A DNA stretch of 64,000 bases from Psychroserpens sp. (lineage in GTDB: Bacteria > Bacteroidota > Bacteroidia > Flavobacteriales > Flavobacteriaceae): NCBI GenBank assembly GCA_017643165.1, contig JAEPNY010000002.1:350402-414401 (forward strand), in the 5' to 3' direction. Position numbers and translations under genes: made by a program. The notes under the pieces were generated by a model. It did no database searches and had not been told where the DNA came from. It saw only the letters and a list, made by a program, of their open reading frames with translations. Shown here one piece after another: positions 1 to 64,000 of this stretch. Within the stretch, counting starts at the first letter, position 1. Each line of letters starts with the position of its first letter.

Positions 1-1
1 A

Positions 2-1096
2 GGAGGACCAGGAGCCATGTTCTGGATGTGGATTAGTGCCATTGTTGGGATGAGTACTAAATATTTTACATCCACATTGGCAATTTTATATCGTGGAAAA
101 GATTCCAGCGGCCAATTGCAAGGTGGTCCAATGTATTTTATTAGAGAAGGACTAGGGAAACGCTGGAAACCACTAGCTATAATGTTTTCAGTTTTTGGAA
201 TGCTTGGCGCCTTGCCAGTTGTAAATGTTAATCAACTTAAACAGGCGATAAATGATATTATATTGATTCCAAATGGCGTTGAGGTTGATCTCTATACCAA
301 TATACTTATAGCTATTATTCTAGTGATAATAACGTCAATAGTAATAATGGGAGGCTTAAAACGAATCAGTAACGTTGCTTCTAAAATGGTGCCTTCAATG
401 GTGCTCCTTTACTTTGTGTTGGTATTAATCATATTGGCGGTGAATTATGATCAGGTACCACATTATTTTGTTCTAATTATTACCGATGCCTTTGACGCCA
501 ACTACATCTCAGGAGATGAGGTAATGGGAGGGATGCTTGGTGCTTTGATATTACTTGGAATAAAACGCGGAGCATTTTCAAACGAAGCTGGAATTGGAAC
601 GGCGCCAATGGCCCATGGTGCAGCGAAAACAGATGAGCCTGTTCGAGAGGGACTAGTAGCGATGCTTGGTCCAGTGATCGATACACTTATTGTCTGTACA
701 TTAACGGCATTAGCAATCTTAGTAACTGGTGTTTGGGAAACAACAGCCAAGAATGGTGTGAGTCTCACGGCTTCCGCATTTCAAGAAGCTATGCCTTATG
801 GTCAGTACCTATTAATGGTTTGCGTATTTATTTTTAGCATATCCTCTTTGTTTTCGTATGCCTATTATGGTAAAAAGTGCTTGTCCTTTTTAATAGGTGC
901 ACAGAACAAACACTATTATAACATCTTTTATATAGGCAGTATTGTTATTGCTGCAACTACCGAATTTGAAGTGATGATCAACTTTATAGATGGAATTTTT
1001 GCATTTATGGCCATTCCAACAATGCTGGCAACTATTTTACTTGCGCCAAAGGTGGTAAAGGAAACCAAATCTTATTTTAATAGATTGAGGCCATAG
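2..1096 (+). CDS. Alanine/glycine:cation symporter (AGCS) family protein, 5' truncated
   Basis: Sodium-coupled uptake of alanine or glycine across the inner membrane is the family role. The frame is open to the window edge and the codons before the first ATG (nt 17) read GGPGA, which joins MFWMW to give the conserved AGCS GPGAxFWMW motif, so the gene starts upstream of the window and ATG 17 is internal. Further family marks are GGPMYF (about residues 36-41 from that ATG) and NEAGIGTAPMAH (189-200), followed by several hydrophobic helices to the C-terminus. About 360 residues remain of a usual 450-500. Exact substrate is not determinable. Confidence 0.9.
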   Translation, partial: GGPGAMFWMWISAIVGMSTKYFTSTLAILYRGKDSSGQLQGGPMYFIREGLGKRWKPLAIMFSVFGMLGALPVVNVNQLKQAINDIILIPNGVEVDLYTNILIAIILVIITSIVIMGGLKRISNVASKMVPSMVLLYFVLVLIILAVNYDQVPHYFVLIITDAFDANYISGDEVMGGMLGALILLGIKRGAFSNEAGIGTAPMAHGAAKTDEPVREGLVAMLGPVIDTLIVCTLTALAILVTGVWETTAKNGVSLTASAFQEAMPYGQYLLMVCVFIFSISSLFSYAYYGKKCLSFLIGAQNKHYYNIFYIGSIVIAATTEFEVMINFIDGIFAFMAIPTMLATILLAPKVVKETKSYFNRLRP

Positions 1097-1293
1097 GAAA
1101 AGGAATCAACTAGTCTTAAAATACTTTATAAGAAAGTAATTGAAGTGTCAAAAAACTTGTAAATTATGAATCCAAAAAGTTGAGAATTATCATCTAATAA
1201 TGCATGTGGCACTGATTTTTTAAAAACTGCTAAAAAATTGAATTGAAACTAGGGTCTAGAGACTCATTTATTCAAACTTTAATAAATACCATA

Positions 1294-3201
1294 ATGAGTA
1301 ATTATCATATAAAACATTTAGAAGAGTATTATCAAGTCTATCGCAAATCGGTTCGAAATCCCGAATTATTTTGGGAAGAAATTGCTGAAGAACATTTCCT
1401 ATGGCGAAAAAAATGGAACAATGTATTAAGTTGGGATTTCAGTAAACCAGAAGTGAAATGGTTTGAAGGAGCGCAATTAAATATTACTGAAAATTGTATC
1501 GATCGACATTTAGTAACACGAGGTGATAAAACTGCAATTCTTTTTGAACCAAATGACCCTAATGAATCCGCTGAGCACATAAGCTATAAAGACTTACATG
1601 AAAGAGTCTGTCGCTTTGCAAATGTTCTTAAACGTAAAGGTATAACCAAAGGTGATCGCGTGTGTATATATTTACCAATGATACCTGAATTGGCTATTTC
1701 TGTTCTGGCATGCGCAAGAATTGGAGCAATTCACTCCGTAGTATTTGCAGGGTTTTCTTCAACTGCTTTAGCAACACGTATTAATGATTCCCATTGTAAA
1801 ATGGTTATAACTAGTGATGGTTCTTACCGCGGTGCAAAAACAATAGATTTAAAAGGTATTGTGGATGAAGCTTTGGATAGTTGCGATTGTGTAGAGTCGG
1901 TATTAGTTGCGAAACGAATTAATTCAGAAATACAATTAAAAGAAGGCCGTGATTTTTGGTTACAACCCTTACTTGATAATGCTGATACAGATTGTGCAGC
2001 AGAAATCATGAATGCTGAAGATCCATTATTTATTCTTTATACCTCTGGATCCACAGGAAAACCTAAAGGAATGGTTCATACCACTGGTGGTTATATGGTC
2101 TACACAGCCTATACATTCAAGAATGTTTTCCAATATAGGGAAGAAGATGTGTATTGGTGTACCGCAGATATTGGCTGGATTACAGGTCATAGCTATATCG
2201 TTTATGGTCCTTTGTGTAATGGTGCAACAACCGTGATGTTTGAAGGCGTACCGAACTATCCTAGTTTTGAGAGATTCTGGGAAATCGTAGAAAAGCATAA
2301 GGTAAATCAATTCTACACGGCACCAACGGCAATTAGAGCATTAGCGAAAGAAGGTGTTGAACATCTTGAAAAACATGATTTATCTTCTTTGAAAGTATTA
2401 GGAACGGTTGGAGAACCAATTAATGAAGAAGCTTGGCACTGGTATGATGATAATGTTGGCAAAAAGAAAGCGCCTATTGTTGATACCTGGTGGCAAACAG
2501 AAACAGGCGGTATTATGATAACGCCAATAGCATTTGCAACGCCAACAAAACCAACCTATGCGACCTTACCTTTTATTGGTATTCAGCCGACATTAATGGA
2601 TGAGAATTTTCAAGAAATAATTGGAAATCAAGTAGATGGTCGATTGTGTATTAAGTTCCCATGGCCAAGTATCGCTAGAACAATATGGGGAGATCACCAA
2701 CGCTATAAAGACACCTATTTTTCGGCCTATAAGAATAAATATTTTACTGGAGATGGTGCGCTTCGTGATGAAGTTGGTTATTACAGAATTACAGGTCGAG
2801 TGGATGATGTCATCATAGTCTCTGGTCATAACTTAGGAACCGCCCCGATAGAAGATGCTATTAATGAGCATCCAGCGGTAGCTGAAAGTGCGATTGTAGG
2901 ATTTCCTCATGACATAAAAGGAAATGCATTGTATGGTTATGTGACGCTTAAAGATTCTGGAGAAGATAGAAATCAGGATAATTTAAGAAAAGAGATTAAT
3001 CAAATTATCACAGAACAAATTGGTCCGATAGCCAAACTGGATAAGATTCAATTTACTGATGGATTACCCAAAACGAGAAGTGGTAAAATAATGAGACGTA
3101 TTTTAAGGAAAATTGCTGGTAAGGATATCAGTAATTTAGGAGATACAAGTACATTATTGAACCCAGAAGTCGTCCAAAACATTATTCAAAATACTTTATA
3201 A
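1294..3201 (+). CDS. acs: Acetyl-CoA synthetase
   Basis: Activates acetate to acetyl-CoA through an acetyl-adenylate in the cytoplasm. An upstream in-frame TTG (nt 1243) exists, but ATG 1294 gives MSNYHIKHLEEY, a normal Acs N-terminus, and a 635-residue protein of usual length. Visible motifs are the P-loop YTSGSTGKPKG (249-259), WWQTETGG (399-406), the adenylate-binding TGDGA (485-489), the hinge GRVDD (501-505) and the C-terminal PKTRSGK with the catalytic, commonly acetylated Lys598. It stands alone, about 200 bases after the symporter and without an evident terminator between them. Very sure of function. Confidence 0.96.
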   Translation: MSNYHIKHLEEYYQVYRKSVRNPELFWEEIAEEHFLWRKKWNNVLSWDFSKPEVKWFEGAQLNITENCIDRHLVTRGDKTAILFEPNDPNESAEHISYKDLHERVCRFANVLKRKGITKGDRVCIYLPMIPELAISVLACARIGAIHSVVFAGFSSTALATRINDSHCKMVITSDGSYRGAKTIDLKGIVDEALDSCDCVESVLVAKRINSEIQLKEGRDFWLQPLLDNADTDCAAEIMNAEDPLFILYTSGSTGKPKGMVHTTGGYMVYTAYTFKNVFQYREEDVYWCTADIGWITGHSYIVYGPLCNGATTVMFEGVPNYPSFERFWEIVEKHKVNQFYTAPTAIRALAKEGVEHLEKHDLSSLKVLGTVGEPINEEAWHWYDDNVGKKKAPIVDTWWQTETGGIMITPIAFATPTKPTYATLPFIGIQPTLMDENFQEIIGNQVDGRLCIKFPWPSIARTIWGDHQRYKDTYFSAYKNKYFTGDGALRDEVGYYRITGRVDDVIIVSGHNLGTAPIEDAINEHPAVAESAIVGFPHDIKGNALYGYVTLKDSGEDRNQDNLRKEINQIITEQIGPIAKLDKIQFTDGLPKTRSGKIMRRILRKIAGKDISNLGDTSTLLNPEVVQNIIQNTL

Positions 3202-3547
3202 ACAACAGTTTCGGAGTACTCTTAATTATCTCAGTTAATAACCTGCTTATAAGTTTTTCTTTTTTTATAAAAGTCACGCCATTATTTTATAACTTTATAG
3301 GGATTGGCGCAGGCTTGCGCAATCTCCCTTAGTAATTAGTTAATCTTGTTGATGACAAGTGTTTATATGTGGTTGAGCACATATAAATGAAGAGTTCAAA
3401 AGTATCTAAATCACATTTGCTAAAAATGGTTTTAGATTTAGATACTTGAACTATTTTAAATTTTAACTAAACCAATCAAGTAAGAATTTATATTATTCTT
3501 AAGCGTCATAAATGCAAATTTGCGTTTATATATGTTGACGAGAGGTT
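3202..3547. repeat. Intergenic region with a series of inverted repeats
   Basis: No credible gene. Several inverted repeats lie in a row: an imperfect GC-rich hairpin at 3300-3328 (GGGA, TTG, CGCA arms); a perfect 10-bp repeat, TTTATATGTG at 3362-3371 with CACATATAAA at 3378-3387; an 18-bp repeat with a 2-base bulge, arms 3393-3412 and 3435-3452; TAAGAAT/ATTCTTA at 3481-3487 and 3495-3501; and CGTCA/TGACG arms (3504-3508, 3536-3540) around the palindrome GCAAATTTGC. They could end acs transcription, form a structured 5' leader of the next gene, or encode a small RNA. No T-run marks a clear intrinsic terminator. Confidence 0.6.
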
Positions 3548-5944
3548 ATGAATAAACGCTACTTATGGTACTCAAATATATTCCAAGTTATGCGTAAAAT
3601 TTTAACTTTAATCAGTTCATTATCAACATGGTTAAAACTCATCATTAATGAAATGATGAATCACATCATGTCGATAGTTTTTATTTTAATCTTGTATTTA
3701 ATGTTGTGGGTTGTACCACAGATAAATGATCTCATAATTGTGATCAATCAGGCAGATGATGACTGGATAGCTGTATTCGCATTTTTTGCATCTCTAAGTG
3801 TTTTAGCATTTTTGATCAGTACGATCAATTCTTATTTTGACCCGCCAATTCCTGAAGAAATAAGCGAATTACAAGCAAATGATGATACACAATTGTCTGA
3901 GCGAAAGTTTAAGTTCAATTATATTCCTAGAGATAGAAAAGAGCAATACTTAGAATCCAAAACGAAATTTACGATAGCCGAAACGACTTCGTTTTCTGAA
4001 ACACAAGCGGAGTATATCAAGCGATTATTCCCGAAATATCTTGGAACAATCCTAATACTCATAGCGGCATATGCTGTAAATAACACCTACTATGATGTGT
4101 ATTTAGAAAATATATCATTCTCATTTGGAAATTATGGATTTCTGATATGTTTAGTGCTATTACTTTTTAGTTTGTATCAGCCACTTATGACGTTTATCAT
4201 GAAGTATATATCACGTTATAACTGGACAAGCTATATTCCTATAGCAATTGCTGTAATCTCCTTACTAGGTATTGTATTATTGGGTTTATTTAATCAAGGT
4301 GGATCTCAAGGGGATGCGCAACGGTTGTTCTTTTCATTGATATTGTTGGCATCCTTTTTTTTGGTGGTATCTGTATCATATAATACATTGGTTTTGAAAA
4401 TTAAGAAATGGATTGGTGCACCTGTTATCATATTATTCGTTATCGCTATTTTTTCATCCTACTTGATATTAGTTTTTAATCCGCAGGCATTGAAATTTAT
4501 TACACCGTTATCTATTGTGATGATTTGTATTATCGGTATTTATACGTTGTGTAATCTTATAAAGTTAATTGGTCACAAAAAGCAGGTGCCATTATTGACA
4601 ATCGTCATTATCGCTGCGATTGGTTTGTCTATCAATACCGCAAGTAAGCCTGATTTTGATCATTATGATGCAACCCATGTCACCACTTCCTTAAAGGCTT
4701 CCGATCGTATGAAGTTGGATGCATATATTGATAAGTGGATTGAAGATCGCAGAGTTGATATTTTAAATTCAACGAGTGACTCTAAATTCCCAATTATTTT
4801 AGTTTCTGCAGAAGGCGGAGGATCACGAGCAGGTTTGTGGTCATTTCTAGTTCAGAGTTACCTTTATGATCGCAATCCGGATTATTTTGAAAAACACCTA
4901 TTTTCTATGACAGGTGCCTCTGGTGGCGGTGGTGGAAATAATATGTTTTATGCGCAAGTATATAATTTATTGGACGGTAAAAGCAATGTACCATTAAAGT
5001 ATAAGGATGCACGTAAAGACTCATTAAAATACCGCGCAAGTGAGATTTATAATAAAGATTATTTATCGACATCGGTTGCGAGTTTATTAGGTCGTGATTT
5101 AATCGAAAATATAACGAACTGGTTTTGCTTTCCAGATCGTGGAGCATTACTTGAAAATGAGTGGGAGCAAAGTTTTCAGGAAACGTTTATGTATACTGGT
5201 ACAAGTCCGATAGCTGAAGCATACTTAGAAATGATGCCTAGAGCAGATCAATACGAATACATACGTCCAATATTGATTACTAACACGACACATCTCCAAT
5301 CTGGGCAATATGCAGTGATGTCTCCAGTTAGTACTCATGAAGACAATGAAAATATGGGTGTTTTTAAGGATTTGATTTTTGAGTATCCTAGACCTTCTGA
5401 AATGATAAAGCGATCAACAGCGATGTCTATGAATGCAAGATTTCCATATTTGAGTCCTGCGGCAAGGATTAAAGATGTTGGGCAATTTGGTGATGCGGGC
5501 TATTACGACAATGTAGGTGGAACGGTTAGTAGGCGTTTAAGTTTTGCTTTAGAGCGTGCATTGTTAAAAGATTCTGCCTTAACGGGTAAGTATGAAATCA
5601 AACATTTATTAATTACCAATTTTGAAGCTAAGTCAGAGCTTTCGTATTCGAGTCAGCTAACTGCTCCAGCATCTATGATTTGGAACGCGACGTTTGCACA
5701 TCCGAAAGAAATGGAAAAAAGTATGTCGAATGTTACTAATGTCCAATCGAAACGTACAGAAATTCCACAAGATCTTTCTGAAATGTCGTTTATAAGGCAG
5801 ATGGTGGAACAGGAAGAGGTTAAACCGATAATTCCGTTAGGACGTTATTTGTCACAAAAGGCGGTACTTTCTATGGAAGCTAGATTGAAAACTGCAGAGG
5901 TTGTGGCGCAATTGAATAGTATGGTTCCGATCAAGTCAGAATAG
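3548..5944 (+). CDS. Multi-pass membrane protein with patatin-like phospholipase domain
   Basis: A 798-residue protein. Roughly the first 370 residues hold several strongly hydrophobic segments, interrupted by a polar loop at about 100-165. The C-terminal half is patatin-like: the oxyanion loop GGGSRAGLW (about 420), the nucleophile elbow GASGG in the GxSxG pattern (about 456) and DAG (about 648) in place of the usual DG[GA] of the Ser-Asp dyad. Patatin enzymes hydrolyse acyl lipids; here the domain would be tethered at the inner membrane, which suggests membrane lipid turnover (inference). The start ATG follows AGAGG. Substrate unknown. Confidence 0.75.
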   Translation: MNKRYLWYSNIFQVMRKILTLISSLSTWLKLIINEMMNHIMSIVFILILYLMLWVVPQINDLIIVINQADDDWIAVFAFFASLSVLAFLISTINSYFDPPIPEEISELQANDDTQLSERKFKFNYIPRDRKEQYLESKTKFTIAETTSFSETQAEYIKRLFPKYLGTILILIAAYAVNNTYYDVYLENISFSFGNYGFLICLVLLLFSLYQPLMTFIMKYISRYNWTSYIPIAIAVISLLGIVLLGLFNQGGSQGDAQRLFFSLILLASFFLVVSVSYNTLVLKIKKWIGAPVIILFVIAIFSSYLILVFNPQALKFITPLSIVMICIIGIYTLCNLIKLIGHKKQVPLLTIVIIAAIGLSINTASKPDFDHYDATHVTTSLKASDRMKLDAYIDKWIEDRRVDILNSTSDSKFPIILVSAEGGGSRAGLWSFLVQSYLYDRNPDYFEKHLFSMTGASGGGGGNNMFYAQVYNLLDGKSNVPLKYKDARKDSLKYRASEIYNKDYLSTSVASLLGRDLIENITNWFCFPDRGALLENEWEQSFQETFMYTGTSPIAEAYLEMMPRADQYEYIRPILITNTTHLQSGQYAVMSPVSTHEDNENMGVFKDLIFEYPRPSEMIKRSTAMSMNARFPYLSPAARIKDVGQFGDAGYYDNVGGTVSRRLSFALERALLKDSALTGKYEIKHLLITNFEAKSELSYSSQLTAPASMIWNATFAHPKEMEKSMSNVTNVQSKRTEIPQDLSEMSFIRQMVEQEEVKPIIPLGRYLSQKAVLSMEARLKTAEVVAQLNSMVPIKSE

Positions 5945-5948
5945 CTAC

Positions 5949-7172
5949 TTAAGAAATATGCTGTGTTTTTCTGTAAATGATCTTTCGACGTCGTTTTAGA
6001 TATAGAAATACAAGAAGTGACAAACAACCAAATACCGAGAATCCTATAAAAAGAGGAAGAACAGACGTGTTTACGAAACTTCCTATGTAATTCGCTATTG
6101 GGACTGCCATAACGGTTGAAATAAAACCATTGATCGCGGCTCCAATACCAGCTATATGTCCAAGTGGCTCCATTGCTAAAGATCTCAAATTTCCAAAGAG
6201 AAAACCAACTGAAAAAAATTGAATCAAGAAAAACAATACTAAGATTTCAATACTCGGATTGAATCCATTATAGAAGCATACCACATATAATAATGAAATC
6301 AAGACGTAAGCAATTGTCGCTGCATATGCGATATTAAATGCGCCAAACTTCATAACTAATCGGCTATTTGTAAACGTAGCAAACCCAACTGAGAATGCAG
6401 TACTCGCAAATATGTATGGAAAAAGCTGACCCAGTTGATATTGTTCTTGAAAAATTTGCTGGGATGTACTTAGATACACCATAAAAGAACCGGTTATAAA
6501 TCCAGATACTAAAGTGAATCCAACTGCGTCTTTATATCTAAAAAACTCTTTGGTGCCAGAGATAAATATGGAAGGTGAAAACCGAATTCTTTTTTCAACT
6601 TCAAGCGTTTCTGGCTGACGTTTCCAAAACCAAAGCACGATCAATAAACCTATAATTAGATTGGCATTAAAGATGGCTTTCCAATCAAATAGATCCAATA
6701 ATAACTGCCCGAATGTTGGTGCAATTATCGGAACTAAAATGAAGAACATTACGATAATCGAAAGAATCTTAGCCATAAAATCTCCGCTGTAGGTGTCGCG
6801 CGTCATGGAAATCGCCATAGTTCGTGGCGAGGATAAACCAATACCTTGAAATATTCGACCAATAATCATCATCTCCATACTCTTTGTAGTCACGCATACA
6901 ATGCTCGCCACCACAAAAACTGCAAATCCAATGTAAACAAGTGGTTTTCTACCAAAACTATCAGAGAGCGGACCAAATATGAGCTGTCCAAATCCTAAAC
7001 CTAAAAAGATCATTGTAATCAAAAGTTGATTATCACTAGGATTAACCACATTTAAGGAATTGCCAATTTCGGGTAAAGCCGGTAACATTGCATCAATAGA
7101 CAAGGCTACAATAGACATTAGAGAAGCCATGAGTGCAATAAATTCGGACTTAAATGCTGGTTTGGATTTCAT
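5949..7172 (-). CDS. Bcr/CflA-type MFS multidrug efflux transporter
   Basis: Proton-driven export of small molecules across the inner membrane. At 407 residues it has the 12-helix length. TM1 contains the acidic residue and PALP pattern of the Bcr/CflA subfamily (SIDAMLPALPEIG, from about residue 25) and loop 2-3 carries MFS motif A, GPLSDSFGRKP (67-77). It converges on the patatin gene with only a few bases between stops. A TACCTTTG promoter box ends four bases before the ATG, so the message is probably leaderless. Substrate cannot be named. Confidence 0.88.
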   Translation of the reverse strand: MKSKPAFKSEFIALMASLMSIVALSIDAMLPALPEIGNSLNVVNPSDNQLLITMIFLGLGFGQLIFGPLSDSFGRKPLVYIGFAVFVVASIVCVTTKSMEMMIIGRIFQGIGLSSPRTMAISMTRDTYSGDFMAKILSIIVMFFILVPIIAPTFGQLLLDLFDWKAIFNANLIIGLLIVLWFWKRQPETLEVEKRIRFSPSIFISGTKEFFRYKDAVGFTLVSGFITGSFMVYLSTSQQIFQEQYQLGQLFPYIFASTAFSVGFATFTNSRLVMKFGAFNIAYAATIAYVLISLLYVVCFYNGFNPSIEILVLFFLIQFFSVGFLFGNLRSLAMEPLGHIAGIGAAINGFISTVMAVPIANYIGSFVNTSVLPLFIGFSVFGCLSLLVFLYLKRRRKIIYRKTQHIS

Positions 7173-7176
7173 TTTG

Positions 7177-7184
7177 CAAAGGTA
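7177..7184 (-). promoter_or_regulatory. -7 box (TACCTTTG) of the Bcr/CflA transporter gene
   Basis: Perfect match to the Bacteroidota TAnnTTTG element, ending four bases before the ATG at 7172. A weak TTTA sits about 20 bases upstream at the -33 position. Transcription would begin at or next to the start codon. Confidence 0.55.
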
Positions 7185-7240
7185 CTAGTATTCCATTAAT
7201 GTTAAAGAATGGCCGTCATAAAGTCTTCTTAAATAAACTA

Positions 7241-7267
7241 ATAAAAAAACTCCCTGAATAGGGAGTT
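7241..7267 (-). terminator. Intrinsic terminator of the DUF1579 gene
   Basis: Perfect 8-bp stem AACTCCCT/AGGGAGTT with loop GAAT (7248-7267), followed on the minus strand by a T-run (plus-strand A7 at its left). Confidence 0.85.
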
Positions 7268-7292
7268 CGTATTTTAAAAACAGACTGATTGT

Positions 7293-7856
7293 TTACTTCA
7301 TTCGAGAGTAATTAATTTCCATGGTTTTCATCTCTTTATCACCTAACACCATATACATTTCAAAGAGGTGACGGTCATCAGAAATATAAGTAAGCACTTG
7401 TTTGACAGTCATGTCTTGACCTGACATTGGGTCTGACATTTTACCTATTGTGACCATGACTTTATCATCACTACTTAATTCGCCTTCCATCTGCATGATG
7501 CCACTTCCAAAATTATCAATCCATGTCGTGATAAAGCGTTTTTTGATATTATCGTATCCAACAGTGCCTTCTCCTTTAAATGGTTTACCCATCATCTCTC
7601 CAGAATGGGTAGATTTTTGATACAGACCATTCATGATCATTCTGTTAGTTGTTTTCATCGTTGACGCCATCGGGGGTTGTGTGGGATCCATCCACATCTT
7701 GACATCTCCTTGCCATTCGCCATCAAATGACGCTAACCATTTGTGGTATTTCCCAGGGGTCATGCTATCCTCCCAAGCTTTCATTTCTTCAGGAGTCTGG
7801 GCATAATTAATTGAGCAAAAGCTCATTAAAATTAAAGCTAAAACTAGTTTTTTCAT
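7293..7856 (-). CDS. Secreted DUF1579 family protein
   Basis: 187 residues with a clear signal peptide ending near NYAQ (residue 20), so periplasmic or surface-exposed. The body matches the DUF1579 pattern: GEWQGDVKMWMDP near the N-terminus, then GTVGYDNIKKRFITTWIDNFG and a series of beta-strand-like segments compatible with a small barrel. The family has no established function. It is monocistronic, with its own terminator. Confidence 0.75.
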   Translation of the reverse strand: MKKLVLALILMSFCSINYAQTPEEMKAWEDSMTPGKYHKWLASFDGEWQGDVKMWMDPTQPPMASTMKTTNRMIMNGLYQKSTHSGEMMGKPFKGEGTVGYDNIKKRFITTWIDNFGSGIMQMEGELSSDDKVMVTIGKMSDPMSGQDMTVKQVLTYISDDRHLFEMYMVLGDKEMKTMEINYSRMK

Positions 7857-7991
7857 TGTATTTAGATTGCGGTTATGGTTTAAAGATAAAAAAAATATAG
7901 CTTGTTAATTTGTTGTATGCGATCTACACGAATGTTCACCTTGACATGCTTAACTTCTCTTATTTAATTATATTTAATCAAAATTTTATTT

Positions 7992-8441
7992 ATGCTTACT
8001 GAAACTCTAATTGCGTTCTTTGATCGAGATCTTAATAATTTAAAAACCGAAATCTTGTCTTATACTGATGAGAATGATCTATGGCTTACCTCACATGATA
8101 TTTCAAATTCTGCCGGTAATTTAAGTTTACATATTGTTGGAAATCTCAATCATTTTGTTGGGGCAGTAATTGGAAAAACAGGCTATATTCGACAACGTGA
8201 TCTCGAATTTAGCCAAAAACATGTCCCTCGAGAAGAATTGATAAAACAGATCGATGATACTTTTGAAATGCTTACATCAGTTATTTCAAACTTGACGGTG
8301 GAGCAATTGGATAGTGAATATCCAAAACAGGTTTTTGGTAAGCCAATGCGTACGGAATATTTTTTAATCCATTTATGCACACATTTGACATATCATTTAG
8401 GTCAAATAAATTATCATAGACGCTTATTGATCAATGATTAA
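7992..8441 (+). CDS. DinB/YfiT-like four-helix protein
   Basis: 149 residues, cytoplasmic, mostly helical. Histidines in LSLHIVGNLNH and in LTYHLGQINYH match the positions of the metal-binding triad of the DinB superfamily (DUF1572-like group). Such proteins often use metal and small thiols in transfer reactions, but no activity can be assigned. The ATG at 7992 is the only sensible start; the gene appears to be transcribed alone. Confidence 0.65.
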   Translation: MLTETLIAFFDRDLNNLKTEILSYTDENDLWLTSHDISNSAGNLSLHIVGNLNHFVGAVIGKTGYIRQRDLEFSQKHVPREELIKQIDDTFEMLTSVISNLTVEQLDSEYPKQVFGKPMRTEYFLIHLCTHLTYHLGQINYHRRLLIND

Positions 8442-8505
8442 TAATATTGTTTTAACATTACATTAACAATTTTCATTATATTTATCATACCTAAATTTAA
8501 TTATT

Positions 8506-9009
8506 ATGAAATCAACTATTTTAAAACTATTATTAAGCCTAATCGTTGTATTGGCGTGGTCGTGTAAACCAAAATTTGATGCTGAATTACACAAAGAAAT
8601 TGCTGCTGAGCATGAGGCATTGGAGGCCGAACATGCCTCTATGGTTACTGCACATGAAGATCTTGAGAAAGCACATGCATCATGGGTTGCAGCACATGCC
8701 GCTCTTCCCGAAACAGATTCCTTACACTTGGAAGTGGAAGGAAAGCATACAGCACTTATTGAAAAACATCAAAAGTTAATGTTGGAGCACGAAGCATTAA
8801 TTAAAAAACATGCAGAGATTGAGGCTATGCATGAAACCGGCGAAATGTCTACAGAGGATGTTAAAGCTGAACATGAGGCGATAAAAAAAGAACATGAGCG
8901 TATGCAATCGGATCATGAAGCTATGGAAGGCGAACATGCTACTATGAAAAGTGATCATGAACAGATTATGACGGAACATGAGACATCTGAAGAAGAAAGT
9001 GAAGAATAA
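8506..9009 (+). CDS. Lipoprotein with strict histidine heptad repeats (novel)
   Basis: 167 residues: a lipoprotein signal with lipobox LAWSC (Cys20), then an all-helical, highly charged body. Every histidine lies on a seven-residue grid, in three blocks of six: 29, 36, 43, 50, 57, 64; 74, 81, 88, 95, 102, 109; 123, 130, 137, 144, 151, 158. Three residues after nearly every His is a hydrophobic residue (Ile, Leu, Met, Val or Trp), so His occupies position a and the hydrophobic residue position d of a coiled coil. Two breaks, at PETDS and TGEMSTED, would divide it into three equal helices. A membrane-anchored metal-binding or pH-sensing bundle is an inference; I recognise no named family. Confidence 0.7.
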   Translation: MKSTILKLLLSLIVVLAWSCKPKFDAELHKEIAAEHEALEAEHASMVTAHEDLEKAHASWVAAHAALPETDSLHLEVEGKHTALIEKHQKLMLEHEALIKKHAEIEAMHETGEMSTEDVKAEHEAIKKEHERMQSDHEAMEGEHATMKSDHEQIMTEHETSEEESEE

Positions 9010-9038
9010 AAAAAAGCCTGCTATTAGCAGGCTTTTTT
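9010..9038 (+). terminator. Intrinsic terminator of the His-heptad lipoprotein gene
   Basis: Stem AAGCCTGCT/AGCAGGCTT around loop ATT, extended by A6 and T6 tracts. The symmetric tracts would also allow termination from the other strand. Confidence 0.9.
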
Positions 9039-9119
9039 CAGCTAGAATTGTTTAAAGAAGACTGTTCTAGCCTTTAACTAACTAACGATTTACTCAAAAT
9101 CATTGTCTTCAATATTTTA

Positions 9120-9515
9120 TTAACAGCATTCATTTTCACACTGACAATATTTTCGATTATAAAGATGCAGTATTATCAAGGCTGTTGCAGGAAGATATAT
9201 AACCCATTCAGGTGAATGGATAAATTCTACTTTTTCATTTATAATGAATGCTGACAATAAAAACCAGCTCGCCCATAAAGCATGTTTAATCCATTGCTTT
9301 GAACTAAACTTCACGGACCAAAACACTGCAAAAAACGAAACGCCGATAAACAAAAAATCAATACTTTGCCACCAAGTAGGCGCTGTTTCACAACAACTGG
9401 CTGCACAGGTCTGAGCAACAAAAATAAACGGTGTTGCAATGCAATGCATCAAACATAATCCGCTAGCCAGTGCACCGATAGAATCTGAATTATTTGTATT
9501 ACTTAGTATTGCCAT
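9120..9515 (-). CDS. MerC-domain membrane protein
   Basis: 131 residues with four predicted membrane helices. The N-terminal helix carries the MerC pattern GLCLMHCIATPF, followed by paired Cys in ASCCE; the C-terminus ends in a Cys-rich tail (QCENECC). Classical MerC carries mercuric ion across the inner membrane; free-standing homologues in Bacteroidota have no proven substrate. Its start overlaps the end of the upstream permease by 17 bases, so it is the last gene of the ABC operon controlled from the Fur-family locus, which favours a metal role. Confidence 0.8.
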   Translation of the reverse strand: MAILSNTNNSDSIGALASGLCLMHCIATPFIFVAQTCAASCCETAPTWWQSIDFLFIGVSFFAVFWSVKFSSKQWIKHALWASWFLLSAFIINEKVEFIHSPEWVIYLPATALIILHLYNRKYCQCENECC

Positions 9516-10824
9516 TTAATTCTTCTAAATAATTTAAGAATCGATTTTTATCAACTGTTTCATCATTCCAAATATCCATTACCATTAATTCGACTTGTCG
9601 ATCAATACGTGTTTGTATGTTATTTCTGAATATTTGATAATCATCAAAATGCGTTTTAGTGGTCTGATTAAATCTGTTTTGAAAGAAAGTCACCGGATTA
9701 AACCAATAAGTTGCACTAATAGCTTTATTCTTGGCTTTGAAACTATCTTCGATAGGAACGATACTTGCTTTTGTCAATTCATTCGCTAAGGCAGAGGCAG
9801 ACCTATTTCTTGCATTTCCAATCTTTAGACTATCATTAATGACAACACTGTTTAAAATATCTGGAAACTGCTCATTCAGTTTTTGTTGAAAAATTTCGTC
9901 AGGTAAATCGTAAAGTTCATTCCTTTCGTCACGTTGCGAATCGATAAAATCGGTCATAAGGTTTGTAGGGTATGAGGTGCTGATCCATTGATGCACTGAC
10001 CCTGGGATAATAAACCCAAGAAGCAACCAAAGTCCGATCATTTTTAGAGTATTAGATACACTTGATTGACCGTATTGAATAATCAATCCAAACCCAATTA
10101 CCCAAATGAATAGATATACATTGATCCATAGCCAGTATAACCAAAAAGCTGACATATCTGAAGAAAAGACATCAGTAAGTGTTCCACCAATTAGTAATAG
10201 GATGAAGTTTACGATGATTATAATCAATGCATAGAATAGTAGTCTAGTCCAAACCCAAGATTTGATCGTTCCTGATTGAATCTTTATAAGCGATAAAATG
10301 CCACGATCATATTCTGTTCCTTTGATATTGTATAAGCATATAATTAACAACAAAGGCATTAGAAATAGAATGACGAATGTGAAATCCAATTGCCCAGAAT
10401 TTAAGCGTTCAGGATTAGCAATTTCTTCTGCCATGTCGGCATCATAAGGGCTACTCCACATTGTTACTTTCTTGTAGTATCCGTATTGTTCGGCTTGTCC
10501 AATACCATAAACCATTAGTTTTGATGGTTCTTTAAAACTATATTGTGAGGCATACCAAATTGCCCAAAATGGCGTAGTAACATCTACCCAAGGCCTACTT
10601 TCAGGACCTTTTTGATTATTATCATAGTATGCAATTACTGATTCTAAGTCTTCCGATGATTGTGTAGTTATTCGATCAATTTCATCAATCTGCTTATGAT
10701 AAAGTTTAGAACCATTGTTAATACCATATGCAGCGGCAAGCATGAACAATAAAATCGCAATTAATTTAAATGGATTTCTAATAAAATGTATCCATTCAAA
10801 TTTTAGAATCATTAAAATTTTCAT
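9499..10824 (-). CDS. ABC-2 type permease, DUF3526-like (second subunit)
   Basis: 441 residues. TM1 follows a short cytoplasmic start, then comes a large extracytoplasmic region (about 45-135), several helices (about 145-280), a second soluble stretch and no final helix that I can make out. The architecture and its pairing with the neighbour fit DUF3526-type ABC permeases. Its ATG overlaps the stop of the preceding permease (ATGA), indicating translational coupling. Substrate unknown; the metal-type regulator and MerC partner suggest a metal or metal complex (inference). Confidence 0.7.
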   Translation of the reverse strand: MKILMILKFEWIHFIRNPFKLIAILLFMLAAAYGINNGSKLYHKQIDEIDRITTQSSEDLESVIAYYDNNQKGPESRPWVDVTTPFWAIWYASQYSFKEPSKLMVYGIGQAEQYGYYKKVTMWSSPYDADMAEEIANPERLNSGQLDFTFVILFLMPLLLIICLYNIKGTEYDRGILSLIKIQSGTIKSWVWTRLLFYALIIIIVNFILLLIGGTLTDVFSSDMSAFWLYWLWINVYLFIWVIGFGLIIQYGQSSVSNTLKMIGLWLLLGFIIPGSVHQWISTSYPTNLMTDFIDSQRDERNELYDLPDEIFQQKLNEQFPDILNSVVINDSLKIGNARNRSASALANELTKASIVPIEDSFKAKNKAISATYWFNPVTFFQNRFNQTTKTHFDDYQIFRNNIQTRIDRQVELMVMDIWNDETVDKNRFLNYLEELNGNTK

Positions 10825-12230
10825 GTCATTGCAATTTTATTGGTTCCAAAAATAATCAGGACTATTACTATTCCAGTCCAAAGTATTAAAAGGCATATAT
10901 CTAATAGGTAATGCTTCAAAACTGTCTTGAACATGATAGGTTGATAGTCAAAGTCGGCTACTGATTTAAAGAAATCATTATTGGCTTTCCAACCCCAATC
11001 GCCAGTTTTTGATCCACCATAGGCATGTTCATCGTTAAGTGCTTTGATGAAAACACGACGATAGTCTTCCACTTGTCTCAAAAACATTTGATGATGTAAA
11101 TTGTCACTACCCGCTAGACCAATACTGGCATTCTGTAGAGATGTAAATGGATTAATAATACCGAAATATTGAACGGTATTTTTTTGATCCTGTAGGATGT
11201 CGTTTAAGTTGCCAAAATGTTTATCCCATACGAGGTTACCATATTCTTCATCTTCCTGCATACGTATACCATCGAAATTTATTGGTAATTGTGATAAGCT
11301 ATCGACACCATATTCGGATAATACTTTCGTTTCGAGGGCTTTTCCACGCTCATCTGAAGGATTATGACCATCAATTCCTTTCGAACGGTCTTCGCTCATG
11401 GCAGATTTGAAGGCATTACGACTTGGCAGGGGATGCCAGTCTTCTACGCTGCTCAGCACCATACTAGGTATAAAAACTGTCCATAACATCCATATACCAA
11501 TCATACTAGTAAGTGCAATTGCAGTTTTATTGATTCTAGCCGATAAAAAGATGGTTAAGCCGATAATGATAAAATAATACAAGCTATAGCTCACAAAGAA
11601 TAATACGAGTCGGAGTAACAAATCACTTGAGAGGTTGGATGTACTAAAAATTAAATAAACTAACAAAGTGATAATGAGTAAAATGTTGCTGTACAACCAA
11701 ATGGCAAGTGCCTTTGAGAACATTATGCGATTTGGACTAATACCTTGAAGAACGATTAGCTTTAATCTGTCATTTTGTTTTTCTGAATATACAGATGCAA
11801 AAGCAGAAAAAATTAAAAGCAGTGGTATTATATATTGAAAAATTAGTGAGGCTTTTAGTTTACCAAATTTTGACGTAAACATCATTTGTGAAGCTTCAGA
11901 ATGTACCATTTCATTTTGGACATGGCCTTCAACACGTAAAACATTTCCCGTAATACTATTAACGCCCTCATCGAGGTGCGTTAATAGATTAGCAGGCTTA
12001 AACACATAAGTTCCATAATGTGCAGCACTATGAGGATTCATAGCATCAATATTTTCCCATTGCGCTCTTAATTCATTTTTAGCGGAGTTGAAGGAGTCAT
12101 ACTGTACATTATATTGTTTATGCGAAAGAAAAATAGCGACTATTACGACTATCATAAAACCACACATAATCCCGAATTGTGTCTTATTTCTATATAATAA
12201 TCGCCATTCATTTATTATAATTCGTTTCAT
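10821..12230 (-). CDS. ABC-2 type permease, DUF3526-like (first subunit)
   Basis: 469 residues. Layout: TM1 at about 20-35, a long extracytoplasmic domain to about 145, a cluster of helices (about 150-275), a second large soluble domain (about 280-430) with an HHQMFLRQVEDYRR segment typical of DUF3526 permeases, and a final helix. It lies five bases after the ATPase gene and overlaps the next permease by four, so the three act as one transporter. The direction of transport is not shown by the sequence. Confidence 0.72.
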   Translation of the reverse strand: MKRIIINEWRLLYRNKTQFGIMCGFMIVVIVAIFLSHKQYNVQYDSFNSAKNELRAQWENIDAMNPHSAAHYGTYVFKPANLLTHLDEGVNSITGNVLRVEGHVQNEMVHSEASQMMFTSKFGKLKASLIFQYIIPLLLIFSAFASVYSEKQNDRLKLIVLQGISPNRIMFSKALAIWLYSNILLIITLLVYLIFSTSNLSSDLLLRLVLFFVSYSLYYFIIIGLTIFLSARINKTAIALTSMIGIWMLWTVFIPSMVLSSVEDWHPLPSRNAFKSAMSEDRSKGIDGHNPSDERGKALETKVLSEYGVDSLSQLPINFDGIRMQEDEEYGNLVWDKHFGNLNDILQDQKNTVQYFGIINPFTSLQNASIGLAGSDNLHHQMFLRQVEDYRRVFIKALNDEHAYGGSKTGDWGWKANNDFFKSVADFDYQPIMFKTVLKHYLLDICLLILWTGIVIVLIIFGTNKIAMT

Positions 12231-12235
12231 TGTCC

Positions 12236-12937
12236 CTAATTTTTCATGTATTGAAGGTATAAGGACTCTAGCTCATTTGCACTAACATCATTACTGTTTA
12301 GTGTCTTTACTAGTCTACCTTGTTTTAAAATGCCTATTCTATTGCACACTTCTCTTACGCGAAATATATCATGAGAAGCCATCAATATACTTGTTCCATT
12401 AGACGCCAACTGCTTTAGCAGAACAGAAAGCTCATTACTTGCCAAGGGATCGAGGCCGCTCGCAGGTTCATCTAATAGCAACACTTTTGCTTTTTTTGCA
12501 TAAGCTATTGCTATACCAACCTTTTGGCGCATTCCCTTAGAATAGGTTGAGATTTTTCTATGATGTGAATCTTTGTCTAAACCACATGTTTCAAGAATGT
12601 CTTGTAATTCTGGCTTGCTGTATTTTAAACCAGCTAACAAACAGAAGTAGTTTAAGTTCTCGATTCCAGTTAAATAATTATATAAGTTTACATTTTCAGG
12701 AATATAGCCTATAAATTGTCTTGAATATTCAGGACTTTTATCTACGTCAATGTCATGTACCGTAATTTTCCCTGAATCCGGCTTGATAAGTCCTAATATC
12801 ATGTTGATGGTGGTGGATTTTCCAGCACCATTCGCACCAAGCAATCCTAATATTTCTCCAGAATCTACGTTTAGATTGAGATTATCAACAGCAGTTTGAT
12901 CTTTATAAGATTTGGATATATTTTGTAGTGTAATCAT
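12236..12937 (-). CDS. ABC transporter ATP-binding protein
   Basis: Cytoplasmic ATPase driving the two permeases downstream. Walker A GANGAGKST (34-42), a short signature YSKGMRQK (132-139) and Walker B VLLLDEP (152-158), followed by the D-loop SGLDP, are all intact. The frame extends upstream to a start at 12964, but that longer version would translate through the palindromic operator at 12949-12963; ATG 12937 gives a normal MITLQNISKSY start and 233 residues. It is the first gene of a four-gene operon ending in merC. Confidence 0.9.
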   Translation of the reverse strand: MITLQNISKSYKDQTAVDNLNLNVDSGEILGLLGANGAGKSTTINMILGLIKPDSGKITVHDIDVDKSPEYSRQFIGYIPENVNLYNYLTGIENLNYFCLLAGLKYSKPELQDILETCGLDKDSHHRKISTYSKGMRQKVGIAIAYAKKAKVLLLDEPASGLDPLASNELSVLLKQLASNGTSILMASHDIFRVREVCNRIGILKQGRLVKTLNSNDVSANELESLYLQYMKN

Positions 12938-12948
12938 GATATTATTAA

Positions 12949-12963
12949 TGCAACTTAGTTGCA
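12949..12963. promoter_or_regulatory. Palindromic operator 1 (TGCAACT-T-AGTTGCA), likely Fur/Zur-family site
   Basis: Perfect 7-1-7 palindrome 12 bases upstream of the ATPase start. It overlaps the end of a minus-strand TATTTTTG -7 box (12962-12969) and the expected transcription start, a position suited to repression of the ABC/merC operon. A related palindrome lies 24 bases away on the regulator side. Confidence 0.7.
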
Positions 12964-12969
12964 AAAATA
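12962..12969 (-). promoter_or_regulatory. -7 box (TATTTTTG) of the ABC/MerC operon
   Basis: Minus-strand match to TAnnTTTG, with a TTG on the same strand about 19 bases upstream (plus-strand CAA at 12989-12991). It sits between the two palindromes; the leader to ATG 12937 would be about 20 bases. Confidence 0.5.
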
Positions 12970-12978
12970 TAAATTAAT

Positions 12979-13010
12979 TTTGATAATGCAATTAAGTTGC
13001 ATTAAATTTG
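12979..13010 (+). promoter_or_regulatory. Promoter and operator 2 of the Fur-family regulator gene
   Basis: TTTG (12979-12982), a 20-base spacer and TAAATTTG (13003-13010) match the Bacteroidota promoter. The spacer is almost filled by a 19-base palindrome AATGCAA-TTAAG-TTGCATT (12985-13003), so a bound regulator would exclude RNA polymerase: autoregulation. The -7 box ends four bases before ATG 13015, implying a leaderless message. Confidence 0.65.
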
Positions 13011-13014
13011 TACT

Positions 13015-13395
13015 ATGAGTGTTGTAAGAAAAACAAAGTCCGTAAAGACCTTAATGTCAATTTTTGAAGCCAGTGGTTCTGCTTTATCAGTAGTAGATCT
13101 CGTTGAGCAGCTAAAAGTGCAAATGAATAAAACAACAGTGTATCGCATATTAGAACGCTTGGAAGGTGAGGGGACTATTCATTCGTTTATTGGATCAAAT
13201 GGCTTAAAGTGGTATGCAAAATGCTCGACTTGCACGAAACATGAGCACGATGATGTGCATCCACATTTTGAATGTCGGGATTGTGGAAAAGTAGAATGTT
13301 TAGAAATAGAGGTTACCATTCCCAAACTAAAAAACCGTCTTATTGAATCAGCAGACGTGTTACTTACTGGACAATGTGCAGATTGTTTGAATTAA
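13015..13395 (+). CDS. Fur/Zur-family metal-dependent transcriptional regulator
   Basis: 126 residues. N-terminal winged helix with the recognition-helix pattern NKTTVYRILERLEGEG (38-53). The C-terminal metal-binding half has Cys70/Cys73, a His-rich stretch (His76, 78, 82, 84), Cys87/Cys90 and Cys121/Cys124; CxxC pairs are the structural zinc site of the Fur superfamily. It diverges from the ABC/MerC operon with two matching palindromes between, and most likely represses both itself and that operon. Whether it senses zinc, iron or another metal cannot be read from the sequence; the short, Cys/His-rich C-terminus makes Zur-like the best guess. Confidence 0.85.
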   Translation: MSVVRKTKSVKTLMSIFEASGSALSVVDLVEQLKVQMNKTTVYRILERLEGEGTIHSFIGSNGLKWYAKCSTCTKHEHDDVHPHFECRDCGKVECLEIEVTIPKLKNRLIESADVLLTGQCADCLN

Positions 13396-13742
13396 TTATT
13401 TTGAGTAACTGCATTTCCCCATTCTGCAATAGACTCAATAATAGGCACTAAGGTTTTACCTAATTCTGTAAGTGTATATTCTACCTTTAAAGGTGGCTTT
13501 TTGGTATATACTTTTCTAGCAACGATGCCATCCTCTTCAAGTTTTTTCAGCTGTAAGCTTAATGTGCGCTCAGTAACTGTTGGCATTAATTTTCGCAACT
13601 CGTTGTATCGTAGGGTTCCAGAAATTAAATGATAAAGAATTACTGTTTTCCATTTACCACCAATAACACCCATAGTTAAACTAGCACAACATGGGTAATT
13701 TTTACCATTGTAATTGTACGTTTCTTTTGTTATAGTTTCCAT
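13392..13742 (-). CDS. HxlR-family transcriptional regulator
   Basis: 116 residues. The HxlR winged helix is plain: GGKWKTVILYHL, then LRYNELRKLMP, TERTLSLQLKKLEEDGIV and YTLTELGKTL. Cys18 and Cys19 lie just before the DNA-binding domain, where HxlR/YodB regulators often carry a redox- or quinone-sensing cysteine. The stop overlaps that of the Fur-family gene by four bases (convergent). It is divergent from the nitroreductase operon, which it probably controls through the inverted repeat between them; that role is inferred from position. Confidence 0.9.
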   Translation of the reverse strand: METITKETYNYNGKNYPCCASLTMGVIGGKWKTVILYHLISGTLRYNELRKLMPTVTERTLSLQLKKLEEDGIVARKVYTKKPPLKVEYTLTELGKTLVPIIESIAEWGNAVTQNN

Positions 13743-13774
13743 TTTTTTAGTACTATCATTTTTGACCGTTATTG

Positions 13775-13822
13775 CAAAGATAAAAAACTATACTTAGTTT
13801 TGCTACTATAAAAAGTATAGTT
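13775..13822. promoter_or_regulatory. Divergent promoter region with inverted-repeat operator (HxlR site)
   Basis: Perfect 10-bp arms AACTATACTT (13786-13795) and AAGTATAGTT (13813-13822), separated by 17 bases. The minus-strand -7 box TATCTTTG (13775-13782) for hxlR abuts the left arm. The right arm lies 18 bases before the nitroreductase ATG, so a bound dimer would affect both promoters. Confidence 0.65.
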
Positions 13823-13839
13823 GATAAAAAATTTTAAAA

Positions 13840-14517
13840 ATGAATGCATCAAACATTTCAAAAGAAGCTGTATTAAATGCGTTTCAGTACCGTCATGCTA
13901 CTAAAGAATTTGACTCAGATCGAAAACTGACTGATGATGATATCAATTTTATTCTAACCACTGCAAATTTATCACCAAGTTCTTTTGGGTTTGAGCCTTG
14001 GCATTTTATTGTTGTACAAGACAAGGAATTACGTGAATTATTAAAACCAGTAGCTTGGGGAGCACCATTAAAACTTGATACTGCAAGTCATTTTATTTTA
14101 GGATTAAGTATGAAAGCGCCAATGACAAAATGGGATTCAGAATACATTATGCATATGATGAAAGATGTAAAACAATTTCCTGAGGACGTGGTTGAAATGT
14201 ATTCAAAATTTTATCGCGAGTTTCAAGAACGTGATTTCAATTTAGACAATGAAAAAAAGATGTTCGATTGGGCCTCTAAACAAACCTATATCGCTTTGGC
14301 CAATATGATGACCTCTGCAGCCTTAGTGGGAATTGACAGTTGTCCTATTGAAGGTTTTCACGAAGCAAAAGTCAATGCACTTCTACAAGAAAAGTTTGGC
14401 GTAGACACCACTAAATATGGTCTATCATATATGGTTGCATTTGGATACAGAAAAGCTGAACCACCATATGCAAAATCAAGAAGACCTCTCGAAGAGATTG
14501 TGACATGGAAAAAATAA
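13840..14517 (+). CDS. NAD(P)H-dependent nitroreductase family protein
   Basis: 225 residues, the usual length of NfsB-like FMN oxidoreductases. The N-terminus has the family pattern YRHATKEFDSDRKLTDDD and SPSSFGFEPWHFIVV; the segment ALANMMTSAALVGIDSCPIEGF, read in two parts at about 150-171, matches the NfsB C-terminal FMN-binding region. It would reduce quinones, nitroaromatics or similar electrophiles in the cytoplasm. First gene of a three-gene oxidoreductase operon opposite an HxlR regulator, an arrangement typical of electrophile or quinone detoxification. Confidence 0.88.
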   Translation: MNASNISKEAVLNAFQYRHATKEFDSDRKLTDDDINFILTTANLSPSSFGFEPWHFIVVQDKELRELLKPVAWGAPLKLDTASHFILGLSMKAPMTKWDSEYIMHMMKDVKQFPEDVVEMYSKFYREFQERDFNLDNEKKMFDWASKQTYIALANMMTSAALVGIDSCPIEGFHEAKVNALLQEKFGVDTTKYGLSYMVAFGYRKAEPPYAKSRRPLEEIVTWKK

Positions 14518-14539
14518 TTGATGAATTATCATATCATTA

Positions 14540-15508
14540 ATGGAAAATTTTGAACATATAAATACAGGTTTCAATACTACTTTTAATTATGGTAAACTGA
14601 GTATTGGTCTAGTCGTACCTATTGAGAATTATGCGAACAGCGCCATACCAGTAATGGAATCACATATACAAAGAATTAAACTCGCCGAGAATCTTGGGTT
14701 CAAGGCGGTTTGGATTCGAGATGTTCCATTTCATGTGCCATCGTTTGGAGATGCTGGTCAAATGTATGATCCGTTTACATATTTAGGATTTTTGGCTGGA
14801 CATACATCGGAGATTGCCTTAGGAATTTCGAGTATCGCATTGCCATTGCATTATCCTGTGCATGTGGCTAAATCAATAGCAACTATTGATCAGCTCTCGG
14901 GTGGAAGAGTAATACTTGGTGTAGCTTCAGGTGATCGCTTTGACGAATATCCAGCCATGAATATTTCTTATGAGAACCGAGGTCGTTTATTCCGTGAAGC
15001 TTTTGAATATATAAGAGCAGTACAGAATGATTTTCCAATTTTTGAAAGTGAATCTTATGGCAAAATAGAAGGACATATTGATGTTTTGCCTAAGAGTACA
15101 TCACACAAAATTCCAATGCTAATAACAGGTTACAGTCAACAATCCTTAGAGTGGAATGCTCAAAATGGAGACGGTTGGATGTATTATCCTCGTAACTTGT
15201 ACCAACAGCAACTAACTATCAGTGAATGGAGAAGTTTAATTCCACAGGGCAATAATAAACCATTTATGCAACCGCTTTATATTGACTTGCACGAGTTGGA
15301 CGATTATAAGCCACAACCCATACATTTAGGCTTTAAATTAGGAATCAAGTATCTCAGAGATTATTTTCAAAACCTACAAGAAATAGGTGTAAATCATGTT
15401 GCCTTGAATCTTAGATTTAATAATAGACCAATAGAAGAAACATTAATGAAAATTTCAGAAGAGGTTTTACCTGAATTTCATTCTGAAGCTAAAGAATTAA
15501 TACAATGA
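14540..15508 (+). CDS. LLM-class (luciferase-like) flavin oxidoreductase
   Basis: 322 residues with the TIM-barrel signature of luciferase-like monooxygenases: LGFKAVWIRDVPFH near residue 50, TIDQLSGGRVILGVASGD at about 116-133 and ITGYSQQSLEWNAQNGDGW at about 195. These enzymes use reduced flavin (FMNH2 or F420) on diverse substrates; the substrate here is unknown. It lies 22 bases after the nitroreductase, which might supply reduced flavin (inference), and its stop overlaps the next start. Confidence 0.85.
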   Translation: MENFEHINTGFNTTFNYGKLSIGLVVPIENYANSAIPVMESHIQRIKLAENLGFKAVWIRDVPFHVPSFGDAGQMYDPFTYLGFLAGHTSEIALGISSIALPLHYPVHVAKSIATIDQLSGGRVILGVASGDRFDEYPAMNISYENRGRLFREAFEYIRAVQNDFPIFESESYGKIEGHIDVLPKSTSHKIPMLITGYSQQSLEWNAQNGDGWMYYPRNLYQQQLTISEWRSLIPQGNNKPFMQPLYIDLHELDDYKPQPIHLGFKLGIKYLRDYFQNLQEIGVNHVALNLRFNNRPIEETLMKISEEVLPEFHSEAKELIQ

Positions 15509-16311
15509 ATAAAACGATATTTATAACGGGGAGTACAGATGGTATTGGTAAGTTATTAGCGATAAGATTAGCTAATGAAGGCTATGAAGTCTTAATACAT
15601 GGGCGCAACCCTGATAAAGTTAAAACAGTAGTTTCCGAAATTAAAGCGAGCTCCAAAAACGAAAATATTAAAGGATTTGTAGCTGATTTATCTGATCTTA
15701 AAGCGGTTAAACGATTAGGTATGGACATTAATGAGCGCTTTTCCAAAATAGATGTTCTTATTAATAATGCTGGAATATATAAAAGTCCGATAGAGACCTC
15801 AAGTAATGGCTTAGATATTCGATTTGCTGTAAACTATTTTGCGCCTTTTGTACTTACAGATAGTCTTTTACCATTGCTCAAAAATGCTGATGAAGGAAGG
15901 ATCATAAATTTGAGTTCAGCGGCACAGTCTAAAGTACATATTGGTGCTTTAAATGGACGAGCTAGATTAAACGCGAGTGAAGCATATGCTCAAAGTAAAC
16001 TTGCATTAACGATGTGGAGCTTTTATCTATCAGAAGAATTGCAAGATATTGAGGTGATCGCTGTTAATCCTGGATCCTTACTTAATACACGAATGGTAAA
16101 AGAAGCATTTGGAAATCATTGGTCTCCCGCAACTAAAGGTTCTGATATATTATTTGAATTAGCAACAGTGAAATCATTCAAAACAGGGACAAAAAATTAT
16201 TTTGATAATGATAAAGGTTCTTTTTCTAGAGCGCACCAAGACGCATACGATTCATCCTTATTAACACAACTGTTAGATAATACGAATCAGATTCTAAATG
16301 AAATATTATAA
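15505..16311 (+). CDS. Short-chain dehydrogenase/reductase (SDR)
   Basis: 268 residues, a classical Rossmann-fold NAD(P)-dependent oxidoreductase. Cofactor loop TGSTDGIG (8-15), structural NNAG (87-90), Ser137/138 and catalytic YxxxK (Tyr161, Lys165) are all present. The Arg and Lys after strand 2 (HGRNPDK) suggest NADP preference. Its start overlaps the LLM gene stop (ATGA), so the two are translated together. Substrate unknown. Confidence 0.9.
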   Translation: MNKTIFITGSTDGIGKLLAIRLANEGYEVLIHGRNPDKVKTVVSEIKASSKNENIKGFVADLSDLKAVKRLGMDINERFSKIDVLINNAGIYKSPIETSSNGLDIRFAVNYFAPFVLTDSLLPLLKNADEGRIINLSSAAQSKVHIGALNGRARLNASEAYAQSKLALTMWSFYLSEELQDIEVIAVNPGSLLNTRMVKEAFGNHWSPATKGSDILFELATVKSFKTGTKNYFDNDKGSFSRAHQDAYDSSLLTQLLDNTNQILNEIL

Positions 16312-16346
16312 AAAAAACCGGTTTGAATTTTCAAACCGGCTTTAGT
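16312..16346. terminator. Bidirectional terminator between the SDR and carboxylase operons
   Basis: Ten-base stem CCGGTTTGAA/TTCAAACCGG (16318-16327, 16330-16339) with A-rich and T-rich flanks. It serves two convergent operons. Confidence 0.85.
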
Positions 16347-16347
16347 T

Positions 16348-17889
16348 TTATAACGGGATGTTTCCGTGTTTTCGTTTTGGGTGACTTACTTCTTTATTCT
16401 CAAGCATAGCAAATGCTTTGATCAATTTCCGTCTTGTATTTCTTGGTAAGATCACCTCGTCAATATAACCACGCTCGGCGGCACTATAAGGATTTGCAAA
16501 TAATTCGGCGTATTCTGCTTCCTTTTCTTTCCATTTAGCTTCAGGGTCATCAGCAGAGGTAATTTCTCGTTTAAATATAATTTCTGCAGCACCTTTAGCA
16601 CCCATTACTGCAATTTCGGCATTAGGCCAGGCAAAATTCATATCTGCTCCAATGTGTTTAGAGTTCATTACATCATAGGCTCCTCCGTAGGCTTTTCTGG
16701 TAATTACAGTAACTCTTGGTACAGTAGCTTCACTAAACGCGTACAATAGCTTTGCACCATGAACAATAATGCCATTCCATTCTTGATCAGTTCCAGGCAA
16801 GAATCCAGGTACATCTTCAAATACCAATAATGGAATATTAAAACAATCACAGAATCGTACGAAGCGTGCCGCTTTTTTAGAGCTATTTACATCTAATACA
16901 CCAGCAAGAAACATAGGTTGATTAGCAACAATACCAATCGATTTACCACCAAGTCTCGCGAAGCCTACAATAATATTTTCAGCATGATCTTTATGGATCT
17001 CATAAAAAGAGTCTTGATCAATAACACCTTCAATTACCTCATGCATGTCATAAGGTTTGTTCGGATTGTCAGGCACTATATCGGCTAAATGTTCTCTGAT
17101 TTCATCTTTTAATTCAAAAGCTAAGTCTTGCGGAATCTCACGATTACTTTGAGGAAGATAACTTAATAATGTTTTTACATCCTCGAGGCATTCGATATCA
17201 TTTCCTGACGTTTTATGAGCAACACCAGATTTTGTAGAGTGTACTGACGCACCACCCAATTCTTCTGAAGTCACTTCTTCATTAGTTACTGTTTTTACGA
17301 CATTTGGTCCAGTTACAAACATGTAACTCGTATCTTGAACCATTATGGTAAAGTCAGTCATTGCTGGAGAATAAACGGCACCACCAGCACAAGGTCCCAT
17401 AATAGCAGAAATCTGCGGGATTACTCCTGAAGCTTGTACATTACGATAGAATATATCAGCATAACCACCTAATGAACGCACGCCTTCCTGAATTCGAGCG
17501 CCACCTGAATCATTTAATCCAATAATAGGAGCACCGACATTTACCGCCATATCCATGATTTTACAAATCTTTTCGGCATGTGTTTCTGATAAAGAACCAC
17601 CAAACACCGTAAAATCTTGAGCGAACACATAAACTAATCGCCCGTCTACAGTACCATAACCTGTGATAACACCATCACCATAAAACTTTTGATTCTCCAT
17701 GCCAAAATCTTTGGTACGGTGTGTGACGAGTGCACCAATCTCTTCAAATGAGCCTTCATCGAGAAGATATAAGATACGTTCACGTGCTGTTAATTTTTTC
17801 TTTTGATGTTGCTTATCAATTCGGGCTTGACCACCACCTAATTTTGCCAGTTCAATTTTATCGTTAAGCGTTTTTATTTTAGTATCCAT
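16348..17889 (-). CDS. Acyl-CoA carboxylase, carboxyltransferase (beta) subunit
   Basis: Transfers carboxyl from carboxybiotin to an acyl-CoA, probably propionyl-CoA, giving methylmalonyl-CoA. At 513 residues it has the normal length of PccB-type subunits. Marks include KLTARERI near residue 35, the oxyanion glycines [11 protein letters not shown] (about 123-133), [12 protein letters not shown] (about 165-176) and [12 protein letters not shown] (about 360). It is the last gene of an operon with biotin carboxylase and the carrier protein; a 3-subunit propionyl/acetyl-CoA carboxylase is the natural reading. Exact acyl substrate is uncertain. Confidence 0.92.
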
Positions 17890-17897
17890 AATCGTTC

Positions 17898-19337
17898 TTA
17901 GTTTGGTAATCTTAATAGGTTTTGGTCTTCCAGATAGCGCTTTAACGCAATTTTCGCAGCAATTTGTGCTTCTCCAGCGTGCTGTTCTTCTAGTAAGCCA
18001 GGTGAGTAGTAATTCTTAACGAAATGTGTATCAAAATTTCCACTTCGGAATGCATCATGTTCACAAACAAAACGACCAAAAGGTAATGTTGTTTGTACAC
18101 CTTTAATATGATAGTTATCGATGGCTTTAATCATTAATTCTATGGCTTCTGTACGAGTATCACCATATGTAATAAGCTTTGATAACATCGGGTCGTAATA
18201 AATAGGGATATCCATACCTTCTTCAAAACCATTATCAACACGAATGTTTTCACCTACCGGTAATTTATAGACCTCTAAATTTCCAACGCTTGGTAAGAAA
18301 TCATTCATTGGATCTTCAGCGTATACACGTAATTCAAGTGCATGACCATTAATTTTAAGATCTTCTTGTTTGATATCAAGTGCTTCACCACGTGCTACTT
18401 TGATTTGTAATTCTACAAGGTCTACGCCAGCAATCCATTCTGATACTGGATGCTCTACTTGTAGTCTAGTATTCATTTCAAGGAAATAGAAATTATGATC
18501 GGCGTCCATTAAAAACTCCACTGTTCCAGCGCCTAAATAATCACATGAACGTGCCACATCAATTGCCGCTTGTCCCATGCGTTCTCTAAGTTCTGGTGTC
18601 AATATTGCCGAAGGTGCTTCTTCTACCACTTTTTGATGTCGTCGTTGTACAGAACATTCGCGTTCGAAGAAATGTAAAATAGTTCCATGGCTGTCTGCCA
18701 TAACTTGAATTTCGATATGACGAGGAGAGGTAACATATTTTTCCACGAATACAGATCCGTCACCAAAAGCTGACGTGGCTTCACTAATAGCACGTTTCAT
18801 TTGTTCTTCAACATCTTTCTCTTTTTCAACGACGCGCATTCCTTTTCCACCACCTCCAGCAGCTGCTTTTATAAGAATAGGGAATCCAATGTCTTTAGCT
18901 ATTTGTACGGCCTCTTTAGGGTCTCTAATTGCATGGTCAACACCAGGTACCATAGGGATATTGTAATCCTTAACGGCATCTTTTGCCGCTAGTTTATCAC
19001 CCATCATTTTAATGGCTTTTGATCTTGGACCGATAAAAATGATATCATTCTTTTCTGCTAATTCGGCAAAATCTGCATTTTCACTTAAGAACCCATAACC
19101 AGGATGAATACCATCAACATCAAGTAATTTCGCTACTTCAATGATCTTATCACCTTTTAGATAAGACTGATTCGATGGCGCAGGACCGATACATACAGCT
19201 TCATCAGCATATTTAACATGAGGGGCATTTCTATCTGCTTCAGAGAATACTGCAACAGTTTTGATGCCCATTTTTTTTGCGGTGCGCATCACACGAATTG
19301 CTATTTCTCCACGATTGGCAACTAGTATTTTTTTCAT
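17898..19337 (-). CDS. accC: Biotin carboxylase subunit of acyl-CoA carboxylase
   Basis: 479 residues with the ATP-grasp fold of biotin carboxylase. N-terminal [19 protein letters not shown], the glycine loop [13 protein letters not shown] (about 158-170), [12 protein letters not shown] (about 225) and [14 protein letters not shown] (about 287) are intact, as is the C-terminal RVYAEDP (about 338). It carboxylates biotin on the neighbouring carrier protein using ATP and bicarbonate. It lies eight bases before the carboxyltransferase gene and about 50 after the carrier gene. It is shorter than fused alpha subunits, which fits the separate carrier. Confidence 0.94.
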
Positions 19338-19386
19338 AGGATATATTTAAGCCCATGCCAAACGCATGGTCATTAATGAGTATAAA

Positions 19387-19863
19387 TTATTCGAATTCGA
19401 CCAAAAGGGCATTTTTATCAACGGTTTCTCCTTTAGTAACGCTAATAGATTTAATAACGCCTTGACGAGGTGAGGTTATTACATTCTCCATTTTCATGGC
19501 TTCTAAAATGAGTAATGTATCATCTTCTTGAACTTCTGTACCACTTTCAACATTAATCTCTAATATTAATCCAGGCATAGGCGCCTTAATGCTATTCACT
19601 TTTTTTGTAGCTCCAATTTCGAATCCTAAAGCCTCTATTTGTTGATCAAGCGCATCATTTATAACAACGTCATATGTGTTGTTGTTTACCTTAACGGCAT
19701 AACTTTTTTTATTGAAATTTGAATTCAATATCGATGCTTTAAGTGAATTGTTGTTTTGTAAAATGTGATAATTGTCGGAAGTAGTTTCAATCACATTCAG
19801 TTCGTTTAGGTCTTCTTTGGAAACTTCAAAACTGTGTGAATTATTAACTTTTATTTTATACAT
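19387..19863 (-). CDS. Biotin carboxyl carrier protein of acyl-CoA carboxylase
   Basis: 158 residues. The C-terminal 70 residues are a biotinyl/lipoyl domain with MPGLI (about 96) and the biotinylation motif EAMKMENV (121-128, biotin on Lys124). The N-terminal 85 residues are polar and of the kind seen in Bacteroidota carrier subunits. First gene of the carboxylase operon, so the subunit order is carrier, carboxylase, transferase. Confidence 0.92.
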   Translation of the reverse strand: MYKIKVNNSHSFEVSKEDLNELNVIETTSDNYHILQNNNSLKASILNSNFNKKSYAVKVNNNTYDVVINDALDQQIEALGFEIGATKKVNSIKAPMPGLILEINVESGTEVQEDDTLLILEAMKMENVITSPRQGVIKSISVTKGETVDKNALLVEFE

Positions 19864-19946
19864 AAAGTTGAATTTTCGGATATAACAAAATTACGAAATC
19901 CACACCTATAAAACATGAAAAAAGTCATGTTCTATGGAAACATTAA

Positions 19947-20621
19947 CTAAGTTTTAAAGTGTGAATCTTCCTGATGTATTTTAATGGCTTTTCGAGACAG
20001 AAAAACTCCTATGAATAGCGATATAAAGGCACCTATCCAAATTCCAGGTATGAAGTCTAAGAACAAAAAGAAATCATAAAATCCATGAAAAAGTATTGCT
20101 AATAATAATCCTGTTAGATTAAGTCTTATTCGGTTATTAGAGAATTTAGCTATACCCATAAAATATCCCATCAAAATACCAAAAGTTGCATGTGCAGGAA
20201 CGGCAGTAAATGCTCTCAATATTCCTGTAACATAACCACCTTGTACCACGTATATGATGTTTTCAGTCGCAGCAAATCCCATTGAAACCATCACTGCATA
20301 CATTATTCCATCATAAGGCTCATTGAACGCTTTTTTTGGTTGTGCAAAGTAACGTACTATAACATACTTACTGAACTCTTCTGTTAATGCAACGATCACA
20401 AATGCTTTTATGAACATTTGCCAAGCACTAAATTTATCAGTAATCGGCAGAACCATATCAAAACCAATATAGATCACAGTCGTTATTATTATACTAACAA
20501 TAGCTCCAAAAAGAAAACTAGCGAATAATAGTCCTTTAGGTTCTTTATCATATTTGTCCATGAAATAGACATATAAAATGATTATAAATACAGGTGCTAT
20601 GGCTAAAAGGACGAGTTCCAT
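19947..20621 (-). CDS. PrsW family intramembrane metalloprotease
   Basis: 224 residues, about seven to eight membrane helices. The three conserved PrsW motifs are seen: EEFSKYVIVRYF (about 81-92), GFAATENIIYV (about 115) and HATFGILMGYFMG (about 144). Family members cut membrane anti-sigma factors or act as CAAX-like proteases; the target is unknown here. It lies five bases after the NUDIX gene and is probably cotranscribed with it. Confidence 0.88.
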   Translation of the reverse strand: MELVLLAIAPVFIIILYVYFMDKYDKEPKGLLFASFLFGAIVSIIITTVIYIGFDMVLPITDKFSAWQMFIKAFVIVALTEEFSKYVIVRYFAQPKKAFNEPYDGIMYAVMVSMGFAATENIIYVVQGGYVTGILRAFTAVPAHATFGILMGYFMGIAKFSNNRIRLNLTGLLLAILFHGFYDFFLFLDFIPGIWIGAFISLFIGVFLSRKAIKIHQEDSHFKT

Positions 20622-20626
20622 TTGGG

Positions 20627-21184
20627 TTAATTGATTTTGAGTTCAGCTATTATGGCTTCCAAAACTTTTAAATAGTAGGATCTATTACTTGGTATAAAAT
20701 GATTGTTATTACCTGAGGCATTTAATAATTCTTTGAACGTTTGTATTGTTACAAATTTCAGTGCTTCAACTTCTTCTGGATGCGGTCTTAAATCCGAAAT
20801 CGTAGCTTTTATTTTAGCGATATAGGTATTGTGAAATTCATTGTCTTGAATGCCGTTTTCATAAGTCTGAAAACATTTAAAGACACCTATTTTACGCAAT
20901 TCTACCGAATTAAGATCAATCCCAATTTCTTCAAATGCCTCGCGTTTAGCAGCCTCTTCTGGTGTTTCACCGGCATCAACATGCCCAGCAACAGAAACGT
21001 CCCAAAGTAACGGACAAATTATTTTTTTTGATGATCGTTGTTGTAATAATATTTCACCATTGGCATTAAATAACCAAACATGTGCTGTGTTATGGAGGTG
21101 TCCGTTTTTATGTATTTCTGATTTGGAAACAGAAACGCCTGTCGGTACGCCATCTAAATCTACAATATCAATAAATTCTTTCAC
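20627..21184 (-). CDS. NUDIX hydrolase, isopentenyl-diphosphate isomerase-like
   Basis: 185 residues. The Nudix box is complete (residues 67-89): Gly67, GETPEEAAKRE and EEIGI with the metal-binding glutamates. The N-terminal half (DIVDLDGVPTGVSVSKSEIH and LLQQRS) resembles the YfcD/IDI-like NUDIX group, but the isomerase catalytic Cys is not evident, so a pyrophosphohydrolase is more likely. The start is GTG, overlapping the stop of the upstream aminotransferase (GTGA), so the genes are translationally coupled. Confidence 0.85.
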   Translation of the reverse strand: MKEFIDIVDLDGVPTGVSVSKSEIHKNGHLHNTAHVWLFNANGEILLQQRSSKKIICPLLWDVSVAGHVDAGETPEEAAKREAFEEIGIDLNSVELRKIGVFKCFQTYENGIQDNEFHNTYIAKIKATISDLRPHPEEVEALKFVTIQTFKELLNASGNNNHFIPSNRSYYLKVLEAIIAELKIN

Positions 21185-22362
21185 GAATTATTCCTTTTTA
21201 TCCAATCAACTATTGGCTCAAAATCAGCACTCGTATTATAAAGATGACATGATAATCTTAAATAGTCGCCTCGGTATGACACAAAGACGTTCTTTGATAG
21301 AAGTTCATGTTTTAGGCTATCCATAGATAAGCTCTCAGGTAATTTAATACCAAACAAATGATGCGTTCTATAATCGGAGTGTTCTATCTTACAGCCTAAG
21401 GCTTCTAATTCATTAGCGGCATCTAATGAAATTGATTTACAATAGTCTTGTATAGCTTCTGGAGACCATTCGAGGACTTGTTTTAAAGCTACAGTTTGCA
21501 TTTTAACTGAGATGAAGTTACCGCTTTCCCCAACAGCGTAGCGATTAGCCAAAGGCTTATATTCGTGTTGGTAATTAGTCAATCCAGCAAGATTTTCACT
21601 GCCCATACGGTTGGCCCAATTATTTTCAATTGGTTCGCCATTATCAAAATAAGGTCCGTAGTATGCATAGGCACATCCGTAAGGACCAAATAACCATTTA
21701 TAACCGGCACATACCAACGCATCGGGTTGAATCTCATTAATTGAAAATGGAAAAGCGCCTATTGTTTGGCTTCCATCGACAACAAGTAATGCATTATAAG
21801 CTCTTGTTTTCTCGCGGATGGATTTGAGATTAAAGATAGAACCATTCGACCAATGAATATTTCCAAGAGCAACTAAAGCGGTGCGTTCATTAATCGCGTT
21901 TAGAATTTCCTGATTCCATGTTTCGGCATTAAGTTGTGATAACTCAGGACTGTGGATCGTAATTATCTTAGCGTCATATTTTTCCACAAGTTTTTGCCAA
22001 GCGTAAATGTTACTAGGAAATTGCTCATCAACTACGATAATTTCATCACCTTTGTTTAATATAATATTATTAGCCACTGTTGCCATGCCATATGAGACTG
22101 AAGGTATTGTGACTACACGTTCTGGTTCATTGGTATCTACAAGTTGGGCAAACAACGCTTTTAATTCTGAAACGGGTTCAAAAAAGTCTGATGCCGTAAT
22201 CCTATATGGTTTACTTTTATCTAATACACCTTGCAGTCCTGCTTGTTCTACAGTTTTGAAAGAAGGGGATAGGCTAGCTATATTGAGATAAGTGATGTCT
22301 TCTGGAATATCAAATAATTCCTTCTGATTTGACAGCTTTATTTGGTTCTGGTTATGGATCAA
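21181..22362 (-). CDS. Class V aminotransferase-fold PLP enzyme
   Basis: 393 residues with the cysteine desulfurase/kynureninase-like fold: ALGNIHWSNGSIFNLKSI (about 168), VDGSQTIGAFPF (about 195) and the PLP lysine in CAGYKWLFGPYG (about 214). Substrate-binding residues are not diagnostic, so isopenicillin-epimerase-like or desulfurase-like activity remains open. No near ATG exists; the TTG at 22362, right after the upstream gene, is the likely start. Part of the run M42 peptidase - barrel protein - aminotransferase - NUDIX - PrsW on the minus strand. Confidence 0.82.
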   Translation of the reverse strand: MIHNQNQIKLSNQKELFDIPEDITYLNIASLSPSFKTVEQAGLQGVLDKSKPYRITASDFFEPVSELKALFAQLVDTNEPERVVTIPSVSYGMATVANNIILNKGDEIIVVDEQFPSNIYAWQKLVEKYDAKIITIHSPELSQLNAETWNQEILNAINERTALVALGNIHWSNGSIFNLKSIREKTRAYNALLVVDGSQTIGAFPFSINEIQPDALVCAGYKWLFGPYGCAYAYYGPYFDNGEPIENNWANRMGSENLAGLTNYQHEYKPLANRYAVGESGNFISVKMQTVALKQVLEWSPEAIQDYCKSISLDAANELEALGCKIEHSDYRTHHLFGIKLPESLSMDSLKHELLSKNVFVSYRGDYLRLSCHLYNTSADFEPIVDWIKRNNS

Positions 22363-22365
22363 AAT

Positions 22366-22866
22366 TTAGTCTTTTTCACGTTCTAAGCTTAAATTTACAC
22401 TAAGATTAATTAATCCTCGATTAATGGGTTCAAAATCTTTATTGGTCAATCTAATATGTGGATTTATAGTAAGTCTAAACTTATCACCACCTATGCCTAT
22501 TAAAGGTGCCAATCGCAGTGTACTTTGATTAAAATCAGTATAAGTTACAATTTCCAATCCAAAAGCAAGGATTTGGTAATACATAATTCCACTTAATTTT
22601 GGTCCGATAGTAAAGGTTGTAGAATTTAAAACGAACTCAGACCCAATACCATATTGAAAACCGCCACCACGTAATCCACCATATTTTGATCTGTTAATTC
22701 CTAAATCAAGGATATGGAATTTTTTGTCAAGCGGATCTCCGAAGCTGTAGCTATAACCTGCATTAATGTTGAGTGCCTTATAATATCCAGTATCTCTTCC
22801 TATATAGTTTTGTCCGATCAAACATCCGGATTTGAGACATATAAGAATGAGAACAAGTAGCTTCAA
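22366..22866 (-). CDS. Putative outer-membrane beta-barrel protein
   Basis: 166 residues with a signal peptide (MKLLVLILICLKSGCLIGQ) and then alternating polar/hydrophobic strands with frequent Gly and Tyr, ending in a short charged tail, as in small outer-membrane barrels. I recognise no named family. The start is probably TTG, seven bases after the peptidase stop; the next gene begins three bases after its end. Tight packing suggests cotranscription, not shared function. Confidence 0.55.
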   Translation of the reverse strand: MKLLVLILICLKSGCLIGQNYIGRDTGYYKALNINAGYSYSFGDPLDKKFHILDLGINRSKYGGLRGGGFQYGIGSEFVLNSTTFTIGPKLSGIMYYQILAFGLEIVTYTDFNQSTLRLAPLIGIGGDKFRLTINPHIRLTNKDFEPINRGLINLSVNLSLEREKD

Positions 22867-22873
22867 TCGTTAA

Positions 22874-23962
22874 TTATTCGAAATACGAAAAGGTCTCACC
22901 ACTTTTTATTTTAAGCAGTGTTTCATAGATCATGCGAATTACATTTTCGACATCATCTCTGTGTACCATTTCGACTGTTGTATGCATATAACGTAATGGC
23001 AACGAAATTAGTGCAGAAGCAACACCACCATTGCTATAAGCAAATGCATCTGTGTCTGTTCCCGTTGCACGACTTAAAGCAGATCGTTGAAATGGAATAT
23101 TTTTTTCTTCAGCAGTATCTGTAATCAGATCTCTAAGCTTTTGTTGAACAGCAGGTGCGTAAGCTACAACAGGACCTTTACCTAATTCTAAATGACCTTC
23201 TTTCTTTTTATTGATCATTGGTGTTGTCGTATCATGAGTTACGTCTGTTACTATTGCTACATTTGGTTGAATAGTTTCTGTAATCATTTGAGCACCACGT
23301 AATCCTATTTCTTCTTGAACGGAATTTGTGATATATAATCCGAATGGTAGTTTCTTTTTATTTTCTTTAAGTAATCGTGCTACTTCAGCAATCATAAATC
23401 CACCCATACGATTATCGAGCGCTCTACATACAAATTTATCTTTGTTCAAAATGTGGAAGGTGTCTGGATACGTAATTACACAACCAACGTGTACACCTAA
23501 TTTTTCAACTTCTTTTTTAGAAGTACATCCACAATCGATAAAGATGTTATCAGGCTTTGGTGGTTCTTCTTTTGCTCTACTTCTCGTATGTATAGCTGGC
23601 CATCCGAATACACCTTTTACGATGCCTTTCTTTGTATGAATATCTACCACTTTACTTGGCGCAATCTGGTGATCACTACCACCGTTTCTAATGACATAGA
23701 TCAAACCATTGTCTGATATATAATTTACATACCACGATATTTCATCGGCATGACCTTCAATAACAACTTTATAGTCGGCTTTAGGGTTAATAACACCAAC
23801 AGCAGTACCATAAGTATCTGTAATAAATTCATCTACATAAGGTTTGAGATAGTCCATCCATAATTTTTGGCCATCCCATTCATAACCTGTAGGTGCAGCA
23901 TTGTTTAAATAATTTTCTAGAAAGTCAAGTGATTTTTTATTGAGTATTCGCTTTTTTGCCAT
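22874..23962 (-). CDS. M42 family metallopeptidase (glutamyl/deblocking aminopeptidase type)
   Basis: 362 residues. The dinuclear metal site is complete: GHADE (His about 74), CRALDNRMGG (Asp about 187), the catalytic and ligand glutamates in NSVQEEIGLRGAQ (about 217-229), TDVTHDT (about 243) and the late His in MHTTVEMVHRDDV. Such cytoplasmic oligomeric aminopeptidases trim peptides. It is the first gene of a minus-strand run and is divergent from the DUF4294 gene, a pairing common in Flavobacteriaceae. Confidence 0.92.
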   Translation of the reverse strand: MAKKRILNKKSLDFLENYLNNAAPTGYEWDGQKLWMDYLKPYVDEFITDTYGTAVGVINPKADYKVVIEGHADEISWYVNYISDNGLIYVIRNGGSDHQIAPSKVVDIHTKKGIVKGVFGWPAIHTRSRAKEEPPKPDNIFIDCGCTSKKEVEKLGVHVGCVITYPDTFHILNKDKFVCRALDNRMGGFMIAEVARLLKENKKKLPFGLYITNSVQEEIGLRGAQMITETIQPNVAIVTDVTHDTTTPMINKKKEGHLELGKGPVVAYAPAVQQKLRDLITDTAEEKNIPFQRSALSRATGTDTDAFAYSNGGVASALISLPLRYMHTTVEMVHRDDVENVIRMIYETLLKIKSGETFSYFE

Positions 23963-24172
23963 GAGTTTTATTTTCTGATTTGTAAAAATAACAGGAATTA
24001 TTCAGTATTAAAATCTGATTGAATTAAAATTTATCTTGTCTGAAGTATTAATTAGAAATACGGAATTATTAAAAAATTAAAATTCTTCTATAATATTAAC
24101 ATGAAATAAGGGTTTAGAATACCACAAATATCTACATTTGAATAAGGAATAGTTTTTGTTCTATATACTGTG

Positions 24173-24853
24173 ATGAAATCAATTATCTACATATTATGTT
24201 GTCTTCCATTGTTGTGTTCTGCTCAGGTGGTTAAGGACTCTACTGAAGTGCATTATATCTATGTTGAAGGCGATTCTATAGCTACAGATGCCATTGATCT
24301 AAATGAGGTCATTGTATTAAATAAGTTGAATTTTAAGGATCGCGACGAACGTATCAAGTACCTCATACTACGACGTAAAACGATAAAAGTATATCCTTAT
24401 GCCAAATTGGCTGCTGAACGATTGGTCGCTTTAAAAGAACGTTTAGAAACACTGCCAACTAAACGGAAAAAGAAAAAGTACGCGAAGCGCATACAAAAGT
24501 ATATTGAAGATGAGTTTGCTGAAGAGTTAAAAAAATTGACGCGAACCGAAGGACAGATTCTTGTAAAACTTATACATCGGCAAACAGGAAAAACAACCTT
24601 TCAATTGATTAAAGAGCTCCGAAGTGGTTGGCGTGCATTTTGGTTTAATAGTACGGCTAGCCTATTTGATATTTCCTTGAAACGCGAGTTTAATCCCATG
24701 GATATTAAAGAAGATTTTTATATTGAAGATATATTAGAACGCGCATTTCAAAATGGGCAAATAGAACGACAAGAGCCGGCTATTGAATTTGATTATTACG
24801 ATCTTTCAGATAAATGGTTGAACACGAAAATAACATCGGAAACTAAGAATTAA
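24173..24853 (+). CDS. Secreted DUF4294 family protein
   Basis: 226 residues with a signal peptide ending at CSAQ. The body contains the DUF4294 core: LRRKTIKVYPYAKLAAERL (about 66), then KRKKKKYAKRIQKYIEDEF and LTRTEGQILVKLIHRQTG (about 124), followed by WRAFWFNSTASLFDISLKR. The family is restricted to Bacteroidota and has no assigned function. The frame can start at GTG 24170, but ATG 24173 is preferred. Its stop overlaps the next start by one base. Confidence 0.8.
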   Translation: MKSIIYILCCLPLLCSAQVVKDSTEVHYIYVEGDSIATDAIDLNEVIVLNKLNFKDRDERIKYLILRRKTIKVYPYAKLAAERLVALKERLETLPTKRKKKKYAKRIQKYIEDEFAEELKKLTRTEGQILVKLIHRQTGKTTFQLIKELRSGWRAFWFNSTASLFDISLKREFNPMDIKEDFYIEDILERAFQNGQIERQEPAIEFDYYDLSDKWLNTKITSETKN

Positions 24854-25479
24854 TGCGTAAGCAATCGGTTTTAGAGGAACAGTTAAATGCAATAAGCCAT
24901 GGTATAGGAGCTGCGTTAGGAATTGCTGGTCTAGTGTTATTAATTGTCCACCTTCAGAAGGACATCGCTTTCGGATTATTTAGTGTTATTGTCTACGGTA
25001 TTTCAATAATCATCTTATTTCTAGCTTCCACCTTATATCATTCTGTCAGAGGTGTTAATAGAAAACACTATTTTAGAATCGTAGATCACATTAGTATATA
25101 CTTATTAATCGCTGGTACATATACGCCAGTACTATTAATCATGTTACCTGATAGTCATGGGTGGTTATTATTCTGGATTGTATGGGGAATAGCTGCTTTT
25201 GGTGTAGTTCTGAAATTATTTTTTACAGGTCGCTTCGAGACTTTTTCTACATTACTTTATCTCGTAATGGGTTGGTTGATCGTATTTGATTACTCGCAAT
25301 TATCTGATCGTATGTTAACTAATGGCTTGTATTTATTGTTTGCTGGTGGCGCAGCTTATACGGTTGGAATTATATTTTACGCCATAGAAAAAATCCCATT
25401 TAATCATGTTATATGGCACTTGTTCGTCCTGGGAGGAGCCATATGTCATTTTTTTATGATCTACTTTTTCGTGATCTAG
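24853..25479 (+). CDS. Hemolysin III (PAQR-superfamily) membrane protein
   Basis: 208 residues with seven membrane helices. The conserved HlyIII/YqfA elements are seen: LNAISHGIGAALG at the start, FLASTLYHSV (about 55) with its His, and a C-terminal NHVIWHLFVLGGAICHF with two His. These match the zinc site of the adiponectin-receptor-like superfamily; bacterial function is poorly defined, despite the haemolysin name. Translationally coupled to the DUF4294 gene (TAATG). Confidence 0.88.
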   Translation: MRKQSVLEEQLNAISHGIGAALGIAGLVLLIVHLQKDIAFGLFSVIVYGISIIILFLASTLYHSVRGVNRKHYFRIVDHISIYLLIAGTYTPVLLIMLPDSHGWLLFWIVWGIAAFGVVLKLFFTGRFETFSTLLYLVMGWLIVFDYSQLSDRMLTNGLYLLFAGGAAYTVGIIFYAIEKIPFNHVIWHLFVLGGAICHFFMIYFFVI

Positions 25480-25847
25480 ATATGTTGATCGATAAGCACA
25501 GGATTTCCATCAGGATCCATTATAACAAAACTTGCAGGTCCTGTTGAGTTTTCATCCGCTTCTGTTTCTAATTTTATTCCTGCTTTTTTTACTTGCTTTT
25601 GAATAGCCCTAACGTCATCATAGTTTTCTAGGGTATTGGCACTTTCATCCCAACCTGGATTAAAGGTGAGAATATTATTTTCGAACATGCCCTGAAATAA
25701 ACCGATTAAGGCATTTCCATTTTTCATGATAAGGTAGTTACGGTCTAATTCTCCCGCGAATTGAGAAAACCCTAAAGATTCGTAAAATGCTTTCGAAGCG
25801 TGGATGTCTTTAACGGCAAGACTGATTGAAAAGGCACCTAGTGTCAT
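25476..25847 (-). CDS. VOC-superfamily (glyoxalase-like) protein
   Basis: 123 residues, a single glyoxalase/bleomycin-resistance/dioxygenase module. It has SISLAVKDIHASKAFYESLGF at the start (read in two parts) and the C-terminal FVIMDPDGNPVLIDQ. Only some metal-ligand positions are obvious, so activity is open. The stop overlaps that of the hemolysin III gene by four bases (convergent). Confidence 0.85.
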   Translation of the reverse strand: MTLGAFSISLAVKDIHASKAFYESLGFSQFAGELDRNYLIMKNGNALIGLFQGMFENNILTFNPGWDESANTLENYDDVRAIQKQVKKAGIKLETEADENSTGPASFVIMDPDGNPVLIDQHI

Positions 25848-25884
25848 AGTTATAATGATTTAGTTAGATAACTAAAGATAGGCA

Positions 25885-26331
25885 TTATTCTTTTTTGCGG
25901 AACGCTGAAAGGATTCCATATAACAGAAAAGTTCCTAAACTAAATATCGGAATGCCATAGGTGTATCTCCAAAACCAGTGCATTGCATCTTGTCCGCCTT
26001 GAAACACAGCTTTTTCTGTAAAGCTAAATGATAGATTTCCTGCCAGTAAGTAGGAGATAGGAACCCAAAGTATGGCAAGAATAACGGCGAAGAGCATTAT
26101 TTTTTTAAACAGTCTATCTCGTTTATTCTTCGGAAAATAGAGACCGTTAATTCCTAAAATAATTGATGCGGGTAAGGCGATCAATCCTAACCACGTGATG
26201 AATGTTCCTGATGGAATGTTTTGAGTATCGCTTAACGAAATGACTAACCATTTTGAACCAGTCACCAATAGTACTAATGTAACTACAAAAACAATTAGAG
26301 CTAAAATGAATAGAAGGCGGCGTGCTGACAT
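25885..26331 (-). CDS. Small membrane protein, unknown family
   Basis: 148 residues with four predicted helices (about 7-25, 45-65, 75-97 and 125-143) and a Lys/Arg-rich loop NKRDRLFKK. I recognise no domain. It starts nine bases after the DUF4268 gene stop and probably belongs to the minus-strand run ZIP transporter - DUF4268 - this gene. Function unknown. Confidence 0.6.
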   Translation of the reverse strand: MSARRLLFILALIVFVVTLVLLVTGSKWLVISLSDTQNIPSGTFITWLGLIALPASIILGINGLYFPKNKRDRLFKKIMLFAVILAILWVPISYLLAGNLSFSFTEKAVFQGGQDAMHWFWRYTYGIPIFSLGTFLLYGILSAFRKKE

Positions 26332-26339
26332 ATTAGATT

Positions 26340-26768
26340 TTAATTTTTTATTATTTCTTTATAATCTTCAAAGAACGCTTCAAATTTACTCATATATTCA
26401 TTAAAAAATTCCATTGTGTCTTGCCAGGAGTTTTTGTTGTGTATCGAAACTTTCTTATCAAGAGGAATGAATATTCTGGATATTTCTTTGCCGTTTTCTA
26501 AATAATACTCTTCCTCAAAAATGAGATTTGAGATGTAATCATCCTCTAAAATTGAGCGCATCGAAAGTAGTTTCTCCCAATAATTAATGCGGTTTTCGAG
26601 ATCATCTTCAAGATCTAATGCGACCAGAGCTTTTTTTGTGTCGAAATGAAATTTAAATGAAAATCCTTTGATTTTAGTATCATACAAAATCCATTTTCTT
26701 GGGAATGATTTACCAAAACTGGTCCAGAATTCCTGACGTAATAATCGTGATTCTTCTTTAGAAAACAT
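26340..26768 (-). CDS. DUF4268 domain protein
   Basis: 142 residues, cytoplasmic. The order LRQEFWTSFGKSFP, FHFDTKKALVALDLE and the C-terminal DTMEFFNEYMSKFEAFFEDY matches DUF4268, a domain also found at the end of some restriction-like nucleases; here it stands alone and no nuclease motif is seen. Six bases separate it from the ZIP gene upstream. Function unknown. Confidence 0.7.
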   Translation of the reverse strand: MFSKEESRLLRQEFWTSFGKSFPRKWILYDTKIKGFSFKFHFDTKKALVALDLEDDLENRINYWEKLLSMRSILEDDYISNLIFEEEYYLENGKEISRIFIPLDKKVSIHNKNSWQDTMEFFNEYMSKFEAFFEDYKEIIKN

Positions 26769-26774
26769 GACTAA

Positions 26775-27449
26775 TTAAAATATATAGGCTATTGCCACAC
26801 CTAACACTATGGCCACTAGCTTGGACAGATTAAACTTATGACCTTCGCCAGCTTCAAATAATATGGTTGTAGAGATATGGAAAAAAATACCGATGACTAC
26901 CGCGTTAATATGATTTACATAATTCGACATTCCCGGGATCTCATTAGATAATAAAGTACCTAGAGGAGTCATTGCAGTGAATACCAGTAAAAATAATACG
27001 ATTTGTATGCGTGTAAAAGGCGATTGGAAAAGATACATAGCAAGTAAGGTTGCGATTGGAATCTTATGTACTAATACACCGTAGACCATATCGTTATGTT
27101 GATGTATTGGAAACCCTTCCAGTAAGCTATGTATGCATAAGCTTATGAAAAGCAACCATGGAAATCTATTACCCTTTTCATTAAGATGGATATGTCCATG
27201 CTCAGCACCTTTTGAAAAAAATTCAAGTATGATTTGTAATAAGATACCACACATGATGAGCAATCCAGTAGTTTTAGTCGCTAACTGTTCATAAACTTCA
27301 GGAAGAAGATCGAAGAGTGTAAGCGCCAATAAGAATGCACCACTAAAAGCCAATAAGAGTTTGGTGTTCCAAGTTTTCTTTTGCTTAGAAACCTTAGCTA
27401 TAATCACGCCTAAAATAACTGCGTATACTGGAAAAAGGAATTTATTCAT
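26775..27449 (-). CDS. ZIP family divalent metal transporter
   Basis: 224 residues with eight membrane helices. The metal-path motifs HSLLEGFPI (about 112, His and Glu) and VHKIPIATLLAM (about 127) are those of ZIP zinc/iron importers. A His-containing loop (GAEHGHIHLNEKG, about 82) precedes them. It imports metal ions, most likely zinc, across the inner membrane. No operator like the TGCAA palindromes is visible in the short upstream gap. Confidence 0.9.
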   Translation of the reverse strand: MNKFLFPVYAVILGVIIAKVSKQKKTWNTKLLLAFSGAFLLALTLFDLLPEVYEQLATKTTGLLIMCGILLQIILEFFSKGAEHGHIHLNEKGNRFPWLLFISLCIHSLLEGFPIHQHNDMVYGVLVHKIPIATLLAMYLFQSPFTRIQIVLFLLVFTAMTPLGTLLSNEIPGMSNYVNHINAVVIGIFFHISTTILFEAGEGHKFNLSKLVAIVLGVAIAYIF

Positions 27450-27483
27450 TCAAATTAGGTTGCTAGAAGTGCAAGGTAATTAT

Positions 27484-28215
27484 TTATTTAAAAATCATTA
27501 CGAGTCGTTCAGAGGTGTTCTTGTCGAACTTCTGAAGTTTGTAATCACCAAAAACGTCCAATAAATATACACCAGCCTTTTCAAACAATTTTTGAAAATC
27601 AGTCAAGGTGAAAGCTCTAACACGTTCCTGATACTGGTAATCAGTGTTCTCGGCAGTAAATGAGATATCTTTTACAATATATCCATTTTCTAAAGTTCTT
27701 TTTTGATGAAAGTCAATGCCGTCAACAGATTTAACATTCTCAGCAATCAGGTTGTTGACAACATAATCGCTATTCATAAAATCGATAACACCAAATCCCA
27801 CGTCATTCAAATTGGCTTTAATGGCTTTAATTGTTTTTAAGTTGTCTTCTTCCTTATCGAAGTAACCGAAACTAGTGAATAAATTAAAAACAGCATCAAA
27901 GGTTTTATGATAAGGTTTGCACATATCGTGCACATCGAAATGTAGTGTCTCGTTTTCGAATTGCTTCGCGTAGTTAATACTATTTTCAGAAAGATCAACA
28001 CCTGTTACGTCGAAGCCTAGGCTATTCAAATAAACAGAGTGCCTGCCTTTTCCGCAGGCTAAGTCTAAAATAGTTCCATGTTCAGGAATGTTAAGATAAG
28101 AAGTAAGATTATCCATAAATCCCTGAGCCTCATTATGATCCCGGTCCTTATATAAAATATGGTAGAATGGTGTATCAAACCAAGAGGCAAACCATTGTTC
28201 CGTTGTATTCGTCAT
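27484..28215 (-). CDS. Class I SAM-dependent methyltransferase
   Basis: 243 residues. The SAM-binding motif I LDLACGKGRHSVYL (about 46) is followed by GVDLSENSINYA (about 68) and an FNLFTSFGYF segment (about 110). The layout fits methyltransferase-11/25-type small-molecule enzymes; the substrate is unknown. It follows the divergent THUMP methyltransferase gene but shares no operon with it. Confidence 0.87.
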   Translation of the reverse strand: MTNTTEQWFASWFDTPFYHILYKDRDHNEAQGFMDNLTSYLNIPEHGTILDLACGKGRHSVYLNSLGFDVTGVDLSENSINYAKQFENETLHFDVHDMCKPYHKTFDAVFNLFTSFGYFDKEEDNLKTIKAIKANLNDVGFGVIDFMNSDYVVNNLIAENVKSVDGIDFHQKRTLENGYIVKDISFTAENTDYQYQERVRAFTLTDFQKLFEKAGVYLLDVFGDYKLQKFDKNTSERLVMIFK

Positions 28216-28273
28216 TTTTAGTCTTGGATAATCAATCTAAGTTCATTTCTCTTTTCAGGCAACAAAAATACTT

Positions 28274-28281
28274 TATTTTTG
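28274..28281 (+). promoter_or_regulatory. -7 box (TATTTTTG) of the THUMP methyltransferase gene
   Basis: Exact TAnnTTTG, 20 bases before ATG 28302; no good -33 TTTG is seen. Confidence 0.45.
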
Positions 28282-28301
28282 CATTTTATTAGTCGTAGTA
28301 T

Positions 28302-29468
28302 ATGGAGAATAATTATAAGATGCTTGCAAAAACCTTATATGGTTTTGAAGATTTACTTGAGCAAGAGTTGCGACAATTGGGTGCAATGGACATTAAGAAG
28401 GGTGTTCGTAATGTCTCATTTGTTGGGGACAAAGGGTTCATGTATAAAGCAAATATGGGACTCCGTACTGCGATTAAGATTTTAAAACCCATAAAAACAT
28501 TTCGAGTTCACAGCGAGCAAGATTTGTATGATCAGGTTTATAAAATGCGTTGGGATAACTACTTAAAACCTACGGGTAGTTTGGCAGTAGATGCCACATT
28601 ACACTCTAAAGTTTTTACGCATTCAAAATATGTAGCATTAAAAACAAAGGATGCTATCGTAGATAAGTTTAGAAATACCACTGGACAACGTCCAAATGTA
28701 GATCTTCGTTTCCCAGATTTGAAAATCAACGTTCATATTGACAGGCAGGTATGTACAATTTCGTTAGATACATCAGGAGAATCTTTACATAAGAGAGGGT
28801 ATAAGACAGCTACTAATATTGCACCAATAAATGAAGTGTTGGCTGCTGGTCTAGTTATGCTTTCGGGATGGGACGGACAAACTGATTTTATGGATCCAAT
28901 GTGTGGTAGTGGGACTATTCTAATTGAAGCAGCAATGATTGCATGCAATATCCCACCTAATTTGATGCGTAAAGAATTTGCATTCGAACGATGGGATGAT
29001 TGGGACGTCGATTTATTTGAAAAGATCGAGGAATCTTTATTGAAAAAAACTAGAGATTTTCATCACAAGATGATTGGCTATGATAAATCACCTAGTGCTA
29101 TTTCTAAAGCTAAAGCAAATATTAAAAATGCGCATTTAGAAGACTTTATCAAAGTACAACACGAAGATTTTTTTAAAACAAGAAAAGCAGGTGAAGACAA
29201 ATTGCATATGCTGTTTAATCCACCTTATGGCGAACGATTAAATATTGATATGCAAGCGTTTTATAAGGCAATAGGAGACACCTTAAAACAAGGATATCCA
29301 GGAACCGATGCATGGTTTATTACATCAAATTTGGATGCACTGAAATATGTGGGCTTAAGACCGTCGCGAAAAATTCACTTATTTAACGCAAAGCTAGAGT
29401 CTCGTTTGGTGAAATATGTAATGTATGAAGGCAGTAAAAAAGCCAAGTACCAAAATTCAAAAGATTAA
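28302..29468 (+). CDS. THUMP-domain class I SAM-dependent RNA methyltransferase (RlmL/N2-G type)
   Basis: 388 residues. N-terminal ferredoxin-like plus THUMP region (to about 160), then the methyltransferase with MDPMCGSGTILIEAA (about 196) and the catalytic NPPYGERL (about 306). This corresponds to the RlmL half that makes m2G in 23S rRNA; the RlmK half of the E. coli fusion is absent, as is usual outside gammaproteobacteria. A tRNA target (Trm14/TrmN-like) is also possible. Its stop overlaps the convergent gene by four bases. Confidence 0.88.
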   Translation: MENNYKMLAKTLYGFEDLLEQELRQLGAMDIKKGVRNVSFVGDKGFMYKANMGLRTAIKILKPIKTFRVHSEQDLYDQVYKMRWDNYLKPTGSLAVDATLHSKVFTHSKYVALKTKDAIVDKFRNTTGQRPNVDLRFPDLKINVHIDRQVCTISLDTSGESLHKRGYKTATNIAPINEVLAAGLVMLSGWDGQTDFMDPMCGSGTILIEAAMIACNIPPNLMRKEFAFERWDDWDVDLFEKIEESLLKKTRDFHHKMIGYDKSPSAISKAKANIKNAHLEDFIKVQHEDFFKTRKAGEDKLHMLFNPPYGERLNIDMQAFYKAIGDTLKQGYPGTDAWFITSNLDALKYVGLRPSRKIHLFNAKLESRLVKYVMYEGSKKAKYQNSKD

Positions 29469-30217
29469 TTCTCCTCAGAATCTAAGACCACAGTTTTGTC
29501 CTTTTTAAAGATTGGAATTAAGTACGAAATTGTATATCCAAAACCAATTCCGAAGCGTCCACTATCGTACGTTCTATTGAAGCCAGGTACATATAAATTC
29601 TCAAATCCATCAGGTTGGTCTTGTGAGATCATACTTTTGATCTGTACATTCAAACCAGCGTAGAGATTGGTTACGAGCTCTGCTTTAATTCCAATTATTA
29701 ATTCAGCCCAAATTGCAGTAAGGCCCTTGAATTCTTGTGTTGTCGTATCTGTGAATGGCGCGTTCCAATACTGATCTGTATTATAGACTGTAAATTGATT
29801 GATATCCTGACTAAAACTACTTACACCGCCTCGAAAACCAAAAAATATCATATTCTGCATATCAAGCCAATTGGTATATGAATTGTAATCGAAACCAGCT
29901 TTAAAATAACTTCCAGTTGCGGTTACATCTAGAAAATCGGTAATAACGCTGCGTTCTTCAGTTCCTATTTCGCCAGCTAAGTAAATATTTTTGGTTAATC
30001 GATAATCAGCATTAATCTCAAATCCTGTATAATCTTCATCGATTAAGGTTCTAATAATCTTTCCGAAATCTCCACCTACACGGATACCATATTTTTGTTT
30101 GTAAACTAGTGTATCTGCTGTAGTTTCTGATTGTTCTTCCTGCGCATTTGATGTTAGTGAAAATAACATCACGAGCATCAGATTAATGGAATATAATAAC
30201 TTGCGCTGCATTTTCAT
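29465..30217 (-). CDS. DUF6048-like outer-membrane protein
   Basis: 250 residues with a signal peptide ending at TSNAQ and a beta-rich body (GIRVGGDFGK, then repeated amphipathic strands, ending RFGIGFGYTISYLIPIF). It fits the Bacteroidota DUF6048 family that lies next to rlmD; I assign that name from memory of the neighbourhood. The longest frame begins with TTG 30223; ATG 30217 gives a better signal peptide and still overlaps the upstream gene by 35 bases. Probably cotranscribed with the two genes upstream. Confidence 0.6.
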   Translation of the reverse strand: MKMQRKLLYSINLMLVMLFSLTSNAQEEQSETTADTLVYKQKYGIRVGGDFGKIIRTLIDEDYTGFEINADYRLTKNIYLAGEIGTEERSVITDFLDVTATGSYFKAGFDYNSYTNWLDMQNMIFFGFRGGVSSFSQDINQFTVYNTDQYWNAPFTDTTTQEFKGLTAIWAELIIGIKAELVTNLYAGLNVQIKSMISQDQPDGFENLYVPGFNRTYDSGRFGIGFGYTISYLIPIFKKDKTVVLDSEEN

Positions 30218-30746
30218 TGTCAATTGTTTGATTAATGATATCTGTATTTATTATCCAATTGTCTCCATCTGGGTCTATTGAAACCCCTCCAGTATTCCCG
30301 AAATTAAAAATACTTTTGAATCCGCATGCCCTTGATACATATACAAATTCAGGCGTATAGCGAACTTCAATCACATCTATATTTGAATCATTCGTGTCAT
30401 TTCCATTTGTTGCAAAATCAGAGTCTTTCTCAAGTTGAAAACGCGTAATGGTTTCTATGTCCTCGTTAGCAAATCGCAATGGTAACGCTATAGAATCAGG
30501 ACTAACTGAAGGAAGCGTTATTTCATTACCAGGAACGCCAAAATCATCTAGCCCGCGAACTGTTAATTGTCTAACACTTTTAAATTCATCTTGATTATTA
30601 ATATCATAGAAACGAATAATCAAGTTGGGAGTTGTTGCGGTAGCTTCGGCACAAATATCATCACGCTCACAACTCCAAATAGCTAAGGCTAAAAGGGATA
30701 AGAAACTAGCTTTGAGTATTAAGTTTTTCAAATTTTCAATTTTCAT
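30183..30746 (-). CDS. DUF6452-like lipoprotein
   Basis: 187 residues. Lipobox LAIWSC (Cys26) places it in a membrane, most likely facing the periplasm. The rest is soluble and beta-rich, with CGFKSIFNFG near residue 140. Position between rlmD and the DUF6048-like gene fits the Bacteroidota DUF6452 family. No function is known; it overlaps the next gene and begins one base after the rlmD stop. Confidence 0.6.
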   Translation of the reverse strand: MKIENLKNLILKASFLSLLALAIWSCERDDICAEATATTPNLIIRFYDINNQDEFKSVRQLTVRGLDDFGVPGNEITLPSVSPDSIALPLRFANEDIETITRFQLEKDSDFATNGNDTNDSNIDVIEVRYTPEFVYVSRACGFKSIFNFGNTGGVSIDPDGDNWIINTDIINQTIDNENAAQVIIFH

Positions 30747-32159
30747 TTATCGTTGCTCAAGGAGTACAACATTTTCCACATGATGCGTTTGAGGAAACAT
30801 ATCCACAGCTTGAGTTTTAATAATTTCGTAATTATCTTTTAATAATGCTAAATCTCGCGCTTGAGTAGCACTGTTACAACTTACGTAAACTATTCGTTTC
30901 GGTGCAATATTTAATATTTGATTAACAACATCTTTATGCATTCCGTCACGAGGCGGATCGGTAATAATGACGTCTGGATGCCCATTTTCTTTTATGAACC
31001 CATCATTAAATACAGATTTCATATCACCTACAAAAAAGTCAACGTTATCAATATTATTTAATTGTGCATTTTCTTTTGCTGCAGCTATAGCGTCTGGAAC
31101 AGCTTCAACACCAACAACATGTCGTGCTTTTTTCGCAACAAATTGCGCAATCGTTCCAGTTCCTGTGTATAAGTCGTAAACCAATTCGTCACCGCTGAGT
31201 CCAGCAAAATCACGAGTAATTTTATAGAGCTCATAAGCTTGTTCAGAATTAGTTTGATAAAACGATTTGGCATTAATTTTAAAGCGCAGACCTTCCATTT
31301 CCTCGAAAATGTGATCATTTCCGTGGTAACAAATCACGTCTTGATCGTAGATTGTGTCGTTTGCTTTACCATTGATGACATACTGTAATGAGGTGATTTC
31401 TGGGAAGCGTTCTACGAGATGATTTAATAGCAACTCACGTTTTGTTTTATCTTCTTTATAAAACTGAATAAGTACCATAAGATCGCCAGTTGATGCTGTT
31501 CGAAGCATTAATGTTCTAAGTAATCCTGTTTGTTGCCTCGTATTGAAAAAGTCCAATTCATTATCGATGGCAAATTGCTTAATCTCATTTCGAATGGCAT
31601 TTGAAGGATGAGTTTGTAACCAACATTTGTCAATATCAAGAATCTTATCCCACATGCCTGGAATATGAAAGCCCAACGCGTTGCGATCTCCAAGATCTTC
31701 ATTTGATGCGATCTCTTCAGGTGTTAACCAACGTGAATCACTAAATGAAAATTCCATCTTATTGCGATAAAAGTATTGTTCTTTCGAGCCCAGAATAGGT
31801 GTGACTTCAGGAAGTTCCAAATGTCCCAATCGAACCAAATTATTGGTCACCTCTTGCTGCTTGTAATGTAATTGATGTTCATAGGACATATGTTGCCATT
31901 TACAACCGCCACATACGCCAAAATGGACACATTTAGGTGTTGCTCGTTTTTCTGATAACTTATGAAATTTTATCGCTTTACCTTCAAAGTAAGCTTTACG
32001 TTTTTTATGAGTTTGTACGTCAATGACATCACCAGGTACAGCATTTGATAAGAAAACGACGCGACCGTCAGGTGCCTTGGCTATTGTTTTTCCTTTAGCA
32101 CCAGCATCGATAACTTCTAATTGTTCAAATATTTGTCGTTTACTTTTTCTTCTAGACAT
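30747..32159 (-). CDS. rlmD: 23S rRNA (uracil-5-)-methyltransferase RlmD
   Basis: 470 residues. N-terminal TRAM domain (about 12-65), the [4Fe-4S] cysteines Cys77, Cys83, Cys86 and a fourth in KCWLQ (about 177), then the SAM fold with LVYDLYTGTGTIAQFV (about 329), DPPRDGMH (about 402) and the catalytic Cys in YVSCNSATQARDL (about 428). It methylates a conserved uridine (U1939 in E. coli) of 23S rRNA; RumA/RlmCD-like specificity in this phylum is not certain. First gene of the operon; its TATTTTTG box ends four bases before ATG. Confidence 0.93.
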   Translation of the reverse strand: MSRRKSKRQIFEQLEVIDAGAKGKTIAKAPDGRVVFLSNAVPGDVIDVQTHKKRKAYFEGKAIKFHKLSEKRATPKCVHFGVCGGCKWQHMSYEHQLHYKQQEVTNNLVRLGHLELPEVTPILGSKEQYFYRNKMEFSFSDSRWLTPEEIASNEDLGDRNALGFHIPGMWDKILDIDKCWLQTHPSNAIRNEIKQFAIDNELDFFNTRQQTGLLRTLMLRTASTGDLMVLIQFYKEDKTKRELLLNHLVERFPEITSLQYVINGKANDTIYDQDVICYHGNDHIFEEMEGLRFKINAKSFYQTNSEQAYELYKITRDFAGLSGDELVYDLYTGTGTIAQFVAKKARHVVGVEAVPDAIAAAKENAQLNNIDNVDFFVGDMKSVFNDGFIKENGHPDVIITDPPRDGMHKDVVNQILNIAPKRIVYVSCNSATQARDLALLKDNYEIIKTQAVDMFPQTHHVENVVLLEQR

Positions 32160-32163
32160 GTGG

Positions 32164-32171
32164 CAAAAATA
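32164..32171 (-). promoter_or_regulatory. -7 box (TATTTTTG) of rlmD
   Basis: Exact TAnnTTTG ending four bases before the ATG, with a TTG about 22 bases upstream on the same strand. A leaderless or nearly leaderless transcript is expected. Confidence 0.5.
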
Positions 32172-32234
32172 ACAATAGCCTTAAATATAGTTACAACGAA
32201 ATAAAATTATCTTTAAAAAAACTTTAGAATTATT

Positions 32235-32258
32235 GAACCTTTTGGAAATTCTTACGTC
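32235..32258 (+). promoter_or_regulatory. Candidate ECF-type promoter (GAACC-N15-CGTC)
   Basis: GAACC (32235-32239) and CGTC (32255-32258) resemble the -35 and -10 of extracytoplasmic-function sigma promoters and lie about 60 bases before the sigma gene, suggesting autoregulation. Confidence 0.4.
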
Positions 32259-32320
32259 ATTAAGATAAAGAACATAAGTACTCTAGCTATCTGTCCTTAA
32301 AGAACTGAAGAACTAATTAG

Positions 32321-32863
32321 TTGAAAGAAGATCCACATATTGATGCAGAAATTATTCATAATTTTCTAAATGGTGATCAAAAAGCAATGGCTTTGTTGGT
32401 CAAGCGATGGCATTTAAAATTTTGTAATAAGTCGTATTGGATTGTAAAGGATTCTCAACTCGCAAAGGATGTAGCACAAGAAACTTGGCAGGTAATAATT
32501 AAAAAATTAGACACCTTAAATAATCCTTTAAGTTTTAAAAGTTGGGCCTTTAGAATTGTCTGTGTTAAATCCTTTGATGCACTTCGGCTTAAGCAATCCA
32601 TTCAGAAACACAATGAATTATTGCGCTCAAGTAATGAAGATTCTATAGTTAGTTCCGATTCAGATAAGGAAGAAAAAATAAAGTTACTTCTAGCTGAAAT
32701 AGAAGGGCTGCCAATACCACAGCAAATGGTTATTCGATTGTTTTATCTCGAAGAACAATCAATTTCGCAAATAGCTAAAGTTTTAAATATATCGGTTGGT
32801 ACAGTCAAATCTAGATTGTTTCATGCCAGAGAAAAATTAAAGTTATCAATTAAAAACAAATGA
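32321..32863 (+). CDS. ECF-type RNA polymerase sigma factor
   Basis: 180 residues. Region 2 is visible at about 25-90 (KDVAQETWQVIIKKL, SFKSWAFRIVCVKSFDALR) and region 4 at about 125-175 (GLPIPQQMVIRLFYLEEQS, then IAKVLNISVGTVKSRLFHAREKL in two parts). It directs RNA polymerase to a small set of promoters in response to an unknown signal. The start is TTG: an in-frame TAG lies just before it. The next gene, a small membrane protein, begins one base after its stop and may be its regulator. A GAACC/CGTC promoter upstream hints at autoregulation. Confidence 0.88.
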   Translation: MKEDPHIDAEIIHNFLNGDQKAMALLVKRWHLKFCNKSYWIVKDSQLAKDVAQETWQVIIKKLDTLNNPLSFKSWAFRIVCVKSFDALRLKQSIQKHNELLRSSNEDSIVSSDSDKEEKIKLLLAEIEGLPIPQQMVIRLFYLEEQSISQIAKVLNISVGTVKSRLFHAREKLKLSIKNK

Positions 32864-32864
32864 T

Positions 32865-33245
32865 ATGAAAACTAATATGGAAGATATTGACAAGTTGATT
32901 AAAGAAACCTTATCTCAAGAAGAGATCAAGTTTTATGAATCATTAGAAGAACAGAATATGTTCAATCAAGTGTTCGGGTTATTTACAGGAAAGAATAAAT
33001 GGATTCTTATTTTAATGAACGTCATGACCCTTGTGTTTTTTGGATTGTTCTTGTATTGTGTAGTTCAATTTTTTGAGGCGAATGAGACTAAAGCACTTTT
33101 AAAATGGGGAATAGGAAGTATTGTATTTCTATTAGGTGTAAGTATGTTAAAGGTATTTGCCTGGATGCAAATGGATAAGAATACGATACTCAGAGAGATG
33201 AAACGTTTGGAACTGCAGATGTCATCGTTGTTAGGAAAATTGTAA
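32865..33245 (+). CDS. Small membrane protein paired with ECF sigma factor (DUF6768-like)
   Basis: 126 residues: a soluble N-terminus (MEDIDKLIKETLSQEE, about 40 residues), two helices (about 46-68 and 80-100) and a C-terminal amphipathic segment with LREMKRLELQMSSLLGKL. It resembles the DUF6768-type proteins that follow sigma genes in Bacteroidota. A role as membrane-bound anti-sigma or sensor is inferred only from the one-base spacing to the sigma gene; no classical anti-sigma motif such as HxxxCxxC is present. Confidence 0.6.
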   Translation: MKTNMEDIDKLIKETLSQEEIKFYESLEEQNMFNQVFGLFTGKNKWILILMNVMTLVFFGLFLYCVVQFFEANETKALLKWGIGSIVFLLGVSMLKVFAWMQMDKNTILREMKRLELQMSSLLGKL

Positions 33246-33284
33246 CACGATTTATTTTAAGAACCAACGAATATTCATTATTTT

Positions 33285-33380
33285 GCAGGTCCTAGGGATG
33301 ATTTCTCTCCCACGCTGCTTTTTCGAGCCTCACATACTCAAAAATTGCTGTGAGCACATCTTCGGAAGAATAAAGGTACA
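33285..33380 (+). other. Possible structured leader or attenuator upstream of rocD
   Basis: GCAG (33285-33288) and GGGA (33295-33298) can pair with CTGC (33315-33318) and TCCC (33308-33311), followed by T5; a second hairpin CTCACA/TGTGAG (33329-33334, 33349-33354) and a short CTTC/GAAG follow. The first could end the sigma operon or attenuate rocD. I recognise no riboswitch class. Confidence 0.3.
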
Positions 33381-33423
33381 GTAGGAATGGACATTTTATT
33401 TACTATTTAAAACTTTTATTAAA

Positions 33424-34704
33424 ATGGCTGTTTTAGACCACATTTCATCGCAAGAAGCGATGGCTTTAGAAAACAAGTATGGCGCACAAAATTATCACCC
33501 GTTACCAGTAGTATTATCTCGAGGTGAAGGTGTATTTGTGTGGGATGTTGAAGGTAAGAAGTATTATGATTTCTTATCCGCTTATTCATCTTTGAACCAA
33601 GGGCATTGTCATCCAAAGATTGTTAATGCCTTAACTGAACAAGCACAACGCTTGACATTGACTTCAAGAGCATTTTATAATGATATGCTTGGGAAGTACG
33701 AAAAATACGCGACCGAGTATTTCAAGTTTGACAAAATGTTACCGATGAATTCGGGAGCAGAAGCTGTAGAAACAGCACTTAAATTGTGTCGTAAATGGGC
33801 TTACGAAGTGAAAGGTATTGACCTTAACAAAGCTGAGATCATAGTTTGTAAAAATAACTTTCATGGACGAACTACCACGATTATTTCATTTTCAAATGAT
33901 CCAGTTGCAAGACAGCATTTCGGACCTTATACAGATGGATTCATCAAGGTAGAATACGATAATCTTCAAGCTTTAGAAGAAATTTTGGACACCAATCCGA
34001 ATATTGCTGGGTTTATGGTAGAACCGATCCAAGGTGAAGCTGGTGTTTATGTTCCTAGTGAAAATTACCTAAAGGAAGCTAAAGCCTTATGTGAAAAATA
34101 CAATGTACTTTTTATTGCAGACGAAGTTCAAACTGGAATAGCACGTACCGGAAGACTTCTAGCAACCTGCGGAAATTGCAGTTGCCCAAATAAAGATTGC
34201 TCTGATACTCCCGACGTTAAACCAGATATTCTTGTACTAGGTAAAGCCTTAAGTGGCGGAATGTATCCTGTATCGGCAGTAATGTCAAGTAATGAAATTA
34301 TGAACGTTATTCAACCAGGGAATCACGGAAGTACGTTTGGCGGAAACCCTATTGCAGCTGCGGTTGCAATTGCAGCACTAGAGGTTGTTAAAGATGAGGA
34401 TTTAGCCGAAAATGCGTATCAGCTAGGTGAATTATTTAGAAGTGAAATGAACCGTTATATTGAGAAATCAAATATTGTTAATCTCGTTCGAGGTAAAGGT
34501 TTACTTAATGCTATAGTAATTAATGATGATGAAGATAGTGATACCGCGTGGAATATTTGTTTGAAACTTCGCGATAACGGATTATTGGCAAAACCAACAC
34601 ATGGTAATATCATTCGATTCGCTCCACCGCTTGTAATGACGAAAGACCAATTGCTTGACTGTATCGCAATTATTACCAGAACGTTAGAAGAATTCGAAGT
34701 ATAG
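33424..34704 (+). CDS. rocD: Ornithine aminotransferase, with Cys-rich insert
   Basis: 426 residues, fold-type I PLP enzyme converting ornithine and 2-oxoglutarate to glutamate semialdehyde and glutamate. Diagnostic segments are [17 protein letters not shown] (about 109), NNFHGRT (144-150), [11 protein letters not shown] (233-243), the PLP lysine Lys274 in LGKALSGG and HGSTFGGNP. Between the cofactor Asp and the PLP Lys lies an insert containing Cys249, Cys252, Cys254 and Cys259 ([11 protein letters not shown]), where most ornithine aminotransferases have a short loop. The gene stands alone, with a terminator. Confidence 0.93.
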
Positions 34705-34722
34705 CTTTAAATATATAGCAAT

Positions 34723-34755
34723 AAAAAACCTCAACAGAAGTGTTGAGGTTTTTTT
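34723..34755. terminator. Bidirectional terminator after rocD
   Basis: Stem CCTCAAC/GTTGAGG (34729-34735, 34742-34748) with A6 and T7 flanks; it also faces the convergent CCC-motif gene. Confidence 0.9.
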
Positions 34756-34774
34756 ATAGTATCTGATATTAGGC

Positions 34775-35119
34775 TTAACCTTCCATCATTTCACGCATTC
34801 TTTCCTGCATTAGTTCTTGATCTTGCATAGTCTCCCATCCAAAAGTCACGATCATCCATACCGTAAATAAGAGGTATAGAATACTCAATACTAACCCAAT
34901 TATTGCTAAGATCTTTCCAATCTTTACATTTTGGAATCCTGTATATAAGTCTGGGTTCTCAGCATATATTTTAGTAGCTTTTTGTGCTAATACAATTGTT
35001 ACGATACCCAAAATGATACCTAGTACACCATAACAGCAACATGTGACGATAGATAAAATTCCTAAAACCAGAATTAACGTTGAATTCTGAAGTTGTTCTT
35101 GAGGTTGATTGTGATCCAT
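34775..35119 (-). CDS. CCC-motif membrane protein
   Basis: 114 residues from ATG 35119. The frame is open 60 bases further but that extension would overlap the DUF2752 gene and lacks sense. A short polar N-terminus rich in Gln and Asn (MDHNQPQEQLQNS), two helices, the first with the CCCYG motif that names the Bacteroidota family, and a charged tail EMMEG. No function is known. Eleven bases separate it from the DUF2752 gene, with which it is often paired. Confidence 0.75.
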   Translation of the reverse strand: MDHNQPQEQLQNSTLILVLGILSIVTCCCYGVLGIILGIVTIVLAQKATKIYAENPDLYTGFQNVKIGKILAIIGLVLSILYLLFTVWMIVTFGWETMQDQELMQERMREMMEG

Positions 35120-35129
35120 AGTTTTGATA

Positions 35130-35417
35130 TTAGTTGATAAATGTTTTAAAAATGAAGTTACCCAAAATGATAACACCATTTATTACTGCCAAAGTAATAA
35201 TTATTTTGTAAGCATTTTTAAATTTACGAAAGTAATTTACTACAATGACTGCTAAAAGCAGTAGTAATGTATAAATGGCTGGATACATGTGAAATGCTCC
35301 GATAAAATCACCCTGAGCAATTAAAGCTATCGAGCGTTGCATACCACAACCCATGCAATCTATACCAAATAGTTTTTTGTTTAAACAAGGAAGCATGTAT
35401 TCTTCTGGAGAGCTCAT
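35130..35417 (-). CDS. DUF2752 domain membrane protein
   Basis: 95 residues, two to three helices. The DUF2752 core LFGIDCMGCGMQRS with its CxxCG (about residues 20-23) followed by GDFIGAFHMYP is clear. Function unknown; cotranscribed with the CCC-motif protein. A TACATTTG promoter box lies 20 bases upstream. Confidence 0.8.
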   Translation of the reverse strand: MSSPEEYMLPCLNKKLFGIDCMGCGMQRSIALIAQGDFIGAFHMYPAIYTLLLLLAVIVVNYFRKFKNAYKIIITLAVINGVIILGNFIFKTFIN

Positions 35418-35437
35418 TGTACGTTAATTGTGACGCA

Positions 35438-35445
35438 CAAATGTA
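35438..35445 (-). promoter_or_regulatory. -7 box (TACATTTG) of the DUF2752 gene
   Basis: Exact TAnnTTTG on the minus strand, about 20 bases before ATG 35417. Confidence 0.45.
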
Positions 35446-35499
35446 ATAAAATAGTTGTATTTTCGAACCGACTTCTAAAATTGAAAACAACATTAAATT

Positions 35500-35703
35500 A
35501 TGCCTAGAGTTGTTAGTTATATTTTGATTGTATTGGGTGGAATAGTTGCTATTTATGCCCAAGCTGGAGAATTACAAAACCAGATGGTACTAATTGCTGG
35601 TATCGTGATTCTTATGGTAGGGATTTATAGTATATCAAGAAATATTCCTAGTAAGAACCAAGATGACGAAGATGATTATAATCCGCCAAACGTCAAGCTA
35701 TGA
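35500..35703 (+). CDS. Small two-helix membrane protein
   Basis: 67 residues: two hydrophobic helices (about 5-22 and 30-45) and an acidic tail (NQDDEDDYNPPNVKL). No family recognised. Its stop overlaps the start of the Smr gene by four bases, so the pair is translationally coupled and this small frame is likely to be real. Confidence 0.6.
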   Translation: MPRVVSYILIVLGGIVAIYAQAGELQNQMVLIAGIVILMVGIYSISRNIPSKNQDDEDDYNPPNVKL

Positions 35704-36251
35704 AATTTCAGATTGGTGATAAGGTGTCTGTATTAGATGATGATATTATTGGTGTTGTCAAACGAATTACTGCAGCAATTGTGATCATCGAAACTGAAGA
35801 CGGTTTTGAAATGGAATTTACAGAGGACGAGCTTGTTATTGAACATACAATGTCGTCAAAACTGTTTTCTGAACCTGATATGACTCATATCATTAAAGAA
35901 AAAGAGCAGTCGCATAAACCGAAATCGGTTAGAGTAAAGCCAAAAGAACGTTATCAGCCAAAGATGGAAGTAGATCTGCATATCCATCAACTCACAAATC
36001 ATTATAAAGGAATGAGCAATTTCGATATACTTAATCTTCAATTGGATACAGCGAAACGACAATTAGAATTCGCAATACATAAACGGATCCAGAAGGTGGT
36101 ATTCATTCATGGCGTTGGAGAAGGGGTTCTTAAAGCAGAATTAGAATACTTATTCAAGCGTTATGATAACGTGAAATTTTACCCAGCAGACTACCAGAAG
36201 TATGGTTTAGGCGCTACGGAAATATATATCTATCAGAATACGCCTAGTTAA
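35700..36251 (+). CDS. Smr/MutS2-like domain protein
   Basis: 183 residues. The N-terminus (FQIGDKVSVLDDDIIGVVKRI) is a small beta-barrel of the DUF2027 type; the C-terminal 85 residues are an Smr domain with VDLHIHQL (about 95) and the loop VVFIHGVGEGVLKAEL (about 134), as in the nicking-nuclease domain at the end of MutS2. Nucleic-acid binding or nicking is plausible but unproven for this lineage. Its end overlaps the convergent lipoprotein gene by eight bases. Confidence 0.82.
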   Translation: MKFQIGDKVSVLDDDIIGVVKRITAAIVIIETEDGFEMEFTEDELVIEHTMSSKLFSEPDMTHIIKEKEQSHKPKSVRVKPKERYQPKMEVDLHIHQLTNHYKGMSNFDILNLQLDTAKRQLEFAIHKRIQKVVFIHGVGEGVLKAELEYLFKRYDNVKFYPADYQKYGLGATEIYIYQNTPS

Positions 36252-37167
36252 AAACAGGCTCTCCGATTCTTGTATCATTAGTAATACTGGAATCATTTAG
36301 AGTTCCGAAGTCCAACTCGTCCTGAGTAAGATTAGGAATTTGAATATTCTCAACAAAAATACTAATGGTGTAGGTCTGTTGAATTGGATGTTCAATAAAC
36401 GCCGTTGCTGGAACCGATATCATAACTTCATCATTTAAATAATCGGCACCAATATCTGGATTGGTAACGTCATTTAAAGGATTGTTATCTGCATTAATGC
36501 TTTCTTCATCTCTGGTTGGAATACCATCATCATCGTCATCATTATCTAAATAATCAGGAATACCGTCATTATCTGTGTCTTGCGCATTGGCTAATCCATC
36601 TTCTTCGGTGTATTCAGGATTTTCTGCTGTTGTAAGAACATTGTCACCGTCGTCATCGACATCCAAGTAGTTTGGAATGCCATCGTTGTCGGTGTCAATC
36701 GCATCAGGATACGATCCATCTTCAGCCTGTGCACCACGTCCTTCAAGGTCTGCCGGAATACCATCATCGTCGTCTTCGACCAAAATAGTTGTAACTGTTG
36801 CGGTACCAGAACTACTTTCAGAATCGACGATAATATCAATATTCGCTGGTGGAATATCATTGCAGAACACGAAATCTGGATCAGGTGCTGTGGAGTAGGT
36901 ACGATAATTAAAGGCATTACTATTGGATGAAAACTCATAAGTTTGAGTAAATACATTATCATCACCAACTTCAAGAAATTCGTCTATTGTTCTACCTTGA
37001 AGCTGAATGGATAAGGATTCGGGAGGACTATCTTTAGTTTTGAAAAGAACTAAACTTCCACAAGTTTCAAAAGTATCATCAAATTCCAGAGTTACTTCAA
37101 AAACATCGCCATCATCGCATGAATAGCATAAAATTCCAATCATTAGTATGTAAAGTAGTCGTTGCAT
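36244..37167 (-). CDS. Lipoprotein with thrombospondin type-3-like calcium repeats
   Basis: 307 residues. Lipobox LCYSC (Cys17) then a beta-rich domain (to about 135) and three Asp-rich repeats of the form DxDxDGIPxxLDxDDDxD at about 135-225, the pattern of thrombospondin type-3/OmpA-linker calcium sites. The C-terminal 80 residues resemble the first domain in composition. Surface or periplasmic location is likely; no enzymatic motif is present. Function unknown. Confidence 0.72.
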   Translation of the reverse strand: MQRLLYILMIGILCYSCDDGDVFEVTLEFDDTFETCGSLVLFKTKDSPPESLSIQLQGRTIDEFLEVGDDNVFTQTYEFSSNSNAFNYRTYSTAPDPDFVFCNDIPPANIDIIVDSESSSGTATVTTILVEDDDDGIPADLEGRGAQAEDGSYPDAIDTDNDGIPNYLDVDDDGDNVLTTAENPEYTEEDGLANAQDTDNDGIPDYLDNDDDDDGIPTRDEESINADNNPLNDVTNPDIGADYLNDEVMISVPATAFIEHPIQQTYTISIFVENIQIPNLTQDELDFGTLNDSSITNDTRIGEPVFN

Positions 37168-37184
37168 CTCAAATGGTTTAGTGA

Positions 37185-37192
37185 CAAAAATA
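37185..37192 (-). promoter_or_regulatory. -7 box (TATTTTTG) of the calcium-repeat lipoprotein gene
   Basis: Exact TAnnTTTG on the minus strand, 17 bases upstream of ATG 37167. Confidence 0.45.
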
Positions 37193-37302
37193 ATAGATTT
37201 GCTTGTTTAACGAGATGGTTTAACAAAATATTTTAAGCCTTAGTTCTACAAGTTTTAAAAACCCATAGAATGTTGCATCTTTGCAATTCTGAATGATACA
37301 TT

Positions 37303-38442
37303 ATGAAGACCATTTACTTTGATAATGCGGCTACCACAGCCATACGGGAATCTGTAGTTGATAAGATGTCTGAAATTATGAAAAATAATTTCGGAAATCC
37401 TTCTTCTACACATAGTTATGGTCGCCAATCTAAAGCATTAGTAGAATCTTCAAGAAAACGTATCGCTTCGCATTTTAATGTGTCGGCGGCCGAAATTATC
37501 TTTACATCTGGCGGCACAGAAGCTGATAACCTCGTGCTTAGAAGTGCTGTTAAAGACTTAGGTGTAACCGAGATTATTTCAACTAAAATAGAGCACCATG
37601 CTGTACTGCACACCTTAGATGAATTAAAAACAGAATTCGGTATATCCGTACAGTACCTTAATGTAAATTCAAATGGTGATATCGATGTCGAACAATTAAC
37701 AGAATTATTAGCATCGCCGAAAAAGCAATTGGTATCGCTAATGCATATTAACAACGAAATTGGTAATAAATTAGATCTTAAAGGTATAGCAACGCTTTGT
37801 AAAGCTAATGATGCGTTATTCCATAGTGATACAGTGCAATCTGTTGGGCACTACAAATTAGATCTTCAAGAGATTCCAATTGACTATTTGGCTGCAAGTG
37901 CTCATAAATTTCATGGGCCAAAAGGCGTGGGGTTTGCCTTTATTCGCAAGAATAGCGGACTTAGAGCGTCCATATTTGGAGGCGAGCAGGAGCGAGGGCT
38001 TAGAGCTGGAACAGAGTCGATTCATAATATTGTTGGTATGGATGAAGCTTTAGATCTTGCTTATCAAAATCTTGATGACGAGCGTAAGCACATCGAAGGG
38101 TTAAAAACATACTTTATCGATCAACTTAAAAATACCTTCTCGGACGTTAGCTTTAATGGGCAATCGGAAAGTATTGAGCAGAGTACATATACTTTGGTCA
38201 ATGTCTGTTTGCCAATAGCTCCAGAAAAAGCTGGCATGCTGCATTTTCAGCTAGATCTCAAAGGGATTGCTTGTTCTAAAGGTAGTGCTTGTCAAAGCGG
38301 GAGTTCACAAAATTCACATGTATTGACCGAGATTCTTGATGAAGAACATCTACAACGACCGTCAGTTCGTTTCTCATTTAGTAAGTATAATACTAAAGAA
38401 GAAGTGGATTACGTTATTGATGTTCTAAAAGAATTTGTTTAA
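37303..38442 (+). CDS. Cysteine desulfurase (NifS/IscS family)
   Basis: 379 residues, PLP enzyme that removes sulfur from cysteine for Fe-S clusters or thio-modification. It has YFDNAATT (5-12), SGGTEADN (69-76), the PLP lysine Lys202 in SAHKFHGPKG and the persulfide Cys330 within SKGSACQSG; a second cysteine, Cys324, lies nearby. Length fits class I NifS/IscS. It is monocistronic; no isc or suf partners are adjacent, so its acceptor is unclear. The stop overlaps the convergent TonB receptor gene by four bases. Confidence 0.92.
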   Translation: MKTIYFDNAATTAIRESVVDKMSEIMKNNFGNPSSTHSYGRQSKALVESSRKRIASHFNVSAAEIIFTSGGTEADNLVLRSAVKDLGVTEIISTKIEHHAVLHTLDELKTEFGISVQYLNVNSNGDIDVEQLTELLASPKKQLVSLMHINNEIGNKLDLKGIATLCKANDALFHSDTVQSVGHYKLDLQEIPIDYLAASAHKFHGPKGVGFAFIRKNSGLRASIFGGEQERGLRAGTESIHNIVGMDEALDLAYQNLDDERKHIEGLKTYFIDQLKNTFSDVSFNGQSESIEQSTYTLVNVCLPIAPEKAGMLHFQLDLKGIACSKGSACQSGSSQNSHVLTEILDEEHLQRPSVRFSFSKYNTKEEVDYVIDVLKEFV

Positions 38443-40922
38443 AATCGCGTACTCAGTCTTACATTAAACACACGTGGCGTTAGAAAATTAGGAATTGCAA
38501 ATTGGCGCTGCGAATACACATCTCGAACCCAAGTATTGGTAATCGTATTTTGCGCATTGAACATATTGAAAATCTCAACACCAATAGTAAGCTCTTTGAA
38601 TTTCTGCTTCCAACGCGAACTGTAGGTTTTATTCGGATCCACCAAAACATATGAAACACCAAGATCAGCTCTGCGATAATCGCGCAATCGTGTTTGGAAA
38701 TCGTATGGATCGGCATAACTAGGCGATCCACCAGGAACACCAGTATTATAAACTAGGTTGAGGTACATCTTCAAGTCAGGAATATTTGGCACATAATCTT
38801 GGAATAAGATTCCAAACTTTAGTCTTTGATCTGTTGGCCTTGCGATATATCCGCGATCATCTATATTTTCTTCAGTTTTTAAATAACCAAAACTAAACCA
38901 ACTTTCGGTGCCAGGAACAAACTCTCCGTTTAATCGAAGATCAAGACCGTAAGCATAGGCAGTCGCGTTATTTCGCGCTCTATAACGAATACGTACATTC
39001 TCTAGTGTGTATGGATTGACATCTGTTAAGCCTTTGTAATACGCTTCAGATACCAACTTGAAAGGTCGATCCCAAAGCTCGAAACTGTATTCATTTCCAA
39101 CGACAATATGAAAAGATTTTTGTGCTTTCACATCGGGTTGTACGACACCAGATGAATCTCTTAATTCTCTGTAGAATGGTGGTTGGTAATACAAACCACC
39201 TGCAACTCTAAAAAGCATGTCCTTTTCCCAATCTGGTTTAATAGCGAATTGGGCTCTCGGACTAAATACAGTCTGACTTGAAGTTGTCACACCGTTTTGA
39301 TTTGGTACTTCGCTAGTGACGTTCCAGTTGTGAATTCGTATACCTGCATTGTAAAACACTTCATTATTACCAAGCGTACTACGTTTGCTCCATTGTGCAA
39401 AGGCTTGCAAACGATCTATTTGAACACTATTTGTAGCTCTTACATTTTGAAATGCGACAAGCGGACCTTCAAAAGGTTCGTACGGTTGGTTGTTAGGAAT
39501 ATCAAAAATTGGTGGCCTTACTGAGAAACCGGCACTATCAATAACTTCCCATTCAACCAAACGGTCTCTGATATCTTCGTGTGTATACTTTACAGACCAT
39601 TCTAAAGTGCTTTCTTCATCGATTTTATAATCACCACGATGCTCGACATTCACAATTAAAGCATCCAGATCGTTACGACCATGAGTAAGTTGTGACCCAA
39701 TACCTTCAGAAAACTCAACTTCACCAAGATTTTCGTCACCAATATTACTATTAACTTCACCTAAACGATACTGAGCGAGAATATCAAAGTATTCTTCTTC
39801 AGTTGTATGATACGCTGAACCAATAAGTTTTAACGTCAGATCATCGTTTACAAAGTAGTTTGCCTTAAACGCTCCAAATGTCGTCAGGTATTCGTCTTTC
39901 TCTTGTCCGTCATAGAACACTAACAATGCCACTGGTTCGTCTAGAGTACCAAAATTAGTTTGACGGTTTTTAGGTCTGAACGTGTATTTATTCAAGGATA
40001 GATTTCCGAGGAAATTCAAATGAAATTTATCTGAGAAACGATAAGTCAAATAAGTTTGAGCATCAGCAAATACTGGTCTTACATTGGTTTCGGTTTCTAA
40101 AGAATTAATGAATAAACTGTTATCTCTAAAACGCAAACCAGTAATACTTGAAAACTTCGAATCTTTACTCACTGTTTCAACAGCTACCGAACCACCAAGT
40201 AAACTTGCTTCGGCACGCACCCCAAAATTTATTGGGTTGCGATACGTGATATCTAAAACTGAAGATAATTTATCACCATATTTAGCTTGGAATCCTCCTG
40301 CAGAAAAATCCACATTTTGAACCATATCGGTATTCACAAAGCTCAATCCTTCTTGTTGTCCAGAGCGAATTAAAAACGGACGATACACTTCGATTTCGTT
40401 TACATATACCAGATTTTCATCAAAATTCCCACCACGTACCGAGTATTGCGTGCTCAATTCATTCGAAACATTAAAACTAGGCAAGGTTTTTAAGATATTT
40501 TCCACACCTGGCTGTGCACCCTTGATAGTTCTTAGAATTTCAGGTGTTATTGACGTTACACCGTCAACGCGTTGGCGCGTGTTGGTGTTTATCACCACAA
40601 TTCCTATTTGTTCAACATCAACTTTAAGTACAGGATTAAACTCTAATTCCTGACCGTTTTTGAGGTTAAAGCTTTGCTCAAGGCGTTCATGTGATAGATG
40701 TGTAAAAACAATACGCACGTCTTGGCCCGCTGGAATTTTTAGGATGTAAAATCCATTTTCATTAGATGTTGTTCCTCTGTCAGTTCCGCTAATGGTGATA
40801 CTTACATCAGTGATGGGTTGATTGGCATCGTCTAGTATGACACCTTTGATCGTCGCGGTTTGTGCAATTCCGAAGAATGAAAAACACAATAGTGTTAACA
40901 GTAGTGAAAAATTTAGTTTCAA
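38439..40922 (-). CDS. TonB-dependent outer-membrane receptor
   Basis: 827 residues. Signal peptide to IAQ (21), a carboxypeptidase-regulatory-like domain (about 22-105), a plug domain (about 115-230, with LPSFNVSNELSTQYSVRGG and FSAGGFQAKYGDKLSS) and a large barrel ending in VFNVRLSTRF with terminal Phe. It imports a scarce nutrient through TonB energy; no SusD follows, so carbohydrate utilisation is not indicated. The start is probably TTG, 11 bases after the M23 gene, so the two are one operon. A Fur-box-like palindrome before the operon suggests iron control. Confidence 0.9.
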   Translation of the reverse strand: MKLNFSLLLTLLCFSFFGIAQTATIKGVILDDANQPITDVSITISGTDRGTTSNENGFYILKIPAGQDVRIVFTHLSHERLEQSFNLKNGQELEFNPVLKVDVEQIGIVVINTNTRQRVDGVTSITPEILRTIKGAQPGVENILKTLPSFNVSNELSTQYSVRGGNFDENLVYVNEIEVYRPFLIRSGQQEGLSFVNTDMVQNVDFSAGGFQAKYGDKLSSVLDITYRNPINFGVRAEASLLGGSVAVETVSKDSKFSSITGLRFRDNSLFINSLETETNVRPVFADAQTYLTYRFSDKFHLNFLGNLSLNKYTFRPKNRQTNFGTLDEPVALLVFYDGQEKDEYLTTFGAFKANYFVNDDLTLKLIGSAYHTTEEEYFDILAQYRLGEVNSNIGDENLGEVEFSEGIGSQLTHGRNDLDALIVNVEHRGDYKIDEESTLEWSVKYTHEDIRDRLVEWEVIDSAGFSVRPPIFDIPNNQPYEPFEGPLVAFQNVRATNSVQIDRLQAFAQWSKRSTLGNNEVFYNAGIRIHNWNVTSEVPNQNGVTTSSQTVFSPRAQFAIKPDWEKDMLFRVAGGLYYQPPFYRELRDSSGVVQPDVKAQKSFHIVVGNEYSFELWDRPFKLVSEAYYKGLTDVNPYTLENVRIRYRARNNATAYAYGLDLRLNGEFVPGTESWFSFGYLKTEENIDDRGYIARPTDQRLKFGILFQDYVPNIPDLKMYLNLVYNTGVPGGSPSYADPYDFQTRLRDYRRADLGVSYVLVDPNKTYSSRWKQKFKELTIGVEIFNMFNAQNTITNTWVRDVYSQRQFAIPNFLTPRVFNVRLSTRF

Positions 40923-40933
40923 GCGGTTCTAAT

Positions 40934-42619
40934 TTATTTTCTATAAAATGTTGCTTCAAATGTAGCATTATTTCCAACATTATCGGTAACAATTATTTTG
41001 AGATTGTTTTCTGTATCTGAAATTATGTTGTCGGAAAAGTCATAGGTAAGTGTGCCTTTTTTGTATTCATATTCCATTAAGATCCATTTGCCATTTAAAG
41101 TAGCACGATAATTGCTTATTCCAGAATCTTCATCTTCAATATTAACTTTTAGAACCTGTTGTTTACTCATCCATTTACCTTCTTGGAAGTTGACAGGTGA
41201 AATTGTAGGATTGACGGAGTCTTGAGCAATAGTGAAAGTACCAAGTGATTTGGTGCTGGTCGATAAGAAATCTCCCAAACGTTTGGTGTTTACGTATCCA
41301 GGTCGTTTGTAATAACCGTATAGCTTTGCAATATATAGCTGCTGTTTGTCTGCGTCAGAATAATTGCTAATATCAAATTTGATCGATGCATTTTTTTGTA
41401 GGGGTACCACATCGCGATGCAACGTTAATGTGTCATTAGCAACATTGTAATCCATGTAAAAATCTTCATAGAAGGTGTTCTTCGGGATATAAACGGATAT
41501 GTTACCATCTGTAAATTCATTGACTTGATCAGCAATGATATAAGTTGAGGGTTTTAAGTCTGGAGCTTCTAGTTTTTCTTTGATAGGTTGACCAGCAATT
41601 GGAATGTTTAACCAAGACTCATTACCTTCAAAATCTCTAATTCTTACACGATAGATATTATCTGTGCTGTCTTCAATTTTCAGATAACCATCATCAGAAA
41701 CATCTTTTAACATGCTTAATGTGTTCCCTGATTCCACAAATAACTTCTGGATTCTTGACTTCTTTTCTTTATACACCTCGAAGTCGATATAGCGATTAAT
41801 ATGCTTAGACTCATCGAATGAGAAACGTTTGAAGTCCATTTCAAAAGTCTTATTTCCATTGTAAAAAGCCTGTATGTTGCTCACACCATTTTTGTTTCTG
41901 GCAAGATCTTGTTGATCATAACTTACGATTCCAACGCCTATATCTCCGGTTGCTGTGATAGCCTCAGTGGCATAGTCACCGTCTTTTTTAGGGATTAGCC
42001 GTAGTTCTTGGCGTTCTCGAGAATTATTGACGTGAGATGTTCTGTTTTTTGGATATGCATAGACTCCAGTAAGCATTGGGGTTTTAGAATCTTTTACTTG
42101 GATACCAAATAACATCGGATTAATTGGACGCTCTTCATTATCTCTAATTTCGAAATGCAAATGTGGACCACCTGAACTTCCAGTATTTCCTGAGTAAGCA
42201 ACGATCTCATCACTAGTTATTGGTAATTCTGTTGGAGATGGAAAGACTTCTACCTCATAACTTTCTTTCTCGTATTGACAAGCTTTTATGAATTGTTCAA
42301 TGCGTGGTGAAAACTTCTTCAAATGGGCATACACCGAAACATAACCATTAGGATGTGTAATATATAAGGCTTTTCCGTAGCCAAAATGTGATACTTTAAT
42401 GCGACTCACATAGCCTTCGGCGGCTGCATAGACTTTTAGTCCTGTACGTTGTTGTGTTTTAATATCAATTCCTGAATGAAAATGATTTGATCGCAATTCA
42501 GCAAACGTTCCTGATAATATGATATCGATATCTAATGGTTTTCTGAAGTAGTCTTGAGGGTAGGGAGATTGCGCTATGCATAGCTGTGTTAAAAATAGAA
42601 AACCAAAAATATATTTCAT
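40934..42619 (-). CDS. M23 family metallopeptidase
   Basis: 561 residues, with a signal peptide (cleavage near CIAQ). The LytM/M23 domain follows at once: HFHSGIDIKT (His and Asp zinc ligands, about 47-56) and HLHFEIRDNEERP (about 153-165), a complete site for peptidoglycan endopeptidase activity. The remaining 380 residues are beta-rich and lack catalytic signs. Periplasmic; it is followed after 11 bases by the TonB receptor. Confidence 0.9.
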   Translation of the reverse strand: MKYIFGFLFLTQLCIAQSPYPQDYFRKPLDIDIILSGTFAELRSNHFHSGIDIKTQQRTGLKVYAAAEGYVSRIKVSHFGYGKALYITHPNGYVSVYAHLKKFSPRIEQFIKACQYEKESYEVEVFPSPTELPITSDEIVAYSGNTGSSGGPHLHFEIRDNEERPINPMLFGIQVKDSKTPMLTGVYAYPKNRTSHVNNSRERQELRLIPKKDGDYATEAITATGDIGVGIVSYDQQDLARNKNGVSNIQAFYNGNKTFEMDFKRFSFDESKHINRYIDFEVYKEKKSRIQKLFVESGNTLSMLKDVSDDGYLKIEDSTDNIYRVRIRDFEGNESWLNIPIAGQPIKEKLEAPDLKPSTYIIADQVNEFTDGNISVYIPKNTFYEDFYMDYNVANDTLTLHRDVVPLQKNASIKFDISNYSDADKQQLYIAKLYGYYKRPGYVNTKRLGDFLSTSTKSLGTFTIAQDSVNPTISPVNFQEGKWMSKQQVLKVNIEDEDSGISNYRATLNGKWILMEYEYKKGTLTYDFSDNIISDTENNLKIIVTDNVGNNATFEATFYRK

Positions 42620-42672
42620 GTGTTATGAAGATTACGTCTTACTTAACGTAAAAATATTAAAATTTATTTAAA

Positions 42673-42711
42673 TATAGAAAATATTCTATAGATGATTAAT
42701 GATTATCATTA
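42673..42711. promoter_or_regulatory. Fur-box-like palindrome and adjacent inverted repeat
   Basis: TAATGAT-T-ATCATTA (42697-42711) is a perfect 7-1-7 palindrome that matches the core of the classical E. coli Fur consensus at 14 of 15 positions. Next to it is TATAGAA-AATA-TTCTATA (42673-42690). The pair lies about 55-90 bases before the M23/TonB operon and about 180 before the coiled-coil/zapA genes. Confidence 0.55.
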
Positions 42712-42832
42712 GCAGTGCTAAAAATATAAAAGAAACGGAAATATTAATAGCCTGTTCAATATTTATATGGAACAATGAAAACCAATAATAACAAAGGATA
42801 CGAGCTATCATTCAAAATTAATGTCAAAACAA

Positions 42833-42863
42833 TTGTGAATTTTGAGTGAGTATGTTAACTTTG
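42833..42863 (+). promoter_or_regulatory. Promoter of the coiled-coil/zapA operon
   Basis: TTG (42833-42835), 20 bases, TAACTTTG (42856-42863): a full Bacteroidota-type promoter, about 25 bases before ATG 42888. Confidence 0.6.
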
Positions 42864-42887
42864 TTTCAACAGTATTGAAATTTGCAA

Positions 42888-43178
42888 ATGAGTAAAATTG
42901 AAGATATTGTTGATTCGTTAGAGAATAAAATTAGCAAGGTTTTACATAAATTAGAAGTGTTAAAACAAACCAATGCTAAATTGTCTAAAGAATTAGCATT
43001 AGAACAACAAAAAAGCCTTGAATATCAAGAAGAAATTAGTTCTTGGGTTGAAAAATATGAGGCGCTTAAAGTTGCAAATTCGCTGCTGGGCAGTGACGAA
43101 AATAACAGAGAAACAAAGCTCAAAATAAACACATTAATCAGAGATATTGATCATTGTATAGCTCAATTATCTGAATAA
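42888..43178 (+). CDS. Small coiled-coil protein upstream of zapA
   Basis: 96 residues from ATG 42888 (a TTG two codons earlier is less likely). Heptad-like hydrophobic spacing runs through about residues 5-65 (IVDSLENKISKVLHKLEVLK and onward). It resembles in size and character the ZapB-like coiled-coil proteins that work with ZapA at the division ring, but no direct family signature is seen; the role is inferred from the 15-base spacing to zapA. Confidence 0.6.
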   Translation: MSKIEDIVDSLENKISKVLHKLEVLKQTNAKLSKELALEQQKSLEYQEEISSWVEKYEALKVANSLLGSDENNRETKLKINTLIRDIDHCIAQLSE

Positions 43179-43193
43179 GGTAAACCAATTTGA

Positions 43194-43487
43194 ATGGCGG
43201 ATAGTTTAAAAATAAAGGTCTCTATTGCCAATCGCGTATATCCTTTAACCATCAATCCTGATCAGGAAGAAGGTTTGCGTAAGGCGGCAAAGAAGATTGA
43301 AGCCATGATTAATCAATTTGAGCAGAATTATTCCGTGCGAGATAAGCAGGATGTTTTAGCCATGTGTGCATTACAATTTGCTTCTCAGGTGGAACAAAAA
43401 ACAATAGATAAAGCCAATGTTAGTGAAGAGGTTGAATTAAAGCTTGAAGCTTTGAATGATATACTTCATCAACATTTAAGTGCATAA
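43194..43487 (+). CDS. zapA: Cell division protein ZapA
   Basis: 97 residues. N-terminal SLKIKVSIANRVYPLTI with the beta-strand layout of ZapA, EEGLRKAAKKIEAMINQFE (about 25-43) and a C-terminal coiled coil containing DVLAMCALQFASQVEQ. ZapA crosslinks FtsZ filaments at midcell. Short protein, but the pattern and its neighbours (6S-like RNA, rny) are typical of Bacteroidota. Confidence 0.88.
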   Translation: MADSLKIKVSIANRVYPLTINPDQEEGLRKAAKKIEAMINQFEQNYSVRDKQDVLAMCALQFASQVEQKTIDKANVSEEVELKLEALNDILHQHLSA

Positions 43488-43515
43488 CGTTCTTTAAAAT
43501 AAACAATAGGTTACT

Positions 43516-43698
43516 GCCTACATTAGTTATTTTTTTTTGATAAACTCAACGTTAATTCTTTAAAAAGGGTGAGTTTAAGTTGTAAAACCGTGCTGCTAAT
43601 GCTTTCGAGCATTTGGGCAGATTTTTGATCAGCTTGTTAGCCCTAAACTTGTTTTTAAGGAGTTTATACAAAATCCACAACTGATGTAGGCTTTTTTT
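43516..43698 (+). ncRNA. ssrS: 6S RNA (SsrS), Bacteroidota 6S-Flavo type
   Basis: About 183 bases of non-coding sequence between zapA and rny, the known location of 6S RNA in this phylum. A 13-bp closing stem pairs GCCTACATTAGTT (43516-43528) with AACTGATGTAGGC (43679-43691, one G-U pair), followed by T7. Inside are AAACTCA/TGAGTTT (43542-43548, 43570-43576) and a hairpin with a TTCG loop (stem AATGCT/AGCATT, 43598-43613) extended by CTGC/GCAG. Size and one long, interrupted rod agree with 6S RNA, which binds the housekeeping RNA polymerase. Assigned by context and fold. Confidence 0.78.
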
Positions 43699-43718
43699 AT
43701 ATATAAATTCAACTAAAT

Positions 43719-45296
43719 ATGGATACGAACACAATTATAATGATTGTTGGTGCAGTTGTACTAGGACTAGTACTCGGATATATTATTGCTAAAGCTTTAG
43801 AAAAAAAGAACGCATCTAAGATGATTAAGGATGCAAAGTCTGAAGCCAATTCAATTTTAAAAGAAGCAAAAAGTGAAGGTGAGTCGATCAAAAAAGACAA
43901 AATTCTTCAAGCTAAAGAAAAGTTTATCGAGCTCAAAGCTGAGCATGAGAAGGTCATATTATCACGTGATAAGAAAATGGCTGAAGCCGAAAAACGAACA
44001 CGCGATAAAGAGTCTCAGATCAGCAGCGAACTTGCAAAACAGAAAAAAACAAATCAGTCTTTAGAATCTAAGATCAAAGACTATGACTTTCGTTTAGAAT
44101 TCTTAGAAAAGAAAAAGGACGAACTTGACAAAGCGCATAAAGGGCAAATAAAGCAGCTTGAAGTGATTTCAGGGCTTTCGGCCGAGGATGCTAAGGCGCA
44201 ACTCGTGGAATCGCTAAAAGGCGAGGCTAAAACGGATGCTATGAGCTATATTCAAGACACACTTGAAGAAGCAAAACTTACCGCACAACAAGAAGCTAAA
44301 AAAGTAATTATAAATACCATTCAGCGTATTGGAACTGAAGAAGCAATTGATAATTGTGTTTCTGTATTTAATATAGAATCAGATGATGTTAAAGGTCGAA
44401 TTATTGGTCGTGAAGGACGTAATATTAGAGCCATTGAAGCTGCAACAGGTGTAGAAATTATTGTAGACGATACTCCTGAAGCAATTATATTATCATGTTT
44501 TGATTCTGTTCGTAGAGAAATAGCAAGATTATCACTGCATAAATTGGTGACTGATGGTAGAATACATCCAGCACGAATTGAAGAAGTGGTTCGAAAAACG
44601 ACAAAACAAATAGAGCAGGAAATCGTAGAAGTAGGAAAACGAACGGTTATCGATCTAGGAATACATGGATTGCATCCAGAACTGATAAAATTAGTTGGAC
44701 GTATGAAGTATAGATCTTCATATGGACAAAACCTATTACAACATTCACGTGAAGTAGCGAAGCTTTGTGGTGTGATGGCTGCAGAGTTAGGATTAAATCC
44801 GAAACTAGCGAAACGTGCAGGATTACTCCATGATATTGGAAAAGTACCATCATCAGAAGCTGATATGGAAACGCCACATGCCATTCTAGGAATGCAATGG
44901 GCTGAAAAACATGGTGAGAAACCTGAAGTGTGTAATGCTATAGGAGCACACCATGATGAAATTGAAATGACAACCTTATTATCACCAATTATACAAGTTT
45001 GTGATGCTATTTCTGGTGCACGACCAGGAGCTAGACGACAAGTATTGGATTCGTACATCCAACGACTTAAAGATCTTGAAGAAGTCGCATTTGGATTCAC
45101 CGGTGTAAATAAAGCATATGCGATCCAAGCAGGTCGTGAATTGCGAGTGATGGTAGAAAGTGAAAAGGTATCTGATGAACAGGCGGCGAACTTATCGTTT
45201 GAGATTTCTCAGAAAATACAAACTGATATGACGTATCCAGGTCAAGTGAAGGTCACTGTAATTCGAGAAACAAGGGCAGTGAATATTGCTAAATAG
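43719..45296 (+). CDS. rny: Ribonuclease Y
   Basis: 525 residues. N-terminal membrane anchor (about 5-24), a long coiled coil rich in Lys, Glu and Ala (about 28-170), a KH domain (about 215-275, [19 protein letters not shown]) and an HD domain with LLHDIGKVP (about 369-377) and AHHDEIE. It starts mRNA decay at the inner membrane. Complete, normal length, followed by a strong terminator. Confidence 0.96.
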
Positions 45297-45312
45297 AAAT
45301 ATTATTCCAAAC

Positions 45313-45341
45313 AAAAAAGCACTCTTATGGAGTGCTTTTTT
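45313..45341. terminator. Bidirectional terminator between rny and the histidine kinase gene
   Basis: Stem AAAAAAGCACTC/GAGTGCTTTTTT with loop TTATG; the last codons of the convergent kinase gene overlap the hairpin. Confidence 0.9.
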
Positions 45342-46497
45342 GCTTTTTAAACGTAAGTGTGAAGGTACTTCCTTTATTAACAACACTTTTTAAGTCTATA
45401 TGCCCACCAATAGCTTCGGCTTGAATCTTAGTGATGTATAATCCAATTCCTTTCGAATCTGTTCTGTCTGTACCATGAAATGTATGATACATTTCGAATA
45501 GTTGGTCTTTAAATTTCTTAGTGTCTATACCAATGCCATTGTCTTTTATATCTATAATAATATGATTACTTGATTCTGAAGACTTGAGATGCACAAATGC
45601 ATCGCGTTCAGGATGTTTGTATTTTATACCATTAGAAATTAAGTTATAAAAAATACTTTCTAAATAGGCGCTGTTAGCTGTAATATTGAGGTCATTATCA
45701 ATTTTATTAATTACGCTTACGTCATTGGAATCAATCTCCAAATCCAAATTATTTACGACCTTCTGAACACATTCTGAAATATTAATAACCTCATCTAATT
45801 GTTTAGCATTTGCTTTGGATTTAATACTTATGATGTCATCTAAATCAATTATGGTATTTGTTAAACCTTCAGAAATAGTATGAAGATGTCTAATGAGTTC
45901 TTCCTTCTCTTCATTATTATCACTGTCGTCATAAAACTCCAATATATTTTTAAAGTTTCCGATATTGGTTTTTAAATTATGAGAAACGATATGTGTAAAA
46001 TTGTGTAGTCTTTTATTTTGACTAGTAATGAGCTGAAGATATTCCTCTAATTTTTGTTCTCTTTCTATCCTAGAAGTGATATCTGTGTGTGTCCCAATGA
46101 TACGCTTAGGGGAGCCGTTGGGTTGCCATTCTATTACTTTGCCTCGATCTCGAATCCATTTGTAACTCCCATCTTCACAACGTACACGATGCTCGTTTTC
46201 ATACATGGCAGTTTTATGTGTTATATGATCTTTGAAATCTTTATGGTATTTTTCTTTGTCATCATCATGAACGCGATCATTCCAATCATTTGGATTTTGA
46301 CCAAAACTGTAATTATCAACGCCTAAAATTTGCAAAGAACCATTGGAAAACAAAACACGATCTTTTTCTGCATCATATTCCCATAAACCGATACTAGAGT
46401 ATTCTAAAGCTATTTGCCATTTTGAGGATTCTTGAGTTTGTGTTTTAGGTTGTATTTGACGTAGGGATCTAAGGTGTTTTTTAAGATAGTTTAGCAT
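45325..46497 (-). CDS. PAS-domain sensor histidine kinase
   Basis: 390 residues from ATG 46497; a GTG eight codons earlier (46521) is possible. PAS_3-type domain at about 28-143 (SSIGLWEYDAEKDRVLFS to GTHTDITSRIE), then the phosphoacceptor region with SHNLKTNIGN (His173) and an ATPase domain with N-box NLISNGIKYK, DNGIGID and SKGIGLYITK. No membrane helix, so it is a soluble kinase; no response regulator is adjacent. Signal unknown. Confidence 0.88.
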   Translation of the reverse strand: MLNYLKKHLRSLRQIQPKTQTQESSKWQIALEYSSIGLWEYDAEKDRVLFSNGSLQILGVDNYSFGQNPNDWNDRVHDDDKEKYHKDFKDHITHKTAMYENEHRVRCEDGSYKWIRDRGKVIEWQPNGSPKRIIGTHTDITSRIEREQKLEEYLQLITSQNKRLHNFTHIVSHNLKTNIGNFKNILEFYDDSDNNEEKEELIRHLHTISEGLTNTIIDLDDIISIKSKANAKQLDEVINISECVQKVVNNLDLEIDSNDVSVINKIDNDLNITANSAYLESIFYNLISNGIKYKHPERDAFVHLKSSESSNHIIIDIKDNGIGIDTKKFKDQLFEMYHTFHGTDRTDSKGIGLYITKIQAEAIGGHIDLKSVVNKGSTFTLTFKKQKSTP

Positions 46498-46552
46498 AAG
46501 TTGGTTTTGAACATTTGACACAACCTTGAATGCTAAGTCACAAAATTATAGG

Positions 46553-47461
46553 CTATTTTCTAGGATGGTAGGTCATCAATACATCTTTAAGATGTGAGCG
46601 ATCAACATGCATGTAGATTTCTGTAGTCGTAATACTTTCATGGCCCAACATAAGTTGTATAGCTCGTAAGTCGGCACCATTTTCTAATAAGTGTGTGGCG
46701 AAAGAATGTCGAAAGGTATGCGGAGAAATAACCTTATTCAGATTTATAGCCTTCGCTAAGTCCTTAATAATGGTAAATACCATGGCACGTGTCAATTGTT
46801 TTCCTCGGTTATTAAGAAATAATGTATCTGTGTGTTCCGCATGAACCTTGATATGTGCTCTAATAGCAATCCAAATATCAATATACTTTTGTGTATTAGA
46901 TCCAATTGGAACAAATCGTTGTTTATCACCTTTTCCGGTAACTTTTATAAAACCTTCATCAAAGAATAGATCTGATAATCTAAGATTAATCAACTCGCTT
47001 ACACGCAATCCACAACCATATAGTGTTTCTAGAAGTGCACGATTACGTTCTCCAATACAAACGCCATTGTAAGTTTTACTTAAGTCTATGGCACTGATTA
47101 GATCGTCGATTTCTTTAGTAGATAAGGTATCTGGAAGTTTTCGTCCAATTTTTGGGGTTTCAATATGATCAAGCGGATTAGTTTTACGGTAATCTTCAAA
47201 AACGAGATATGTAAAAAAACTTCTTAATCCAGATATTAATCGGGATTGTGATCGGGTATTTAATTCTTTCGCAGATTGGTAGACGAAATCTTGAATGGTT
47301 TCATAAGAAATGTCAATCGGTGACGTCTGCATATTTCTAAACTCCAAATACCGAATAAGCTTAAGCACGTCTAATTCATAATTTTCTATTGAATTGGCAG
47401 ACAAACCACGCTCAATTTTGAGATAGTATTTAAAGTCGTCGAGTGCATTTTGCCACTTCAT
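46553..47461 (-). CDS. xerD: Site-specific tyrosine recombinase XerD
   Basis: 302 residues. SAM-like N-terminal domain (about 1-90) and catalytic domain with Arg153 (GLRVSELINLR), Lys177, His248 and Arg251 (HTFRHSFATH), His274 (LGHESITTT) and the nucleophile Tyr283. Length and sequence fit XerD, which resolves chromosome dimers at dif with XerC. A mobile-element integrase is less likely: neighbours are housekeeping genes and no att repeats are seen. Confidence 0.92.
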   Translation of the reverse strand: MKWQNALDDFKYYLKIERGLSANSIENYELDVLKLIRYLEFRNMQTSPIDISYETIQDFVYQSAKELNTRSQSRLISGLRSFFTYLVFEDYRKTNPLDHIETPKIGRKLPDTLSTKEIDDLISAIDLSKTYNGVCIGERNRALLETLYGCGLRVSELINLRLSDLFFDEGFIKVTGKGDKQRFVPIGSNTQKYIDIWIAIRAHIKVHAEHTDTLFLNNRGKQLTRAMVFTIIKDLAKAINLNKVISPHTFRHSFATHLLENGADLRAIQLMLGHESITTTEIYMHVDRSHLKDVLMTYHPRK

Positions 47462-47492
47462 ATAATAGGTACTTGTTGACGGGTTTATAAGT

Positions 47493-47500
47493 CAAAAATA
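47493..47500 (-). promoter_or_regulatory. -7 box (TATTTTTG) of xerD
   Basis: Exact TAnnTTTG on the minus strand, about 31 bases upstream of ATG 47461. Confidence 0.45.
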
Positions 47501-47707
47501 CCATAAAAATCGGTCATTTTATAGAATTTTGACTACGACATATGTCGTATTTTCCTTAAAAATTGTTAATAAACTACTTTATTAAAATACTGTAAATCAA
47601 ATGCTTATATATTTTTGTTCATAAAGCTGTTAATAAGATGTAAAAAAATGTTTACAATCTGAAAAAAAAGTCTTTAGTTTGTATTAATCAATTTTAAAAC
47701 TTTTATT

Positions 47708-48211
47708 ATGAAAAAATTATTGTTAGTAGCAGTCGTTGCAGTATTTGGATTAACAAATATGAATGCTCAAAATTTCGGAGCTGGTATCACGCTTGGTCTT
47801 CCAATTGGTGATGCAGGTGATCTTTACACATTCAATGTAGGTTTAGACTTAAACTACATGTGGGAAGTATCTGATTCATTTGAGGCTGGTGTTGCTTCTG
47901 GTTACAACCATTCGTTTGGAGATGAAACATCATTTTCTTTTGGAGGTGCTACTGTAACTGCTGATGTAGACGATTTTCAGTACATTCCTTTAGCAGCAGC
48001 TGGACGTTTCAATGCATCTGAGGAATTTCAAGTAGGTGCTGACTTAGGATATGCTATTGCTGTCGGAGATGGTGATGGAGGATTCTATTACAGACCAATG
48101 GTTGGTTATAGTGTTTCTGATAATACTCAGGTTACTGTATCATACCGCGGTATTAGTGTTGACGGAGGAAGTTTCTCAACGATCAATGCTGGTGTTAATT
48201 TCGGATTCTAA
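47708..48211 (+). CDS. Outer-membrane beta-barrel protein (paralogue 1)
   Basis: 167 residues. Signal peptide ending at MNAQ, then amphipathic strands rich in Gly and aromatic residues and a C-terminal STINAGVNFGF, the terminal Phe typical of barrel proteins. It shares its signal peptide pattern (MKKLLL..A..AVFG.TN.NAQ) and size class with the next gene, and is followed by its own terminator. Function unknown. Confidence 0.75.
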   Translation: MKKLLLVAVVAVFGLTNMNAQNFGAGITLGLPIGDAGDLYTFNVGLDLNYMWEVSDSFEAGVASGYNHSFGDETSFSFGGATVTADVDDFQYIPLAAAGRFNASEEFQVGADLGYAIAVGDGDGGFYYRPMVGYSVSDNTQVTVSYRGISVDGGSFSTINAGVNFGF

Positions 48212-48229
48212 ACCCAAATTAAATAGATA

Positions 48230-48259
48230 AAAAAAGAAGTCCTTAGGACTTCTTTTTTT
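48230..48259 (+). terminator. Intrinsic terminator after barrel paralogue 1
   Basis: Stem GAAGTCC/GGACTTC (48236-48242, 48246-48252), loop TTA, T7 after. Confidence 0.9.
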
Positions 48260-48321
48260 GCTATAAATCAGTTGAAATACAATAAAATATCGATAAAACG
48301 CATAATTTTATGCGTTTTTTC

Positions 48322-48352
48322 TTGTTTATAATAGATGCGGCGTATATATTTG
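48322..48352 (+). promoter_or_regulatory. Promoter of barrel paralogue 2
   Basis: TTG (48322-48324), 20 bases, TATATTTG (48345-48352); leader of about 40 bases to ATG 48398. Confidence 0.6.
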
Positions 48353-48397
48353 CCGACCATTTTATAAATAAAACCAAATATTTTAAACTTAATTATT

Positions 48398-48997
48398 ATG
48401 AAAAAATTGTTATTAATGGCTGCAATCGCAGTTTTCGGATTTACAAATGTAAATGCACAAGAGGATGAATCTAAAGGCGGATTCGCAAAAGGTGATGTTT
48501 ATGCATCTGGTACGGTTGGTTTCAACAGTATTTCACAAGGTGAAGCGAAAGAGAATGAATTTACATTTTCTCCAGCTGTAGGATTCTTTGTAAATGAAAA
48601 TATTGCATTAGAACTTAATTTAGTTGTAGGTTCTGCTACAAGTGAATTTGGAGGTGCAGAAGATAAATTAAATCAATTCGGTGCTGGAATCGGTGCAACG
48701 TATTTCTTTACGCCTGCTGAACGTTTTTCATTTACTACTGGTGTAGGTGTTGTTTACATTAACAGTAAGAATGAACCTGCTGGTGGTGGTGAAGTAAAAG
48801 TTGACACTTTTGGTGTAGCTGTTGCTCCAGGTATAAACTATTTTGTATCTGATTGTTTCGCATTAAGAGCGTCTATCGGAGCTTTATCGTACACAACGTC
48901 TAAAGCTGATTTTGATGGAGCTGAAGCTGTAAACACTTTCGCGCTTAACTTAGATCTTTCTGATATTAACTTTGGTGTGACTTACAAGTTTAACTAA
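48398..48997 (+). CDS. Outer-membrane beta-barrel protein (paralogue 2)
   Basis: 199 residues. Signal peptide ending at VNAQ, nearly the same as in the previous gene, then an eight-strand-like barrel (GTVGFNSISQG, FSPAVGFFVNENIALEL, GVTYKFN at the end). It resembles OmpX/OprF-N-terminal type small barrels. It has its own promoter and terminator, so it is a separate unit from its paralogue. Function unknown. Confidence 0.75.
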   Translation: MKKLLLMAAIAVFGFTNVNAQEDESKGGFAKGDVYASGTVGFNSISQGEAKENEFTFSPAVGFFVNENIALELNLVVGSATSEFGGAEDKLNQFGAGIGATYFFTPAERFSFTTGVGVVYINSKNEPAGGGEVKVDTFGVAVAPGINYFVSDCFALRASIGALSYTTSKADFDGAEAVNTFALNLDLSDINFGVTYKFN

Positions 48998-49018
48998 GAG
49001 CCGATTTCTTAAGACATA

Positions 49019-49043
49019 AGCAGGGTTTAACCCTGCTTTTTTT
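49019..49043 (+). terminator. Intrinsic terminator after barrel paralogue 2
   Basis: Stem AGCAGGG/CCCTGCT (49019-49025, 49031-49037), T-run after. Confidence 0.9.
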
Positions 49044-49070
49044 ATGCCTAATTTTTCATACTTTTACCAT

Positions 49071-49487
49071 ATGAAAAAGCTCATAATTATAAATGGTCCC
49101 AATATCAATTTACTTGGTAAACGTGAAACGTCTATTTATGGAACACAAACCTTTGATGAATATTTTAATACGTTAGTCAATAAATTTCCTACGATCTCGT
49201 TAGAACAGTATCAATCGAACATCGAAGGCGAACTCATTGATAAGATTCAGGAAGTGGGATATTCATACGATGGTATTATTTTGAATGCTGCAGCATATAC
49301 GCATACATCAGTAGGTATAGGAGATGCGGTTAAAGCCATTGAAACTCCAGTAATAGAGGTGCATATTTCTAATACAGCTGTTAGAGAATCTTTTAGACAT
49401 CAATCCTATATCGCACCGCATGCTCAAGGCGTAATTTTAGGATTTGGATTGCAGAGTTATGAGTTGGCCATTCAAAGCTTTTCATAA
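49071..49487 (+). CDS. aroQ: Type II 3-dehydroquinate dehydratase
   Basis: 138 residues; third step of the shikimate pathway (dehydroquinate to dehydroshikimate). NGPNINLLGKRETSIYG (8-24) holds the catalytic Arg and Tyr23; NAAAYTHTS and EVHISN are also conserved. The frame can begin at ATG 49044, but that codon lies in the tail of the preceding terminator, so ATG 49071 is chosen. Normal length for the dodecameric enzyme. Confidence 0.94.
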   Translation: MKKLIIINGPNINLLGKRETSIYGTQTFDEYFNTLVNKFPTISLEQYQSNIEGELIDKIQEVGYSYDGIILNAAAYTHTSVGIGDAVKAIETPVIEVHISNTAVRESFRHQSYIAPHAQGVILGFGLQSYELAIQSFS

Positions 49488-49498
49488 ATACAGTCGTA

Positions 49499-49984
49499 AT
49501 GAGAAATTACAGGATTTTAAGTTTACTTTTTTTATTAGTTACAATACATTTTAATTTCGCTCAAACCAAGGCGGATTTTGGAGTTAAGGGTGGAATTAAT
49601 CTTACTTTTTTTCAGGTGAATGAGGCTAATTTCGGTCCGAATACCGAAACCGAAGTGGGTTACTATGGTGGCGTTTTTGTAGATTTTAAGATAGACGAAG
49701 ACTTTTCAATTCAACCTGAAGTGCTTTATATAGGACTTGGTGATTTCAAATTTATTAATGCGCCTATATATGCGACATATGAAGTGGCTCAAAATTTCAG
49801 ATTACTTGTAGGTCCAAGTTTGAATTACTTTTTCGATTTTTTCAACAATAAGTTCAAAGTCCGTGGTGATGTGAGCGCGGCATATAATATCTTAGAAAAC
49901 TTAGACGTGCATGCCAAATACACTTTGGGTTTTGAAGAAATATCTCCTAATGGCTTGTTTTTCGGATTGGGCCTAAAATTATAA
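49499..49984 (+). CDS. Porin-family outer-membrane beta-barrel protein
   Basis: 161 residues. Signal peptide ending at FAQ, then GVKGGINLTFF and repeated amphipathic strands to GLFFGLGLKL. The pattern is that of PorT-like/OMP_b-brl small barrels common in Bacteroidota. It begins 11 bases after aroQ and may be read through from it. Function unknown. Confidence 0.75.
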   Translation: MRNYRILSLLFLLVTIHFNFAQTKADFGVKGGINLTFFQVNEANFGPNTETEVGYYGGVFVDFKIDEDFSIQPEVLYIGLGDFKFINAPIYATYEVAQNFRLLVGPSLNYFFDFFNNKFKVRGDVSAAYNILENLDVHAKYTLGFEEISPNGLFFGLGLKL

Positions 49985-50008
49985 CAGGTCGACGCAAATT
50001 GTAAAGAT

Positions 50009-51085
50009 TTACTTGTTCAGCCGATTATAGAACCGTCTCTCGATTCTATTATAAGTTATCCTCGAATAGAACAACAGTATTATAAGCAATACATTTTCAG
50101 CAATAAGAATCCAAGCGCCTTGAAGCTTAAGCAATTTAACAGCGACCATTTGAAATATTGCAATAAGGAAGAAATGGTTTAAATAAATGGAATAGGACCA
50201 ATGGCCTATGTTTTGAAATCCACTGAGCTTAAACATGTTTGATAGAATTCCGCCTTCAAATGAGAACACAAATATGAGTAGTGAAAAAACCAGATGTAAG
50301 ATGTAAAAATTGTCTTTGATTTCAGGATTTATGGCACTGACAAGACTTATGACGCTTATTATTGCTATTAACTCAAAAAGTGTTGCAACTGTCTTACTAA
50401 TTTTCTTATAAATCATTTGGCAGCGACTTGCAATAATGTAAGTGCAAACACCAAGATTAAACCCAATAAGTCCTCTAATAAAGCTGAAGTTAAAGTCGAT
50501 AGTGGTATCAAAAGTATCATAATTAATATAGAAGAACAGATATCCTAATCCAACAACGAATGCTGAAATTAAAAAGCTTATTTGTAATTTACGGAAGGAT
50601 AGAACGGAGGTTAAAACAAAAAACAAATAAGAAATAAGTTCTGCGCTTATGGACCAGTTTGGGCCATTCCAAGAAAAATCTACGAAGAATGGAGTTGAAT
50701 TTACCAACAACAACTGTGGCCAGAAGGAATCCCAAGAATTTGCTGAAAAAGGTGCCTGACTAAAGGGCAAGTAATCATAACTTAAATATTTGATTATCTC
50801 CAGACCTAGTAAAACAAAGAGTGTATAAAAATGTAATGGCAGTAAACGCTTTAGTCGCTTCTTAATAAAGGTCAGCCTCATAGTTTGATCAAACGATTTA
50901 TTCTTGTAGTTATGGTAAATAACAAATCCACTAAGAATAAAAAAGAGATCTACGAAAATGCCTGATTTGGAACAAAAGTCATTGCTAGTCAATATAGAAA
51001 GATCTGGCATATGGTACAAAAACACCAATAATGCAGCGATGCCTCTAAATGCATCTAAAGCAAAAAATCTTTTCGAATTGATCAA
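50009..51085 (-). CDS. Acyltransferase 3 family membrane protein
   Basis: 358 residues with about ten helices. N-terminal FFALDAFRGIAALLVFLYH, containing the conserved RG and the His of the family, and FFILSGFVIYHNY (about 49). Such enzymes O-acetylate or otherwise acylate cell-surface glycans. The start is TTG, as an in-frame TAA precedes it. It is the only gene in its unit, lying beyond the lpdA terminator; the sugar target is unknown. Confidence 0.88.
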   Translation of the reverse strand: MINSKRFFALDAFRGIAALLVFLYHMPDLSILTSNDFCSKSGIFVDLFFILSGFVIYHNYKNKSFDQTMRLTFIKKRLKRLLPLHFYTLFVLLGLEIIKYLSYDYLPFSQAPFSANSWDSFWPQLLLVNSTPFFVDFSWNGPNWSISAELISYLFFVLTSVLSFRKLQISFLISAFVVGLGYLFFYINYDTFDTTIDFNFSFIRGLIGFNLGVCTYIIASRCQMIYKKISKTVATLFELIAIISVISLVSAINPEIKDNFYILHLVFSLLIFVFSFEGGILSNMFKLSGFQNIGHWSYSIYLNHFFLIAIFQMVAVKLLKLQGAWILIAENVLLIILLFYSRITYNRIERRFYNRLNK

Positions 51086-51098
51086 TTAGAATGGTCTT

Positions 51099-51128
51099 AA
51101 AAAAAAAGCGAATCTAAATGATTCGCTT
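51099..51128 (-). terminator. Intrinsic terminator of lpdA
   Basis: Stem AAGCGAATC/GATTCGCTT (51106-51114, 51120-51128), loop TAAAT, followed on the minus strand by a T-run (plus-strand A-run to the left). Confidence 0.88.
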
Positions 51129-51139
51129 TCTTATTATCG

Positions 51140-52516
51140 TTATAAATGAATTACTTCATCGTATGCATCTGCCACTGCTTCCATCACAGCTTCGCTCATC
51201 GTAGGGTGTGGATGCACCGCTTTAAGAACCTCATGGCCAGTCGTTTCAAGTTTTCTACCTAGCACGGCTTCAGCGATCATATCGGTAACACCTGCGCCTA
51301 TCATGTGGCATCCAAGCCATTCTCCATATTTAGCATCGAAAATAACCTTTACAAAACCTTCTTTATTCCCTCCAGCACTTGCTTTACCTGATGCTGAGAA
51401 TGGAAACTTACCAACTTTGATATCGTACCCTTGTTCTTTCGCTTGTTTTTCGGTTAATCCTACACTTGCAACCTCTGGTGAGCAGTATGTACAGCCTGGT
51501 ACATTTCCATAATCTAAAGCTTCGACATGATGTCCGGCGATTTTCTCAACACAAAGAATTCCTTCAGCTGAAGCAACATGCGCTAAGGCCTGTCCAGGTG
51601 TAACGTCTCCAATAGCGTAGTATCCAGGGATATTCGATTGATAGTAATCATTAACCAAGATCTTATCTCTATCAACAGCAATGCCAACATCTTCTAAACC
51701 AATATTTTCAATATTTGACTTGATACCTACTGCAGATAATACAAGATCAGCCTCTAATACTTCTTCACCTTTTTTAGTTTTAACAGTGGCTTTAACTCCT
51801 TTCCCAGAAGTGTCGACTTGTGTAACTTCTGAAGAGGTCATGATTTTTATACCGCTCTTCTTGAATGAACGCTCTAGTTGTTTTGATACGTCTTCATCCT
51901 CAACTGGTACAATATTAGGAAGGTATTCAACTACGGTTACCTCTGTTCCCATAGCATTATAGAAATACGCGAACTCAACACCAATAGCACCAGATCCAAC
52001 GACGATCATTTTCTTTGGTTGTTTATCAAGTGTCATTGCTTGACGGTATCCAATCACTTTCTCACCATCTTGTGGAAGGCTAGGTAATTCACGTGAACGC
52101 GCACCTGTAGCAATAATAATATGATCTGCACTATAGTCCGTTCCGTCTACTTCAACTTTTTTACCAGGTTTCACTTTTCCAAAACCTTCAATAACGTCAA
52201 TTTTATTCTTTTTCATTAAGAATTTAACGCCATTACTCATTCCATCCGCTACGCCACGACTTCTTTTAACAACAGCATCGAAATCGTGTTCTGCATCCTT
52301 AACTTTTAGTCCATAATCTTCTGCATGCTTTAGGTATTCGAAAACTTGCGCTGATTTCAATAATGCTTTCGTTGGGATACATCCCCAATTTAAACATACA
52401 CCACCTAAACTTTCTTTTTCAACAATGGCAGTTTTGAATCCTAATTGTGATGCTCTAATAGCCGTCACATAACCTCCAGGACCGCTACCAAGTACTATAA
52501 TATCGTATTTACTCAT
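51140..52516 (-). CDS. lpdA: Dihydrolipoyl dehydrogenase
   Basis: E3 subunit of the 2-oxoacid dehydrogenase complexes, reoxidising dihydrolipoamide with NAD. From ATG 52516 it has 458 residues: FAD loop GSGPGGYV (10-17), redox pair Cys41 and Cys46 in GGVCLNWGC, NAD loop VGSGAIGVEFAYF (about 175) and the C-terminal catalytic HPHPTMSEA. The frame is open 31 codons further upstream, but that part reads as promoter/leader. The E1/E2 genes are not in the window. Confidence 0.95.
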   Translation of the reverse strand: MSKYDIIVLGSGPGGYVTAIRASQLGFKTAIVEKESLGGVCLNWGCIPTKALLKSAQVFEYLKHAEDYGLKVKDAEHDFDAVVKRSRGVADGMSNGVKFLMKKNKIDVIEGFGKVKPGKKVEVDGTDYSADHIIIATGARSRELPSLPQDGEKVIGYRQAMTLDKQPKKMIVVGSGAIGVEFAYFYNAMGTEVTVVEYLPNIVPVEDEDVSKQLERSFKKSGIKIMTSSEVTQVDTSGKGVKATVKTKKGEEVLEADLVLSAVGIKSNIENIGLEDVGIAVDRDKILVNDYYQSNIPGYYAIGDVTPGQALAHVASAEGILCVEKIAGHHVEALDYGNVPGCTYCSPEVASVGLTEKQAKEQGYDIKVGKFPFSASGKASAGGNKEGFVKVIFDAKYGEWLGCHMIGAGVTDMIAEAVLGRKLETTGHEVLKAVHPHPTMSEAVMEAVADAYDEVIHL

Positions 52517-52835
52517 GAGTCTATTTTTGTCTTGAAATTTGAGGTTACGAAGGTACAAAACCAAATTGTAATAATAAAGATTGCTTTCAATTTGTATATC
52601 ACATTTCAAAGGGCGAATAAAATCTCTATTCGATTGCTAAATAACTTTTAGGCTAATTCGAGAGTGCTTCACAACTAAATTCGATCAGATTTAATGATAT
52701 CGTTTGTAAGAAAGTCGTTACAAGAGCTATGTTTATGTAAGAAAAATAACACGTAAGTTATTGAATGTCAGATAATAACTGTTAAAATAACGAATAAATC
52801 ATTAACTTATTAGTCTAACCAATCAATTTATTATT
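52517..52835. other. Intergenic region without a recognised feature
   Basis: 319 bases between the divergent lpdA and NTF2-like genes. A TACCTTCG, one mismatch from the -7 consensus, lies about 30 bases upstream of lpdA on the minus strand. I see only short AT-rich repeats (AATAAC/GTTATT around 52750) and no gene or strong hairpin. Confidence 0.4.
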
Positions 52836-53762
52836 ATGAAAAATTATGCGATTATTTTCATAATGATGTTCACGATCATTATGTATCCCCAAAAGAAAAA
52901 GAACGGTACGATCTACGTTGATCATCCAGCCATTACAATGGTTGAAGAAATGCAACAAGCATTTGTTAAGGGTGACACAACTCAATTGGCGATGTATTTA
53001 TCCGAGGACTTTCGAGCTTACAATGGTATGGAAACAAACCCTGATAATGAAGGGATGACTAAAAGTCAATTTGTGCGCTCTTCTATAGGCTGGATCAATA
53101 ATGTGGATTACCTCAGTATTTCAAGGTCAGGAGGATATCCGGATGCATTAGAATACAAAGAATCTGGTCTTTGGGTGCAAACTTGGGATATGTTGAAAGG
53201 TGTGCATAAAACAACTGGTGTGAAATTAACGATGCCTTTACATCGAATTGTCAAAGTAAACGATGACAATAAGATTGATATGATCATTACGTATGATGAT
53301 GGAGGAGTTTGGGCGACCATGCGAGAAGCTTTCAATACGCGTACCAATGGAAAACTTTATAATGCCCATGAAAATATTAATACGGTTCGAAAAATGATTC
53401 GCGCTTTAGAACATGGCGATATGGAAAAAAGCTTTAGTTATTTTACCGAAAACGCACGTTTTCGAAATTTAGACTTAGCTGATGACGAATTTTTTACCGT
53501 AGAGGAAGAAAAAGAAAACATCAAAAAGTTAGGTGAATCTTGGGATATTGAAAGTATTGATGTTGTTGGCTATCCTGATTATTTAGAATATGAATTAAAT
53601 GATACTAGAGTAGTACAATCCTGGTGGAACTTAAGGTTGAAACGTAAATCTGATGATAAACGTGTAAAAATTCCTGTGCTGTTAATGCATCGTTTTGATG
53701 AAGATGGGAAAATCTTTGATGAAATGGGATATTACACAATGAGAGCAATTGCTCGAGAGTAA
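52836..53762 (+). CDS. Exported protein with two tandem NTF2/SnoaL-like domains
   Basis: 308 residues with a short N-terminal hydrophobic segment (about 4-17). Two related halves follow: about 28-165 (MVEEMQQAFVKGDTTQLAMY, then SGGYPDALEYKESGLWVQTWD) and about 180-305 (VRKMIRALEHGDMEKSFSYF, then VVGYPDYLEYELNDTRVVQSWW). The repeated GYPDxLEY element marks the duplication. The NTF2 fold is a ligand-binding or catalytic cone; no active-site residues can be named. Monocistronic, with a terminator. Function unknown. Confidence 0.65.
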   Translation: MKNYAIIFIMMFTIIMYPQKKKNGTIYVDHPAITMVEEMQQAFVKGDTTQLAMYLSEDFRAYNGMETNPDNEGMTKSQFVRSSIGWINNVDYLSISRSGGYPDALEYKESGLWVQTWDMLKGVHKTTGVKLTMPLHRIVKVNDDNKIDMIITYDDGGVWATMREAFNTRTNGKLYNAHENINTVRKMIRALEHGDMEKSFSYFTENARFRNLDLADDEFFTVEEEKENIKKLGESWDIESIDVVGYPDYLEYELNDTRVVQSWWNLRLKRKSDDKRVKIPVLLMHRFDEDGKIFDEMGYYTMRAIARE

Positions 53763-53777
53763 TTTATATCAATAAAT

Positions 53778-53807
53778 AAAAAACCTCCAGTTTAATGGAG
53801 GTTTTTT
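53778..53807. terminator. Bidirectional terminator between NTF2-like gene and msrB
   Basis: Stem AAAAAACCTCCA/TGGAGGTTTTTT, loop GTTTAA. Confidence 0.9.
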
Positions 53808-53810
53808 TTA

Positions 53811-54293
53811 TTATCCTTCTGGAACAAATTTTAAGGCAACACCATTAATACAGTGACGTTTTCCAGTGGTGTTTCGTGGACCATCCCCAAATACGTGACC
53901 TAAGTGGCCACCACAGGTTGCGCAGTGTTCTTCTGTTCGTGCATACCCCACGTTATAATCTGTTGAATACTCCACATTCCCTTTGATTTCGCGATCAAAA
54001 CTAGGCCATCCTGTTCCTGAATCGAACTTGTGTTCACTTTTAAATAATGGCGTGTCACAAGCCACACAATGAAACGTTCCTTTGCGGTACTCTTTGTTTA
54101 ATGGACTTGTAAATGGGCGTTCCGTTCCAGCTTTTCTTAACACATAAAATTGCTCACTGGTTAATTGTTTTTTCCATTCGGCTTCTGTTTTGGTTATTGG
54201 AAATTCTTCCGCTGTTTTGGTCTCATTTTTTTGAGCCGAAGTATTACAACTAAAAAGTAATCCAAATGCTAAAACATAAAATAATCTTCTCAT
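53811..54293 (-). CDS. msrB: Exported peptide-methionine (R)-S-oxide reductase
   Basis: 160 residues. Lipobox LLFSC (Cys16) places it as a lipoprotein outside the cytoplasm, where it repairs oxidised Met in envelope proteins. MsrB domain: structural zinc cysteines Cys76/Cys79 and Cys124/Cys127, DSGTGWPSF (about 91-99), and the catalytic Cys148 in RHCINGVAL. A single MsrB domain without MsrA fusion. Confidence 0.93.
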   Translation of the reverse strand: MRRLFYVLAFGLLFSCNTSAQKNETKTAEEFPITKTEAEWKKQLTSEQFYVLRKAGTERPFTSPLNKEYRKGTFHCVACDTPLFKSEHKFDSGTGWPSFDREIKGNVEYSTDYNVGYARTEEHCATCGGHLGHVFGDGPRNTTGKRHCINGVALKFVPEG

Positions 54294-54456
54294 AATTTCC
54301 TTGTTTTTTCACAACACTTTATTGGTAGTAAAATTAAACATTAACTTACATTACATTAACATTCTTTATCTTAAAATATACTTAATTTACATGAGGTTTT
54401 TCGGCCGAAGTGTAGTAAATTTAATGCAGGAAAAATCGTAATCCATTAAAAGCTTC

Positions 54457-55662
54457 ATGAAAGTATTATTTTATACAAGAGAATTTCCACCATATGTCTA
54501 CGGAGGAGCAGGTGTGCATGTTGAATATTTGGCAGAAGGATTGTCAAAATTATTACCTATTGAAGTAAGAAGTTTTGGAGACCAAGATGTTGCAACTGAA
54601 GAAATGCGTGTCAAAGGATTTACATATGATCACACCGATTTCGATTCAGCAGATAAAAAGTTAAAAGCCATATTTCAATCATTGCGTACATGTATTAATA
54701 TGAATATTGATCCAGTAGAGGCTGATATTGTGCATTGTCACACCTGGTATGCACATTTTGCTGGAATAGTATCCAAACTTTGTTATGGAACTCCATTAGT
54801 GATTACAACACATTCATTGGAACCATTAAGACCATGGAAACGTGAACAACTGGGTAGAGGTTATGAGGCCTCATCATGGATCGAACGCACTGCTATTGAA
54901 ATGGCGGATGCCATTATTGCTGTTTCTGAAGAAACTAAAGTGGATGTGCTCGAACATTTCGATGTAAATCCAGATAAGATTAAAGTCATTTATAATGGTA
55001 TTAATCTTACGGAATACAAACTTAAAACCACAACTGAAACCTTAGAACGATTCAACATTGACACTACTAAACCTTATGTTCTTTTCGTTGGTCGGATTAC
55101 GAGACAGAAAGGGATCATTCATTTAGTGAATGCAATAAAATACATGGATGAAGATACTCAAGTGGTTTTATGTGCTGGCGCTCCAGATACATCTGAAATT
55201 GCCAAAGAAATGGAAGAGAGTGTTTCTCAAATTTCAGAACATCGAGACAACGTGATTTGGATTGCAGAAATGCTTCCAAAAGAAGATACTATTGAATTGT
55301 ATTCTCATGCCTCGGTCTTTTGTTGTCCATCCATATATGAACCTTTCGGAATTATTAACTTAGAAGCTATGGCTTGTGAGACTGCCGTAGTTGCTAGTGC
55401 TGTTGGTGGAATAAAAGAAGTAGTGGTGCATGAGGAAACCGGATTACTTGTTCCTGTAGAACAGCAAAATAGTGCGCCTTTTGAACCCATTAATCCTGAA
55501 CAGTTTTCGAAGGATTTAGCGAATGCCGTCAATAAGGTGATCCGAGATAAAATACTTCAGCAAGCCATGGGGAAAGCTGGTCGCAAACGTGTAGAAGATG
55601 TATTTGATTGGGCTGCCATATCAAAGCAGGTTTATGAACTTTATAAAACATTAAAAAAATAA
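54457..55662 (+). CDS. glgM: GT4 glycogen synthase / maltose-1-phosphate synthase (GlgM type)
   Basis: 401 residues, GT-B fold. The start VLFYTREFPPYVYGGAGVH and VHCHTWYAHFAG match the actinobacterial GlgA/GlgM (Rv1212c) group of family GT4, not the GT5 glycogen synthases with KxGG motif. The C-terminal donor site IYEPFGIINLEAMACE carries the EX7E pair. GlgM joins ADP-glucose to glucose-1-phosphate, making maltose-1-phosphate; elongation of glucan is the alternative. The neighbouring glgC and glgE support the GlgM reading. Four bases before glgC; first gene of the glycogen block. Confidence 0.85.
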   Translation: MKVLFYTREFPPYVYGGAGVHVEYLAEGLSKLLPIEVRSFGDQDVATEEMRVKGFTYDHTDFDSADKKLKAIFQSLRTCINMNIDPVEADIVHCHTWYAHFAGIVSKLCYGTPLVITTHSLEPLRPWKREQLGRGYEASSWIERTAIEMADAIIAVSEETKVDVLEHFDVNPDKIKVIYNGINLTEYKLKTTTETLERFNIDTTKPYVLFVGRITRQKGIIHLVNAIKYMDEDTQVVLCAGAPDTSEIAKEMEESVSQISEHRDNVIWIAEMLPKEDTIELYSHASVFCCPSIYEPFGIINLEAMACETAVVASAVGGIKEVVVHEETGLLVPVEQQNSAPFEPINPEQFSKDLANAVNKVIRDKILQQAMGKAGRKRVEDVFDWAAISKQVYELYKTLKK

Positions 55663-55665
55663 CTC

Positions 55666-56931
55666 ATGATAAATTCTAAAGTATTAAGCATCATATTAGG
55701 AGGAGGACAGGGATCACGATTGTATCCACTTACAGCTACGCGATCTAAACCAGCGGTTCCAATTGCTGGAAAATACCGCTTGGTTGATATTCCGATTTCG
55801 AATTGTATCAACTCGGATATTAAACGAATGTTTGTGTTGACCCAATTTAATTCGGCATCACTTAATAAACATATTAAGAACACCTACCATTTTAGTTTCT
55901 TTAGTTCAGCATTTGTTGATGTCCTTGCTGCTGAGCAAACCATAAATAGTGGTGACTGGTTTCAGGGAACGGCAGATGCGGTAAGACAAAGTATGCATCA
56001 TTTCTTAGCGCATGATTTTGAATACGCTTTAATACTTTCAGGTGATCAATTGTACCAAATGGATTTTAATGATATGATTGAACGTCACGCTAATAGTGGT
56101 GCTGAGATCACCATAGCAACGCAACCTGTGAACGCAAAAGATGCTACCTCATTCGGCATACTTAAAACGGACGACGAAAATTTTATTACCAAATTCATAG
56201 AGAAACCTGATGCATCTTTATTACCAGATTGGACTTCACCAGTCAGTGATGAAATGAAAAATGAAGGACGCGAGTATTTAGCCTCTATGGGAATTTATAT
56301 TTTTAATAAGGATTTGCTAATTGAACTTATGAACGTTCCTGATACTGTAGACTTCGGGAAAGAGATTATTCCTAGTGCTATCCCAAAGCATAAAACTTTA
56401 AGTTATCAATATGAAGGCTATTGGACTGATATCGGAAATATAGATTCGTTCTTCGAAGCCAATTTAGGATTGACCGATAATATTCCAAAATTCAATCTAT
56501 TTGACAATACAAAACGTATTTACACGAATGCACGAATTTTACCAACTTCAAAAATTTCGGGTACACTTTTAGATCGCACAGTTATTGCCGATGGTTGTCT
56601 CATACATGCTGCAAAAATTGAACGATCGGTTATTGGTATTCGATCGAGAATTGGAGCAGAGTCTACCGTCATCAATTGTTACATGATGGGTAGTGATTTC
56701 TACGAAACCCTTGAAGAAATCGAAACTAATAAGATCGAAATTTTTATGGGTATAGGCGAACGTTGTTTTATGAAAAATGTGATCCTAGATAAGAATTGTA
56801 GAATTGGCGATGATGTACGTATCAATGGTGGTGCTCATCTTAAAGATTTAGAAACAGATACCTATTTTATTAAAGACGGAATTGTGGTCGTGAAAAAAGG
56901 CGCGACAATACCAAAGGGCACAATTATTTAG
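55666..56931 (+). CDS. glgC: Glucose-1-phosphate adenylyltransferase
   Basis: 421 residues. Makes ADP-glucose from ATP and glucose-1-phosphate, the committed step of bacterial glycogen synthesis. N-terminal GGGQGSRLYPLT and SKPAVPIAGKYRLVDIPISN, then SGDQLYQMDF, IEKPD (about 185) and the C-terminal left-handed beta-helix (about 295-420) with repeated IGxxxxI steps, used in allosteric control. Lies between glgM and glgE with the same orientation. Confidence 0.95.
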   Translation: MINSKVLSIILGGGQGSRLYPLTATRSKPAVPIAGKYRLVDIPISNCINSDIKRMFVLTQFNSASLNKHIKNTYHFSFFSSAFVDVLAAEQTINSGDWFQGTADAVRQSMHHFLAHDFEYALILSGDQLYQMDFNDMIERHANSGAEITIATQPVNAKDATSFGILKTDDENFITKFIEKPDASLLPDWTSPVSDEMKNEGREYLASMGIYIFNKDLLIELMNVPDTVDFGKEIIPSAIPKHKTLSYQYEGYWTDIGNIDSFFEANLGLTDNIPKFNLFDNTKRIYTNARILPTSKISGTLLDRTVIADGCLIHAAKIERSVIGIRSRIGAESTVINCYMMGSDFYETLEEIETNKIEIFMGIGERCFMKNVILDKNCRIGDDVRINGGAHLKDLETDTYFIKDGIVVVKKGATIPKGTII

Positions 56932-57012
56932 TGCGATTTGAAAAATGTTTGAACATTCAAACGTTGTAGTAATCAGTTCTGTTCAGATTCTCAATTTTAT
57001 CATTTAAATTGC

Positions 57013-57054
57013 GGCTAATTTTATTAATTTCACATTTTTAACACACAATTAGCC
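57013..57054 (+). promoter_or_regulatory. Inverted repeat in the glgE leader
   Basis: GGCTAATT (57013-57020) and AATTAGCC (57047-57054) form a perfect 8-bp stem with a 26-base loop, ending six bases before ATG 57061. It could fold over the ribosome-binding region or be a regulator site. The 129 bases after glgC hold no gene. Confidence 0.35.
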
Positions 57055-57060
57055 AACAAA

Positions 57061-58998
57061 ATGCAAAAACAAGAACGTGTTGTAATCGATGCAGTTTCCC
57101 CTCAAATTAATGGTGGAGATTTTTTCATCAAACGTATCGTAAACGAAATTATTAATGTCGATGCAAATGTCCTAGTTGATGGACATGATGTCATAGCCGC
57201 ATCGGTATTATTTAAGCATGAAAACGCTAGAAAATGGTCGGAGGTGAGAATGCATCACACCGGGAACGACGAATGGGCAGCATCGTTTATTGTAGAAAAA
57301 CAAGGTTTTTACGATTATAAAGTACAAGGCTGGGTTGATCATGCATTAAATTGGCAGCATGGAATCGAACGTAAGATTGATGATGGTCAGCACGTCATCT
57401 CAGAACTTCTTGAAGGTGCACTTTATCTAGAGCCACTTCTGAAAAAGGTAAAAAAGAATGAAAAGGAATTTGTTCAAGAATGCCTAGCGTGTTTTAAAGA
57501 TGAATCACAATATGATAAAGCGGTAGAACTTGCTGTAAGTGAACCTTTACATCATCTTTTCTATACGAATCCAGAAAAAGAACTTGCCAATGAATCGCGA
57601 ACACTGCAAGTATATGTAGACCGAAAGAAAGCACGTTTCAGTACGTGGTATGAATTTTTTCCGCGTTCTGCATCTGAAAAAGAAGGACAGCATGGAACTT
57701 TTAAAGATTGTGAACGCTTATTAGGACGTGTTGCTGACATGGGATTTGACACCTTATACTTCCCGCCAGTTCATCCTATTGGTGAAGTGAATAGAAAAGG
57801 AAAGAACAATACAACCGAAGCCTTTGAAGGTGACGCTGGGTCAGCCTGGGGAATAGGTTCTAAGTATGGCGGACATAAAGATATCCATCCCGAATTAGGT
57901 ACATTAGCCGATTTTAAACGTTTGGTTAAGAAAGCTAAGGAACTAGGAATAGAAGTAGCCATGGATTATGCCTTGCAGGCAGCACCAGACCATCCATGGG
58001 TGATCTCAAATCCTGAGTGGTTTAAATGGCGTCCAGATGGTACGGTTCAATATGCTGAAAATCCACCTAAAAAATATCAAGATATCCTTCCAATTTATTG
58101 GGAAAACGATAACTATAAAGCCTTATGGCAAGAGTGTTTAGATATATTATTACATTGGGTCGACTGCGGAATCAATGTATTCAGAGTAGATAACCCTCAT
58201 ACCAAACCTTATTATTTTTGGAATTGGGTGATGCTTGAAGTTAAAAAGAAGCATCCAGATGTGATTTTCTTAGCGGAAGCTTTTACGAAACCTAAAGTAA
58301 TGCAACGTCTAGCTAAGGAAGGCTATTCACAATCTTACACGTATTTTACTTGGCGAGATAATAAGCACGAACTTACCGAATATATGATCGAATTGACGCA
58401 ATCCGATCAACGCGAGTACATGCAACCAAACTTTTGGCCTAATACGCCTGATATTAATCCTTATCATTTACAAGGAGCTAATGAGTCCAAATATTTGCAG
58501 CGCTATGCTTTAGCAGCCACCTTAAGTTCTAGTATTGGAATTTATGGACCTGTGTTCGAACAAATGATTCATGAGGCTATTCCTGGAAAAGAAGAGTACT
58601 ATATGTCGGAGAAATTTGAAGTAAAGCATTACGACTGGTTTATTGAAAATAAGATCACATTATTGATCTCTAAGATTAATAAGATTAGACATGAGAATGC
58701 TGCTTTACAACAAACAAATAATATCAGATTCTGTCATGTAGAAAATGATAATTTGATGGCCTTTTATAAATGGGATCAGAATAAGACGAACGAACTATTG
58801 ATCATCATAAGTTTAGATCAATATTATGCGCAACAAGGGACTGTCCAACTGCCAATGCACGAATTAGGGATCCATGAAGGTCAGCAAATCCAAGTGGAAG
58901 ATCTTGTAACTGGAAGTAGTTATAATTGGCACAGCGAATGGAATTTTGTTGAGTTGCATCCAACATTGCCATTTCATATCTTTAAAATAAATAAGTAA
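57061..58998 (+). CDS. glgE: Alpha-1,4-glucan:maltose-1-phosphate maltosyltransferase
   Basis: 645 residues, GH13 subfamily 3. It transfers maltosyl units from maltose-1-phosphate to growing alpha-1,4-glucan. N-terminal domain of beta-sandwich type (to about 105, with VSPQINGGDFFIKRIVNE), helical region, then the barrel: ARFSTWYEFFPRS (about 191), AMDYALQAAPDHPWV (about 300), nucleophile Asp377 in FRVDNPHTKP and acid/base Glu406 in FLAEAFTKPK. The combination RVDNPHTKP is diagnostic for GlgE. It ends one base before the maltokinase start. Confidence 0.95.
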   Translation: MQKQERVVIDAVSPQINGGDFFIKRIVNEIINVDANVLVDGHDVIAASVLFKHENARKWSEVRMHHTGNDEWAASFIVEKQGFYDYKVQGWVDHALNWQHGIERKIDDGQHVISELLEGALYLEPLLKKVKKNEKEFVQECLACFKDESQYDKAVELAVSEPLHHLFYTNPEKELANESRTLQVYVDRKKARFSTWYEFFPRSASEKEGQHGTFKDCERLLGRVADMGFDTLYFPPVHPIGEVNRKGKNNTTEAFEGDAGSAWGIGSKYGGHKDIHPELGTLADFKRLVKKAKELGIEVAMDYALQAAPDHPWVISNPEWFKWRPDGTVQYAENPPKKYQDILPIYWENDNYKALWQECLDILLHWVDCGINVFRVDNPHTKPYYFWNWVMLEVKKKHPDVIFLAEAFTKPKVMQRLAKEGYSQSYTYFTWRDNKHELTEYMIELTQSDQREYMQPNFWPNTPDINPYHLQGANESKYLQRYALAATLSSSIGIYGPVFEQMIHEAIPGKEEYYMSEKFEVKHYDWFIENKITLLISKINKIRHENAALQQTNNIRFCHVENDNLMAFYKWDQNKTNELLIIISLDQYYAQQGTVQLPMHELGIHEGQQIQVEDLVTGSSYNWHSEWNFVELHPTLPFHIFKINK

Positions 58999-58999
58999 A

Positions 59000-60631
59000 A
59001 TGGCTAAGGCGAGTAAAAAATCTGCAGCATTACAAGCCCCTTTCAATTTTAATGATAGGTGGGAAGAGCTTTTAGAAAATCAAGATTTTATAAAAGTATT
59101 TCTCTCAGATGTGCTCGAAGATTATATCGTCAAACAGCGTTGGTATGGTGGTAAAGCCAGTAAGCTTAAATATATTGAATTAGCCGAATATTTTAGAATT
59201 CAACAACACGGCGAAGTTTATTACGGTTTAATACTCGAAGTCAATTTTGTTGAGGCATTTTTTCAACATTATTTTTTACCAATAGCTTTCGTTTCAGATG
59301 AAAGCTTTGCGAAAGATGATCGCATATTGCCTATTAGTATTCAAGATCAGGAAGGCTTCATAATTGATGCAATAAATTTAGAAGCCTTTAGAAAAGTCGT
59401 TTTTGAGCGTATCTTGACGGCTATACCAAACGACAAAACACGAGTGCGTTATCACAAGAGCGAATTATTTAGGGATTGTGAGTATGAATCGTCAAGATTC
59501 ATGGGAATGGAGCAGAGTAATACTTCCATCGTTTATAATGATCAATATGTGTTAAAGTTCTTCCGACGTATCTATGCCGATCGAAATCCCGATTATGAGA
59601 TGAGTCGTTTCCTTTCGGAAAAAAAGGATTTTAGAAATACACCAGCCTACCTAGGATCAGTTCAGATTAAAGATCAAGACAACACGAACATCACCATTGG
59701 GTTAATGCAACAGCTGGTTGATAATGAAGGTGATGCTTGGGAATACATGTTGAAAGAATTTCATAAAGTGTTTTCTACGCTTGAAAATAAACGAATCAAT
59801 ATAGCAAGTTTGCCTAGAACTGAGGATTTTGGAAGACTTCAAATAACAGATGTTCCTGCTCAGATTATTGATTGGGTTGGACTAAATGTTTTTATGAAGG
59901 TTCAAACTTTGGCACGTCGTACTGCGGAAATGCACGTGGCACTTGGAAGTGAATTTGAAGATACGGCGTTTACGCCTTCGCATTTTAATGGCGACTATGA
60001 GGTGTGGTTGAAAAATCGATTACTGTATCAATTCCAAAATCGATTAAATACCATTGAGAACAGTTTACACAAGTTAGACGGATTAGCTCTAGAACTAGCT
60101 AATGAGTTTTTAGATCGCAAGAATGAGATTAGAAAGCGTTTTGTAAGGTTTGATTGGACAAAGCTTAAGGGAGAACGAATTCGCGTGCATGGTGACTACC
60201 ATTTAGGGCAAGTCTTAGTTAAAGATGACGACTTTTATATTTTAGACTTTGAAGGAGAGCCCGAAAGTACAATTCGAGATCGTAAAGTGAAGCAACCACC
60301 ATTAAAGGACGTAGCCGGACTATTCCGTTCATTTCACTATGCTATTTATGCGACGATCTTTAACAATTTAGAGGAATACAAACACGAACAGCACGAGCTT
60401 TTTGAAGCTGGCGAAGTCTTATACCAGTACTTAAAAAGTGTCTTTTTAGGAACCTATATAGAACACATTCAAGAAGCTAACTTAAACATAGGCTATCACA
60501 AAGAACGTATCTTTTTATTGAAGTATGCTATGTTGGAAAAAGCCGTTTACGAACTTGGATATGAATTAAATTCCCGACCACGTTGGGCAGTCATTCCTTT
60601 GAAAGGAATTTCAAATATTATTAATAATTGA
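59000..60631 (+). CDS. pep2: Maltokinase (Pep2/Mak)
   Basis: 543 residues. Phosphorylates maltose at C1 using ATP to give the substrate of GlgE. The eukaryotic-kinase-like fold is marked by YVLKFFRRIYADRNPD (about 183), the catalytic RVHGDYHLGQVL (Asp399) and the metal-binding YILDFEGEP (about 413). RQRWYGGK-like KQRWYGGKA near residue 50 is the N-terminal cap element shared with TreS-linked maltokinases. Not fused to trehalose synthase, and no such gene is in the window. It is four bases before glgB. Confidence 0.93.
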   Translation: MAKASKKSAALQAPFNFNDRWEELLENQDFIKVFLSDVLEDYIVKQRWYGGKASKLKYIELAEYFRIQQHGEVYYGLILEVNFVEAFFQHYFLPIAFVSDESFAKDDRILPISIQDQEGFIIDAINLEAFRKVVFERILTAIPNDKTRVRYHKSELFRDCEYESSRFMGMEQSNTSIVYNDQYVLKFFRRIYADRNPDYEMSRFLSEKKDFRNTPAYLGSVQIKDQDNTNITIGLMQQLVDNEGDAWEYMLKEFHKVFSTLENKRINIASLPRTEDFGRLQITDVPAQIIDWVGLNVFMKVQTLARRTAEMHVALGSEFEDTAFTPSHFNGDYEVWLKNRLLYQFQNRLNTIENSLHKLDGLALELANEFLDRKNEIRKRFVRFDWTKLKGERIRVHGDYHLGQVLVKDDDFYILDFEGEPESTIRDRKVKQPPLKDVAGLFRSFHYAIYATIFNNLEEYKHEQHELFEAGEVLYQYLKSVFLGTYIEHIQEANLNIGYHKERIFLLKYAMLEKAVYELGYELNSRPRWAVIPLKGISNIINN

Positions 60632-60634
60632 TTT

Positions 60635-62542
60635 ATGGCAGAAGTTATTGCACACAGTCTTTTCACAGATTTTGATATTGATCTTTTTAAGGCAGGAAAG
60701 CACTATAAACTATATGAAAAAATGGGGTCACATATGATGACTCTTAATGGTGTAGAAGGAACTTATTTCGCAGTGTGGGCGCCAAGCGCTAAAATGGTTT
60801 CCTTAATTGGAGATTTTAATTTTTGGGTTGAAGGTGAACATAAACTCAATGTAAGATGGGATGAAAGTGGTATCTGGGAAGGCTTCATGCCAGGAGTTGG
60901 AAAGGGAAGTAAGTACAAATACAAGATCCAAAGTCATCATAATGATATAAAAACTGAGAAAGCAGATCCTTATGCACGATTATCGGAGCATCCTCCGAAA
61001 ACTGCCTCAGTAGTTTGGGACGAACCTTATAAATGGAAAGATTCTAAATGGATGAAAAAGCGTAAAAAGCATAACGCTTTAAATGCGCCTTTTTCTGTTT
61101 ATGAAGTACATCTTGGATCTTGGAAACGAAATACAGCTCAAAATCGTTTTTTAACGTATCGTGAACTAGCTGACGAATTGGTAAGCTACGTTAAAGAAAT
61201 GAATTTTACCCATGTCGAACTCATGCCAGTTATGGAATATCCATACGATCCAAGTTGGGGATACCAACTAACAGGATATTTTGCGCCGACATCTCGATTT
61301 GGACATCCAGAAGATTTCAAATATTTAGTCGATCAGTTACACCAAAATGATATCGGTATTATTTTGGATTGGGTACCATCGCATTTTCCAGAAGATAGCC
61401 ATGGATTGGGCTTTTTTGACGGCACTCATCTTTATGAACATCCAGATAAACGTAAAGGTTATCATCCAGATTGGAAAAGTTTGATTTTCAATTATGGTCG
61501 GAATGAGATCAAATCATTTCTCATAAGTAACGCGATTTTTTGGTTAGATCAATTCCATGCGGATGGCTTAAGAGTAGATGCGGTAGCTTCAATGTTATTC
61601 TTAGATTATAGTAGAGAGGAAGGAGAATGGGAACCGAACATGTATGGTGGAAGAGAAAACCTCGAAGCAATGGCATTTCTTCGTGAAATGAATGAAGCAG
61701 TTTATAATATATTTCCTGACGTCCAGACAATTGCTGAAGAATCCACATCATTTCCAATGGTTTCAAAACCTACGTTTCTTGGTGGTTTAGGTTTCGGTAT
61801 GAAATGGATGATGGGATGGATGCATGATACACTTCAGTATTTTGCAAAAGAACCTATTTATCGAAAACATCATCAAAATGATCTGACGTTCTCAATGACT
61901 TATGCCTTTACTGAGAACTTTATGTTACCACTTAGTCATGATGAGGTAGTCTATGGAAAACGATCTATCCTAGGCAGAATGCCAGGTGATGAGTGGCAGC
62001 GCTTTGCAAATCTAAGATTACTATATAGCTATATGTTCACGCATCCTGGAACAAATTTGTTGTTCCAAGGCGCAGAGTTTGGTCAGAGTGAAGAATGGAA
62101 TTTCCAGCAGAGTCTAGATTGGCATTTATTAGAGTATAAACCACATCAAGGCGTTCAAAACTTACTTAAAGATCTAAATACCTTATATCAAGAAGAACCT
62201 GCATTACATGAAAAACAGTTTTCTGCAGAAGGTTTTGAATGGATAGATTATAATGATGCTGAAAACTCTGTATTGGTGTACATCCGTAAAGGAGAAAAAC
62301 GTAAAGATGATCTTATTGTGGCCTGCAATATGACGCCAATTCCACGAGAAAACTACAGAATAGGTCTTCCGAAGAAAGGAAAATTGAAAGAAGTATTCAA
62401 TAGCGATGCGGTCTCTTATTTTGGAAGTGGTGATTTTAAAAATAAACAGCGTACTTCTGAAAAAGTAGCTTGGCAGTTTCGAGATGATTCAGTAGAAATT
62501 ACAATTCCACCGCTAGGTATGGCAGCCTTCAAATACGTTTAA
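60635..62542 (+). CDS. glgB: 1,4-alpha-glucan branching enzyme
   Basis: 635 residues, GH13. Introduces alpha-1,6 branches in the glucan made by GlgE. CBM48 module at about 25-115 (YFAVWAPSAKMVSLIGDFN), then the barrel: VEYE-type VHLGSWKR, DWVPSHFPEDSHGL (about 246), nucleophile Asp315 in GLRVDAVASML, Glu368 in IAEEST and LPLSHDEVVYGK (about 429). One N-terminal module only, which explains the length compared with about 730 in E. coli. Last of the tightly spaced glgE-pep2-glgB set. Confidence 0.96.
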   Translation: MAEVIAHSLFTDFDIDLFKAGKHYKLYEKMGSHMMTLNGVEGTYFAVWAPSAKMVSLIGDFNFWVEGEHKLNVRWDESGIWEGFMPGVGKGSKYKYKIQSHHNDIKTEKADPYARLSEHPPKTASVVWDEPYKWKDSKWMKKRKKHNALNAPFSVYEVHLGSWKRNTAQNRFLTYRELADELVSYVKEMNFTHVELMPVMEYPYDPSWGYQLTGYFAPTSRFGHPEDFKYLVDQLHQNDIGIILDWVPSHFPEDSHGLGFFDGTHLYEHPDKRKGYHPDWKSLIFNYGRNEIKSFLISNAIFWLDQFHADGLRVDAVASMLFLDYSREEGEWEPNMYGGRENLEAMAFLREMNEAVYNIFPDVQTIAEESTSFPMVSKPTFLGGLGFGMKWMMGWMHDTLQYFAKEPIYRKHHQNDLTFSMTYAFTENFMLPLSHDEVVYGKRSILGRMPGDEWQRFANLRLLYSYMFTHPGTNLLFQGAEFGQSEEWNFQQSLDWHLLEYKPHQGVQNLLKDLNTLYQEEPALHEKQFSAEGFEWIDYNDAENSVLVYIRKGEKRKDDLIVACNMTPIPRENYRIGLPKKGKLKEVFNSDAVSYFGSGDFKNKQRTSEKVAWQFRDDSVEITIPPLGMAAFKYV

Positions 62543-62695
62543 ATTGTAATTTGAAGCCTTAATTCCTACGACTAATTCAGTAACTAACTTACGAAATCGT
62601 TATAGTTAATAATTGTTAGTAATAAGTATTTGTTAGGCTTTTGTACGTCCGCATTTTTCCGTTTTTTTACATGATTTTACATAAAGAATTGCTAC

Positions 62696-64000
62696 ATGAT
62701 TGTAAATACTGAGTTAGAGCATAAAGGGAATCTTTTCCCATCCAAGATCATAGAATTCAAAAAAGACGTAGATACACTTTACTTCACAACCGATAATGAT
62801 GTCATACTACAGTTAACTATCGTAAGAGACAGTGTGTTACGTTTCCGATATACAACGACTGGTAAATTTGAAAATGATTTTTCTTATGCCATTACGAAAT
62901 ATGCCAGTAGAGGCTATAATCGCCTCGAGATAGAAGATAATGATACGCACTACATCATAACAACATCAAAGTTAATTTGCCAAATAGCTAAAGATACACT
63001 TAAGGTTGAAATATTCGATGCCGTTGATAAGGTCTGCATTAACAAAGATGAGATCGGATTTCACTGGGAAGAGAGTTATGATTTTGGAGGAGATATTGTC
63101 AAGATGAGTAAAATATCTCACGATGGTGAAAGTTATTTTGGATTGGGCGATAAACCTAATCATTTAAACTTAAAAGGAAAGCGTTATGAGAATTGGGTTA
63201 CTGATTCTTATGCCTACGGTAAAGATACAGATCCAATTTATAAGGCAATTCCATTCTATGCAGGCCTTCATCATAATAAAGCCTACGGAATTTTCTTCGA
63301 TAACTCATTCCGTTCCTTTTTTGATTTTGCACAAGAACGTCGAAATGTAACTAGCTTTTGGGCTCAAGGTGGTGAAATGAATTATTATTTCATTTATGGT
63401 CCTGAAATGACTCAGGTGGTCGAAAGTTATACCGATCTTACTGGTAAACCTCATTTGTTACCACCATTATGGGCATTAGGGTTTCATCAATGTAAATGGA
63501 GTTATTATCCAGAATCTAAGGTTAAAGAGATCACTTCAACGTTTAGGAAGCTTAAGATCCCTTGTGATGCTATTTATCTGGATATTGATTACATGGAAGG
63601 ATTCCGCTGCTTTACATGGAATAAGAAGTATTTCCCTGATCCAAAACGAATGGTGAAAGAATTGTCGGATGACGGATTCAAAACCGTAGTAATCATAGAT
63701 CCAGGAATAAAGATCGATAAAGACTATTCTGTATTTAAGGAAGCGATGGATAAAGACTATTTCTGTAGACGTGCCGATGGTCCTTATATGAAGGGGAAAG
63801 TATGGCCTGGAGAATGCCATTTCCCAGATTTTACACGTCCTGAAGTTAGAGATTGGTGGTCTGGGTTATTTAAGGAACTCATAGAAGAAGTGGGTGTTAA
63901 GGGCGTTTGGAACGATATGAATGAACCTGCCGTGATGGAAGTTCCAAATAAAACCTTTCCAGATGATGTTCGACACGATTACGATGGAAATCCTTGTAGT
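62696..64000 (+). CDS. GH31 alpha-glucosidase, 3' truncated
   Basis: 435 residues to the window edge, about half of the usual 700-800. No signal peptide, so cytoplasmic. N-terminal beta-sandwich (to about 240), then the barrel with PPLWALGFHQCKWSYYPESK (about 258-277), DIDYMEGF (about 297) and the nucleophile Asp407 in VWNDMNEPAV, the GH31 signature. It would release glucose from maltose or short alpha-glucans. It lies 153 bases after glgB on the same strand and probably belongs to the same metabolic block. ATG 62696 is the first start after a stop. Confidence 0.92.
   Translation, partial: MIVNTELEHKGNLFPSKIIEFKKDVDTLYFTTDNDVILQLTIVRDSVLRFRYTTTGKFENDFSYAITKYASRGYNRLEIEDNDTHYIITTSKLICQIAKDTLKVEIFDAVDKVCINKDEIGFHWEESYDFGGDIVKMSKISHDGESYFGLGDKPNHLNLKGKRYENWVTDSYAYGKDTDPIYKAIPFYAGLHHNKAYGIFFDNSFRSFFDFAQERRNVTSFWAQGGEMNYYFIYGPEMTQVVESYTDLTGKPHLLPPLWALGFHQCKWSYYPESKVKEITSTFRKLKIPCDAIYLDIDYMEGFRCFTWNKKYFPDPKRMVKELSDDGFKTVVIIDPGIKIDKDYSVFKEAMDKDYFCRRADGPYMKGKVWPGECHFPDFTRPEVRDWWSGLFKELIEEVGVKGVWNDMNEPAVMEVPNKTFPDDVRHDYDGNPCS

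Follow-up and report, generated by a model that had tools for sequence, protein, structure and literature searches.

The histidine-grid lipoprotein

What might a bacterium do with a lipoprotein all of whose histidines fall on an exact seven-residue grid? Such a protein is encoded within a 64,000-nucleotide stretch of Psychroserpens sp. DNA (GCA_017643165.1, contig JAEPNY010000002.1, positions 350,402 to 414,401), the whole of which I describe here as the 'window'. The answer arrived at is that this protein is one of an unnamed Bacteroidota family and that it has about an even chance of being a lipid-anchored envelope buffer and relay for zinc or a related metal, with that metal held at stacked sites of three histidines (His3) each. 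Metal binding is suggested by conservation, by fold prediction, and by the company that the genes keep. The gene and its parts are as follows:

8506..9009, plus strand: histidine-grid lipoprotein gene (167 codons, from the open reading frame list and sequence)
8506..8562, plus strand: signal peptide, residues 1-19 (from sequence), with the expected lipidated Cys20 at 8563-8565
8581..8700, plus strand: predicted helix 1, residues 26-65 (AlphaFold2, DSSP), with His 29, 36, 43, 50, 57, 64
8719..8838, plus strand: predicted helix 2, residues 72-111 (AlphaFold2, DSSP), with His 74, 81, 88, 95, 102, 109
8851..9003, plus strand: predicted helix 3, residues 116-166 (AlphaFold2, DSSP), with His 123, 130, 137, 144, 151, 158

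A first-pass annotation had described all 18 histidines as lying on this grid, six per block, and the translated open reading frame confirms it: gaps between consecutive histidines all are 7, save for gaps of 10 and 14 separating the three six-histidine runs. Histidine pairs at +7 thus number 15, versus a maximum of 8 and a mean of 2.0 over 100,000 shuffles of residues 21-167. Borne out as well is the presence of a hydrophobic residue three positions beyond nearly every histidine, the residues found there being I, L, M, L, W, L, then V, L, L, L, I, G, and then I, M, M, M, I, S.

The leader preceding Cys20 is hydrophobic and ends in a loose lipobox (A at -3, W at -2, S at -1), with Cys20 itself invariant across a 26-row alignment (A1). 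Following this cysteine the window protein continues as CKPKFD. In a short subfamily (L003, L004, L018, L019, L020) the lipid cysteine is followed by acidic residues (CDDKKK, CGDDEK, CDDQKA), a stretch that brings to mind the signal for surface-lipoprotein export in Bacteroidota.

A family without a name

It had been supposed that no named family possesses this design, and indeed no Pfam or NCBIfam family is matched above its cut-off. Matches of the window protein reach 10.9-11.9 bits in Pfam-A, all below cut-offs of 28.1-30, and 9.6-10.5 bits in NCBIfam, versus cut-offs of 70 or more. For 15 other members inspected singly against NCBIfam, every match displayed likewise is below cut-off, with the remaining members judged from counts and best E-values only. 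A PDB sequence search with the window protein gave no match at E≤1.

Two families of small coiled-coil lipoproteins come nearest in kind, i.e., the SA0632 family (NF047408), weakly matched by 17 of 26 members, and the Lpp/OprI alanine-zipper family (NF040598), weakly matched by seven of the 26. The window protein matches neither at E≤1. Membership in NF047408 was considered and rejected, the best member (L004) reaching 42.5 bits against the 70-bit cut-off and over residues 1-64 only.

Among 397 genomes of the host family, 29 were matched, and 22 of these matches are clear. Dropped from these host-family matches were L025, L026, L028, L031, and L032, as low-complexity or OmpA-like proteins, while L029 (three stops within its match) and L030 stand outside of the 22. 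A profile search of 395 genomes of the phylum matched 57 at E≤0.001 and 19 at E≤1.5e-14, the latter threshold, per row, defining membership there. Among the weaker matches, neither L054 nor L056 is a clear member on inspection, and L050 was left out of all later steps. Scanning named genomes revealed 48 loci, more than half (26) in Aquimarina, a dominance which weights all of the family counts given here. The other named hosts are Winogradskyella, Tenacibaculum, Dokdonia, Spongiivirga, Aureisphaera, Algoriphagus, Fulvivirga, Mangrovivirga, and Saprospiraceae, along with further bins. Closest to the window protein in that scan are the proteins of W. tangerina (57%) and W. aurantiaca (55%).

The family's spread is patchy. 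Within the window's genus, G022 alone of 22 other genomes has members, carrying three diverged copies of the shorter type (L003, L005, L006); L003 and L006 each lie within 10 kb of a separate MerC gene. In L042 and L044, which are from another class, the leader is without a clear lipobox cysteine, and these perhaps are free periplasmic forms. A full-length member (L144, 6693-7211) is carried by Persicobacter plasmid CP012861, an unannotated 632-kb replicon. L128, of Mangrovivirga halotolerans, is a natural helix-1 deletion, with four grid histidines in that helix versus six in each of the others, and with the grid intact.

Altogether 86 sequences, less six duplicates, provide 80 proteins for comparison. 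Seven distant rows (L045-L049, L051, L052) are outside of those counts that are based on 73 rows. In a gapped alignment of all 80 rows the short subfamily has its helix 1 displaced by one heptad, and layers, as discussed below, therefore were counted on a stiffer alignment.

Conservation of the histidines

If the grid matters, then its histidines should be retained as other positions vary, and that is what is seen. Over 73 rows, the window protein included, the window residue is kept at 82% in histidine columns versus 28% in other mature columns (0.82 versus 0.28), which is in line with the retention of spacing among homologues that the earlier annotation had proposed looking for. With the seven most distant rows included (80 rows), these values are 80% and 28%. 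The nine lowest-entropy columns all are histidine, ahead of every column at heptad position d. His88 is histidine in 80 of 80 proteins, and within a close set of six rows histidines supply 16 of the 28 columns that are invariant after Cys20. Histidines per protein range from 7 to 20 across the 80 proteins, and 1144 of their 1176 mature histidines have another histidine 7 or 14 residues away.

Predicted fold and helix faces

Three helices had been read from the sequence, and three are predicted by AlphaFold2, of 40, 40, and 51 residues. With a 26-row alignment the mean pLDDT is 92.7 and the pTM 0.77; for the mature chain with 59 rows these are 89.8 and 0.78, with identical three helices. As the loops between helices are of only 6 and 4 residues, and as PDB matches are helical bundles and coils, up-down-up packing of one chain is suggested by these predictions. 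A trimer is not required, because one chain already provides three helices.

The placement of histidine at heptad position a and of a hydrophobic residue at d also stands, with d hydrophobic in 85% of cases across the family (73 rows), e in 38%, and b, c, f, and g in 4-8%. The hydrophobic moment, as calculated without the histidines, is directed -39, -3, and -37 degrees from the histidine direction in helices 1, 2, and 3, respectively. From these offsets of 39, 3, and 37 degrees we infer that the histidines are on the buried face, with side-chain positions and burial thus estimated from the moment together with the substitutions considered below.

Would histidines of different helices then be close enough to share an ion? 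Metal-sharing histidine pairs reach, as an estimate, about 9-10 Å between C-beta atoms. When helices are oriented by hand in 14 settings of an ideal bundle, the nearest histidine C-beta distances between helices are 5.3-12.2 Å, with medians of 8.6-9.7 Å, so that several settings allow shared sites while some fail for certain pairs. In antiparallel bundles, position a often is opposite d, and for that reason the three histidines of one layer could be offset from one another by roughly half a heptad.

Possible layers of three histidines

Assuming that neighbouring helices are antiparallel, constant residue sums of 138 (helices 1 and 2) and 232 (helices 2 and 3) pair all six histidine levels, implying up to six layers. 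The six three-histidine layers that initially had only been imagined thus fit an antiparallel single chain, as does the finding that both end layers are hydrophobic in one clade. Their make-up over 73 rows is as follows, with HHH signifying three histidines:

Layer (29,109,123): HHH 50, all hydrophobic 15, other 8
Layer (36,102,130): HHH 57, other 16
Layer (43,95,137): HHH 67, other 6
Layer (50,88,144): HHH 69, other 4
Layer (57,81,151): His-His-Asp 38, HHH 28, other 7
Layer (64,74,158): His-His-Asp/Glu 36 (Asp in 35), HHH 16, all hydrophobic 15, other 6

It is the short subfamily that has hydrophobic layers at both ends, and the Aquimarina/Tenacibaculum group that has two His-His-Asp layers. 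Two histidines plus one carboxylate are a common metal ligand set. This pattern of substitution is as expected of core positions. On the tree, a single clade holds the hydrophobic end state, and a single clade most of the His-His-Asp cases, with L043 apart, such that these layer changes represent few events and therefore are no proof alone of which residues touch.

Homologues which keep the helix while losing the histidines had been named in advance as evidence against the design. Some loss is seen, i.e., some members have just 7-10 histidines and the most distant group has lost several, but among the 73 closer rows 67 and 69 retain HHH at the inner two layers, (43,95,137) and (50,88,144), respectively.

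The window neighbourhood

Genes and candidate sites near the lipoprotein gene are as follows:

7992..8441, plus strand: DinB/DUF1572 gene (PF07609, E 1.4e-9), 64 bases upstream of the lipoprotein gene
9009..9039: terminator-like hairpin, listed on the minus strand, with the plus strand as well having a G+C stem followed by six T
9120..9515, minus strand: MerC family membrane protein (PF03203, E 5e-20)
9499..10824, minus strand: ABC-2-type permease 1 (DUF3526 at only E 0.14 on its own; clusters by BLAST with permease 2)
10821..12230, minus strand: ABC-2/DUF3526 permease 2 (PF12040, E 2.4e-25)
12236..12964, minus strand: ABC ATPase (PF00005), whose listed TTG start overlaps a palindrome, an internal ATG being likelier
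12949..12963: perfect 7-1-7 palindrome TGCAACTTAGTTGCA (TGCAACTNAGTTGCA), putative operator for the Fur/Zur-like regulator
12987..13001: second copy of the palindrome, with one mismatch, between the ABC ATPase and Fur/Zur-like genes
13015..13395, plus strand: Fur-superfamily regulator, Zur-like by association (PF01475, E 1.9e-9), divergent from the ATPase gene

The DinB/DUF1572 and lipoprotein genes, as neighbours on the same strand, may be co-transcribed; a similar pair is seen in Winogradskyella tangerina (L096). On the other side, the first-pass annotation had placed the lipoprotein gene 110 bases from a MerC/ABC/Fur-family operon. That distance holds (9009 to 9120), but the lipoprotein and MerC genes are convergent, with MerC on the minus strand and the terminator-like hairpin between them. 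The lipoprotein gene thus is a neighbour of this operon rather than a member of it.

The palindromes of 12949-13001 probably serve some of the Flavobacteriaceae as the operator bound by this regulator. Ahead of the regulator gene the same box recurs in L064, L066, and L096; with one mismatch it lies between the MerC and ATPase genes of L081, and in L066 an imperfect pair precedes the ZigA-like gene. No copy occurs upstream of 8506 at up to two mismatches, 12949 and 12987 being the only two sites in the window, and a Zur-like box was not found in the promoter of the window lipoprotein gene itself. Among Aquimarina intergenic stretches, no shared palindrome was seen, and both absences speak against the lipoprotein gene being controlled directly by Zur.

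Neighbourhoods across the family

Is this company peculiar to the window? Considered here are 76 neighbourhoods (81 less five duplicates), each of about 16 kb, some ending at contig ends. At least one Fur/Zur-like, ZigA-like (COG0523), MerC, or FolE gene is present in 34 of these and none in the other 42. By gene, Fur/Zur-like is found in 25, ZigA-like in 17, MerC in 13, and FolE in 7, with at least two kinds in 20, and the window neighbourhood holds a regulator plus MerC. The Persicobacter plasmid locus is not among the 76, and the 15 kb of it that were read hold none of these four kinds of gene. In 16 neighbourhoods, all of them Aquimarina, a regulator gene is the next, divergent gene, 76-331 bases away, with these regulators only 32-35% identical to that of the window. 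Tenacibaculum copies adjoin genes which by eye resemble GrpE and DnaJ, i.e., are heat-shock-like.

Proximity was also compared with expectation in 31 member genomes, with G393, G660, G695, G733, and G809 among those omitted. Of 19 MerC genes, seven are no more than 10 kb from a member versus 0.12 expected (binomial 2e-11), as are four of the 12 best of 35 ZigA-like rows versus 0.08 expected (1e-6), in both cases ignoring kinship and using one genome size of 3.8 Mb, and for MerC counting G022 twice. Fur-family genes are present in all 31 of these genomes, at one to six each. The ZigA cut-off is exceeded in only one of the 31, and 9 of 14 control genomes have matches below or above it; it is because rows mostly fall below this curated cut-off that the label 'ZigA-like' is used. 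The ZigA-like gene of L066, for instance, has 560.8 bits to NF038288 (cut-off 600), with the FolE of the same locus above its cut-off. In G698, which shares only the phylum, a ZigA-like gene of 297.6 bits ends 44 bases upstream of a member on the same strand, and L044 is directly downstream of a ZigA-like gene. None of the NCBIfam Fur-type models is over cut-off among the regulators tested, including that of the window (there being no equivalog), and 'Zur-like' is applied to these regulators by association.

More broadly, MerC, ABC-2/DUF3526 permeases, ATPase, Zur-like, ZigA-like, and FolE genes recur in varying combinations (window 9120-13395, L066, L077, L081, L096, L103). DUF5916 proteins and unnamed lipoproteins recur along with the MerC, permease, and Zur-like set. 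Zur-regulated COG0523 and FolE paralogues have been tied to zinc shortage by Haas 2009 (PMC2770081). The recurring MerC/ABC-2/Zur-like/ZigA-like/FolE set, on gene content, looks like an uncharacterised zinc acquisition module.

Nearest known systems

The closest likeness is to designed proteins. A designed three-stranded coiled coil with one histidine layer at position a binds zinc and cobalt (PMC13262294). GRW-H and its relatives resemble the family, as predicted here, in having three helices, histidine at a, hydrophobic neighbours, and one histidine per helix per layer, but they are designed, parallel homotrimers with a single layer, whereas here the protein is natural, lipid anchored, and a single chain, seemingly antiparallel and with up to six layers. 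Further designed bundles, with nine buried histidines, unfold at a pH that can be tuned from 4.0 to 6.5, with Asn/Thr pairing each histidine (PMC11286511). These pRO-2 derived bundles (PDB 8gl3, by title) share with the arrangement proposed here several layers of three buried histidines in a helical bundle, but a partner such as each designed histidine has is rare here.

Among natural proteins, the SilE/PcoE periplasmic sponges (PMC5008109) are similar in their envelope location, in their His/Met helices, and in binding several ions per chain, which here is a prediction. They are disordered when empty, whereas the family is predicted to be helical, and they carry motifs that are off any long heptad grid and belong to silver/copper operons. 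Motifs of SilE/PcoE type are nevertheless present in the window protein, as four HxxM and four MxxxH. Its matches at E≤1 in Pfam and NCBIfam include no SilE/PcoE model, although these libraries may contain none. The Pht histidine-triad proteins of pneumococci have a fold and a histidine motif other than those considered here. In their association with AdcAII they exemplify a zinc-binding surface protein that is encoded with a zinc uptake lipoprotein (PMC3842936).

Proposed function and its alternatives

How might a metal buffer and relay of this kind work? Three helices of one chain would run up, down, and up, with histidine at a and Leu, Ile, or Met at d within the core, forming up to six three-histidine layers with hydrophobic layers between. 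Each layer would hold one divalent ion by means of three imidazoles plus a water or anion, much as a single designed His3 layer does. Several sites of modest affinity, on a membrane tether, would then collect envelope zinc and pass it on in times of shortage. Zinc, given the gene neighbours, is the likeliest metal, with copper, nickel, and cobalt also possible; copper stays alive as a candidate because Met is common at d, at 431 of 954 cells (73 rows). Counting against this zinc reading are the 42 of 76 neighbourhoods that lack all four kinds of gene, the heat-shock-like setting of the Tenacibaculum copies, the Persicobacter plasmid locus, and the want of a Zur-like box ahead of the window gene.

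A more specific and less likely form of this idea is that the core is a metal column, i.e., six His3 (or 2-His-1-Asp) sites spaced one heptad apart within a single-chain, envelope-tethered bundle, with ions stored or instead passed along its axis towards a membrane importer. Outside of design, the His3 coiled-coil site is not known to occur.

The histidines could do something other than bind metal. As a pH switch, which is unlikely, buried neutral histidines would hold the bundle together by hydrogen bonding and their joint protonation at low pH would open it. Designed versions pair each histidine with Asn and Thr, whereas here N/T/S/Q make up 3.0% of 954 cells at d and 11.2% at e, a loose comparison as the designs have outer helices and partners elsewhere (e.g., Glu at g) are possible. 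The His-His-Asp layers, in 38 and 35 of 73 rows, furthermore make up a set of ligands and not a neutral network. It is this paucity of partners, together with Asp replacing histidine, that favours metal over a pH switch. Most named hosts, too, are marine genera, ones without an obvious acid challenge. As a structural spacer or envelope coiled coil, the histidine at a would merely set helix number or oligomeric state. Coiled-coil lipoproteins indeed are common, and the weak Lpp-like (NF040598) matches of seven of 26 members have a best E of 2e-5, but histidine suits a core poorly unless put to use there, and here histidines are the most conserved mature columns, supplying the nine of lowest entropy in 73 rows. 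This is the least probable of the readings considered.

Other alternatives retain the metal but change its identity. With a copper/silver sponge like SilE/PcoE, histidine at a plus Met at d would provide HxxM motifs that fold around soft ions, and HxxM does occur 431 times in the 73 members, including the four of the window protein. SilE has HxxMxxxHxxM motifs, becomes helical on binding silver, and takes copper, zinc, and nickel as well (PMC5008109). Position d, however, is Met in 431, Leu in 277, and Ile in 160 of 954 cells, which suggests that Met is one of three hydrophobic choices, and it is zinc that the informative gene neighbours indicate. Helices are predicted for this family while SilE lacks order until metal is bound, a comparison in which prediction cannot separate apo from holo forms. 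A sponge of this sort is rather improbable. Slightly more doubtful is a nickel, cobalt, or iron store, employing the same bundle for a different metal. That His3 sites take cobalt (PMC13262294) is in its favour, as is a six-locus neighbour cluster that by eye resembles a HupE/UreJ permease, one member of which was tested and matched no NCBIfam model, but the informative neighbours are a ZigA-like GTPase and FolE. The zinc-favouring buffer and relay accordingly is the reading preferred here.

What the family would add

Histidine-rich envelope metal binders already are known; what is new would be a natural stacked His3 core. The open-access literature, among the matches listed, holds no account of this family or of a natural protein of such design, nor any description of how zinc is held or moved in the Bacteroidota envelope.

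Materials that respond to metal or pH might be built on this family, which would be nature's equivalent of the designed His3 coiled coils. The dependence of metal capacity and affinity on layer number is testable, as up to six equivalent sites are predicted and natural variants possess from 7 to 20 histidines. If the metal column is real, then nature would have arrived at, and indeed multiplied, what has been the designed His3 coiled-coil site.
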